From Deltaproteobacteria bacterium (GTDB taxonomy: Bacteria; Myxococcota_A; JAADFL01), in the NCBI GenBank assembly GCA_013152945.1, contig JAADFL010000183.1, positions 1 through 45,162 on the forward strand: a stretch of 45,162 bases of DNA. The letters are read 5' to 3'. Below the pieces are notes generated by a model. That model saw nothing but the letters and a program-made list of their open reading frames with translations, did no database searches and was not told the origin of the DNA. Below are positions 1 through 45,162 of the stretch, one piece after another; the stretch's first letter is position 1, and the number at the start of each line of letters is the position of its first letter. The position numbers and the translations under genes were made by a program.

Positions 1-489
1 ATCCGGGTCACACGCATCACCAATAAGATCCTTGTCAGTGTCCGCCTGTGTCGGGTTCCGAACAAACGGGCAATTGTCGTCCTCGTTGATCGTGCCGTCA
101 TTGTCGATGTCAGGATCGCACGCATCACCCAGGCCGTCGCCGTCAGCATCTTTTTGAAGCTCGTTGGCGCTCTGCACGCAGTTGTCACATGCATCGCCAA
201 CACCGTCACCATCCGCATCGACCTGGTCACGGTTGGATACGAACGGGCAATTGTCGAAATCATCTTCCAGTCCATCGTCATCATAATCGTCGGCGTACTG
301 GTAAGTGTCTCCCATGTCTGTATTGGCGATGAGTATGCTTCCGCATCCACAACCGCATCCGCCGCCTGACTCGTTCGGGGTTCCGCAAAGACCGCCGGTG
401 CATTCGCCCGGTGCTTCATCTTGTGCGGATGCTCCCATTGCCACGAACACCCCTATGGCTATTGCCATTAAAAATAATCCCTTTCTCAT
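1..489 (-). CDS. Secreted thrombospondin type-3 (calcium-binding) repeat protein, partial
   Basis: Only the first 163 codons are in the window; the reading frame is open through base 1. The ATG at 489-487 has a GGAGG Shine-Dalgarno. Residues 1-22 are a signal peptide (MRKG, hydrophobic core, cut near ASA-QDE). Next comes a short Cys/Gly segment with CGCGCG at residues 45-50. From about residue 66 there are repeated Asp-rich units of the form DxDGDGxGDACDNC, DNDG and DDNCPFVxNPxQ, which is the thrombospondin type-3 pattern: known calcium-coordinating repeats of extracellular proteins. Three NCPF/DNC units are visible before the edge. The protein is therefore probably exported and surface-bound or adhesive, but the partner is unknown. 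It sits alone on the minus strand, divergent from nothing obvious, downstream of a candidate sigma-54 promoter. The C-terminal part, which could carry an anchor, is missing. Confidence 0.85.
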
Positions 490-560
490 GACGTGCCTCC
501 TTTTGGTATTTTCAGACCCTGGTTCCATGAATCCTTACTCCTTCTTTCATCCAGAAATAA

Positions 561-577
561 TGCTAGATTCATGCCAA
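561..577 (-). promoter_or_regulatory. Candidate sigma-54 (-24/-12) promoter of the type-3 repeat protein
   Basis: Read on the minus strand the site is TTGGCATGAATCTAGCA. GG at 575-574 and GC at 563-562 are separated by exactly 10 bases, and the -24 part TTGGCATG fits the sigma-54 consensus almost fully; the -12 part TAGCA has one mismatch to TTGCA. A transcript would start near 550, about 60 bases before the ATG at 489, and a normal ribosome binding site lies between. No enhancer-binding site was identified. Confidence 0.5.
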
Positions 578-785
578 TAGTTAATGTTCAATAAAATTAA
601 GCACATATGAAAATTTAAAAATTTTTACATGGAATTAGTAGGGCCAATGCTCCACATAAATGTGGACAACTGGGAACCAAAAACCACAGAAATGCTAAAA
701 TGATTTAAAATAACAGGAGGTTACGGAGTAGAATCCATTTTGGCGTCACTTTTGCGAAGATACGTGGTAAAAGTTAGGGGCGTTG

Positions 786-2552
786 TCAGTCAAGACAATC
801 GGCTTGGCAAATGCCCTTGTCGTCAGGCAAATCCTGGCACCGCCAACCAGTGTACTGAATACCCCCGCATTCCGGAAGCCCCGGCAATCCCTCGCATGCA
901 TGAGTTGACCTGGAATCGCAGGCCAGGGCGCGCTTGGACAAGCATATTCCCATTGCATCCGGCCAGGATGGCGCGGCACAGGCTAGACGACGGTCAGTGC
1001 ATTGTTTTCCTGTGTAGCCCCCGCATTCCATGCCACAGCCTTTAATGGTGTCACCATTTCTGTCCCGGCAAAAATCAGGCCAGATGCAGTCACAGGTAGG
1101 ACAACCATTTTGGTCCAGCTTGGTTCCAAACGGGCAATCCTTTGGATCACAAGGAAGGTCAGGACAAGGTTCGCCGCACTTGAAGTTACAAATGAAGTCC
1201 TTACAAATCCAGTGCCCATCACAATCATAGGGTGATTGCAACGTATTGCAGTCGAAACCATCATAGCACACGCCTGATTCAAGTGTTACGCAGACGCCGA
1301 ATCCCGGCTGGTTAGCAGGTTCCTGGCAGATAAAGCCGTCTTCACATGTTTTATACGGTGGTCCTGCTGGTTTTTCATTGCCTGGTTGAACATTGCTTGG
1401 AGGCGGCCATCCGCCGTCTCCACAAGTTTCCCCGCAGCCCGGTATGGTCTTTCCCTGTGAATCATAACAAAACGGGGGCAATGCGCATTCGCAAATTTCA
1501 CAGCCATTTTCGTCCTTGGTAAAGCCATAAGGGCACCATAGGTCACAGTTGACATCCTGGCACTTCCCGCACTCGTAAGTGCATTGTCCGTTCATACAAT
1601 CCCAGTGTCCGTCATCTTGCGGTGTGTAGAAGAAAGCCTTGCAGTCTTCCGGATCTTTGCATACAGGAGATCCTGGATTCAAGCAGATTCCTCCTCCTCC
1701 GTCAGGCCTACAGTCTCCCTTGTAATCAGGAGTATTACATGTTTTTCCGTCACTGCAATCACCGCCGGGCCATGGGCCGCATTTATCGATGCACTTGAAA
1801 ATACAGTCGCCATTGTCACAGGCATATTGCCCGAGCATATTGGGCATCCCGAAACGGGTCATGCAGTCTTGGACATTATTGCAAGTCTGTTCGCCGACAC
1901 GCAGGCAAATGCCCTTTGAATTGCTTGCAGCACAGTCTGCAAAGAAGACCTTTCTGCAAGTTTCGTTTGGATTGCATGACTGCCCGTCTCCGCAGGGATC
2001 TGAGCAATGCCAATTGCAGGTGCCGTCATCACAGTCCCAAAAGCCAAAGCATTCAGGATGGTCCAGTGGCTGGCCCCAACAATCAGTTGCAACCTTGCAA
2101 ACACCGAGTTTCTCACAGGTGCCGCAGGTCCCGTTATCTTGAGGCTTGCACCACATTCCCTGGCCGCACGAATCAGGACCTCTTGGAATGCATTCGCAAC
2201 CAGTGTCAGTGTCGGTATCGGTGTCTGTATCAATATCGGTGTCGGTATCAATGTCAGTGTCAGTGTCGATATCGGTGTCTATGTCAACATCGATGTCCAC
2301 GTCGGTATCAGTGTCGGTGTCTGTATCAGTATCGGTGTCCACGTCGGTATCAGTGTCTGTGTCAGTATCGGTGTCAGTATCGGTGTCAGTATCGGTGTCC
2401 ACGTCGGTATCAGTGTCGGTGTCTGTATCAGTATCAGTGTCGACATCCGTGTCCCCGGAAATGCTCTTTCCGACACCGCAACCATAGACCCCGGCAAGGA
2501 CCAGTGAAACAAATAAGAAAGTAACAAGACTGGAAAAAAGTTTGATGCGCAT
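786..2552 (-). CDS. Cysteine-rich secreted lipoprotein with Asp-Thr repeat linker and antistasin-like modules
   Basis: 588 residues. I start at the ATG at 2552 rather than further upstream because it has GGGAGG 8-9 bases before it and is followed at once by a signal sequence (MRIKLFSSLV..., hydrophobic to residue 23) with a Cys at 25 (VYGC) that would serve as the lipidated residue. Residues 34-113 are an almost pure Asp-Thr/Asp-Val/Asp-Ile linker. The rest is Cys-rich: four units of the type W-x-C-x2-G-x-C-x3-C, and two segments at about 331-357 and 463-489 with spacing C-x4-C-x3/4-C-x10-C-x2-C-x-C, which resembles the antistasin family (small disulfide modules of secreted proteins). Each antistasin-like segment is followed by a similar FCxDxxGxTIxGCGxxCG stretch, so the C-terminal half is an internal duplication. 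Lipid anchor plus acidic stalk plus disulfide-rich head implies an outer-surface protein; the ligand is unknown. Confidence 0.85.
   Translation of the reverse strand: MRIKLFSSLVTFLFVSLVLAGVYGCGVGKSISGDTDVDTDTDTDTDTDTDVDTDTDTDTDTDTDTDTDTDVDTDTDTDTDTDTDVDIDVDIDTDIDTDTDIDTDTDIDTDTDTDTDTGCECIPRGPDSCGQGMWCKPQDNGTCGTCEKLGVCKVATDCWGQPLDHPECFGFWDCDDGTCNWHCSDPCGDGQSCNPNETCRKVFFADCAASNSKGICLRVGEQTCNNVQDCMTRFGMPNMLGQYACDNGDCIFKCIDKCGPWPGGDCSDGKTCNTPDYKGDCRPDGGGGICLNPGSPVCKDPEDCKAFFYTPQDDGHWDCMNGQCTYECGKCQDVNCDLWCPYGFTKDENGCEICECALPPFCYDSQGKTIPGCGETCGDGGWPPPSNVQPGNEKPAGPPYKTCEDGFICQEPANQPGFGVCVTLESGVCYDGFDCNTLQSPYDCDGHWICKDFICNFKCGEPCPDLPCDPKDCPFGTKLDQNGCPTCDCIWPDFCRDRNGDTIKGCGMECGGYTGKQCTDRRLACAAPSWPDAMGICLSKRALACDSRSTHACEGLPGLPECGGIQYTGWRCQDLPDDKGICQADCLD
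2214..2453 (-). repeat. Tandem Asp-Thr coding repeat (240 bp)
   Basis: Forty tandem hexanucleotides of the form GAYACN (with some GTN or ATN second codons) encode an 80-residue Asp-x linker inside the lipoprotein gene. The third codon positions vary from copy to copy while the Asp-Thr pattern is kept, so the protein sequence seems to be what is selected, although replication slippage could change its length. Confidence 0.9.
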
Positions 2553-2874
2553 CTTTTGCACCTCCCAGGAAAAATTATTTAAAACAATAACACCATTCTT
2601 GGTCTCGAAGCAAAAATTGTTCCATGTTGTCTTTTCATAACAACTATCATCTAATATTGTGATATTACTGCTCTGTTTGCAAGCTTCGTCGCACCGGCAA
2701 AAATAATGGTGTAAAGATTTCATGTCACTTTTTGAATCCGGATTTCAGTTTTTCATCGGCCGGGAGACAGATATCACTATTGGAGTCGGTGGCAGAATGC
2801 TCTGGTAAATTAAAATATCTCCCTGTATATTTCTTGGAAAATTTTACTGCTTTCTTGTTTTACAGGGAGGTTTC
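2553..2874. other. Divergent intergenic region
   Basis: 322 bases between the divergent lipoprotein and acyl-CoA dehydrogenase genes. It holds the sigma-54 site at 2608-2624 and a GGGAGG ribosome binding site just before 2875. The lipoprotein frame stays open to 2723, but that part is Cys/Asn-rich, lacks a signal sequence and has no ribosome binding site, so I treat it as non-coding. No convincing sigma-70 promoter was seen for the dehydrogenase. Confidence 0.5.
2608..2624 (-). promoter_or_regulatory. Candidate sigma-54 promoter of the cysteine-rich lipoprotein
   Basis: On the minus strand: TGGAACAATTTTTGCTT. GG (2623-2622) and GC (2611-2610) are 10 bases apart; TGG, AC, TTGC and the following TT agree with the sigma-54 consensus. 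A transcript would start near 2598, 46 bases before the ATG at 2552, supporting that start over the upstream in-frame extension to 2723. Confidence 0.5.
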
Positions 2875-4017
2875 ATGGATTTTGCTTTTACAGACGAGCA
2901 AATGGCACTGAAGAAACAGGTGATAAGGTTCGCCGGCCATGAGATCGTGCCACGTTGCGCTGAACACGACCTCAAGAGCGAGTTCGATCGGAAGGCATTT
3001 AAACGCCTGGGTGAATTCGGTATTCTTGGGCTTCATTTTCCAGAGGAACTCGGCGGCAGCGGGGCTGATGTAGTCACCACGGTGCTCGTGGGTGAAGCAC
3101 TGGGCGAGGCCGGGGTGGACGGTGGCCTGGCGCTTTCATATGGAGCCCATACTTTTCTTTGTGCAGACACGATCTTTGCCCACGGCAATGACGAGCAACG
3201 CAGGCGTTATATTCCCAAGCTGGCCAGTGGAGAGCTTATAGGCTGCATGGGACTCACCGAGCCCGGAGCAGGCTCGGATGTTGCCGCCATGCGCACACGG
3301 GCCGTTAAAAAGGGCGATCGCTACGTGCTGAACGGTTCCAAGATATTTATCACCAACGGGCCGATCGCCGATGTTGCCGTGGTCTATGCCACGGTGAATC
3401 CGGCAGCCAAGCATGCGGGTATCAGCGCCTTCATCGTAGAGCGTGGGACCAAGGGATTCAGTGTAGGGGCTCCATTACACAAAATGGGCGTACGCACGTC
3501 GCAAACTTCGGAACTGTTCTTCGACGATTGCGAGATACCTGCCGAGAACCTGATAGGCTCGGAAGGCGAAGGTTTCCTGATGGCCATGCAGACCGTTGAG
3601 TGGGATCGCTCGGCTCTCGTAGCTCCCTTTGTGGGCGCCATGAGTTATGCCTTGAAAAAGTGCGCCCAATATGCAAGCGAGCGGCGTCAATTCGGCCGGC
3701 CAATAGCCGAGTTCCAGGCTGTTAAAGAAAAGCTTGCCAGGATGAAGATATTTATCGAAGCAGCCAAGGGCTTGATCTTCCGTATTGCATGGTGCAAGGA
3801 CCAGGGACGGCCCCTCAATCATCTCGAGGCTGCTGTTGCCAAGCTCTTTATCGGTGACTGGTCTCTTGAGCCGGCAAATGCAGCCATGTCCATAATGGGC
3901 GGATACGGGTACTGCCACGAGTACGAGATGGAACGCATGTTCAGAGATGGCCGGTTGGCACCAATAGGCGGCGGAACATCAGAAATTCAAAAGATGATCA
4001 TCTCAAAACTTATGTGA
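2875..4017 (+). CDS. Acyl-CoA dehydrogenase
   Basis: 380 residues, normal for the family. It would oxidise an acyl-CoA to the 2-enoyl-CoA with FAD, passing electrons to electron-transfer flavoprotein. ATG at 2875 with GGGAGG. Visible signatures: MGLTEPGAGSDVAAMRTRA in the middle domain, ERRQFGRPIAEFQAVKEKLA (FAD/dimer helix) and the C-terminal GGYGYxxEYxxERMFRD...GGGTSEIQ block. The usual MCAD-type catalytic Glu before GT is Gly366 here, as in isovaleryl-CoA dehydrogenase, whose base instead lies in the ER motif of an earlier helix. At that place this protein has W243-D244-R245, so Asp244 may act as base, or Glu242 beside it. Paired with the next gene. The nearby carboxylase operon suggests a branched or beta-substituted short acyl-CoA as substrate, but that is inference. 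Confidence 0.9.
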   Translation: MDFAFTDEQMALKKQVIRFAGHEIVPRCAEHDLKSEFDRKAFKRLGEFGILGLHFPEELGGSGADVVTTVLVGEALGEAGVDGGLALSYGAHTFLCADTIFAHGNDEQRRRYIPKLASGELIGCMGLTEPGAGSDVAAMRTRAVKKGDRYVLNGSKIFITNGPIADVAVVYATVNPAAKHAGISAFIVERGTKGFSVGAPLHKMGVRTSQTSELFFDDCEIPAENLIGSEGEGFLMAMQTVEWDRSALVAPFVGAMSYALKKCAQYASERRQFGRPIAEFQAVKEKLARMKIFIEAAKGLIFRIAWCKDQGRPLNHLEAAVAKLFIGDWSLEPANAAMSIMGGYGYCHEYEMERMFRDGRLAPIGGGTSEIQKMIISKLM

Positions 4018-4034
4018 AAACAAGGAATGGGAAA

Positions 4035-5156
4035 ATGGACTTTGATTTTAATAAGTTGGAAAGAGATCTGTTAAGTAAAATAGAGGAAATCATCAAGGAC
4101 GAGAGTTTACCCAACCCTGATATTTCAAGACATGCCAAACCGAACGAAATAGCCCTTGTCTTGCGGGCTTGGCTCGAACGCCTGGGGAATTCAGGTTTTT
4201 TAGCGGAGCCGGCCGGTCCGGGCAGGCTTGCGGCCCAACTGGAGCTTGCTCATCGATCGCCCTGGCTGGCCCTGGCTTCGGACATCGGTTCGCACGTGCT
4301 TTGCGATCTTATTTCAAGGCATGGCTCGGATGAACAAAAAAAGGCGTTTCTCGAGCCAATCCTGAAAGGCAAGAAAATTGCGGCCGTTGCAGCTTCTGAA
4401 ACACTTTCGGGATCGGTCCAAAAGACCATGAATACAATAGCCGTAAAAAACAGCGGCGGCTTTTTATTGACAGGCGCCAAGTCCACGGTGAGTCTGGGGC
4501 CAATGGCGGATATCATCGGTGTGCTCGGTCAAATCAAGGAGGGTATGGCCCTATTTCTTGTTGATAGAGGGCAGCCGGGTGTGGAAGCCGGAGATCCGCT
4601 TGAAACCCTTGGTTACAGGGAGCTGTGTACCTGTCCAATCGCACTGCACGATGTGATTATCGAGCCGGAAAGAATAATTGGTCCCTTTGATTCATCAAAG
4701 GTGGACCTTTTGCAGGAACTACGGACAGCTTGGGATCAAGTCATGGGCGCGGTTGCCTGCGGAACCATGCGATTATGCCTGGACCAGGCAAGGGCCGCCG
4801 CTGATGTAAAGCGGACACATGGCAAGCCTCCGGCCGGGTACCAAAGCGTGCGTTTCAGCCTGGCCGAGATGCTGACCCTTTCACAGACAGCCGAAATCCT
4901 TGTTTTACGTGCGGCCTGGGCAGCGGCTTCAGGCGATCCACAGGCCGCCTCACTTGGCCTTTGCGCCAAGGTTTTTGCCACAAAGAATGCCTGCGAGGTC
5001 GCAGACAAGGCATTGCAGATCATGGCCTCTGCAGGGTACACCAAGCCCAACCCGGTGGAGCGTGCATTGAGAGACGCCCGTTTGGGCACTATCATGGGAA
5101 ACACGTCGGAAGTAGCCCAAATGGCGATCGCAGACAATGTGCTCGAAAGGTTTTGA
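4035..5156 (+). CDS. Divergent acyl-CoA dehydrogenase-like protein (second subunit?)
   Basis: 373 residues from the ATG at 4035, which has AAGGA 8 bases upstream; a GTG at 4014 overlapping the previous stop would add 7 residues and has no ribosome binding site. The fold is clearly acyl-CoA dehydrogenase: a middle-domain block ASETLSG...GGFLLTGAKS, and a C-terminal ASAGYTKPNPVERALRDARLGTIMGNTSEVAQ block. Compared with its neighbour it is degraded: the TEPGAGSD loop is ASETLSGS, the RRQFG flavin motif is replaced by a KPPAGYQSV stretch, and the ER/DR catalytic site reads AWDQ. It may be a non-catalytic partner of a mixed oligomer with the upstream protein, as known for paired FadE proteins of actinobacterial steroid breakdown, or a dehydrogenase with unusual chemistry. 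Only 17 bases separate the two genes, so they are surely co-transcribed. Confidence 0.8.
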   Translation: MDFDFNKLERDLLSKIEEIIKDESLPNPDISRHAKPNEIALVLRAWLERLGNSGFLAEPAGPGRLAAQLELAHRSPWLALASDIGSHVLCDLISRHGSDEQKKAFLEPILKGKKIAAVAASETLSGSVQKTMNTIAVKNSGGFLLTGAKSTVSLGPMADIIGVLGQIKEGMALFLVDRGQPGVEAGDPLETLGYRELCTCPIALHDVIIEPERIIGPFDSSKVDLLQELRTAWDQVMGAVACGTMRLCLDQARAAADVKRTHGKPPAGYQSVRFSLAEMLTLSQTAEILVLRAAWAAASGDPQAASLGLCAKVFATKNACEVADKALQIMASAGYTKPNPVERALRDARLGTIMGNTSEVAQMAIADNVLERF

Positions 5157-5193
5157 ACGAGTCGTACGTAATACCGGTCTGACAAAGGCCTGA

Positions 5194-5233
5194 CCTTGAC
5201 CTGACCTTTCCCACCTTGACCTGACCTTTCCCA
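5194..5233. repeat. Perfect 2 x 20-bp direct repeat
   Basis: The unit ccttgacctgacctttccca occurs at 5194-5213 and again directly at 5214-5233. The unit itself contains the half-repeat TTGACCTGACC. It runs straight into the CCCAGGTTGATTT motif shared with the region after the carboxylase operon. Confidence 0.9.
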
Positions 5234-5340
5234 GGTTGATTTCGTGGCAGCCGAAAAGTAATGTGATTTTGGTCAAGTGCAAGTCGCTTGAAATCCCCGC
5301 GCGCATCAGGGTGAAAAAAATACAGATGTTTAAATTTCAT

Positions 5341-5362
5341 GATACCGGTTTCAACCGGTATC
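5341..5362. repeat. Perfect 10-bp inverted repeat (hairpin)
   Basis: GATACCGGTT, a two-base centre, then AACCGGTATC. It could fold as a stem of 9-10 pairs in either transcript. There is no T-tract directly after it on either strand, so a classical intrinsic terminator is not shown; it may still act as a 3-prime stabilising hairpin between convergent genes, or be a protein-binding palindrome. Confidence 0.75.
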
Positions 5363-5527
5363 AGAGACGACCAGGCTCGTAAGCTGAGCCATGCATGTTG
5401 ATATGATTTTCCGGGCAATTGGGTACCGTGGATTTTTAGCAACAGGTTATCTGTTTGTATACACGAATGTTTTTGGGAGAAGCTATATCAACCTCGGTGG
5501 GGTGACGCCGCGAAAATAGTATGCTAG

Positions 5528-6595
5528 CTAGTGAAGACTGAAATACAGCCCCATGGAAATGAAGAATGCGGCATATCCCAGGATGATGAACTTCAGTGTA
5601 AAGCGTGCGGCATTTTCCGTACCTTCATGTGCCAGGTAGACCTTATATGCAATAAGGTTTGCAAGCGAACCGAACAAGCTCCCGAATCCGCCTGCATTCG
5701 TGCCCCATAGCAGGGCGCTCCAGTTGTTCGTGAACTTCGCGAACAGCAGGGCTGCCGGAACATTGCTGATGAATTGACTTAACAGGGCGGAGAACAGGAA
5801 CACATGACCGGAACGGGATATCTCGGGCGCCAGCAGCATCTTCATATTTTCGGCCAGACCAAAGAAAAAGAAAAAGCTGAGCAAGAGTGAGTAATCGACA
5901 CCAAGGGATTTTCGGTCGAACAACAATGCAAAAAAGACAACAAGGAGAGCCGCCCACACCGGCAACACATGAAAAACGGTCAGGAGGACCACAAACAATA
6001 GCCCACTGTAGATATATGCCTTGTTATTGACTTCTTGCGTCGCCGGGTCTCTCCGTAGGCCGCTCTTGGCCTTGATCAGGAGCGATGCAGCTATCAGGAT
6101 GACGAGAAATGTCAATGAGAACGGGGCAATAGTTTCTATGAATGCAAGCGGATGAAGCTGGTAGAACCAGTAAAGGAACAGGTTTTGTGGATTGCCGATC
6201 GGGGTTAGCGCCGAACCGGCATTGGCTGCCAAGGCCTCGAGGATGACCAGGAGATCCTTGCGGCGAATATTGATCGAAAGAGTGAGCGGCACCATGATAA
6301 TCAGTGCGATGTCATTGGTAACAAGCATTGAGAGAAAGAACGTTGTCACCACCAACTTTAAGGGGACGACCGTTCCTTTTTCAATGGCCCTGGCTGCCTT
6401 TGATATCAATCCGCTTTGGTGAAGCCCTTTGACCGCGACAAAGAGTGTGAACAGGATGAACAGGACTTCTATCTCTTGGGTCGAGTATTTTGGTACATGA
6501 CCTATGTATAGCGATGTCAGGGTAAAGCCTACACCGGATGCGATTGCAAGCCATTTTTTCAAGATGAAATCAATGAATGCGCCTCTGGCTTTCAA
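5528..6595 (-). CDS. ArsB/NhaD-like (ion transporter superfamily) membrane transporter
   Basis: About 355 residues and roughly ten hydrophobic segments. The motif AANAGSALTPIGNPQN (around residues 120-135) is typical of the ion transporter superfamily that includes ArsB, NhaD and citrate-metal transporters: proteins that move anions or exchange Na+ for H+ at the inner membrane. A matching second half-site (LSQFISNVPAALL, then GTNAGGFGSLFGS) fits the two-fold repeat of that superfamily. Substrate cannot be told from sequence; no arsR, arsC or Na+-related neighbour is present. I prefer the TTG at 6595 because AAGGA lies 7 bases before it; the frame stays open to a TTG at 6655 that lacks a ribosome binding site. 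It is a single minus-strand gene, 222 bases after the stop of the gene behind it. Confidence 0.8.
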   Translation of the reverse strand: MKARGAFIDFILKKWLAIASGVGFTLTSLYIGHVPKYSTQEIEVLFILFTLFVAVKGLHQSGLISKAARAIEKGTVVPLKLVVTTFFLSMLVTNDIALIIMVPLTLSINIRRKDLLVILEALAANAGSALTPIGNPQNLFLYWFYQLHPLAFIETIAPFSLTFLVILIAASLLIKAKSGLRRDPATQEVNNKAYIYSGLLFVVLLTVFHVLPVWAALLVVFFALLFDRKSLGVDYSLLLSFFFFFGLAENMKMLLAPEISRSGHVFLFSALLSQFISNVPAALLFAKFTNNWSALLWGTNAGGFGSLFGSLANLIAYKVYLAHEGTENAARFTLKFIILGYAAFFISMGLYFSLH

Positions 6596-6725
6596 TAAGT
6601 TTTCCTTTGGCTGATACTGGGTAGATGCTTCAATCCACAAGGCTCCGCAATGCAAAGCTTATTCTAGTGGCGGTAGTATGCCTGTCAAGGCGAAAGGTTC
6701 GAGCTGCTTCTTTCCGGTTGCTGGG

Positions 6726-6788
6726 TGAGGAACTAGTGAACTAGTGAGGAACTAGTGAGGAACTAGTGAGGAACTAGTGAGGAACTAG
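6726..6788. repeat. Short tandem repeat, 11-bp unit TGAGGAACTAG
   Basis: Five full copies of TGAGGAACTAG and one 8-bp shortened copy (TGAACTAG, second in the row) lie head to tail between two minus-strand genes. Each junction creates the palindrome ACTAGT, and the unit has stop codons in several frames. Copy identity is complete, which suggests recent slippage (a VNTR-like locus). Confidence 0.92.
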
Positions 6789-6817
6789 TGGGTCCCGTCG
6801 GCCCGACTCAAACCGGC

Positions 6818-8635
6818 CTATGGTTCCACGATTTCAAGCCACTTGAACCAGATTGGATGCTGCTCTTTGTACCATAACAATACTTCGCGCAAAAGTTTTT
6901 GATGTTCAGGCGATATAACCTCGCCGGGTATACGTTCGAGATGCAACCGCAACCGGTTATTGCCAGTGTAATCAATGGCCTCGGAGCAGAGTGTCTGCAA
7001 CTCGTTGCGGATACGGCCCGAATCCGAAATAGTGACGGCCCGCCGCCGGAAATCCTCGCCATAGAAAAAACGAATCAGCAAGGGATTGAATATCAACCGT
7101 CCCTGATTCATGTTTTCCATAAGTCGTAATGTAAAGGTGACCAGCTTGTCGCCTCGAGGTGTCGCCATCCTCACGGTGACCCGGAACAATCCCTTCTCCA
7201 CCTCTTGCACACCGGGTGCGCCGGAGTAAGGGTCCGGAAGCATGTACCCGCACAGGGCCGCTACATCCCAGCTCTTTTCCGGAAAGAAATCGTTCACGCC
7301 GATCACCGGCTTACCGACCGGCAGCCCGGCTTCGTGTGCATCGAGAATTGCATTGCGATATGCTTCTGCATCAAGTTTTCCTGCATCATCACCGGCAAGC
7401 TCGCGAAGCCGCACTTCAAAGTCCTGTGCTCCGGGATCCAGTTGCATGACCTGCAATTCCTTGCGAAAGTCGAGCTTGAACCTGGATGTGAATACTGCCA
7501 GGGATGCATCGAGTCCGAGCATCGGACCCAGGCTTGCGGCCTGCATGGCTTCTGCTGACGCCGCGTAACCGTCGGTGATGAAAAGTTGGGTTCGATTGTC
7601 ACGCTCGAACGGCCCAACGAGATAGGTCGGTGCATATGTGCCTGACTCGGTGAAGGCCCGGCCTCCGCCGGGCAACTCCCAGCCATCTTCCACAAGATGC
7701 GCACCCACTGCCCGCCATTCATCCCATAACGAGCCAATACGCTCCAAGCGGCTCTTGCCGCCAAGAGTCCAGACATGCACATCTTCCGGCCTAATACCGG
7801 GGTAGGTCAACTTAATTGCCTCCATCACCTTGGACCGTGGCGTTCGATAGTCTACCAACAAGGAGCGGGCCGCTGCTTTCTCCACCACTTCTTTCGGTAA
7901 AAAAAGCGCGCCCATGTAACCTTCATACGGACGGTTGATGCCGAGAGGTTGATCGAAAAGGTGTAACACGGTCATTGCCCCTGTATCCGCCCCCTTGGCA
8001 AAGCGTGAAGTGTTCTCCAGGGTGTCGATGGCAGCGCCCCATACCGTTATTCCACTGGCCTTTATTTCGCGGTACCATTCTTCCCACCCGTATTCAGGAT
8101 CGTTGAGCATGCGCGTCACCCGCTGGTCGAGCCACTGGGCCACCTGTGGCCTTGCATATATGCGACCAAAACCAAGCTGTGGGTTTGAGCCCATCTCGGG
8201 TGTTTCACCTGCCTTTGGCATCAATCCTTCACCAAGGGAAACCATGATTGCATGGTTTTCCGGAAGCTGGCGCGAGGCAAACCAAAGGCTTTCGGCCAAG
8301 GCATATGCTGATATCGCATCTGCATCCTTCTTCACCTGGTTCAGGCCGGACTTGTCCAGGCCGGCACCCTCGCCGTAACGGCCGAAAAGTTGTGTGCCCA
8401 GGGCCGTTACACCGGCGCTCATCGCCATCAGCCGCTCCATACGTGCATCCAGGAACGATATGGTGCCGATTTCCCCAATCCTTGGTTCACCACGCAGCCA
8501 CTTGCAATCCACGTCCTCCAGCCATAGATGTAAACGGGCCAATATGGGTTGGGTATCAAATGCCCATTGTGCCAGCCGGTTACGCTTCTCAATCTTGGAT
8601 TCTTCTTTTCCGCTTTCCGCCCTTTTATCCGTCAT
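6818..8635 (-). CDS. Large soluble protein of unknown function
   Basis: 605 residues from the ATG at 8635; the frame is open to 8785, but residues upstream look non-coding. The Shine-Dalgarno is weak (AGGGGG at 12-17 bases). I do not recognise the family. There is no signal peptide and no membrane segment; the protein is rich in Trp, Arg and acidic residues. Segments that look conserved: WLDQRVTRMLNDPEYGWEEW (about 175), FDQPLGINRPYEGYMGALFLP (about 235), FITDGYAASAEAMQAASLGPMLGLDAS (about 370), GVNDFFPEKSWDVAALCGYM (about 460). Codon use matches its neighbours and the frame is intact over 1.8 kb, so it is a real gene. It is transcribed divergently from the carboxylase operon, 240 bases apart, and may share control with it. 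A metabolic role is only a guess from context. Confidence 0.75.
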   Translation of the reverse strand: MTDKRAESGKEESKIEKRNRLAQWAFDTQPILARLHLWLEDVDCKWLRGEPRIGEIGTISFLDARMERLMAMSAGVTALGTQLFGRYGEGAGLDKSGLNQVKKDADAISAYALAESLWFASRQLPENHAIMVSLGEGLMPKAGETPEMGSNPQLGFGRIYARPQVAQWLDQRVTRMLNDPEYGWEEWYREIKASGITVWGAAIDTLENTSRFAKGADTGAMTVLHLFDQPLGINRPYEGYMGALFLPKEVVEKAAARSLLVDYRTPRSKVMEAIKLTYPGIRPEDVHVWTLGGKSRLERIGSLWDEWRAVGAHLVEDGWELPGGGRAFTESGTYAPTYLVGPFERDNRTQLFITDGYAASAEAMQAASLGPMLGLDASLAVFTSRFKLDFRKELQVMQLDPGAQDFEVRLRELAGDDAGKLDAEAYRNAILDAHEAGLPVGKPVIGVNDFFPEKSWDVAALCGYMLPDPYSGAPGVQEVEKGLFRVTVRMATPRGDKLVTFTLRLMENMNQGRLIFNPLLIRFFYGEDFRRRAVTISDSGRIRNELQTLCSEAIDYTGNNRLRLHLERIPGEVISPEHQKLLREVLLWYKEQHPIWFKWLEIVEP

Positions 8636-8802
8636 ATCTATAATACCCCCTGGTGCTTTCACATGTCTCACCCTTGGGACATGGTTTCCGCCTGCACAAG
8701 CAAGCGAACAAAACCTATATATTTTTATTATCGCAAAATCGAGACTACTCAGGCAAGCCTGCCGAAGTTTGGAAATTGGTCCCAAGGTTTCAAACGGCCG
8801 GG

Positions 8803-8831
8803 TTGACTTGCCGGCTCTCCGATATTAACTT
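8803..8831 (+). promoter_or_regulatory. Possible sigma-70 promoter of the carboxylase operon
   Basis: TTGACT (8803-8808), a 17-base gap, then TAACTT (8826-8831). The -35 box has five of six consensus bases, the -10 only three. A start near 8838 would leave a 38-base leader before the ATG at 8876. Confidence 0.3.
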
Positions 8832-8875
8832 GAGCCAGGTACCGGCATTGCTGAAAATCCAGCTTGGAGTTGGTC

Positions 8876-10492
8876 ATGGAAATTATTGAAAGCCGCGTGG
8901 ACATCGAAGGAGACCAGTTCAAGGCAAACCGGGATCACATGCAGGCCTTGGTCGACGACCTGAACCGCGAACTTGTCCGGGCGCGAACAGATCGATCCGA
9001 AAAGGCACAAAAGCGCCATGCCGAACTCGGCAAGCTGCCGGTCGAGGAAAGAATCCAACTCTTGCTTGATCGTGATTCTCCGTTTCTCGAAATTGCGCCG
9101 CTTGCCGCAAAGGATATGTACGACGGCCGTGTATACGGCGCCGGCAGCATTGCGGGTATAGGTCTTGTTCATGGACGCGAGGTGCTGGTGACAGCCAATG
9201 ATGCACGCATCAAGGGAGGAACGATCTTTCCAATGGGCGTCAAGAAGACATTGCGCTGCCAGACAATCGCCATGGAGAACCGCCTGCCCATGATCAACCT
9301 GGTCGATTCGGGCGGAGCCTTTCTTCCCCTGCAGAGCGAGATATTTCCTGATGTGGATGACGGTGGCCGAATATTCTACAACCAAGCCGTGATGTCCAAG
9401 ATGGGAATCCCGCAGATTACGGCTGTCATGGGACTGTGCACTGCCGGGGCTGCATATATCCCGGCAATGTCGGACTATGTGGTTCACGTAAAGGGCACGG
9501 GCGCGATTTTTTTGGGCGGGCCGCCGCTGGTTCGCGCTGCAACCGGCGAAGAGGTTACGGCAGAGGAACTTGGCGGGGCCGAACTGCATTGCTCGGAATC
9601 AGGCGTCTCGGACTACCTGGCCGGGGACGACAGGGAAGCACTGGATATAATCAGGGACATTGTAGCGCTGCTGCCCCCGGCCCGCAAGGAGTGGCCATTG
9701 CTTCGCGAAGTGGAGGAACCGCTCTACGATCCGAAGGAAATTTACGGCGTAATTCCAAAATCGCTCGCCACGCCATACGACGTACGCGAGGTGATTGCCC
9801 GGATAGTCGACGGCAGCCGCTTCCACGAATTCAAGAAACAATACGGCCCGACTCTTGTTTGCGGCTTTGCATTCCTGCACGGCATGCAGGTCGGCATATT
9901 GGCGAACAACGGCGTGCTGTTTTCGGAGAGCGCTCTCAAAGCAACACAGTTCATCCAACTTTGCGACCGCGATAAGGTGCCCTTGATCTTCCTGCAAAAT
10001 ATCGCGGGGTACATTATCGGGAGCGAATACGAACGCGGTGGAATAACCAAGGACGGTCAAAAGATGGTTTGTGCTGTTGCAACCGCTACTGTTCCCAAGT
10101 TTACCGTCATAATGGGACAGTCTTTCGGGGCCGGAAACTACGGCATGTGTGGCAGGGCCTATTCACCGCGTTTCCTTTGGATGTGGCCGAATGCACGAAT
10201 AGGGGTGATGGGGCCACAGCAGGCTGCAAGCGTGCTCGTCTCCGTCAAGAACGAGCAACTGGCCCGCGAGGGCATGCCATTGCTTTCAGAAGACGATATC
10301 GAGGCCATAAAACAGCCTATCTTGCAGGCAGGCGAGGAACAGGGCAGTGCGTACCACTCTACGGCCAACCTCTGGGACGACGGTATTCTCGACCCTGCAA
10401 AGACAAGGGATGTCCTGGGCCTTGCCCTGTCCGCTGCGTTCTGTGCGCCTTTAAGATCAGGTGTTTTGGGTCACGGGTTGTTCAGGATGTGA
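8876..10492 (+). CDS. Acyl-CoA carboxylase, carboxyltransferase (beta) subunit, methylcrotonyl-CoA carboxylase type
   Basis: 538 residues, the usual length of MCC beta. The ATG at 8876 has GGAG 6 bases before it; a TTG at 8864 in frame lacks one. It should move carboxylate from carboxybiotin to an enoyl-CoA. The family signature is strong: [31 protein letters not shown], and near residues 414-450 [33 protein letters not shown], which is characteristic of 3-methylcrotonyl- and geranyl-CoA carboxylase beta subunits rather than propionyl- or acetyl-CoA carboxylases. First gene of the operon with biotin carboxylase, carrier, crotonase and BKACE. Substrate is inferred as methylcrotonyl-CoA or a related gamma-methyl enoyl-CoA. 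Confidence 0.9.
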
Positions 10493-10500
10493 GGAGGCCC

Positions 10501-12018
10501 ATGTTTTCCAAGATCCTGGTTGCAAACCGTGGTGAGATAGCGGTCAGAATATTTCGAACATGCCGTGAAATGGGTATTGCCACGGTTGCAGTATGTTCAG
10601 ATATCGATAAGAACGCCGTGCATACAGGTTATGCCGACCAGGTCGTTGTTCTTGGAGGCGACGAACCTGCAGTGACCTACCTGGACATCGGCAAGATAAT
10701 AAAGGCGGCAAAGGACACAGGGGCCGAAGCCCTGCATCCGGGTTACGGTTTCCTTGCCGAAAGCCCACGGTTGGCCGCTGCCTGCGAACAGGCCGGTATT
10801 GCCTTCATCGGCCCGCGGTCCGACGTGCTGGCTCTTGTGGGAGACAAGTTGGCGGCCCGCAGGCTCGCAAAGGAGGCGGGTGTACAGCCGACTGCCGGAA
10901 CAGAAACGCCGGGAGCCAATTACAAAGATCTTATCGGCCGGGCCGAGAAGCTCGGATATCCGGTGATGATAAAGGCTGCGGCCGGCGGGGGCGGAAAAGG
11001 CATGCGCAAGGTAGATGGGCCTGAAGCACTGGCCGAGGCGCTCGAGCTTGCAGCAGGCGAGGCTGAAAACGCATTCGGTGATTCCAGGCTTTTCCTGGAA
11101 CGCTTCATCGAGAACGCGCACCACGTGGAAGTGCAACTCCTTGCCGACCGGTACGGCAACATGGTGCATCTGTTCGAACGCGAGTGCTCCATACAAAGGC
11201 GTCACCAAAAGATAATCGAGGAAGGGCCTTCACCGGCCGTTGATGACGAATTACGTGGAAAGTTGTGCCGGGCCGCAATGTCCGTGGCCCGGGCCGCGGG
11301 TTATACCAATGCAGGCACGGTGGAATTTCTGCTTGATGAAAAGGGCGGCTTCAGCTTCATGGAAGTGAACGCCCGGCTCCAGGTGGAGCACCCGGTCACG
11401 GAATTAATAACCGGGGTCGACCTCGTTGAGCAGCAAATCCGCATAGCAGCAGGTGAAACGCTTTCGCTGTCGCAGCAGGATCTGTCGTGTCTCGGCCATG
11501 CAATCGAATGCCGCATTTATGCCGAGGACCCGGCCAATGACTTTCTGCCAAGCCCTGGAACCATAGAGTTGATGGAGGCTCCCCATGGTCCCGGCGTTCG
11601 ATTCGACAGCGGTATAATGCCCGGCAGCATCGTGCCGGTCGACTATGATCCGATACTTGCAAAGCTGATCGTATTTGCAGCCGGCCGGGATAAGGCTGCG
11701 GCCCGCATGGCCGGGGCGCTCACAGAGACATGTATCCTGGGAGTGAAGACTCCTGTCGAGATGATGATCGACATTGTCAAATCGAAAGAGTTCATGAGAG
11801 CAGAGACGAGCACGGATTTCATGGATCGATATTTCAAGAACTGGCGGCCGTCCGAAGAGCGTGGACGAATAGCCTTGCTCGGATGGCTGGCCGCGCAACT
11901 TGCAAATAGTGAACAAGAAGGCGGCAGGGAGCCGCCCGGAGGACCGGGAGGAGTTGGACACCGTGGTGATCCATGGCAAAAGCTCCGGAACTTCCGCCTT
12001 TGGGGACAAGAACAATAA
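10501..12018 (+). CDS. Biotin carboxylase subunit of acyl-CoA carboxylase (no carrier domain)
   Basis: 505 residues from the ATG at 10501, with GAGGAGG just upstream; the frame is open further 5-prime but that overlaps the carboxyltransferase gene. It carboxylates biotin using ATP and bicarbonate. Visible: N-terminal KILVANRGEIAVRIFRTCREMG, ATP-grasp glycine loop KAAAGGGGKGMR (about 158-169), the HVEVQLLAD...FERECSIQRRHQKIIEE block (about 205-240), EVNARLQVEHPVTE (about 286-299) and YAEDPANDFLPSPG. In typical MCC alpha (about 650-670 residues) the chain continues into the BT and biotin-carrier domains. Here it ends with an AALL...DPWQKLRNFRLW-like stretch, the point where the BT domain begins, at a TAA that overlaps the ATG of the next gene. 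So the alpha subunit is split into two genes. Confidence 0.9.
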   Translation: MFSKILVANRGEIAVRIFRTCREMGIATVAVCSDIDKNAVHTGYADQVVVLGGDEPAVTYLDIGKIIKAAKDTGAEALHPGYGFLAESPRLAAACEQAGIAFIGPRSDVLALVGDKLAARRLAKEAGVQPTAGTETPGANYKDLIGRAEKLGYPVMIKAAAGGGGKGMRKVDGPEALAEALELAAGEAENAFGDSRLFLERFIENAHHVEVQLLADRYGNMVHLFERECSIQRRHQKIIEEGPSPAVDDELRGKLCRAAMSVARAAGYTNAGTVEFLLDEKGGFSFMEVNARLQVEHPVTELITGVDLVEQQIRIAAGETLSLSQQDLSCLGHAIECRIYAEDPANDFLPSPGTIELMEAPHGPGVRFDSGIMPGSIVPVDYDPILAKLIVFAAGRDKAAARMAGALTETCILGVKTPVEMMIDIVKSKEFMRAETSTDFMDRYFKNWRPSEERGRIALLGWLAAQLANSEQEGGREPPGGPGGVGHRGDPWQKLRNFRLWGQEQ

Positions 12019-12548
12019 TGACCGACAATAGACGCGTGATGATGAACAATGCCGAGCACGAACTCGAGGTAATCGAGTACCTGCCGGGCAGGAAAGGCGG
12101 ACCGGCCGGACTCAAGGCCCGCATCGATGGAAAAGAATTTTATGCCGAAGTTCATACTGTGAATGATAACTGCCTGCGAATTGTGCTCGGCGATAAAACA
12201 GAACTCATAAGGTTCGTCAAGGCCGGCCGTAATTACTGGATTTTCAATGGCGGGAACCAGGCATTAATAGAAACGCTTGCGGGCAGGCCGGCATCTTTCG
12301 GGCCGGCCGGAGACGTCACCCCACCTATGCCGGCAGTCGTGGCCAGGTTGCTTGTCGAACGCGGGCAACATGTCGAACGCGGACAGGCCATGGTGGTGGT
12401 TTCGGCGATGAAGATGGAAACCACGCTGGCAGCGCCCAGAGACGGTGTGGTTACGGCCGTTAATATCGCCGAGGGCGACAAGGTTTCCCCGGGACAAATC
12501 CTGATTGAGGTAGAGCCTGGCGGGGAGGATCATGATGGCAATGGATGA
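12018..12548 (+). CDS. Biotin carboxyl carrier protein with BT-like N-terminal part
   Basis: 176 residues from the ATG at 12018, which overlaps the upstream stop (TAATGA). An in-frame ATG at 11973 would add 15 residues. The C-terminal domain (about 95-170) is a biotinyl domain with the AMKM motif at residues 130-133, Lys132 being the biotinylated lysine, followed by a second half with EGDKVSPGQILIEV. Residues 8-80 look like the beta-stranded BT region that in MCC alpha joins the carboxylase to the carrier. The protein therefore supplies what the preceding biotin carboxylase lacks, and both should be needed for one holoenzyme with the MCC-type beta subunit. The stop lies inside the start region of the crotonase gene, so translation is probably coupled along the operon. 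Confidence 0.88.
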   Translation: MTDNRRVMMNNAEHELEVIEYLPGRKGGPAGLKARIDGKEFYAEVHTVNDNCLRIVLGDKTELIRFVKAGRNYWIFNGGNQALIETLAGRPASFGPAGDVTPPMPAVVARLLVERGQHVERGQAMVVVSAMKMETTLAAPRDGVVTAVNIAEGDKVSPGQILIEVEPGGEDHDGNG

Positions 12549-13317
12549 GCAGAAACTTGTCGTGGAGCGCGACAGGCATGTAGTCACGTTGACTATAAAT
12601 CGGAAAGAACGGCGAAACGCACTGGACGCCGAGGTAACCGTTTCCATGATAGAGGCTCTCGAAGATGCGGACAGGGACCGGGACGTGCGCCTGGTATGCA
12701 TTACAGGAGCAGGAGAAAAGGCATTTTGTTCGGGCGGCGACCTTGCCTCTGGAATGACCGCAGGGCATGGCAAAAAAAGCGTGATTGAGTTGTTCGGAGA
12801 CCTGATGCTCTGCATGGAATCAATGCAAACGCCTTTGCTGGCACGTGTAGCGGGCGCTTGCCTCGGCGGCGGGCTGGGGCTTGCGCTTTCGTGCGATATG
12901 GTCATTGCCTGTGACGATGTTGTCTTTGGCACACCTGAAGTCCGCGCCGGAATGTTCCCCATGATCATTGCGCCGCTTGTAATCAAGCATGCAGGACCGA
13001 AACGCGCCATGGACATGATCTTCCGCGGCCGAAAGGTGCCTGCAATGGAAGCCATGCAAATGGGGTTCGTAAACAAGGTCGTTGCCCGCGCTGAATTGGA
13101 CGATGCAGTGGCTGAAACAACGGCCGACATCATGGCCGGTTCACCGTCTGCCATGAGAATAGGCAGGAGGGCATTGGCAAAAATACGCGGCATGCCGAGC
13201 GAGCAGGCCACCAGGGAACTTGCCCGGGCCCTGATGGATGTTATAGCAAGCGAGGATGCAGCAGAAGGAATCCAGGCATTTTTACAAAAACGCAAACCAA
13301 CCTGGAAAGGAAGGTGA
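12535..13317 (+). CDS. Enoyl-CoA hydratase/isomerase (crotonase) family protein
   Basis: 260 residues from the second of two ATG codons (12532 or 12535); GGAGG is 6 bases from the second. The gene overlaps the carrier gene. Crotonase hallmarks: AFCSGGDL (oxyanion hole), CLGGGLGLALSCDMVIA, VVFGTPEVRAGMFPM. The residue matching the first catalytic Glu of rat enoyl-CoA hydratase (Glu144) is Gly115 here, while the second (Glu164) is present as Glu135. Single-Glu crotonases are known, so this may be a hydratase with altered mechanism, an isomerase or a C-C lyase. In the leucine route this place in the operon is taken by methylglutaconyl-CoA hydratase, which has both Glu residues; hence hydration of a glutaconyl-type CoA is plausible but not shown. 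Confidence 0.85.
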   Translation: MAMDEQKLVVERDRHVVTLTINRKERRNALDAEVTVSMIEALEDADRDRDVRLVCITGAGEKAFCSGGDLASGMTAGHGKKSVIELFGDLMLCMESMQTPLLARVAGACLGGGLGLALSCDMVIACDDVVFGTPEVRAGMFPMIIAPLVIKHAGPKRAMDMIFRGRKVPAMEAMQMGFVNKVVARAELDDAVAETTADIMAGSPSAMRIGRRALAKIRGMPSEQATRELARALMDVIASEDAAEGIQAFLQKRKPTWKGR

Positions 13318-13323
13318 GGGAAT

Positions 13324-14214
13324 ATGTCGATCCTGCCGGTTGCGTCTCATCGCGATCCCGAGAGGCCTTGCATAATTACTTGTGCACTTAGTGGCGTTGT
13401 TGCCAACCGTGACCAGTGCCCTGCAATTCCATATACTCCCGAAGAATATGCAGAAGAAGCCAGAAGGGCGTACGAAGCAGGGGCCGCAGTGGTGCATATA
13501 CATGCAAGGGATCCTGCGGACGGCTCACCGAGCTACAATGTGGGGCATTACCGGGCAATCCGGGATGCCATAGTAGATGCCTGCCCGGTCGTTATAAACT
13601 TTTCGACCGGAGCGGTTGGTATTGGCAGCGAGGAAAAGATTGCACCGGTACGTGAAATCCGGCCGGCCCTGGCTGCGTTGAACATGGGCTCGATGAATTA
13701 TGCCAAGTACCACCAGGGAAAAAAGAGTTTCGTGTTCGAGTTTGTTTTTCCAAACCCGTTTTCCGAGATAAAAATGCTGATCGAGACCATGAACCGGGTG
13801 AATTCAAAACCGGAAATGGAATGTTTCGATGCCGGCCACGTGGCCAATTCGTACCCGTTAATAGACATGGGATTGCTTGAGCCGCCTTTCCAGTACTCGT
13901 TGATACTGGGAGTCACAGGGGGGATAGCACCGACCATTGACTCGTTGCTGCACATGTCGTCGTGCGTACCGCAAAACAGCGAGTGGGAAGTAATCGGAGT
14001 ATCACACGACCAGTGGCGCCTGGTGGCGGGCGCAATAGCCATGGGAGGCAATATCAGGGTCGGACTGGAAGACAATTTCTACGTGCAACCCGGCCGCATG
14101 GCAAGGTCGAACGGCGAACTCGTTGAAAAGGCGGCCCGCATGGTGAGAGACCAGGGCCGCGAAACGGCAACAGCCGAAGAATGCCGCAAACGCCTGGAGC
14201 TGGTGAACAGGTAA
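13324..14214 (+). CDS. Beta-keto acid cleavage enzyme (BKACE, DUF849)
   Basis: 296 residues, normal for the family. BKACE enzymes are Zn-dependent and split a beta-keto acid using acetyl-CoA to give acetoacetate plus a new acyl-CoA; the founding member is the 3-keto-5-aminohexanoate cleavage enzyme of lysine fermentation. The metal motif is present: VHIHARDP gives His58 and His60, and the RVGLEDN loop gives Glu249. Other family blocks: N-terminal IITCALSGVVANRDQCPAIPYTPEE, the INFSTGA strand, NMGSMNYA and MGGNIRVGLEDN. Last gene of the carboxylase operon, 6 bases after the crotonase stop. Lysine-fermentation partners (kamA, kdd, kal) are absent here, so its substrate is likely the product of the preceding carboxylase/hydratase steps. 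It occupies the place of HMG-CoA lyase. Confidence 0.9.
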   Translation: MSILPVASHRDPERPCIITCALSGVVANRDQCPAIPYTPEEYAEEARRAYEAGAAVVHIHARDPADGSPSYNVGHYRAIRDAIVDACPVVINFSTGAVGIGSEEKIAPVREIRPALAALNMGSMNYAKYHQGKKSFVFEFVFPNPFSEIKMLIETMNRVNSKPEMECFDAGHVANSYPLIDMGLLEPPFQYSLILGVTGGIAPTIDSLLHMSSCVPQNSEWEVIGVSHDQWRLVAGAIAMGGNIRVGLEDNFYVQPGRMARSNGELVEKAARMVRDQGRETATAEECRKRLELVNR

Positions 14215-14232
14215 AGTGATCGCACAACCCTA

Positions 14233-14289
14233 CCTCCCCACCCAGGTTGATTTCTAGGTGCCTCCCCACCCAGGTTGATTTTCAGGGTG
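14233..14289. repeat. Tandem 28/29-bp direct repeat containing CCCAGGTTGATTT
   Basis: Two copies of cctccccacccaggttgatt followed by a slightly different tail (tctaggtg in the first, ttcagggtg in the second). The core CCCAGGTTGATTT is identical to the one at 5230-5242, after the acyl-CoA dehydrogenase pair. Position: directly after the last gene of each plus-strand catabolic unit. Confidence 0.85.
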
Positions 14290-14315
14290 CCTAAAATATG
14301 CTGTTATTTCATGAA

Positions 14316-14343
14316 GTAGGAGCGGTTCGCGAACCATACCTAC
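14316..14343. repeat. Palindrome GGTTCGCGAACC with outer pairing arms
   Basis: GGTTCGCGAACC (14324-14335) is a perfect 12-bp palindrome; GTAGG and CCTAC flank it symmetrically at three bases on each side. It could be a dimeric repressor site or an RNA hairpin. There is no T-tract, so it is not an obvious terminator. It lies about 100 bases after the BKACE gene and 140 before the rimP promoter. Confidence 0.7.
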
Positions 14344-14484
14344 GAGATCCAATCCCAATAATTTGCATTTTTGTCTCCTGGACCAGGCCGGCTTTCCACC
14401 ACCCTCACCCAGCCTGAATCCGAATGGGACGAATCCCCTTCCTACTGACATTTTAATTCGGCTACTGCATTCAAATGATTCATG

Positions 14485-14513
14485 TTGACAAAGATAATTC
14501 GCCGTGATACACA
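14485..14513 (+). promoter_or_regulatory. Sigma-70-type promoter of the rimP-nusA-infB operon
   Basis: Perfect -35 TTGACA (14485-14490), a 17-base gap, -10 TACACA (14508-14513). Transcription would start near 14520, about 74 bases before the rimP start codon, so the transcript includes the terminator at 14554-14578 in its leader. Confidence 0.6.
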
Positions 14514-14553
14514 AAGGAACCAAACTCTGGGTCGCAGTAGGGCGGCATTCCAG

Positions 14554-14578
14554 GGCGGGCTTTTAGGCCCGCCTTTTT
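14554..14578 (+). terminator. Intrinsic terminator in the rimP leader (possible attenuator)
   Basis: Perfect 7-bp stem GGCGGGC (14554-14560) / GCCCGCC (14567-14573), six-base loop, then five T. It sits between the promoter at 14485 and the rimP ribosome binding site (GGAG at about 14582), only about 16 bases before the start codon. It could end read-through from upstream, but its place downstream of a good promoter suggests regulated termination of the operon that encodes NusA itself. GGGCGG at 14540-14545 could pair with the right arm as a partial competitor. Confidence 0.75.
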
Positions 14579-14593
14579 ATTGGAGCAGGCATT

Positions 14594-15118
14594 TTGTTAA
14601 AGGCCTCGAATATAGTTTCATTGGCAAGAGAAACGGTTGCCCCGGTGATCGAGCAGGCAGGGTACAAGCTTTTGGAAGTAAATTATTTGCAGAGCAGGGG
14701 TTGGGTATTGAGATTGGTCATTGACACTGCAAATGATATGGGCGTATCCATTGATGATTGCGTTCATGTATCCGGGTTGGTCAGTGAAAAGTTGGATCGG
14801 GAAGATTTGCCGATAGGGCGCTATCGTCTCGAGGTTTCGTCACCGGGAATGGACAGGAAACTATACGGTCCAGAAGATTACAAGAACTATTCCGGCAGGA
14901 AGGTTAAGATAAGGCTTGCAAAGTCAATCGATTCAAGAAAAAACTTCAGTGGAAAGCTGGTCGGTTTTAAGGGAGGTGAGTTGAAAATCGAAACAGGCGG
15001 GGAATCATTCTCGTTTCCCATTGATGATGTAAAAGAGATAAGGCTCGTTCCTGAGTGGGATCACCGATTGGAACGGACATCCGGCCGTAAATCGCGCCGG
15101 AAGGAGAAAAGATCATGA
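14594..15118 (+). CDS. rimP: Ribosome maturation factor RimP
   Basis: 174 residues, starting at TTG 14594 with GGAG 8 bases upstream. RimP acts in the cytoplasm in maturation of the 30S subunit. Typical features: N-terminal LARETVAPVIEQAGYKLLEVNYLQSRGW domain, the middle VSIDDCVHVSGLVSEKLD, then YRLEVSSPGMDRKL, the best-conserved RimP block, and a C-terminal SH3-like Sm domain (GKLVGFKGGELKIETGG). The tail is basic (RKSRRKEKRS). First gene of the nusA operon, the classical arrangement, behind the putative attenuator. Confidence 0.95.
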   Translation: MLKASNIVSLARETVAPVIEQAGYKLLEVNYLQSRGWVLRLVIDTANDMGVSIDDCVHVSGLVSEKLDREDLPIGRYRLEVSSPGMDRKLYGPEDYKNYSGRKVKIRLAKSIDSRKNFSGKLVGFKGGELKIETGGESFSFPIDDVKEIRLVPEWDHRLERTSGRKSRRKEKRS

Positions 15119-15139
15119 TTTTTATACGGGGTTTACAAA

Positions 15140-16681
15140 ATGTTCTCTAATCTAAACCAAGTTCTGGAGCAGGTGGCGAAAGACAAGGGCGTTGATAAAA
15201 AGATCCTCACAGAGGTGCTTGAAACCGCCATGCTTACGGCAGCCAAAAAGAAATACGGAATGAATGCTGAAATAGAGGCCCATTTCAACGAGGACCTGGG
15301 GGAAGTCGAGCTATTCCAGTTCAAGGAAGTCTTGGAGGAAATCGACGATCCCCTGACGCAAATCAGCATCGAGGAGGCGCGTCAGTTGGATCCCGACAGT
15401 GAAATCGGCGACTCACTTGGGATGAAGCTTGAAACAGAAGAATTCGGCAGGATCGCGGCCCAAACGGCAAAGCAGGTAATCGTCCAGAGAATCCGCGAGG
15501 CTGAACGGGATCGCATCTACGATGAATACAAGGACAGAAAACACGAGCTGGTGACAGGAATAGCCAGGAGATTCGAAAGGGGCAACATAATAGTCGATCT
15601 CGGCAGGGTCGAGGCGATTCTGACTGCAAGGGAACAGGCACCCAGGGAAAGCTATAGGGCAGGCGATCGCATTCAAGCTTATGTGCTTGATATTCAAAAA
15701 ACCTCCAAAGGTCCACAGGTCATTCTTTCCAGGACCGATCCGGGTATGCTCATCAAGCTTTTCGAAATGGAGGTTCCGGAAATATATGAAGGCATTGTAA
15801 ATATCAAGAGCGCTGCAAGGGAACCGGGCGGACGTGCCAAGATCGCTGTTGCATCCCGCGATCCTGATGTCGACCCTGTTGGCGCATGTGTCGGAATGAA
15901 GGGCTCCAGGGTCCAGGCCGTGGTGCAGGAACTCAGGGGCGAAAAGATAGATATCGTGCCTTGGGACGAAGATCCGGCGAAATTCGTTTGTAATGCTATC
16001 GCACCTGCGGAAGTGGCAAGGGTCTTGATCGACGAGGAAGAGAAGACCATGGAATTGATCGTGCCGGATGATCAACTATCATTGGCCATAGGCAAAAAGG
16101 GACAAAACGTCAGGCTTGCCGCGCAGCTTACGGGCTGGAAAATCGAGATAAAGAGCGAGAGCAGGATAGTCGAAGAACAACAACAGGCAAAGGAAGCTCT
16201 TGTTAGCATCGACGGTGTAACCGGTGACATGGTGGATTCACTGATGAAGCTTGGGTATTACTCCCTGTGGGATATTGCAAAGACAAAGGTGGAGGATATT
16301 GCAATCGTACCCGGTGTCGGCAAAGAAAACGCCGAAAAGATAGTTGAAGGCGCGAAAAAGGCCCTGGAAAAACAGGTCCTGCTCGATAGTGAAAACAGGG
16401 CAAGGGCAAGGTCAGGCTTGCCGCCGATTGATCTCCAGGGAAATACCATGCAGGATTTTGAATCAGAAGAAAAATCCGCGGAAGAAACCGAGCCTGTTGT
16501 ACACGAAACACCGGAGGATGCTGGAAGCCGAGATATTGCCGATATTTCTTCAAATTCATCTGTTGAAGAAGGTGCGGCGGACAATGCGGCGAATAATTCT
16601 GATGCAAAAGGTGAAGAATCAAAAGAATCAAAAGAAGGAGATGAAGAAACAGTATCCGGAGAAGACATTGAACACGAGTAG
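15140..16681 (+). CDS. nusA: Transcription termination/antitermination factor NusA
   Basis: 513 residues, ATG at 15140. Order of domains: RNA polymerase-binding N-terminal domain (1-125), S1 domain (about 132-200, with [14 protein letters not shown]), KH1 with GMKGSR (about 253) and KH2 with GKKGQN (about 316), then a single helix-hairpin-helix pair (about 355-415, [14 protein letters not shown]). Beyond residue 425 there is an acidic, Glu/Ser-rich tail that replaces the second acidic repeat of the E. coli protein. NusA binds RNA polymerase and nascent RNA and modulates pausing and termination; in E. coli it also controls its own operon. Its tail overlaps the start of the ylxR-type gene. Confidence 0.96.
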
Positions 16682-16934
16682 CCATGTGCCGACGCGATTG
16701 TGCCTGGGTTGTCGGTCCAGGGCCCCGGTATCCGTTCTCATTCGCCTGGCAGTTACCTTTGATGGACGGGTCCTGGTGGATGACAAGAGAAATATACCGG
16801 GAAGAGGCGCGTGGATTCACACAAGTAAGAGTTGCCTCGACAAGGGCTTGAGGCCAATGGTTCTGGAGAGAGCTTTCAAGAGGAGAATCGACCTTGTACG
16901 GGTGCCCGAGCTACGTAACCAGTTGATGGAGTGA
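16668..16934 (+). CDS. YlxR-family (DUF448) RNA-binding protein
   Basis: 88 residues from the TTG at 16668, which has GGAG 7 bases upstream; an ATG at 16641 in frame is also possible but its AAGGAG abuts the start codon. The core [13 protein letters not shown]...[38 protein letters not shown] is the YlxR signature, with the CxxC pair and the GRGAW motif. The family lies between nusA and infB in many bacteria and is a small nucleoid- or RNA-associated protein; its exact role is unclear. It overlaps the end of nusA by 14 bases from TTG 16668. Confidence 0.88.
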
Positions 16935-17011
16935 TACCGGTGGTCTCACTCCACTGAAGTTTGTTTGTTAAGGAGCCGGAAGAACGGCTCCTGGTCAGGA
17001 GGATTGGCGGT

Positions 17012-19852
17012 ATGGCCAAACGCAGGATCTACGATATTGCTAAAGAGATCGGCATGTCCAACAAGGAATTGGTGGCCAAGATCCGCGACCTGGGTTACGA
17101 CATCAAGAACCAGATGAGCACATTGGAAGAAGTGGATGCAAGGATTGTTATCGAAAAACTCGGGAAGGGCGGCCAACCGGAACCTGCGGTAAAGAAACGC
17201 ACCATAATAAGGCGAAAGAAAAAAGACAAGGAACCAAAGGACACCGTGTCTACACAGGAATCTCAAGGGACAGTGATACGGAGACCTGCCGGAACCAAGA
17301 AAGAAGACTCTCCTCCCGCCTTGTCGTCTGAAAAGAAAGAGGAATCACAGGAGGCTGAAACAATAGAAGGTGGTGAGGCCCGCGAGGTTCCCGGGGACGA
17401 TGTTCCGAGTGCTGCAACAGAGGCTGCGGTTGCCGGTGATGGACAAGAAGAAACTGTTGCAGAAACATGGACATCCGGAGAATCGGCGGACCGGCGTGAA
17501 GAAACATCGGAAGCTGGAGAATCTGGAGCTGAAATTTCCCATGAGCAGGAAACGGCTCCAAAAGAAACCGGACAAGCCCGCCAAGACCGGACACCCGAGG
17601 ACGAGGCTGAAGAAGCTCGAGAAAAAGAAGAGTCCCAAAAAACCAATGCCAGAGAAAAGGGCAAACGGCCGACAAAGGATGGAAAAGGTGCTGTTGTCAT
17701 TGGAATGCGCAAGGGCTTCAGACAAGTATTTCCATCGCAAGACAAGGGATATGGCGGCGGTTTTCGGGGAGGATTCAGAAGAGGCGCCAATGCCGGTAAT
17801 CGACCGCAGCCCCATGGTTACAAGCCCCAGGGAGTTGCCGGTTTCGGCCGCAATGGCAGTGCTTTCCCGGGTAGCATTCTTACCCAGGATTTTCCTCTTC
17901 CGGACAAGGTCCAACGAAGAAAGACCAAAAAAGATTCGGAACCCCCGGGACAGGAAGAAACCATTAGGCGAAAGACCGGGAAGAAAAGACAGGTGCTTTC
18001 CAGGGATGACATCTATGACATAACCGAACCTTTGCAGCGGGGAAAACGCAAGAGAATAGCGACAAGAAAGGCCAAAAAGACGGAAATAACCACCCCGAGG
18101 GAAAGCAAGAGAAGAATCAAGATAAACGGCACGATAACAGTATTGGAAATGGCCAAGACAATGGGCGTAAAGGCGGCGGAAGTGATTAGACGCCTTATGA
18201 TGATGGGTGAAATGGTAACATTGAATCAGTCTGTTGATATTGATACTGCCATGCTGGTTGCGTCGGAATTCGGTTTCCAGGTCGAAAATATTACCTTTGA
18301 CGAGGAAAAGGTTCTTGGCACCCACGAAGAAACGAGTGAAAGGGAAGGTAAGCCCAGGCCGCCCGTTGTAACCGTTATGGGACACGTTGACCATGGCAAA
18401 ACATCGATCTTGGACAAGATCAGAAAAAGTAAAGTGGTCGACCAGGAGTCGGGCGGCATTACTCAACACATCGGCGCATCGGTTGTAACTCATAATAACG
18501 CAGATATCGTATTCATTGATACACCGGGCCATGCCGCATTCACTGCAATGAGGGCACGAGGGGCCAAGGTGACCGACCTGGTCGTCCTGGTCGTTGCTGC
18601 AGATGACGGCGTGATGGATCAGACGGTAGAGGCGATAAACCATGCCAAGGCGGCAGAGGTCCCAATAATCGTAGCAGTCAACAAGATGGACCTGCCGGGT
18701 GCGAATGTTGACAGGATCAAGCAGAACCTGACCGAATATGACCTTGTGTGCGAAGAATGGGGGGGCGATACACTGGTCGTTCCGGTATCTGCAAAGACCG
18801 GAATGGGTTTGGACGATCTGCTTGAAGCGATACTGTTGCAATCGGAAATCCTTGAACTCAAAGCAGACCCGGATACCAGGGCAAGGGGCGTTGTAATAGA
18901 TGCCAAATTGGACAAGGGCAGGGGACCGGCTGCAACGTTATTGATACAGGAAGGGACACTTCACAAGGGTGACTATCTCGTGGCAGGCTACCATTTCGGT
19001 AAAGTCAGGGCATTGTTGGACCACATGGGAAAACAATTGGGAGAAGCCGGCCCTTCCACGCCGGTCGAGGTGCTGGGTCTTTCCGGTGTGCCTGTGGCCG
19101 GAGAGGATGCAAATGTAGTTGCAAACGAAAAGGATGCAAAAAAGCTGGTCGATTTCAGGAAACAAAAAGCACGGGAGGAAGAACTGGCGAGGTCCAGGCC
19201 TATTCGGCAGATTCTGTTTGGTGACGAAGCAGCAGGACCTGCTGAATTAAACCTGCTTATCAAGGGCGATGTTCAGGGTTCTGTAGAGGCATTGCGGGAA
19301 GCTTTGCTACGGCTTTCAACAGATGAGGTAGCGGTCAAGGTCATTCACGAGGGTGTGGGAGCTGTATCTGAAAATGATATCAATCTGGCCCAGGCTTCCG
19401 AAGCACTTGTACTGGGTTTCAGGGTCAGACCGGATGCAAAGGCCGTGAAACAAGCCGAAGAGAGCAAAATCGAACTGTTATTGTTCAATGTCATTTATGA
19501 AGCAATCGATGCGGTCAAGAAATTGATGGCCGGCCAATTGGAGCCGGAACACCGGGAAAATATACTGGGCAGGGCAGAGGTAAGAGAGGTGTTCAACATA
19601 CCCAAGGTTGGTGTGATCGCCGGTTCATATATCCTGGATGGCAAGGTGGCGCGCGGTGCCCGGGCAAGGCTGTTAAGGGACAACGTAGTGATTCACCAGG
19701 GGAAAATAGGGTCTTTGAGGCGTTTCAAGGATGATGCCAGGGAAGTGACGGCGGGTTATGAATGTGGAATAGGCCTTGAAAACTACAACGATGTGCAAGT
19801 GAACGATATTATAGAGGCTTTCGAGATCCAGGATATTGCACGGGAAATTTGA
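17012..19852 (+). CDS. infB: Translation initiation factor IF-2
   Basis: 946 residues from the ATG at 17012 (GGAGG 9 bases upstream); the 17 residues upstream in frame have no support. It brings initiator tRNA to the 30S subunit and drives subunit joining with GTP. An IF2 N-terminal domain ([20 protein letters not shown]) is followed by about 330 residues of low-complexity Glu/Lys/Arg/Gly sequence including a Gly-Arg-rich patch near 245-265, then a second IF2-N-like domain ([22 protein letters not shown]). The G domain has GHVDHGKT (about 455), DTPGH (about 503) and NKMD (about 557); domains II to IV complete the chain. Neighbours are in the classical order. Confidence 0.96.
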
Positions 19853-19897
19853 AAAGGGCCGAGGCTTGCTCGCCGACAAGCCGGGAGTTCAAGGCGC

Positions 19898-20191
19898 ATG
19901 GTTGTCGGGGTTTGTCGCGTGGGATTGATGTTGCCGGGTTGCAGCTCGCTCAAGGAGAAACGTTCGATTGTAAAGCGAATCCTTGGAAGGGTCAGGGCCA
20001 AGTTCAATGTTGCCGGCGCCGAGGTCGGTTACCAGGACATTCGAGACAGGGCGAGATTGGGATTTGCTGCAGTTGGATCGGATCGCGATCTCTTGAGGAA
20101 TGTATTGGAGAAACTAGTCGATTTTATCGAGGCCCAGTACCTCGGCGAGGTAATAGAGGAAGATTTCGAGGTGGAGAATTATGGAGGGTAG
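19898..20191 (+). CDS. YlxP-like (DUF503) family protein
   Basis: 97 residues, ATG at 19898 with AAGG upstream. The family signature LPGCSSLKEKRSIVKRILGRVRAKFNVAGAEVGYQD and GFAAVGSD is complete. DUF503 proteins are small alpha/beta proteins found between infB and rbfA in Gram-positive and deltaproteobacterial genomes; function is poorly defined. The stop overlaps the start of rbfA by 11 bases, so the two are translationally linked. Confidence 0.9.
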   Translation: MVVGVCRVGLMLPGCSSLKEKRSIVKRILGRVRAKFNVAGAEVGYQDIRDRARLGFAAVGSDRDLLRNVLEKLVDFIEAQYLGEVIEEDFEVENYGG

Positions 20192-20552
20192 ACGGGCCAG
20201 CCGTGTGGCCGACGAGATAAGGCGCAGGCTTGGAGATATCTTGACCAGAAAGGTATCGGATCCCAGGCTTGCCCACCTGTCAATAACCGATGTAGTTGTG
20301 ACAAAGGACTTGCGAATCGCGCGAATCTACTACCACGTGATGCCGGGTGAAGAGGGTACGAGGGAAACAGTGGAAAAAGGCATCGAAAAGGCAGCCGGCT
20401 TCATCAAGCGTGAACTGTCATCCTTGCTGTATCTCAAATACATGCCGGAATTGGAGTTCCGCTATGATGAAACGATCGACAAGGCTGAAAGGGTGGAGAC
20501 CCTGCTCAAGGAATTGAAAGAACAAAACAGAGAAGAAGATAATGGGGGATGA
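20181..20552 (+). CDS. rbfA: Ribosome-binding factor A
   Basis: 123 residues. RbfA is a KH-like cold-shock protein that binds the 30S subunit and helps late 16S rRNA maturation. Seen here: the RRASRVADEIRRRLGDIL start, VSDPRLAHLSITDVVVTKDLRIARIYYHV, and KYMPELEFRYDETIDKAERVETLL. Overlaps the gene before it and shares an ATGA junction with the gene after it. Confidence 0.95.
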   Translation: MEGRRASRVADEIRRRLGDILTRKVSDPRLAHLSITDVVVTKDLRIARIYYHVMPGEEGTRETVEKGIEKAAGFIKRELSSLLYLKYMPELEFRYDETIDKAERVETLLKELKEQNREEDNGG

Positions 20553-21556
20553 CTGGAGGAACCTTGATACATGGTTCTAGGAACGAGGAATTTGCAACTG
20601 ACAAGGCCGGGATAGCCAAAGCACTGGAATCCGCCGAAAGTGTACTGATTCTGACACATGACAGGCCCGACGGAGATGCCGTGGGATCGAGCCTGGGGCT
20701 TTCCATGGCGCTCGAATCACTTGGTAAAGTTATATCCGTGTTGATGCCTGACGGGATTCCTTACAGGTATTCCAAGCTCAAAGGGATATCGAAGATAATA
20801 GCCGGGATGCCAGCAAATTCTGTCTTTGATGCTACGGTTGTCCTGGATACCGGTAGTTTGGACAGAATCGGCGGCGGACTGCCGGGGCGAGAAATTGCGG
20901 GAAAGATACTGAACATAGATCACCATGCCACGAACAATGGTTTTGCGGATATTACCTGGTGCGATCCCGGGGCTTCGTCGGTAGGCGAATTGATTCTGGA
21001 ACTTTTACGCGACCATTTACGTATCAAGCCCGGTCCCGAATGTGCGGAGGCATTGTTCTGCGCCATATTGACCGATACAGGCTCTTTTCGTTATTCCAAT
21101 ACATCTCCTTCAGCCCTGCAGGCTGCTGCATACCTGGTGGAGTGCGGTGCTCGGCCTGACAAGCTTTCGAACCAGATATATTTTTCACATCCGGCGGGTA
21201 GAGTGCGATTGCTTGCCAGGGTTTTGCCTACGTTGGAGCTTTTCAAACAAGGACGAATCGGATTGCTTAATGTAACACAGGAAATGTTGGACGAGGAACA
21301 TGCTGAAATATCCTGGACCGATGAATTTATCGAATTCGTACGGTCCATAGACAGTGTGGAAGTAGCCTTACTGCTGAAATCCCAAAGAGATGGAAAGATA
21401 AAGGTAAGCATGCGATCAAAGGGCAGGGTGAACGTTGCTGAAATAGCGGAAGTTTTCAAGGGCGGCGGACATCCCCATGCAAGCGGTGCGACATTGGACG
21501 GTGACATGCGGAATGCTATCGAAAAAGTGGTTGCTGAAGTGGAGAAAAGATTTTGA
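20549..21556 (+). CDS. nrnA: DHH-family bifunctional nanoRNase / pAp phosphatase
   Basis: 335 residues, the length of NrnA. It degrades 2-5 base RNA fragments and removes 3-prime phosphate from pAp, using two Mn2+. Motifs: LTHDRPDGDAVGSSLG (His37, Asp41, Asp43), DTGSLDRIG (second Asp), NIDHHATN with Asp124-His125-His126, TDTGSFRYSN, and the DHHA1 substrate site GGGHPHASGAT near residue 310. Start ATG at 20549 overlaps the rbfA stop (ATGA). The nanoRNase between rbfA and truB is a familiar arrangement. pAp is a by-product of sulfate assimilation, and an ATP sulfurylase is encoded 5 kb downstream, though no PAPS reductase is in the window. Confidence 0.9.
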   Translation: MTGGTLIHGSRNEEFATDKAGIAKALESAESVLILTHDRPDGDAVGSSLGLSMALESLGKVISVLMPDGIPYRYSKLKGISKIIAGMPANSVFDATVVLDTGSLDRIGGGLPGREIAGKILNIDHHATNNGFADITWCDPGASSVGELILELLRDHLRIKPGPECAEALFCAILTDTGSFRYSNTSPSALQAAAYLVECGARPDKLSNQIYFSHPAGRVRLLARVLPTLELFKQGRIGLLNVTQEMLDEEHAEISWTDEFIEFVRSIDSVEVALLLKSQRDGKIKVSMRSKGRVNVAEIAEVFKGGGHPHASGATLDGDMRNAIEKVVAEVEKRF

Positions 21557-22464
21557 GCGGCGTGCTGGTACTGGATAAGCCCAAAAACATAACTTCTGCA
21601 AAGGCAGTGGCAATCGTCAAGAGGAGGCTGAAGGCCAAGAAGGCAGGGCATGCAGGCACATTGGATCCGATGGCAACCGGTGTCTTGCCCATACTTCTAG
21701 GCCAGGGAACAAAGCTGGCCCGTTTTTTCATTGAACTGGAAAAGGGCTATCGTTTCACAATACGACTCGGCATCAGCACGGATACCGGGGATGCGGACGG
21801 CAATGTATTGGAAGAATCCGATTGCTCGAATGTCCGTATTGAAGACGTGGAAAAGGCTGTCGGGTCAATGAAAGGAACGATCGATCAGGTCCCGCCGATG
21901 TTTTCCGCGCTCAAGAAGAACGGAGTGAGGTTGTACAAGCTGGCCAGGCAAGGCAAGGAAGTGGAAAGAGAAGCCAGGAAAGTAACCATATACAGACTCG
22001 ACATTTCCGATTTCTCCCTTCCGTTCGTTACACTGGAGATGGAATGTTCCAAGGGGACCTATGCCAGGGAAGTAGCGGCAGAGCTTGGAAGAAAACTGGG
22101 ATGCGGGGCCCACACAGTGGAACTCCGTCGTACCTATTCAGGCCCTTTCAAGGAAACCCAGGCCGTGGAACTGGATGACCTCGACGCGGAATGCACGGAT
22201 ATTCTGGACTTGGTTCAGGCTACCAGCCATCTTCCCACTATCAACTTGGATAAAAATCTTGCCAAGCGTGTCAGGAACGGCTACCACCCGAACATCCTGG
22301 AAATCAGGGACCTTATTGCGCAGGAGATAGAAAAAAACGAGTACTGCCGACTGCTCGACCACAATGGAGACCTGGCAGCAGTGGCGAAAGCCATGGAAGA
22401 CTTGAAACCCGGGTCGCCAAAGCTGGTTGCAGAGCCTGTAAAACTGCTCCGGGTGTTCTCTTGA
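21553..22464 (+). CDS. truB: tRNA pseudouridine(55) synthase
   Basis: 303 residues. Converts U55 of the T-loop of tRNAs to pseudouridine. GHAGTLDPMATGVL carries the catalytic Asp38; other blocks are LDKPKNITSAKAV, KGYRFTIRLGISTDTGDADG, QVPPMFSALKKNGVRLYKLARQGKEVEREARKV and CSKGTYAREVAAELG. A C-terminal PUA-like part follows (NGYHPNILEIR...). It starts at TTG 21553, overlapping the previous stop, and is the last gene of the operon. Confidence 0.95.
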   Translation: MSGVLVLDKPKNITSAKAVAIVKRRLKAKKAGHAGTLDPMATGVLPILLGQGTKLARFFIELEKGYRFTIRLGISTDTGDADGNVLEESDCSNVRIEDVEKAVGSMKGTIDQVPPMFSALKKNGVRLYKLARQGKEVEREARKVTIYRLDISDFSLPFVTLEMECSKGTYAREVAAELGRKLGCGAHTVELRRTYSGPFKETQAVELDDLDAECTDILDLVQATSHLPTINLDKNLAKRVRNGYHPNILEIRDLIAQEIEKNEYCRLLDHNGDLAAVAKAMEDLKPGSPKLVAEPVKLLRVFS

Positions 22465-22584
22465 GAAGTTGACAAATCGCTGACTCAAGATAATTGAACC
22501 AGGTCCAAAACCTACTGTTCGTAATACACGAATCGTAAAAATGGGAATTAAAGGGTGGATATAGAAAAGTAGGTTACAAAATAC

Positions 22585-22625
22585 CCCAAGAAAAAAAGAG
22601 GCATGAAACCTTTTGGGTCTTTTTT
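22585..22625 (+). terminator. Possible imperfect intrinsic terminator of the rimP-truB operon
   Basis: CCCAA (22585-22589) can pair with TTGGG (22613-22617), with an inner imperfect GAGG/CCTT pairing and an A-rich bulge, followed directly by TCTTTTTT. Weak stem, good T-tract, right place 120 bases after truB. Confidence 0.4.
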
Positions 22626-22660
22626 GCAGTATTTTCAAGGAATTATATTTTAGTAATATT

Positions 22661-22677
22661 GGGCATCCTTCTTGCAA
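22661..22677 (+). promoter_or_regulatory. Sigma-54 (-24/-12) promoter of the HD-GYP gene
   Basis: GGGCATCCTTCTTGCAA: GG at 22662-22663 and GC at 22674-22675, exactly 10 bases apart, with GGCAT and TTGCA both matching the consensus. The transcript would start near 22687, 24 bases before the ATG at 22711, with GGAGG in between. This placing rules out the in-frame ATG at 22684 as the start. Confidence 0.6.
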
Positions 22678-22710
22678 TAGTAAATGGGAAGTTGGAAACG
22701 GAGGTGTGCC

Positions 22711-24066
22711 ATGCACTTTTTCAACGGTTATATCAAGGTATTCGACCTGGTTTACTCTATTTCCAAGGCAGCCGACCTTGTAAGCAAAAAGCTTGGCGGG
22801 CACCAGTTGCGGGTCGCATATGCTGCAAGCCAAGTCGGTAGGGCCTTTGGTATGAACGCGGAACAAAGGCAGGACATCGTGTTGGCCGGCCTGCTCCATG
22901 ACGTGGGCGGAATATCCGCCAGAGAACGCATCAAGTTGCTTGGTTTCGAGACCGGAAACCAGGACAAGGTGGACCAGCACTGTGAAATCGGCTACCAGTT
23001 GTTGAAAAATTTTGAACCGCTGAAAACACCGGCCGATATAATCCGCTTCCATCATGTTCCGTGGAAAAACGGAGAAGGTGAGCAGCACAGGGGAATGGAA
23101 GTTCCCCTGGCAAGCCACGTGATACACCTGGTGGACAGGGCGGTGGTACTCCTGGATGACAGCCGTCCCGTGGTGCAGCAGTCCTCGGAGATAATCAGGA
23201 AGATAAAAGAAGGCCGGAAACAAAGATTCAATCCACAAGTGGTACAGGCGTTCGAGGATGTTGCCTCGAACGAGGCCTTTTGGCTTGATCTTTTCTCGGA
23301 TGAGCTGGGAGAGATTATACGCAAGGACACGAGAAGCAAGACCCTGGACATGGATATGTCCAATCTCCTGGATTTCACGAGGATTCTTTCCTCGATGATA
23401 GATTTCAGGAGCAGGTTTACAGCCGCTCATTCGGCTGGTGTGGCCTCCACGGCCCGGGCCCTATCCCTGATGTGCGGTTTTACCCAAAGGGAGGCCAGGA
23501 TGATGACCGTGGCAGGGCACCTGCACGATCTGGGTAAACTCGCCGTACCTGTCGAGATAATCGAGAAACCGGGCAAACTCACAACAGATGAAATGGCGCT
23601 GGTCAGGAGCCATACTTACTACTCGTACAGGTTGCTGGGCCAAATACCATCCCTGCAGACAGTCAACGAATGGGCTTCGCTGCACCACGAACGTCTCGAC
23701 GGCAAGGGCTATCCATTCGGCCTTGATGAAACAGAGCTTACACTGGGTGCGAGACTGATGGCGGTGGCTGACGTATTTACCGCGGCTATTGAAGAGAGGC
23801 CCTATAGATCGGCTATGAGCTTGAACCAGGCGGTTATCCTACTGGACACCATGGTAATGGAGCAGGCACTGGACAGTGACATAGTGGAAAAGCTCAAGGA
23901 GAACAAGGAAGAAATATATAGTGCATGCATAGCAGCGCAAGGATCGGCAATCAGGGCATTTGAAACATTCGTAAAGAGCATTCCTGAAAACATGGTTGAA
24001 AGAAACGGCCGGGTCCCAGGCCCGTCTTCCGCTGTTTCAGATAAGTTGATTTCTATTGTGTCCTGA
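22711..24066 (+). CDS. Tandem HD / HD-GYP domain protein (cyclic-di-GMP phosphodiesterase type)
   Basis: 451 residues from the ATG at 22711, which has GGAGG 6 bases upstream. Two HD-type domains. The first (about 20-190) has H31, HDVGG (63-67) and FHH (about 112), so it keeps part of a metal site but lacks the GYP signature. The second (about 215-430) is a full HD-GYP domain: HSAGVASTARAL, HLHDLGKLAVP (HD at 272-273), HHERLDGKGYP (325-335), ADVFTAAIEERPYR. HD-GYP enzymes hydrolyse cyclic-di-GMP in the cytoplasm; there is no membrane segment or receiver domain here, so the first HD domain may be the sensor. Single gene behind a sigma-54 promoter, so expression should depend on an enhancer-binding activator. 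A diguanylate cyclase is encoded at 31339. Confidence 0.9.
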   Translation: MHFFNGYIKVFDLVYSISKAADLVSKKLGGHQLRVAYAASQVGRAFGMNAEQRQDIVLAGLLHDVGGISARERIKLLGFETGNQDKVDQHCEIGYQLLKNFEPLKTPADIIRFHHVPWKNGEGEQHRGMEVPLASHVIHLVDRAVVLLDDSRPVVQQSSEIIRKIKEGRKQRFNPQVVQAFEDVASNEAFWLDLFSDELGEIIRKDTRSKTLDMDMSNLLDFTRILSSMIDFRSRFTAAHSAGVASTARALSLMCGFTQREARMMTVAGHLHDLGKLAVPVEIIEKPGKLTTDEMALVRSHTYYSYRLLGQIPSLQTVNEWASLHHERLDGKGYPFGLDETELTLGARLMAVADVFTAAIEERPYRSAMSLNQAVILLDTMVMEQALDSDIVEKLKENKEEIYSACIAAQGSAIRAFETFVKSIPENMVERNGRVPGPSSAVSDKLISIVS

Positions 24067-24223
24067 TGTCATAACAGCATCGGGCCAAAACCGGTTGATC
24101 GGCCACGCGATTCACTGTTCACAATAGAGTTTCATGAAGTGCATGGAAGCATAAAAAAAATTCTCCAACCTACACTAATGTAATGACAGGAAAGATGCCA
24201 GGTAAGCAGGTCTGTTGGTTTGC

Positions 24224-24252
24224 TTGACCGGCGGCCTGACCAACGATATCTT
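24224..24252 (+). promoter_or_regulatory. Sigma-70-type promoter of the beta-helix gene pair
   Basis: TTGACC (24224-24229), 17-base gap, TATCTT (24247-24252). Five and four of six consensus bases. Start near 24259, 34 bases before the ATG at 24293. Confidence 0.5.
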
Positions 24253-24292
24253 ATGGTTCGTCAGGACCTGAAAAAAGTGGAGATGATATTGG

Positions 24293-25582
24293 ATGAAGTC
24301 TTACGCTGTTGATACTAATACCAGGATATACCCGTTCAACGATCCTATCGGTAAGTCGTTCATCCTGGATGAATCACTTGCAGACTATACCGGGCGGATC
24401 CTGAAACAAGCCGGCCGGGAACCTGCCGAGCCCGTAAAAAATCTTTTGGAGATAGGCTCCGAGCCGGCAATAGTCTTTTTCGACAATCTTTACATTACCC
24501 GAAAGACTCTCGAAGCTTTTCTGAACAAGGCTTCTGAAAGCAAGGCCCAAAAGGCTGTTCTGGCTTTACCCGATGGGCCTGTTACCGGCTTTGCAGGACC
24601 CTTGCAGGATAGGGTTGTCGAGGATGCCGGCTCGAAAAAAATCGTGTTGTTCGATCTATTTATGGTCAAAGATACGCAGGTAGACCCTTCCAGGGGCTTG
24701 ACCGAAATTCGGGAAGACTTGCTTAAAGGAGCTGAAAGAATCATAGTTGAGCCCGAAGTTTCCCTTATCAAAGCCCCATCTCTGAGGCTCCACGGCCGTC
24801 CGTTGGACCTGGATATTCCACAATCCCTTTTCGGGGCGGCCCACCTAAGGCACTGGGTCCATCTCCTTTGGATCAATCGCCAGGCACTCGAGACAAGGCT
24901 GCTCGAAATGGCAGAGGCTGAAAAAGAAGAGGGCAGGTTGTTCTTGTTCGGCGACAAGGAATATGAACGCTGGAGCAAGAAAAAGAAGCCCCCTGTATAC
25001 GTGGGAGAGAATTGTAACATCCACCCGAGCGCACTGGTCGAAGATGCAGTGCTCGGGGATAATGTCACAATCGATATCAAAGGCCTTGTCAGGCATGCTT
25101 TCCTCGGCGACAACGTAGGACTTACGGCCTTCCACATGGCTCTTGGATCCGTGGTGGGTAACGGGTGCCACACATTAGCGGATACCTGCCTGAACCAAGT
25201 CGTATCCATGCCGCATTCCACGCTTTCAAATGCGAAATTGGAATATACCCTGGTGGGCAGCGAGGCATTTGTCACCACAGGAGTATTGTTCTACGGTGTT
25301 GGGCTCGATGGCGAGTTGGAAGTTCAAGACCGGGGAAAATGGGTTAAGAGCGGCAGGCGGTTGCTTGGAGGCTGTGTCGGACACAGGTGCGTTCTCGGTA
25401 CCAGGGCAATATTCATGGGAGGACGGGCCGTGCCGAACGGGTACATGGTGGTATTGAGGCCGGGAGATGGAATCGTGAAGATTCCCAGAGACGTACCTCC
25501 GGGAGAACTGCTGTATAACAAGGGAGGCTCCCTGAGCATGGTCAAGGAAATACAACCACCGTGGCAGCCCCCGGAATGGTGA
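24293..25582 (+). CDS. Left-handed beta-helix (hexapeptide-repeat) protein, paralogue 1
   Basis: 429 residues; ATG at 24293 with GGAG upstream at a long spacing. N-terminal part (1-140): an alpha/beta-looking domain with SEPAIVFFDNLYIT and KIVLFDLFMVKD, placed like the sugar-nucleotide domain of GlmU-type proteins but without a recognisable nucleotide-binding loop. A linker with LRHWVHLLWIN (about 180) is shared with the next gene. From about 240 on there is hexapeptide-repeat sequence (NIHPSALVEDAVLGDNVTI, HAFLGDNVGLTAF, GSVVGNGCHTL, GGCVGHRCVLGTRAIFMGGRAVPNG), forming a left-handed beta-helix as in acyl- and nucleotidyl-transferases. The chain ends with a Pro/Trp-rich tail. No signal peptide or membrane span. 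I cannot name a substrate; a pseudo-nucleotidyltransferase or acyltransferase role is only inferred. Confidence 0.75.
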   Translation: MKSYAVDTNTRIYPFNDPIGKSFILDESLADYTGRILKQAGREPAEPVKNLLEIGSEPAIVFFDNLYITRKTLEAFLNKASESKAQKAVLALPDGPVTGFAGPLQDRVVEDAGSKKIVLFDLFMVKDTQVDPSRGLTEIREDLLKGAERIIVEPEVSLIKAPSLRLHGRPLDLDIPQSLFGAAHLRHWVHLLWINRQALETRLLEMAEAEKEEGRLFLFGDKEYERWSKKKKPPVYVGENCNIHPSALVEDAVLGDNVTIDIKGLVRHAFLGDNVGLTAFHMALGSVVGNGCHTLADTCLNQVVSMPHSTLSNAKLEYTLVGSEAFVTTGVLFYGVGLDGELEVQDRGKWVKSGRRLLGGCVGHRCVLGTRAIFMGGRAVPNGYMVVLRPGDGIVKIPRDVPPGELLYNKGGSLSMVKEIQPPWQPPEW

Positions 25583-25619
25583 GTAAAAAAGCAAACAAAA
25601 GTCAGGAGGAAAATTCCAC

Positions 25620-26900
25620 ATGAAGGCATATATTCTCAAGACCAAAACGAGCATACCACCTTTCATGGATGACGTGTCCGAAGCATATTTTGTGCACGAG
25701 ACGCTTGCGCAGGCCCAGGACAGGGCGCTGCGAAAATATGGATTCGAGCCTGTTCGCATTGAAAAATCAACTGAAATAAATGACGACGATTACCTCCTGA
25801 TCTTCGATTGGGTATACTTTTCCGAAAGGGCTGTACGCATGTTCAAGAGAGTGCTGAAGCGCTCCGACCCGGGAACAAAGGTCCTTGCCCTGACAAAGAG
25901 CTTATCCACGCAGCAACCAAGCGCATTGCAGGGTGTAGTGGAGGAAGTCAGCCCGGATGGAGAAGAGATCTTCCTCTATGATTTCTATTATGTAAAGGGA
26001 ACCAAGCTTGTACAAGGCGGTCCGGGAGAAATCAGAGACGCTTTGCTTGCAGATGCGGAAAGACTGGTTGTTCCGAAACGGGAGGGAAGGTTGAGACTCA
26101 GGCGGCCCTCGGTGGATGCCGGGCAGAGCCAGACCCAGTCATTCATCGAACTTCCCATAACATCAACCGTGGTGATGCATGTAAAGTCATGGGTTCACAT
26201 ACTCTGGCTTAACAGCCTTGCCCTGGGCATACATTGGATGGAGACGATCAGGGAACACAGGGGCTGGATGACCGGAGTGGTGTTAAGAAGTTTTCCCTGG
26301 AGGAGCAGGTACAAGTTTTTGAAACGTATGGTCCGCAAGGGAAGTAATTGCAAGATTCATCCTTCCGCATACCTGGAGGGCTGTATACTGGGTGACAACG
26401 TAGAAGTAGGAGCAAACGCCACCGTACGCTTCTCGTTTGTCGGGGATAACGCAGTAATAAGTGATGGCGCCGGTATTACCAATTCTGTAATCGGACAGGG
26501 AGCTTTCATCCGGGAAAAGAGCGTCGTCGTGGGCTCGGTAATTTATCCTGAAGCCACGATAGACAACCTGAAATTACAAGTATCTATGGTGGGTAAGCGC
26601 TCTTTTATGACATTCTGGTTTAACTTTATCGATGCAAAATTCGAGGGTGATATCATGGTGGATGTGGCAGGCGGAGAAAGGGGGCCGGTGGATACTCATT
26701 TTTTGGGATCATGTGTGGGACATGACGTGGTCCTAATGGGCAAGACACTGGTGCATCCGGGCAGGGCCATACCCAATGGGTACAAGGTGGTAATGAGACC
26801 TGACGAGGCTATTTCCGAAATACCGAGAGATTTGCCTGAAAGAACGCCGTTGATGAGAGACGAAAGGGGTAAGCTGGTGGTATTCCCAAGCTCCAACTAA
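25620..26900 (+). CDS. Left-handed beta-helix (hexapeptide-repeat) protein, paralogue 2
   Basis: 426 residues, ATG at 25620 with AGGAGG. Clearly a paralogue of the preceding gene: both start MK(S/A)Y with a Thr-rich stretch, have IxFDWVYF/VFFDNLYI, EEIFLYDFYYVKGTKL against KKIVLFDLFMVKDTQV, a HVKSWVHILWLN linker, then hexapeptide repeats beginning NCKIHPSAYLEGCILGDNVEVGANA and ending FLGSCVGHDVVLMGKTLVHPGRAIPNGYKVVMRP. The two proteins differ in the middle of the helix and in their tails, so they may form a heteromeric trimer-type assembly. The genes are 37 bases apart and surely one operon. Not recognised beyond the fold. Confidence 0.75.
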   Translation: MKAYILKTKTSIPPFMDDVSEAYFVHETLAQAQDRALRKYGFEPVRIEKSTEINDDDYLLIFDWVYFSERAVRMFKRVLKRSDPGTKVLALTKSLSTQQPSALQGVVEEVSPDGEEIFLYDFYYVKGTKLVQGGPGEIRDALLADAERLVVPKREGRLRLRRPSVDAGQSQTQSFIELPITSTVVMHVKSWVHILWLNSLALGIHWMETIREHRGWMTGVVLRSFPWRSRYKFLKRMVRKGSNCKIHPSAYLEGCILGDNVEVGANATVRFSFVGDNAVISDGAGITNSVIGQGAFIREKSVVVGSVIYPEATIDNLKLQVSMVGKRSFMTFWFNFIDAKFEGDIMVDVAGGERGPVDTHFLGSCVGHDVVLMGKTLVHPGRAIPNGYKVVMRPDEAISEIPRDLPERTPLMRDERGKLVVFPSSN

Positions 26901-27004
26901 ACGGATTTTCAACCGGCACAAGCTATCCCGACAGAATTAACTTGGGTATTGACGCACGGCATTGCCTGTGTTACCGAGTAACTCTTGAAATTGTGCTGGA
27001 TATT

Positions 27005-27026
27005 GCCCGTAATTTAACAAACGGGC
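27005..27026 (+). promoter_or_regulatory. Small inverted repeat in the sat leader
   Basis: GCCCGT (27005-27010) and ACGGGC (27021-27026) around a ten-base AT-rich loop, lying 10 bases before the AAAGGAG ribosome binding site of the ATP sulfurylase gene. A poly-A run follows, so it is not a plus-strand terminator. It could be an operator or a translational control hairpin. Candidate -35 boxes (TTGACG at 26949, TTGAAA at 26985) lie upstream but have poor -10 partners. Confidence 0.35.
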
Positions 27027-27050
27027 TTAAAAAAAGAAAGGAGTTTTGAA

Positions 27051-28322
27051 ATGGCACTCGTTCCCCCACATGGAAAGGAAAAGAAGCTCATGCCTCTCAT
27101 GTTGGAAGGCGCGGCACTGGAAGACGAGAGGAAAAGGGCCGAGACCCTTAAGAAGGTATCCATGACCAGCAGGGAGACTTCCGATCTCCTGATGATGGGC
27201 ATGGGCGCTTTCACCCCGCTCAAAGGCTTCATGGGCTACGAGGACTGGAAGGGAGTCTGCGATAATTTTCTGATGAATGACGGCACCTTTTGGCCCATAC
27301 CAATCACGCTTTCAGCCGACAAGGATGTTGCCGACAGCATTGGTGACGGCGAAGAGGTTGCATTGGTGGATGAGGAAACAGGCAAGACGATCGCCACCAT
27401 GAAGGTCACGGAGAAGTACACAATAGATAAGGTCCACGAATGCAAGCAGGTCTTTCGTACCGATGATCGTGAACACCCCGGGGTAGCCAAGGTAATGGCG
27501 CAAAAGGACATCAACCTGGCGGGACCTGTAAAGGTGCTTTCAGAAAGCTACTATCCGGAAATGTTCAAGGACATCTACCAGCGGCCTGCAGAGGCAAGAA
27601 AGATCTTCGAAGAGCGGGGCTGGCATACGGTGGCAGCGCTCCAGCTTCGCAACCCCATGCACAATTCCCATGCGTACCTGGCTTGGATCGGCATCGAGGT
27701 ATGTGACGGCGTATACATTCACCAATTGGTCGGCAAACTCAAGCCCGGTGATATACCTGCAGACGTCCGGGTCAAGTGCATCAATGCGCTGGTAGACAAC
27801 TATTTCCGCAAAGAAAGAGTAGTGCAGGGCGGGTACCCGATGGAGATGCGGTACGCAGGCCCCAGAGAGGCCCTGCTGCATGCAGTGTTCAGGCAAAATT
27901 TCGGATGCAGCCACCTAATCGTGGGTCGTGACCATGCTGGCGTAGGCGATTACTATGGTCCGTTCGATGCACAGAGAATCTTCCATGACATCCCTGACGG
28001 CTCTTTGGCCATACAACCTCTGAACATCGACTGGACCTTCTATTGCTACGAGTGCGGCACTATGGCCTCGATGAAGACCTGTCCGCACGAGGAAAAAGCG
28101 GTCATCGACGAGCAGGGTAACCATGTTTCCGGAGCAAGGCTGCTCCTGTCAGGCACCATGCTTCGCAAGATGCTCAGTGAGAACAAGCCGGTGCCCAAGG
28201 AGTTTTCAAAACCGGAAGTCGTGGATATCCTGAAAAAGTACTACGCAGGTCTCACGGATAAGGTGGAGATCAAACTGCACCAGGCCGCTCTTGGAATGGA
28301 TGCGGACAAGTCCAAGAAATAG
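27051..28322 (+). CDS. sat: Sulfate adenylyltransferase (ATP sulfurylase)
   Basis: 423 residues, the monofunctional Sat type of sulfur-oxidising and sulfate-reducing prokaryotes, not the CysDN pair. It makes adenosine 5-prime-phosphosulfate and pyrophosphate from ATP and sulfate, reversibly. Active-site motifs: [10 protein letters not shown] (198-207, the QxRNPxHxxH motif) and GRDHAG (292-297). A zinc knuckle YCYECG...TCPH gives Cys332, Cys335, Cys344 and His346, as in prokaryotic Sat structures with bound zinc. The C-terminal helical part ([27 protein letters not shown]) is normal, and there is no APS-kinase domain. ATG at 27051 with AAAGGAG. No aprAB, qmo, dsr or cys genes are nearby, so assimilation or dissimilation cannot be decided here. 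Confidence 0.95.
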
Positions 28323-28418
28323 AATAAAATTTACTTGCCCGGACTTCACATCCCAAAGGCACATCCCTGCCGCGTGAACAGCAGTTTGCCCATCGGTTCC
28401 GGGTCCTGTCACGGGTCA

Positions 28419-29027
28419 CTAATTCTTTCCGGATGATCCCGGTTTCAAAAAACTCTGCAAGCCTGTTGCACCAAGGGCTGCACCCGCGCCAAGAGTAAGG
28501 TACAGGCCGAACAGGGCGGTTCCTTTTTCAGAAAGTGCGGCAATCACCACGATGATAGATACAAGGGCGGCAACCATAGAAGCGATTGCGCCGAGTTTCC
28601 TTGTTTTCTCTCCAAGGAAAAGAAAGAGAAAGGTTGCAGCAGCCCCAAGGATCGTAAGCCATCCGCCTTGTTCCGTTCCGGCAATTAAAGAGAATCTGCC
28701 TTGCCTCGTCCAGGCCATGAGACTCCCGATAATTATTATCACACAGGCAACTGCGCCTGTACGCCCAGGAGAATCGAGAGAAGAAAATTTTTCCTTAAAA
28801 GCATTGAAACTATCTTTCAGCTCGGAAAAATCACCTGTCAACGGATCTTCATGTTTTGTTCTACCTGTCTTTTCACGGTTCACATCCAGGCCCGGATTCA
28901 TGGGTTCATCAGCTTGTTCGGAATCATCACTGTCATTCAAAATAAAATCATCGTTAAGTACCTCTTCGCAGAAAGGGCAGATGGTTGCTGAATCAGGAAC
29001 TTGTTTTCCACAAGAGGGGCATTTCAT
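28419..29027 (-). CDS. Zinc-ribbon membrane protein of unknown function
   Basis: 202 residues. The N terminus MKCPSCGKQVPDSATICPFCEEVL is a zinc ribbon with two CxxC pairs; residues 27-85 are acidic and hydrophilic; then four hydrophobic segments follow (about 90-106, 120-137, 144-162, 168-188), making a small inner-membrane protein with a cytoplasmic zinc finger. This layout is common among uncharacterised bacterial proteins; no enzyme motif is seen. It is divergent from the glycosyltransferase gene and convergent with sat. Confidence 0.75.
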   Translation of the reverse strand: MKCPSCGKQVPDSATICPFCEEVLNDDFILNDSDDSEQADEPMNPGLDVNREKTGRTKHEDPLTGDFSELKDSFNAFKEKFSSLDSPGRTGAVACVIIIIGSLMAWTRQGRFSLIAGTEQGGWLTILGAAATFLFLFLGEKTRKLGAIASMVAALVSIIVVIAALSEKGTALFGLYLTLGAGAALGATGLQSFLKPGSSGKN

Positions 29028-29085
29028 TTCAAGTAAAACCTCGCGTGTCGTCGTCCTTAATAGAGAACCGGCTTATCGATGCGCT

Positions 29086-29115
29086 TTCGTACCAGAGAAT
29101 ACTTCGGCTTGTCAA
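29086..29115 (-). promoter_or_regulatory. Possible sigma-70 promoter of the zinc-ribbon gene
   Basis: On the minus strand TTGACA (29115-29110), 18-base gap, TACGAA (29091-29086). Perfect -35, weak -10. A start near 29080 gives a leader of about 53 bases. Confidence 0.35.
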
Positions 29116-29146
29116 TCGGCACCTGCTCGTGTTATCTCGGCCAAGC

Positions 29147-31342
29147 ATGAAATATGAATTACCGGCTTCACAGAAAAAAAGAGCATTCCTCGCATACGGC
29201 CTTGCATTACTGATCGGCTGCATACTGGTTCTTCCGGGCCTCTCCGGTTCTCCCTTATTCGATCCATGGGAACCCGAGTACAGCCAGGTCGCAAGAGAGA
29301 TGGGGAGCACAATAGGTTCTTGGCTTGATCCGACTTACATGGGGCGGCCGTTTGCAGGCAAGCCCATGCTCGGCATCTGGCTCATAAGACTGGGCCAGGT
29401 CATTGCAGGCCCGAACGAATTGGGGTCCAGGCTCTTTTCTGCATTGTCGTACCTGTCCCTCGTATTGTTGGCAATATACCTTGGAGGCAAGCTCCTCGGT
29501 AGGCGATCCGGTTTGATTGCAGGCCTTGTAATAGCCACTTCCCCCCAGGTTGTGCTTCTCGGCAGGCAGTCATTGCTGGATATTCCATATACTCTGTTTC
29601 TCACAGGTGCCGTCCTTAATTTCCTCCTTGGCATTAGGGAACCCCAGTCATGGGCAGCGCCAAGGAGATTCGCATGGTTTTACTTCCTTCTCGGACTTTC
29701 CATACTAACCAAGGGAGCAAGTGGAGCACTTGCCATTTTTGCGTCCGTGCTTCTTTACTGTGCAATCACCGGGAAATTCACCCTGCTAAAGAGAATACGG
29801 CTGGTACGGGGAGCAGTGATTCTCTTACTTGTCACAGGGCCCTGGCTGGCTTATATCGGTTACAAACATGGCTGGGCTCACCTGTTCATGGTGCTTGTTT
29901 TCAGCCATATCGAAGGTTCTGTAGGCAGTGGAATTCCGGGTGCCGGAAAGACATTCGAGTTGTACGCAAAGGCACTGGGCTTCGGCATGTTCCCTTGGTC
30001 AGCATTCTTGCCGGTGGCTTTTGTCAGGTGGTTCACCAACAGGGCAGGGCAGGGCGACAAGGATCTTCGGGTTGGCGCAATAATGTTCTTGATCATAGCT
30101 CTCCTGCTGGCCGGATTGTACATAGCACCGGGACGAATGCAGCACTATGTTCTGCCGGTCCTTGTTCTACTCGCATTATTTACAGGAGATTATATTGCAC
30201 GACTGGGTTCAAAATCAGACTTGAAGGATTTACCAGCATGGACCATAAGACTGGAACTTCTCCTTGCTCTCTTCATGTTTGCAATCATGGCAAACGACCT
30301 GATGACAAGTTACCGGCCTCTTGCCGAGCTGTTTACATTTGCAAAGCTCAAGTACAAGAGGTTTCCAAGGGGAATCGACCCGTACCCGTACTTTGCGGTG
30401 TCGTTCCTGGTTTTTGGTGTGTTGCTGCTGTTCGCCACAATACGGCGCAAACTTGGCAACGTGAACTTCGGTGCAATGGCTGTCGCAGCAGGCGGACTGA
30501 TATTGGCCATGAATTACGAAGTAGTGCCTGCGATCGCCCCTCATTTTTCCCTGCAGCCACTTTACCTTTCTTATAAGATTCAGGCTGAAAAAGGAGCGCC
30601 CGTTTGCGATAGGGCTGAAAGGCCCAGGCCGTCTGCAGTGTTCTATTTTGGAAAGAATATATATCCGGCCACGGATGATATGAAGGCAGTTGAGTTCCTG
30701 AGAAAGGGGGGACAAAGGTTCTGTCTCGTGGACAAGGATAAGTTTCCATTTTTCGGCACGGCATATAAGCATGCGGTCAAAGAAAGTGTATTTGTAGTTG
30801 AAGAAAGGCATCCTTTGACATTACTCGTATCCAATATGTCGAATCCCAAGATAGAAAAAAGAATAAGCGAACACGTATTGAAACCCGGGCCAAACGGCGA
30901 ACCTGTCAAGTTGCCTGAAATATCGCATAGAATAGGCAGCCGGGGTGCAATACTGGAAGACAAGATAGCCGTGCTTGGCTATGACGTTAATCCAAGTGCC
31001 GTGAAGCCGGGCGAATCATTTACCATAACTTATTATTTCAAATGCCTGAAAGAAATGGACGCGGATTACCAGGTATTCATACACGGAGACGATCCGGGTG
31101 AAGGAGCCAGGTTGCATGGTGATCATCCGCCTTTGCAGGGGTTGTATCCAACGAGCAGGTGGAAACCCGGAGAGATTATTATCGACAGCGTAACTCTGAC
31201 TGTACCAAGGCACAAGAGACCGAGTACCTACACGATTCGAATGGGATTCTACCTTGGAGAAAGGCGTCTCAAGGTTATAAACAATGTGTCGACCGATGGA
31301 GCAAACAGGATTAATACCGCAAGGGTCAGGGTATTGAGATGA
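29147..31342 (+). CDS. GT39-type (ArnT/PMT-like) membrane glycosyltransferase
   Basis: 731 residues from the ATG at 29147; the frame is open to 28985, but that would overlap the divergent gene, and the Shine-Dalgarno here is weak, so the start is uncertain. About 11 hydrophobic segments up to residue 500. The first periplasmic loop carries SPLFDPWEPEYSQVAREMG (Asp39, Glu42), the acidic motif of polyprenyl-phosphate-sugar transferases such as ArnT, followed by GRPFAGKPMLGIWLIRLG. LTKGASG is also typical. The last 230 residues are outside the membrane, ending in a beta-sandwich-like region (ILEDKIAVLGYDVNPSAVKPGESFTITYYFK) seen in other family members. It would add a sugar from a lipid carrier to a lipid, glycan or protein acceptor on the periplasmic side. 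Stop overlaps the next start (ATGA). Confidence 0.85.
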   Translation: MKYELPASQKKRAFLAYGLALLIGCILVLPGLSGSPLFDPWEPEYSQVAREMGSTIGSWLDPTYMGRPFAGKPMLGIWLIRLGQVIAGPNELGSRLFSALSYLSLVLLAIYLGGKLLGRRSGLIAGLVIATSPQVVLLGRQSLLDIPYTLFLTGAVLNFLLGIREPQSWAAPRRFAWFYFLLGLSILTKGASGALAIFASVLLYCAITGKFTLLKRIRLVRGAVILLLVTGPWLAYIGYKHGWAHLFMVLVFSHIEGSVGSGIPGAGKTFELYAKALGFGMFPWSAFLPVAFVRWFTNRAGQGDKDLRVGAIMFLIIALLLAGLYIAPGRMQHYVLPVLVLLALFTGDYIARLGSKSDLKDLPAWTIRLELLLALFMFAIMANDLMTSYRPLAELFTFAKLKYKRFPRGIDPYPYFAVSFLVFGVLLLFATIRRKLGNVNFGAMAVAAGGLILAMNYEVVPAIAPHFSLQPLYLSYKIQAEKGAPVCDRAERPRPSAVFYFGKNIYPATDDMKAVEFLRKGGQRFCLVDKDKFPFFGTAYKHAVKESVFVVEERHPLTLLVSNMSNPKIEKRISEHVLKPGPNGEPVKLPEISHRIGSRGAILEDKIAVLGYDVNPSAVKPGESFTITYYFKCLKEMDADYQVFIHGDDPGEGARLHGDHPPLQGLYPTSRWKPGEIIIDSVTLTVPRHKRPSTYTIRMGFYLGERRLKVINNVSTDGANRINTARVRVLR

Positions 31343-32298
31343 GTCCGTCATGTGATGAAAAAAATAGAGATAAGAAGATACTGGTCGTTGACGACAACAG
31401 GACGAATGTACAAACCATAAAAAGAATCCTTGAAGAAAGAAAATTCAAGGTATTCGAAGCGGAAAACGGCCAGGAGGCAATTTCAAGGGTGAGAGATTTA
31501 AGCCCCGACCTGGTACTGCTTGATCTTGTCATGCCCAAACTCAATGGAATAGAAGTGACCCGCATACTTAAAAATCAAGAGAGATTCAAGATGATACCCA
31601 TAGTTCTCCTGACTGCGGCGGACAGCGTGGAAAGCAAGGTCAAGTGCCTTGATTCCGGGGCCGATGAATTCCTGTCGAAACCGGTCAATCCCCTCGAACT
31701 TGTGGCAAGAGTGCAATCAATGCTAAGAATCAAATCTCTGAATGATGATTTGCTGTCGGCCAATGAAAAGCTGAAAGAAGTCAACCAAAAATTGAAAGAG
31801 TTGTCCATAACGGATCCTCTTACAGGCCTTCACAACAGGCTGTATCTCCAGATGAGAATCGGTCATGAATTCGAACGTGCTGACAGGTACAGGTCATACC
31901 TGTCTTGCGCAATGGCTGATATAGATCATTTCAAGAAGGTAAATGACACCTATGGACATGCGGCAGGTGATGCCGTGTTACAACATATAGCAAGGGTTTT
32001 CATGGAAAGCATAAGAAAAATCGACCTGGCGGCCAGGTTTGGCGGCGAGGAGTTTGTTTTTATTCTGCCTGAAACCGATGAAGACGAAGCCATATTGGTT
32101 TCAGAGAGGATAAGGGCATCGGTAGAAGCCAGCCCGGTCGTATTCGAGGGGCGGACGATACTTGCAACCGTATCCATTGGAATAGTTACGTTTCCGCATC
32201 ATGATATAGAGAATGAGGATCAATTGATTGATTGCGCTGACAAGGCATTGTACAGGGCAAAGAACAGCGGAAGAAACCGGGTGGAGAAATACGATTAG
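31339..32298 (+). CDS. PleD-like response regulator with diguanylate cyclase output (REC-GGDEF)
   Basis: 319 residues. Receiver domain 12-130: DD at 18-19, phospho-acceptor Asp62 (LVLLDLVMP), Thr92, Lys114. A short coiled coil (about 136-160, rich in Leu/Lys/Glu) leads to a GGDEF domain with SITDPLTGLHNRLYL and the active site GGEEF at 235-239, which should make cyclic-di-GMP. The inhibitory I-site RKID (226-229) sits five residues before it, so product feedback is expected. No sensor kinase is in the window. It shares an ATGA junction with the glycosyltransferase gene, so the two are co-expressed and may work together in envelope glycan synthesis or its timing. Confidence 0.94.
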   Translation: MSPSCDEKNRDKKILVVDDNRTNVQTIKRILEERKFKVFEAENGQEAISRVRDLSPDLVLLDLVMPKLNGIEVTRILKNQERFKMIPIVLLTAADSVESKVKCLDSGADEFLSKPVNPLELVARVQSMLRIKSLNDDLLSANEKLKEVNQKLKELSITDPLTGLHNRLYLQMRIGHEFERADRYRSYLSCAMADIDHFKKVNDTYGHAAGDAVLQHIARVFMESIRKIDLAARFGGEEFVFILPETDEDEAILVSERIRASVEASPVVFEGRTILATVSIGIVTFPHHDIENEDQLIDCADKALYRAKNSGRNRVEKYD

Positions 32299-32355
32299 TA
32301 GGGTTTTGGTAATGGTTGCTTTTTTCTTGGCCGACAAGTATATAGTCCCATAAGG

Positions 32356-32405
32356 TATATTATGTCAAATCAGGCTATATTCATAACCTGATTTGACATA
32401 ATATA
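32356..32405. repeat. Perfect 19-bp inverted repeat, followed by decayed copies
   Basis: Arms 32356-32374 (tatattatgtcaaatcagg) and 32387-32405 are exact reverse complements around a 12-base centre. The right arm is echoed by weaker copies at about 32412-32429 (ccgatttggcataatatc) and 32439-32455 (ttcgacacgtaatatca), spaced 24-25 bases. It lies between convergent genes in an AT-rich region. It may be a bidirectional transcription end, a binding site array, or the remnant of a mobile inverted-repeat element. Confidence 0.85.
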
Positions 32406-32555
32406 AAAAATCCGATTTGGCATAATATCAAGAAGCTATTCGACACGTAATATCAAGGGCTATATCCATAGACCAATTCAAAATAGTTAAAAGAGCTGAC
32501 CTACTTAGCCCGGGTTGCCTAAAAACCAAAAGAAAACGAAAAGAAACAGTGTTAA

Positions 32556-33854
32556 CTATTGTTCGTAATACGCGGTCTGTTCGAGTATCTCCGGCCCAAA
32601 CAACTTTCTTCCCTTGTTCCTTGTCCCGGTTCCTACGTCAAGATATCCTTCTCTCCCCAATTTGAATGCGTACAGGAATCCCCCGTTGGAAAGAACGTAA
32701 ACCCTTGAAAAACCGACCTCGGGTGATGATGCAAAACCGTACCCGGTAGCAAATGTTTGTATCAGTTTACCACAAAAAGCATCGAAAACGAACACAGGGC
32801 CTTCGAATGTAGATACAATCAACAGGTTGTCGGCAATTATGGGCTTGTTAGGCATTGACCAGATTTCAGGTTTATAAGAAAAAACCCTGGAACCGTCGCG
32901 AACCTTGAATGCCTCGATGCCGTTCTCAAAAGAAACTGCCCACAACAGCCCCTGAATTCTTACAATACCGCTTATACCGGTCAGCGTCGAATCCGACCAT
33001 ACGATTGAGCCGTCTTTTGCTTTCACACAAAAGAGTCCACCTGCAAAAGAAGAAACGAAAATCATCGAATCCTCCAACACAGGAGTGGTGTTGATATCAA
33101 TAAAGTGTGTTTGTTTGGATGAAAGATCCCTGCTCCACAAGAGGCTTCCATCAGCCAAATCAAGTGATACCAATGTGCCGTCACTGAATCCTGTGACAAC
33201 CTGCTTTCCAATAATAGTCGGACGTGAGAGCCCGCGAATGCTCATTTCTTTATTCCGTTCTTTTTTGTAATGCCACTTCCACCTGCCTGTTCTTTTGTTC
33301 AGTGCATACACGGTATTTGCATTGGTGGCGAAAATCAGGGTATCCCCGTTCACAATGGGCTGGGCCATTATTTCGCCGTTTGCCGAATATTTCCACAACC
33401 GTTCTCCCGAGTCGAGGTCGACAGCTACGAGATTACCGCTTGACGTGCCGAAAAATACGCGCCTTTTGTCTATCAATGGCTTTGAGACCACCCTGCCCTT
33501 TACCCTTGTTCTCCACATCAATCTTCCATTGATTGCATCAAGACAAGTAATATATCCGAGCCGCGAACCGACTACCACTACGCCCCGTGTGGAATCAGTT
33601 GCCGGGCCGCCTTCTTCTTCAGGTAAGAACGGCTGGAAAGGATCGCCTTCATGATTGGTGACCTCGTATCTCCAGTCCAGCCCGAGTACTGTCCTTTTTT
33701 GAACTGGTTCGAAATGCACCTGGTCTGGAAGATACACCTTACTGCATCCTTCACCAGCCATTGATAACATTATCGCGGGCAGCAGGAATGAAATTAAATA
33801 TCTTCCGATATCCCGTTCCGTTGAATCATAGCGGATTCCAATCTTCATATTCAC
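32556..33854 (-). CDS. BamB-like PQQ-repeat beta-propeller lipoprotein
   Basis: 432 residues from GTG 33854 (GTGA overlap with the gene before it); an ATG two codons on is equally possible. N-terminal hydrophobic segment with a Cys at 37 (GEGC) suggests a lipoprotein. The body is repeated W-containing blades: INGRLMWRTRVKGRVVSKPLI, DSGERLWKYSANGEIMAQPIV, RTGRWKWHYKKE, ADGSLLWSRDL, KDGSIVWSDS, each followed by a YALN/VAVDLD strand, as in BamB, the outer-membrane assembly factor. In E. coli bamB lies between yfgM and der; here it directly follows a YfgM-like gene, and der is 3 kb away, which supports the assignment. Conserved BamB contact residues were not checked. Confidence 0.8.
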   Translation of the reverse strand: MNMKIGIRYDSTERDIGRYLISFLLPAIMLSMAGEGCSKVYLPDQVHFEPVQKRTVLGLDWRYEVTNHEGDPFQPFLPEEEGGPATDSTRGVVVVGSRLGYITCLDAINGRLMWRTRVKGRVVSKPLIDKRRVFFGTSSGNLVAVDLDSGERLWKYSANGEIMAQPIVNGDTLIFATNANTVYALNKRTGRWKWHYKKERNKEMSIRGLSRPTIIGKQVVTGFSDGTLVSLDLADGSLLWSRDLSSKQTHFIDINTTPVLEDSMIFVSSFAGGLFCVKAKDGSIVWSDSTLTGISGIVRIQGLLWAVSFENGIEAFKVRDGSRVFSYKPEIWSMPNKPIIADNLLIVSTFEGPVFVFDAFCGKLIQTFATGYGFASSPEVGFSRVYVLSNGGFLYAFKLGREGYLDVGTGTRNKGRKLFGPEILEQTAYYEQ

Positions 33855-34705
33855 TTGTCCCCGGTTTTTGTCTTTGGTTCCGGCTTGGGGCTTTCAGGGC
33901 CGGTTTTCTCGATCGGCTTGCCGGTCTTGTCAGCGCCTGGTTTTGCCTTCAGTTCGATAAGGCGGACCTCCGCCTCTTTTTTCCTGTTCGAATTCGGGAA
34001 ATTTTCCACGAGTTGAGTATAGGCCGTCTTTGCAGCTTCCTTGTCGCCTCTCAATTCCTGAATGCGCCCTACCTGAAACAAGCCTTCATCTTGCAGGGGA
34101 TTCTTTTCCATCTCGGCCGCCAATTTTTGGAACTGGTTCAATGCCGAATCCAGATCCTTTTTTTGCTCGTATGTATATGCCAAGTCTTGAATTGCCAGGA
34201 ACCGCATGTACGGCACATCGACCGGGTTGTCCAAAAAGCTCTTGTAAGTTTCGATTGCACTGTCTAGGTCATTCAAGCGTACCTGGATATTTGCAAGAAG
34301 CAGCTTGGATGATTTTGCCAAATCGGTTCCACTGAAATCATCTTCGAGTTTCACCAACTGCTTTTCCGCTTCCTTATTCTTCGAAGTTTCATCAGGGAAA
34401 AATAGCTTCACGGTTTTGCCGTCAGGTCCCTTGGGTGGCTTGCTGCCTTCCGGAACAACCGGTGCGTCGAGTGTTTTCATCACGTCACCCAGGGCCATGG
34501 TTGCCTTCTCGTCCTGACCGACAGTGCACGATCTCCAGGAAATGGAGACTATTACCAGTACTATTGCGGTAAGGAAACTTATGGTTACAGGTCTCCAATG
34601 TTCGGTGATGATGTCAAACACATCCTTAGACTTTGTAAGGAACTCATCCGGCTTTAAGACATCCTTCCTGGATTTTTTCTTCTTCAACTTCTTTATTGTA
34701 GCCAA
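33851..34705 (-). CDS. YfgM-like TPR membrane protein
   Basis: 284 residues, TTG start at 34705 with GGAGGTGAT 10 bases upstream. Basic cytoplasmic N-terminus (KKLKKKKSRK), one membrane span at about 41-57, then a periplasmic TPR region (about 115-255: LANIQVRLNDLDSAIETYKSFLD, AYTYEQKKDLDSALNQFQKLAAE, GRIQELRGDKEAAKTAYTQLVENFPNS) and a Lys/Pro-rich tail. This is the architecture of YfgM, the SecYEG-associated periplasmic chaperone-like protein. It lacks the short helix-rich N-terminal conservation I would need to be certain, so a general TPR membrane protein remains possible. Overlaps the BamB-like gene by four bases. Confidence 0.75.
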   Translation of the reverse strand: MATIKKLKKKKSRKDVLKPDEFLTKSKDVFDIITEHWRPVTISFLTAIVLVIVSISWRSCTVGQDEKATMALGDVMKTLDAPVVPEGSKPPKGPDGKTVKLFFPDETSKNKEAEKQLVKLEDDFSGTDLAKSSKLLLANIQVRLNDLDSAIETYKSFLDNPVDVPYMRFLAIQDLAYTYEQKKDLDSALNQFQKLAAEMEKNPLQDEGLFQVGRIQELRGDKEAAKTAYTQLVENFPNSNRKKEAEVRLIELKAKPGADKTGKPIEKTGPESPKPEPKTKTGDK

Positions 34706-34851
34706 CTTGGAATCACCTCCGGAACATTGAATAATGCCGATGGCTCTGCTTGCCCGGCCGAAAAAAACATGGTCTTACAGACACAGCCACAGGCCAACCA
34801 TTGGCCGATTCTTATAGGCTCACTGGTACTGTAATGTCAAATACCATTAAC

Positions 34852-34881
34852 TTGACAGCACAGGTCCCAAGCGGTTACCTA
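34852..34881 (+). promoter_or_regulatory. Sigma-70-type promoter of the outer-membrane protein gene
   Basis: Perfect TTGACA (34852-34857), then a 17- or 18-base gap and TTACCT/TACCTA (34875-34881). Start near 34888, giving a leader of about 20 bases that contains GGAGG at 34899-34903. TGTCAA (from about 34836) and this TTGACA form an inverted repeat around the -35 box that could be an operator. Confidence 0.45.
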
Positions 34882-34907
34882 GTCTTCTGTTACTCTATGG
34901 AGGTGGA

Positions 34908-35435
34908 ATTATCAAGCCGCTTGTCGCCTTTATCCTAATTTTTTCGGTGTCGGCCCCGGCATCCACCTGCCTGGCCGAGGAGGATATCCTTACCATCCAG
35001 GTCAGTCCCGAATACTCGGTTGAGAAAAAGGATTCGTCGACTTGGCATGGGATCGGCTGTGCCCTTGATATCGATTATGGAATAGATGAATACCTAAGCC
35101 TGGATTTCATCGCAGGTTACGATTATTCCTGGTTGAAAAAAAACAGCGATTCCAACAGCCATTCGATCAGGTTGGGTTTGGGTGCCAAGTACGGTTTGGA
35201 TGCAACTGAATTCGTACCTTACCTTGCCAGCGGCCTTGAAATGTACATGGACAACACGGGCGGATCGGGCTTCGAGCCTAACCTGTCGGCCTATATTGCA
35301 ATCGGACTCGATTGGATCATTACGGATGATTTCCTGGCTGGAATCGAGGCGCGTTACCACCTTCTTGTCACTGACGTGGAACACCTTGTTGCCACATTCG
35401 GTATAAAGCTCGGTTGGCGTATTGATATGCTCTGA
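34908..35435 (+). CDS. Small outer-membrane beta-barrel-like protein with apparent ATT start
   Basis: About 175 residues. Mature part is made of alternating polar/aromatic strands (YGIDEYLSLDFIAGYDYSW, HSIRLGLGAKYGLD, FVPYLASGLEMYM, LSAYIAIGLDWIITDDFLAGIEARY, HLVATFGIKLGW) and ends with an aromatic-rich strand, like eight-stranded OmpA/OmpW-type barrels. The first conventional start (GTG 34947) falls inside the signal peptide. Extending upstream in frame gives I-I-K-P-L-V-A-F-I-L-I-F-S-V-S-A-P-A-S-T-C-L-A: a complete signal peptide starting at ATT 34908 (or ATC 34911), with GGAGG 4 to 7 bases before. No ATG, GTG or TTG exists between the promoter and this point in the frame. Either a rare start codon is used, or one base is missing or extra in the assembly. 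17 bases before the symporter gene. Confidence 0.7.
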   Translation: MIKPLVAFILIFSVSAPASTCLAEEDILTIQVSPEYSVEKKDSSTWHGIGCALDIDYGIDEYLSLDFIAGYDYSWLKKNSDSNSHSIRLGLGAKYGLDATEFVPYLASGLEMYMDNTGGSGFEPNLSAYIAIGLDWIITDDFLAGIEARYHLLVTDVEHLVATFGIKLGWRIDML

Positions 35436-35452
35436 ACGGGAGGAATGGAACA

Positions 35453-36832
35453 TTGAACGCCAAGGTATTGAACGGCAGGGAGCACTGGGCATCCAGGCTC
35501 GGTTTCATTTTGGCTGCGGCAGGGTCTGCAATCGGCCTTGGGAATATTTGGAAATTTCCTTACATAACAGGCGAAAACGGCGGCGGCCTTTTTGTCTTGT
35601 TCTATCTTTTATGTGTGCTTTTGGTAGGCCTTCCGATAATGCTTGCAGAATTCGTAATCGGCAGGTCGACACAAAGTTCTCCTGTCGCCGCCTTTTCCGA
35701 ACTGGCCGGAGAACAAAGCGCATGGAAGCTGGTGGGCTGGTTCGGCGTTATTTCAGGCTTTATAATACTTTCTTACTATTCGGTTGTCGCCGGGTGGTCC
35801 TTGAACTACCTGCTCATGTCCATCGTGGATGCCACGGCAGGAAAGTCACCACAGGAAATAAGTGGTATATTCGATAAATTGTACACTTCGGGAAGCCTCA
35901 ATATTTTCTGGCATTTCCTGTTCATGGCCATCACGGTCGGCATTGTTCTAAGCGGCGTAAAAGAAGGCATTGAAAGATGGTGCAGGACCCTTATGCCTCT
36001 ACTGTTTCTGATCCTGGCCTTCCTGCTCGTATACGGTGTATTCTCTCCGAATTCAGGCTTTATCAAGGCCGCCAAGTTCGTGTTCGCACCCAAAATAGAA
36101 ACATTTACATCCGCCGGCGCTCTCGAGGCTCTCGGGCATGCATTTTTCACTCTCAGCCTTGGAATGGGCGCGATGCTCACTTACGGTTCTTACCTCCCTA
36201 AAAATGAGGACGTGGTAAAAAGCGCATTTATCATTACTTTTCTGGATACAATGGTGGCGCTGCTCGCTTGCATGGTTATCTTCCCCATTTTATTTGGACA
36301 CGGCATGGAACCCCAGCAAGGTCCGGGATTGGTATTCAAGGCTATGCCGATTATTTTTTCAAACATTCCCGGTGGAATGATCCTGGCCATCCTTTTCTTT
36401 GCCTTGCTTACTTTTGCAGCTCTGTCGTCAGCTATTTCTCTTCAGGAAGTGGTGTCGTCCAACTTCATGGACCGAAAGGGATGGACCAGAAAGAAGGCCA
36501 CGCTTATTACGGGAACTGCGATTTTCATAATCGGCATCCCATCGGCACTGGCGGGAAGCGGCTCCCTTCTCGCTCAATGGAAGGATATTTTCGGCAAGAA
36601 TTTCTTCGATACCATGGACTACCTGGCGCCCAATTGGCTCTTGCCCATGGGCGGTTTCTTGATGGCCGTTTATGTAGGTTGGATAATGCCCAGAAAGAAA
36701 CTCGAAGATGAATTCAAGTCAGGTTCGAAATGGGCGGCCCTGTACCCATTATGGCTCTTTTCAATCAAGTTCATCGCGCCGCTCGCGGTTCTCCTCGTAC
36801 TGCTGTACAAAACAGGAATAATCAACCTGTAG
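35453..36832 (+). CDS. Sodium:neurotransmitter symporter family (LeuT-like) transporter
   Basis: 459 residues, TTG start at 35453 with GGGAGG 9 bases upstream. About 11-12 membrane helices. Helix 1 carries GSAIGLGNIWKFPYITGENGGGLF (residues 24-47), the unwound sodium and substrate site of the family; the helix 6 region (LEALGHAFFTLSLGMGAMLTYGSYL) and helix 8 (LTFAALSSAISLQEV) supply the remaining Na+ ligands (Ala/Ser/Ser). It imports an amino acid or a related solute with Na+ across the inner membrane. Substrate cannot be read off. Converges on der with 11 bases between stops. Confidence 0.92.
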   Translation: MNAKVLNGREHWASRLGFILAAAGSAIGLGNIWKFPYITGENGGGLFVLFYLLCVLLVGLPIMLAEFVIGRSTQSSPVAAFSELAGEQSAWKLVGWFGVISGFIILSYYSVVAGWSLNYLLMSIVDATAGKSPQEISGIFDKLYTSGSLNIFWHFLFMAITVGIVLSGVKEGIERWCRTLMPLLFLILAFLLVYGVFSPNSGFIKAAKFVFAPKIETFTSAGALEALGHAFFTLSLGMGAMLTYGSYLPKNEDVVKSAFIITFLDTMVALLACMVIFPILFGHGMEPQQGPGLVFKAMPIIFSNIPGGMILAILFFALLTFAALSSAISLQEVVSSNFMDRKGWTRKKATLITGTAIFIIGIPSALAGSGSLLAQWKDIFGKNFFDTMDYLAPNWLLPMGGFLMAVYVGWIMPRKKLEDEFKSGSKWAALYPLWLFSIKFIAPLAVLLVLLYKTGIINL

Positions 36833-36843
36833 GATGAATTTGA

Positions 36844-38235
36844 TTATCTCTTGCCCCTTCCCCTGGCAACGATCCTTATCGGCGATCCCTTGAATCCATA
36901 TGCACTACGCAAGGAATTCACTATGTACCTCTTGTATTGCTCGGAAACGCCGTTGGGTTTGTTACATACCAGGGCGAACCTGGGCGGCCCTACACCAATC
37001 TGGGAGATGTAATAGATCTTGACCGGACGGCCCCTGAAGAGCGGGGGATCATGCCATTCGACCACCTTTGCAAAGAAACGATTCAGTTCTGCCGTCGTAA
37101 CACGGTAAAGCCTCTCTTTTGCCACGGCTTTGATATTGTCCAGGAGCTTGTTCATACCCTTGCCGGTCAGGCCTGATATCGACACAACCGGGGCAAAAGA
37201 GGCAAACCGAAGTTTGTCAAGCATTGCCTGTTCGCTTTTTTTAAGGCTGACGCCCTTTTTCAGCTTATCAACCTTGTTCAAAGCCAGGACCAGTCCACAT
37301 CCCCTGTCTATTGCATGGCGTGCTATCCGGGCCTCCTGGTCCGCCGTTCCCCTTGTAACATCCACCAGCAGCACGGCTATGTCGGCTCTTTCGATTGCCT
37401 TGAGGGCCTTTATGGCCGATACCTTTTCCGTAAGCCCTATGGTCTTGGTCCGTTTCTTAATACCAGCCGTATCGATAAAAAGAAAATCGGTTCCCCTCCA
37501 GGATAGTTCGGTATCCACGGGATCGATGGTAGTACCAGGTCTATCGTGGGCAACCAGCCTTTCCTCTCCAAGCAAGTGATTGATCAAGGTCGACTTCCCG
37601 ACGTTTGGAAAACCGACGACAGCCACTGCAATGTTTTTCGGACTTTTTCGGCTTTCTTGTTCGCTTGATCCATCGTTGTTGTCACGCGGCTCGCCGGCGG
37701 CCGGACGATTGTAACCGTTGGCCCTGCCGGCCGGACGCATTACTTCAAGAGACTTGGATATAGCATCCTCCAAGCCGGAAATACCAATGTTGTGTTCCGC
37801 TGATATGGGGATCACTCGATCCACTCCCAACTCGTAAAACTCCAATACATCATGTCGTTGTTTGCCGGAATCGACCTTGTTTGCAAGATAAAGAACAGGC
37901 TTTGCCGATCTCCTAAGCATGTTTGTTACGTTTCTGTCTTCCGGAGTAAGTCCATCCCTTGCATCGAGCACGAACAGCACGAGGTCGGCCTCTTCCACAG
38001 CCAGCTCGACTTGGGCCTTCATCTTTGCCTTCAAGGAATCCGTTGTTTCAGGTTCGAATCCTCCGGTGTCGACGAGGATAACCTTTTTCCCATGCATGGT
38101 AGTCCCGGCATAATGCCTATCTCTGGTAACTCCCGGTTTATCGTGCACTATGGCCTTCCTCGATCCGACCAGCCGGTTGAATAGGGTCGACTTTCCCACG
38201 TTGGGCCTTCCGACTATTGCTATGAGATGAACCAT
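36844..38235 (-). CDS. der: Ribosome-associated GTPase Der (EngA)
   Basis: 463 residues from the ATG at 38235, one base after the era stop; the 11 residues upstream in frame are not supported. Two G domains in tandem, the hallmark of Der: GRPNVGKST (about 9-17), DTGG, NKVD (about 121) and GFPNVGKST (about 188-196), DTAGIKK, NKVD (about 307), followed by the KH-like C-terminal domain. The linker between G domains (about 160-185) is unusually hydrophilic (NNDGSSEQESRKSPK). Needed for 50S subunit assembly. Last gene of a minus-strand run after era. Confidence 0.96.
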   Translation of the reverse strand: MVHLIAIVGRPNVGKSTLFNRLVGSRKAIVHDKPGVTRDRHYAGTTMHGKKVILVDTGGFEPETTDSLKAKMKAQVELAVEEADLVLFVLDARDGLTPEDRNVTNMLRRSAKPVLYLANKVDSGKQRHDVLEFYELGVDRVIPISAEHNIGISGLEDAISKSLEVMRPAGRANGYNRPAAGEPRDNNDGSSEQESRKSPKNIAVAVVGFPNVGKSTLINHLLGEERLVAHDRPGTTIDPVDTELSWRGTDFLFIDTAGIKKRTKTIGLTEKVSAIKALKAIERADIAVLLVDVTRGTADQEARIARHAIDRGCGLVLALNKVDKLKKGVSLKKSEQAMLDKLRFASFAPVVSISGLTGKGMNKLLDNIKAVAKERLYRVTTAELNRFFAKVVEWHDPPLFRGRPVKIYYISQIGVGPPRFALVCNKPNGVSEQYKRYIVNSLRSAYGFKGSPIRIVARGRGKR

Positions 38236-38236
38236 G

Positions 38237-39187
38237 TCATTCCCTGTAACCGAATCGTTCCAATGCACCCGGGTTCCGTGTCCAATTCCTGCTCACCTTG
38301 ACGATGAGTTCGAGGAATACCTGGTTGCCGATCAACTCTTCCAAATCTTTACGGGCCTGTACCCCGATTTCTTTTAACACGTTTCCGCGCCTTCCGATGA
38401 CAATTCCTTTTTGTGAATTGCGCTCAACATGGATGGTTGCACCGATTGCCGTCACACTCTTTCCCTTGGCCTTGGAAGCTCCTTCTTTCCAGCGCTCAAT
38501 CGTAACCGCCAATTGGTAAGGAATCTCGTCCTTGAGCCGTATCATGAGTTTTTCTCGAATAATCTCTGACGCCAGGAATCTGAGGTCGGAGTCGGTGTAC
38601 ATGTCGCTCGGGAAATATTGCGGGCCGGGAGGCAACATCGATTCCAGGTCCGCAACCATGTCATCGAGCCCCAGACCGGTTAAAGCCGATATCCTGTATC
38701 CGGCGTAAAACCCGAATATTTTCCTGTAATGCTTTTCAAGCCTTTCAAGTAAAGTGTTGTCCTTGACCTTGTCGATTTTGTTCATTGTGAGCAAGACCCT
38801 GTGCTTTGTACTGTCAAGCGAGTCCATCAATATCCGTTCCTTTTTGTCCGGCGTATTGTCGAGATCGCTGTTCCTCGTTTTGTCAAAAGCATCGACGATG
38901 AACATAATCAAGTCAGAGTCGGCGATCGTGTCAAGTGCGGCCTTGACCATCCTCTTGTTCAATTCATCCATGGCATCGTGAACTCCCGGCGTATCCAGGA
39001 ACACGATTTGCGATTTTGTCCTGTGCAAAATTCCACGGATCCGGTTTCTCGTAGTCTGGGGCTTTGGAGTGACTGCGGCGAGTTTCTCGCCCAACAAGGT
39101 ATTGATGAGAGTGGATTTACCCACATTGGGTTTACCCAAGAGAGCCACGAACCCGCTTTTGAAATTCTCTTCCCGCCCGGCGGACAT
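38237..39187 (-). CDS. era: GTPase Era
   Basis: 316 residues. G domain: GKPNVGKSTLINTLLGEKLAAVTPKPQTTRNRI, DTPGVHDAMDELNKRM, NKID (about 136), SALTG; then a C-terminal KH domain with ERNSQKGIVIGRRGNVLKEIG, which binds the 3-prime end of 16S rRNA. Era acts in 30S maturation. Start ATG at 39187 overlaps the end of the TPR gene upstream. Having era and der side by side puts assembly GTPases of both ribosomal subunits in one transcript. Confidence 0.96.
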   Translation of the reverse strand: MSAGREENFKSGFVALLGKPNVGKSTLINTLLGEKLAAVTPKPQTTRNRIRGILHRTKSQIVFLDTPGVHDAMDELNKRMVKAALDTIADSDLIMFIVDAFDKTRNSDLDNTPDKKERILMDSLDSTKHRVLLTMNKIDKVKDNTLLERLEKHYRKIFGFYAGYRISALTGLGLDDMVADLESMLPPGPQYFPSDMYTDSDLRFLASEIIREKLMIRLKDEIPYQLAVTIERWKEGASKAKGKSVTAIGATIHVERNSQKGIVIGRRGNVLKEIGVQARKDLEELIGNQVFLELIVKVSRNWTRNPGALERFGYRE

Positions 39188-39188
39188 A

Positions 39189-41273
39189 TCACAGAGACTG
39201 CAAGGCCTGTCTGGCGGCGTTTATTCGATCCTTCATGGCGGGATCTTTCTCCAATCTGATATATAACTCGAATAGTTTCTTGGCACGTACCTTATGGCCC
39301 GCCTTTGCCTCCACCTGAGCCAATCCGTAAATTGCAGACTTTATTCCGGGCATGAATGACAATGCCTTGGTATACTGGACGGCGGCCATGGCAAATTTTC
39401 CCTGTCCTGCGTAGGCCGTGCCCAGTTCGACTTGACAGAGAATACACTTCCGGTCGATCTCAAGAGCATTCGAAAGCATTGGAATCGCTTCCGCGTACTT
39501 TCCCAGGCTACAATAATCGGATGCCCTGGACAGCAAGCTCGAAACTCTGCCGGCCTTTTCAAGGACGGCTCCGGCGGCCGAGGATACCGCGGGATCTTCC
39601 TTCATTGCTTCGAGTGCCTTCCTTGCCTGCGGATGAGCCGGGTCTATATCCAATAACTTGGCTAGCTGACGCACCGCCATGGTCATTCGTCCCTGCTTTG
39701 CATAAACCGCCGCCAACTTGAACCTCGAACTCAAGTTCGCCTCATGCTTGGCCAATGAATCCCTGTAAGCAAGAACCGCATGAGACAAGTCTCCACCGGA
39801 AAATGCGGTATCCGCCTCTGCTTCTATGCCTCTTGATACCTTGATCCTCTCGTTTTCGGGCTCTGGAATCCTTACAAACGGCGAGCGGGGATCCTCCAGT
39901 CTTTCCGAACCGAGTTTGGGATCAAGCATTGCAAGGAGTGAGCGGGACCTATTCCTGTCCGGCTTATTCTCCGATGGTTCACTCACTATTGTCGCGGTTC
40001 CGCCCGTAGATTGTCCTTCCCCTCCCAGACTCCGGGCTTTTTTCAGGGCCAGTTCCACCCATTTTTTTGCAGCAGGGCGTTTTTCCAACTGTGCATATCT
40101 TTTGTACATTGATGCCGCTTCAGCCCGCTTGTTTTCTTTCTCGAGAACAGAGGCCAGGCCGAAGAATCCGTCCGGCTCACTGGGTTTCAACTGTGTATAA
40201 CGGCGATATGCCTTTTCCGCCTTCTCCAGGTCTCCGGTTTTTTTCATAATAAAGCCGAGATTAAAATAGCCCAGTGCGTAATTTGAATCGCTGTTCACTG
40301 CAATTTCGTATTCCTTTTTTGCTTGTTCAAGCTCATTTTCCTTGTAATAGAGCAACCCCAGCTCATTGTGTGCACTTGCATATCCCGGCCATAGTTTGAT
40401 GGCCGCCATGTACTTTTCCTTGGCCTTTTCGACTTGTCCGGCCTTTCGAAACCGGTCCCCGGCGTCTTTCAATCGCATGGCCTCTTTCTTTGAATCCCAG
40501 CCGGACGTGTTCCCTGCAGGCGCAACAGCCGTATGATTCTCAATGACTTTTTTATTAATATTTTCCTGTGGCGCAGCAGCCTTTTTCTGCGGCACGCCCC
40601 TATCATGTACAGAAGCGGCACCCGAAAGATCGGGTTCGGCTGTCCGGGACATTTTTTCCCCGGTCTCGATAGGTTTTTTCGTAATCGAGGTTTGGGCCGT
40701 ATCACCCTTTTTTTCCAGTATTGCAACTTTCTTCAACGCCTTTTTCACCCACTTTTGTTCAGTCGGTCTTTTTTCTTTTTTTGCATATTCCCTGTAGTAC
40801 TTCGCAGCTTCCATGTTCTTTCCCTGCTTCTCCAGGCTCACTGCAAGACCATAATATCCATCCGGGTCTCTGGGAGACAACTTGATGTATATCTTATATT
40901 CCTTTTCCGATTCCTTGAATTTCTTCAACTTGCGCCGCACGAAAGCCAGGTTGTAATGGGCCACGGCAAAATTCATATCATAAGCGACCGCTGTTGCATA
41001 TGCCTGCTCGGCTCCCTTGTAATCCTTTTTCTTATAGAGAGCCTTGCCAAGGCCGTTGTGCGCAGCAGCGTATTGGGGCCAAAGATCGATAGCCCTCTTG
41101 TATGCTTCGACCGCCCTGTCAATTTCCTTGGCCTTGAGAAGTTTGTCGGCTTCTCTTTTTACTTCATGGGCCTTGACCCTGGCCTCCTCCTGTGCAAATG
41201 CAATACTTTGACTCAACGTCCATGCAATGCCCACGGCAAATAGCATTGCCAGGCTTTTCATCAAGTTTCGCAT
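39189..41273 (-). CDS. Secreted TPR protein with internal 145-residue duplication
   Basis: 694 residues, ATG at 41273 with AAGGAG 8 bases upstream. Signal peptide 1-27 (AFA-QEE). Residues 38-182 and 268-412 are collinear copies offset by exactly 230 residues without a gap: KREADKLL.../MRLKDAGDRF..., AIDLWPQYAAAHNGLG / AIKLWPGYASAHNELG, SPRDPDGYYGLAVSLEKQGK / KPSEPDGFFGLASVLEKENK, YAKKEKRPTEQKWVKKAL / YAQLEKRPAAKKWVELAL. Each copy holds three to four TPR units. Between them is a Thr/Pro/Lys-rich linker, and a third TPR region occupies 500-690. Likely a periplasmic scaffold; partners unknown. Its stop overlaps the era start region, so it is translated with the GTPases. Confidence 0.85.
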   Translation of the reverse strand: MRNLMKSLAMLFAVGIAWTLSQSIAFAQEEARVKAHEVKREADKLLKAKEIDRAVEAYKRAIDLWPQYAAAHNGLGKALYKKKDYKGAEQAYATAVAYDMNFAVAHYNLAFVRRKLKKFKESEKEYKIYIKLSPRDPDGYYGLAVSLEKQGKNMEAAKYYREYAKKEKRPTEQKWVKKALKKVAILEKKGDTAQTSITKKPIETGEKMSRTAEPDLSGAASVHDRGVPQKKAAAPQENINKKVIENHTAVAPAGNTSGWDSKKEAMRLKDAGDRFRKAGQVEKAKEKYMAAIKLWPGYASAHNELGLLYYKENELEQAKKEYEIAVNSDSNYALGYFNLGFIMKKTGDLEKAEKAYRRYTQLKPSEPDGFFGLASVLEKENKRAEAASMYKRYAQLEKRPAAKKWVELALKKARSLGGEGQSTGGTATIVSEPSENKPDRNRSRSLLAMLDPKLGSERLEDPRSPFVRIPEPENERIKVSRGIEAEADTAFSGGDLSHAVLAYRDSLAKHEANLSSRFKLAAVYAKQGRMTMAVRQLAKLLDIDPAHPQARKALEAMKEDPAVSSAAGAVLEKAGRVSSLLSRASDYCSLGKYAEAIPMLSNALEIDRKCILCQVELGTAYAGQGKFAMAAVQYTKALSFMPGIKSAIYGLAQVEAKAGHKVRAKKLFELYIRLEKDPAMKDRINAARQALQSL

Positions 41274-41301
41274 TTTCGATACTCCTTTTTAATTTTTTTG
41301 T

Positions 41302-43622
<2,321 letters not shown>

Positions 43623-43736
43623 CAGCTTGAACCTCCCTTCGATCCCTTTTTCCGGGCCGGCCGGACAATGTTTACCCAGCTTGTTTACCAAATATCGCGC
43701 GGCTGGACAATAGTTTGTCTTTATTTCAAATTCCAA

Positions 43737-45162
43737 TCAAGGTTGGATCGCAATTGCAGACAGCATGTTTTCAACCCCGGTCCCAATCGAAAACGGTTCG
43801 AGAAGTTGTGTGTCTCCCCCTTGCACGAACAAGATCCTGGCTATGAGCGTTCCCACTCCTTCCTTTGGCGAGATTGCCGGCACCAGGGCCAGGGACCTGC
43901 CTTCACCCAGGTCCACCACGTCCATGAACCCGGCCAGCCCTATGCCTTTCAAAGTCCGGACCAGGGTGAGTTCTCCCTTGTCACCGATGTCCACGACGTA
44001 CACACCGTCACCAAAGTAGTTCGATGCAACGGCCAGGGTGGTTCCCGGCACGAGGTGCACGTCTGTAGCGGATTGAACCGGAGTCAGAAAACCGGCGGCA
44101 TCGAGGCCCGTCCCATCCGGCTCAAGCAAGGCCGATGCCACTGCTCCTTTATTTCCCGAGTACGAGCCGTCATCAGTGATCAATGCAATATCACGAAGGC
44201 TATCCAGGGCTATACGGGGTGAACTCAAACCGGTATTCAGGTCCACACCGACAACATCCTTTGTGCGTGCGTCAACCAGTGACAGGTCAAAACCGTCCTG
44301 CTCTGTAATTCCACCCGAGGCCAGTACCAAGCCGGACTTCGTTGAGTGGACAGCCACTGCATTCGGCGTGTGCAAAGAAACAAACCAATCGGTAGGCGTC
44401 AGTTTGCCGTCGTCATCGCACTCGAACATGTGCAGACCGCCGCCGTTACTCTCATGGTTTCCGTCAGCAGCGTAAAGCCTTGCCCCGTCGGGCGTGAACA
44501 CTGCATCCACTATGTACATTCCGGCGGCATCCCACTCATAGTCGAGTTTGACGTGCATGTCATGGTCTATCGAAAGCATGCTGTGCACTGTCTCGTGGCC
44601 CCCGCCCTGCTCGTGGAGCACCAAGGCATGCATCCCGTCCGGAGAAAAGACTATCTTTGAAGGCGCATCAGAAAGCTTCACCTTTATTCCCGTGTCGGAC
44701 AATGTGCCGTCCGGGGCCAACACAAGGACTCCAATCGATGAGTCCTTGTTTCTCGCCGCAAGAACTACACGCGATCTTCTAACAGAGTTATCCAAATCAA
44801 ACTCTCCTGTAGATGCGGATTTGCCTACATGGATGTCGTCTCTTGGTATGAGCCTTGCCGATACCTTGCCGGAATAACCTGGAAGGTCTTTCCGGCTGTC
44901 CCACACAAACCTGTAGTGTGCCGGGTTCTTCGGATCCGACGAGGCCAAGTCGTCTATTGAATCGCCGTAATCTCCGAGCCTGGAACACGTACGGAACTCT
45001 GATCCGTTCGTGGAGTATTCCACCTTGATATTAACTTCGTCACGGTCGCAATCCCCAATCGTGTACCGGATGTTCACAGGTCCGCGTCTCCATCCTGATA
45101 TGGGCCGGACCTGTATCACGGGTGCACAGTTTCCCCCCGTGCCGGTATCCGTGTCCGTATCA
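43737..45162 (-). CDS. Secreted beta-propeller protein with Asp-Thr linker, partial
   Basis: 475 codons in the window; the frame runs open through base 45162, so the N-terminus lies outside. A GTG at 45119 is in frame but not a likely start, because the codons upstream of it encode DTDTDTGTGGNCAP, the same Asp-Thr linker as in the lipoprotein at 786-2552; a signal peptide probably lies further out. The first 120 residues form a beta-sandwich-like domain (GPVNIRYTIGDCDRDEVNIKVEYS); the rest shows repeated propeller blades: SKIVFSPDGMHALVL, IVDAVFTPDGARLYAADG, PNAVAVHSTKSGLVLASG, RDIALITDDG, LAVASNYFGDGVYVVDIG. This is the lactonase/WD-like seven-blade style. No catalytic residues can be assigned. 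Confidence 0.8.
   Translation of the reverse strand, partial: DTDTDTGTGGNCAPVIQVRPISGWRRGPVNIRYTIGDCDRDEVNIKVEYSTNGSEFRTCSRLGDYGDSIDDLASSDPKNPAHYRFVWDSRKDLPGYSGKVSARLIPRDDIHVGKSASTGEFDLDNSVRRSRVVLAARNKDSSIGVLVLAPDGTLSDTGIKVKLSDAPSKIVFSPDGMHALVLHEQGGGHETVHSMLSIDHDMHVKLDYEWDAAGMYIVDAVFTPDGARLYAADGNHESNGGGLHMFECDDDGKLTPTDWFVSLHTPNAVAVHSTKSGLVLASGGITEQDGFDLSLVDARTKDVVGVDLNTGLSSPRIALDSLRDIALITDDGSYSGNKGAVASALLEPDGTGLDAAGFLTPVQSATDVHLVPGTTLAVASNYFGDGVYVVDIGDKGELTLVRTLKGIGLAGFMDVVDLGEGRSLALVPAISPKEGVGTLIARILFVQGGDTQLLEPFSIGTGVENMLSAIAIQP

Follow-up and report, generated by a model that had tools for sequence, protein, structure and literature searches.

A conserved operon in which a BKACE protein occupies the lyase position beside a gamma-carboxylase of the MCC lineage

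Results

The analyzed window, which is the whole stretch of 45,162 nt of contig JAADFL010000183.1 (Deltaproteobacteria bacterium, assembly GCA_013152945.1), contains at positions 8876–14214 a tandem of five genes encoding a carboxyltransferase (CT), a biotin carboxylase (BC), a biotin carboxyl carrier protein (BCCP), a crotonase and a BKACE (DUF849) protein, with two acyl-CoA dehydrogenase genes located upstream, all on the forward strand. The genes of CT, the carboxyltransferase subunit of a gamma-carboxylase of the 3-methylcrotonyl-CoA carboxylase (MCC) lineage (8876..10492; PF01039, 483 bits), and of the BC subunit (10501..12018; Pfam/NCBIfam) start with ATG codons at 8876 and 10501, as given in a preliminary description of this DNA, and the enzyme families named there for all operon genes were confirmed by Pfam/NCBIfam matches. 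The BCCP reading frame (12018..12548; Pfam Biotin_lipoyl) is open from 11973, and its probable start was placed at 12018, overlapping the BC stop; its biotin motif is SAMKM, and AMKM is present in every relative's carrier examined. The gene of the crotonase-family hydratase (12532..13317; PF00378) is followed by that of BKACE (13324..14214; PF05853, 313 bits), which occupies the position of the lyase. A terminator-like hairpin of 10 pairs with a T-run, recognized by consensus match only, is located on the same strand between the operon and rimP (14552..14575).

The first of the upstream genes encodes the acyl-CoA dehydrogenase ACADa (2875..4017; Pfam). Alignments with PDB structures and with 13 operon sequences showed that its EWDRS motif is conserved, with Asp at the position of the catalytic base of isovaleryl-CoA dehydrogenase, while GGGTS replaces the MCAD-type Glu. 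The second gene, which overlaps the first by 4 bp, encodes a divergent paralogue, ACADb (4014..5156; Pfam), for which the relatives scored 110–222 bits, compared to 490–680 bits for ACADa. The catalytic region of ACADb is not conserved, and this protein is probably a partner subunit.

The comparison of loci showed that, among those examined, all seven genes are present in the same order in 11 genome loci, and CT, BC, crotonase and BKACE in 15, so the gene order is conserved far beyond chance. In the relatives the ACADa–ACADb pair is located immediately 5′ of CT, with gaps of about 0 to 640 bp. The preliminary description had placed the dehydrogenases 3.7 kb upstream of CT; they are indeed there, but because those of the relatives adjoin CT, this distance is an interruption, explained by the insertion of two opposite-strand genes, a CitMHS-like gene (5528–6655) and a gene of unknown family (6818–8785). 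The crotonase and BKACE genes are adjacent in nearly all loci of the clade, mostly with tight spacing. Several relatives have a TetR gene upstream, and in some relatives a MaoC gene, a third dehydrogenase, a Liv-type transporter and an acyl-CoA ligase are added downstream, while no TetR, ligase or transporter gene like those of the relatives adjoins the window copy. No 3-hydroxyacyl-CoA dehydrogenase was found among the recurrent operon neighbors identified.

It has been previously reported that Phe191 of MCC sets the substrate size, and that the F191G mutation resulted in the gain of geranyl-CoA activity and the loss of 3-methylcrotonyl-CoA activity (PMC4673880). In the window CT the position exactly aligned with this Phe (human MCCB numbering; position 163 in P. 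aeruginosa) is occupied by Gly (codon 9362–9364). The same Gly was found in 20/20 distinct CTs of the clade, while Phe was found in 14/14 MCC-type CTs examined, two of which were reference enzymes, and across the whole CT clade the His190-Phe191 pair of MCC is replaced by Asp-Gly. Judged from these residues, the pocket of the operon carboxylase looks opened for a molecule bulkier than the leucine intermediate; other CT residues could refill the space opened by Gly. In the tree the clade of the operon CTs branches as the sister group of MCC, outside the geranyl-type group. The corresponding loop of the window CT, which is the sole MCC-type CT of its genome, has the MCC length and does not have the three-residue deletion that precedes Gly in geranyl-CoA carboxylase (GCC); this deletion occurs in other CTs of the relatives.

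Among 57 genomes of the same phylum, BKACE adjoined 14 of the 27 Gly-type CTs and none of the 11 Phe-type CTs, while HMG-CoA lyase adjoined 5/11 Phe-type and 0/27 Gly-type CTs, these counts not being phylogenetically independent. The Fisher p values for the CT residue versus its neighbor (0.0026 for BKACE and 0.0009 for HMG-CoA lyase) are descriptive only, as there is a single independent contrast in the tree. Gly-type gamma-carboxylases are also adjoined by a second BKACE clade, which is distantly related.

The crotonase has Gly at the Glu144 site and retains the Glu164 site, which is the pattern of LiuC-type hydratases, and it shares this pattern with the hydratase of an MCC and HMG-CoA lyase cluster in genome G007 (the L111 crotonase). 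In BKACE, residues H58, H60 and E249 (zinc), E166 (base), R245 and D250 are invariant among 25 aligned homologues; the zinc-ligand and catalytic-base roles are taken from previous studies (PMC12871164, PMC11961710). The AlphaFold2 model of BKACE (pLDDT 90.7) is a TIM-barrel that matches solved BKACE/DUF849 members with Z of about 38, and HMG-CoA lyase was not among the 50 fold-search matches listed for this model, an absence that carries no weight. The protein scored far below the NCBIfam cut-offs of Kce and two other characterized BKACEs, including 258 bits against the model of Kce from lysine fermentation (NF052387; equivalog cut-off 382), which the preliminary description had named as an example of a known subgroup, and 184 against the 3-oxoadipate BKACE model (cut-off 350). 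Phe168, at the position of PdKce Tyr173, was considered as a sign of new BKACE chemistry and rejected, as Phe is also present in the other DUF849 homologues compared, including those of Bacillus.

HMG-CoA lyase was called with NF004283 at a cut-off of 246 bits, and no protein above this cut-off was found in the operon or elsewhere in the 94%-complete window genome, in which two distant HMG-CoA-lyase-like proteins scored 126 and 135 bits. The operon order recurs in genomes in which this lyase was not detected, as 9 of the 16 other operon genomes searched had no match above the cut-off, and four operon-bearing genomes had no HMG-CoA-lyase-like match above 50 bits. On the other hand, genome G007 carries the operon plus a separate MCC, crotonase and HMG-CoA lyase cluster, and Anaeromyxobacter oryzae carries the operon plus a separate cluster of HMG-CoA lyase, another CT and an acyl-CoA dehydrogenase. 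The beta subunit of 3-oxoacid CoA-transferase was above the cut-off in only 3/17 operon genomes. The AtuA lyase (PF07287) had no match in 17 genomes, and the control genomes gave no match either.

Discussion

The operon resembles the Atu pathway (AtuD, AtuC/F geranyl-CoA carboxylase, AtuE, AtuA/LiuE lyase, AtuH, AtuR; PMC4847356, PMC4097962) in its dehydrogenase, gamma-carboxylase with the pocket Gly and crotonase hydratase, and, in some relatives, in the TetR regulator and acyl-CoA ligase. It differs from Atu in that its CT is a member of the MCC-sister lineage with a loop of MCC length, matching GCC in the Gly but not in the deletion, and in that it has a separate biotin carrier protein, two dehydrogenase genes, and BKACE instead of AtuA/LiuE. 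The likeness to the Liu operon includes the gene logic up to the lyase, the CT that is sister to MCC and the Glu144-less crotonase, while HMG-CoA lyase is absent, Gly replaces Phe191, and some of the same genomes have separate HMG-CoA lyase clusters. With the BKACE family (Kce, PdKce/BKACE15, BsfD and the related ObcA) the operon protein shares the TIM-barrel, the zinc ligands and the base Glu, Arg and Asp, but it has Phe at the PdKce Tyr173 position, is below all characterized equivalog cut-offs matched, and has a gamma-carboxylase as its genomic partner. No description of this gamma-carboxylase–BKACE association was found in the open-licence literature, the subscription papers being outside the search.

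The preliminary description proposed the logic of dehydrogenation, carboxylation, hydration and cleavage, which is supported by these data. It also called the operon leucine-type; the architecture fits this name, but the substrate is probably not the leucine intermediate, because of the Gly at the Phe191 site and the separate HMG-CoA lyase clusters in some operon genomes. We give about even chances to a route of the Atu/Liu type, the substrate and every reaction of which we infer from the genes; the substrate would be a beta-methyl-branched acyl-CoA of greater bulk than isovaleryl-CoA. In this route ACADa/ACADb would form the 2-enoyl-CoA, CT/BC/BCCP would carboxylate the beta-methyl (gamma) carbon, and the crotonase would hydrate the product to 3-hydroxy-3-alkylglutaryl-CoA. 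Its retro-aldol cleavage, by a hydratase-lyase activity of the crotonase, by BKACE itself, or by an HMG-CoA-lyase-like protein encoded elsewhere, would give R-CO-CH2-COO− and acetyl-CoA, from which BKACE would produce R-CO-SCoA and acetoacetate. The branch would thus be removed, while the shortened chain would stay CoA-activated. The BKACE step would have no net effect in the case of leucine, and this speaks for a substrate of greater bulk. We agree with the preliminary description that a simple replacement of HMG-CoA lyase by BKACE fails as known chemistry, and of the two options given there the better one is a different substrate whose product is a beta-keto acid, since the retro-aldol reaction would supply both BKACE substrates.

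The Atu/Liu-type route is further favored by the seven-gene order conserved in 11 loci, by the TetR, acyl-CoA ligase and Liv-type transporter genes of some relatives, which are comparable to AtuR and AtuH, by the crotonase pattern, which is shared with a hydratase encoded beside MCC and HMG-CoA lyase, by the retained BKACE catalytic residues, by the second BKACE clade beside Gly-type gamma-carboxylases, and by the production of Mcc and HmgL by Desulfococcus multivorans on isovalerate (PMC5109826). Against it count the position of CT as sister to MCC with an MCC-length loop, the chance that other residues refill the pocket, the single independent contrast behind the residue–BKACE association, the four genomes without a lyase-like match and the few with the CoA-transferase subunit, and the absence of adjoining TetR, ligase and transporter genes from the window copy.

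It is conceivable, though rather doubtful, that BKACE itself cleaves 3-hydroxy-3-alkylglutaryl-CoA, one active site serving as lyase and CoA-preserving acyl transferase. The zinc site would bind the carboxylate and the tertiary hydroxyl and perform the retro-aldol reaction, and the enzyme-bound beta-keto acid and acetyl-CoA would already be the substrate pair of the family's normal reaction. If so, genomes without HMG-CoA lyase could remove beta-methyl branches.

An unlikely alternative is a non-canonical leucine/isovalerate path, in which the carboxylase is MCC and the DUF849 protein acts as HMG-CoA lyase, forming acetyl-CoA and acetoacetate by zinc-assisted retro-aldol cleavage. It would agree with the MCC-sister CT being the sole MCC-type CT of the window genome, with the missing HMG-CoA lyase there and in 9/16 other operon genomes, and with the other chemistry known for the DUF849 members BsfD and cis-epoxysuccinate hydrolase, but it is opposed by Gly in every CT of the clade, by the additional lyase clusters of G007 and A. 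oryzae, and by the ligase and transporter neighbors of several relatives, which suggest an imported acid.

The Asp-Gly pair of the CT clade could alternatively contact a polar group of a small or polar substrate, such as a crotonyl/glutaconyl-type or functionalized branched acyl-CoA, in which case the BKACE substrate would be a 3-oxo-dicarboxylate or a compound like it, and BKACE groups for negatively charged substrates and for beta-ketoadipate have been described (PMC4922564). This is quite improbable, as a 3-hydroxyglutaryl-type intermediate would need a 3-hydroxyacyl-CoA dehydrogenase to give the beta-keto acid, and none was among the identified recurrent neighbors; the low score against the 3-oxoadipate model also speaks against it. 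That BKACE is a mere genomic neighbor and an unlinked protein, such as one of the two HMG-CoA-lyase-like proteins that the window genome encodes (on C122 or C120), finishes the route without BKACE is very improbable given the crotonase–BKACE adjacency in nearly all loci of the clade, mostly with tight spacing, the second BKACE clade linked to gamma-carboxylases, and the four operon genomes without a lyase-like match above 50 bits.

The conserved operon gives a predicted substrate class for a member of the BKACE family, in which assignment is difficult. A provisional sequence rule for gamma-carboxylases, based on one independent contrast, is also suggested, in which a closed Phe pocket pairs with HMG-CoA lyase and an open Gly pocket often with BKACE. 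If the Atu/Liu-type route is correct, it would add a CoA-preserving removal of beta-methyl branches, which would be relevant to how Myxococcota, Desulfobacterota and bacteria related to them degrade isoprenoid acids and other acids with branches.

Gene order and conservation of the operon

The genes of a carboxyltransferase (CT), a biotin carboxylase (BC), a biotin carrier (BCCP), a crotonase (ECH) and a DUF849 (PF05853) beta-keto-acid cleavage enzyme (BKACE) are arranged in tandem on the plus strand at 8876–14214, downstream from two acyl-CoA dehydrogenase genes, ACADa and ACADb, which overlap by 4 bp (2875–5156). This order, proposed in the preliminary description, was confirmed by family matches and by the start codons of CT (8876) and BC (10501), read directly in the sequence. 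A terminator-like hairpin (14552–14575) is located ahead of rimP. Because the ACAD genes are near CT in relatives, the 3.7-kb gap between ACADb and CT is seen as an interruption of the operon. The two genes that interrupt it, on the minus strand at 5528–8785, are one for a CitMHS-type transporter and an ORF of 655 aa for which no Pfam or NCBIfam match was found. Elsewhere in the window, an ATP sulfurylase gene (PF01747 with PUA_2) is found at 27051–28322, and the minus strand at 786–2723 encodes a protein predicted to be secreted, which contains a long tract of Asp-Thr repeats and segments rich in Cys, among them an antistasin-like match.

The operon is real and conserved. A scan with the window BKACE as query gave 68 loci, 11 of which had the order ACADa-ACADb-CT-BC-BCCP-ECH-BKACE, and CT, BC, ECH and BKACE occurred together in 15. 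By their titles, the source records of the conserved loci were from Deltaproteobacteria, Desulfobacterales, Desulfobacteraceae, Desulfomonilaceae, Desulfarculus and Myxococcales. In an Acidobacteria record (L089), which has genes for CT, BC, carrier and BKACE, additional genes separate CT from BC, and BKACE is not preceded by a crotonase. In Anaeromyxobacter oryzae (L058, 5286–10867) the order is ACADs-CT-ECH-BKACE, so that BC and carrier, missing between CT and crotonase, would need another source. A TetR gene lies upstream in several relatives, and some have downstream genes for MaoC, a third ACAD, a Liv-type transporter and an AMP-binding acyl-CoA ligase.

Carboxyltransferase pocket and neighboring genes

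The nearest PDB chains to the window CT are of the 3-methylcrotonyl-CoA carboxylase (MCC) type. A pocket position occupied by Phe191 in MCC is Gly in geranyl-CoA carboxylase (GCC), which also has a three-residue deletion relative to MCC, and the F191G mutant of MCC gains activity on geranyl-CoA and is essentially inactive on 3-methylcrotonyl-CoA (PMC4673880). By human MCCB numbering, the aligned residue of the window CT is Gly, located in a DDGG motif. Gly occupies this position in all 20 distinct CTs of the clade, whereas Phe was found in each of the 14 MCC-type CTs, the human and Pseudomonas references among them. The clade thus shares the pocket Gly with GCC but keeps a loop of MCC length, and in the tree it is sister to MCC, outside the GCC-type group. 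For these reasons the window CT, as judged from its sequence, does not qualify as canonical for either MCC or GCC. The predicted opening of the pocket by Gly could be offset by other substitutions.

In a set of 45 CTs drawn from 57 genomes of the same phylum, Gly-type CTs had BKACE within 8 kb in 14 of 27 cases and HMG-CoA lyase in none, while Phe-type CTs neighbored HMG-CoA lyase in 5 of 11 cases and BKACE in none, an apparent association that is a pattern rather than a test, because the tree gives one independent Phe/Gly contrast. Several genomes (e.g., G003, G014, G019, G024 and G053) contain both kinds of CT. A long branch divides the BKACEs of this survey into two clades. In loci L129 (3495–6754) and L131 (2615–5890), BKACEs of a third group (about 55% identical) adjoin a crotonase and a CT of a different type, which is without the MCC-type loop.

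HMG-CoA lyase in operon-bearing genomes

In the draft window genome (4.84 Mb, 94% complete) no HMG-CoA lyase scored above the cut-off of 246 bits, and just two distantly related proteins, scoring 126 and 135 bits, were found. A locus on another contig of this genome (L122, 1000–8622) encodes an HMG-CoA-lyase-like protein (434 aa) in a cluster with a pair of thiolase-like genes, a gene resembling that of 3-hydroxybutyryl-CoA dehydrogenase and a decarboxylase-alpha-like CT of 579 aa. Of 17 distinct operon-bearing genomes, 7 had the lyase above the cut-off and 10 did not, four of the latter (G029, G058, G060 and G071) having no match above 50 bits, although most of those searched are drafts, in which single absences are weak. 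One operon-bearing genome, G007, has in addition a separate MCC cluster with the order CT (60% identical), crotonase, BC and HMG-CoA lyase, and in A. oryzae a separate HMG-CoA lyase adjoins an ACAD and a CT of another type (40% identical). Since these clusters coexist with the operon, in these two genomes it does not merely stand in for the lyase. Desulfococcus multivorans adapted to isovalerate produces Mcc and HmgL (PMC5109826).

Operon enzymes and the proposed pathway

Family match, fold and catalytic residues all identify the DUF849 protein as a BKACE, but it scores under the NCBIfam cut-offs of every characterised equivalog matched. Its Phe at the position of Tyr173 of PdKce was dropped as evidence, as Phe also occurs in the other homologues fetched. 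In the crotonase the equivalent of Glu144 is missing and Glu164 is retained, the same pattern as in the hydratase of the G007 cluster of MCC and HMG-CoA lyase. The invariant EWDRS motif of ACADa places Asp at the base position of isovaleryl-CoA dehydrogenase; the catalytic region of ACADb is poorly conserved.

In the acyclic terpene utilization (Atu) pathway a beta-methyl group is carboxylated, and hydration and cleavage follow (PMC4847356, PMC4097962). If a 3-hydroxy-3-alkylglutaryl-CoA were cut as by HMG-CoA lyase, the products would be R-CO-CH2-COO- and acetyl-CoA, which would be the substrate pair for BKACE, an enzyme converting a beta-keto acid and acetyl-CoA into acetoacetate and an acyl-CoA two carbons shorter (PMC12871164). 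With R = methyl, BKACE would remake the same two compounds, and hence we infer that it would be sensible only for larger R, in agreement with the Gly pocket. The published Atu schemes show an alternative mode of cleavage, in which acetate is released and CoA stays on the keto acid (PMC4847356, PMC4097962), and which may apply here instead. The candidates for a retro-aldol step would be the operon crotonase, BKACE itself or a lyase encoded elsewhere. Lyase activity has a precedent in the crotonase family, namely hydroxycinnamoyl-CoA hydratase-lyase. We consider the operon a variant of the leucine/isovalerate utilization (Liu)/Atu kind in which BKACE takes the place of the lyase, the substrate and reactions of the operon being predictions.
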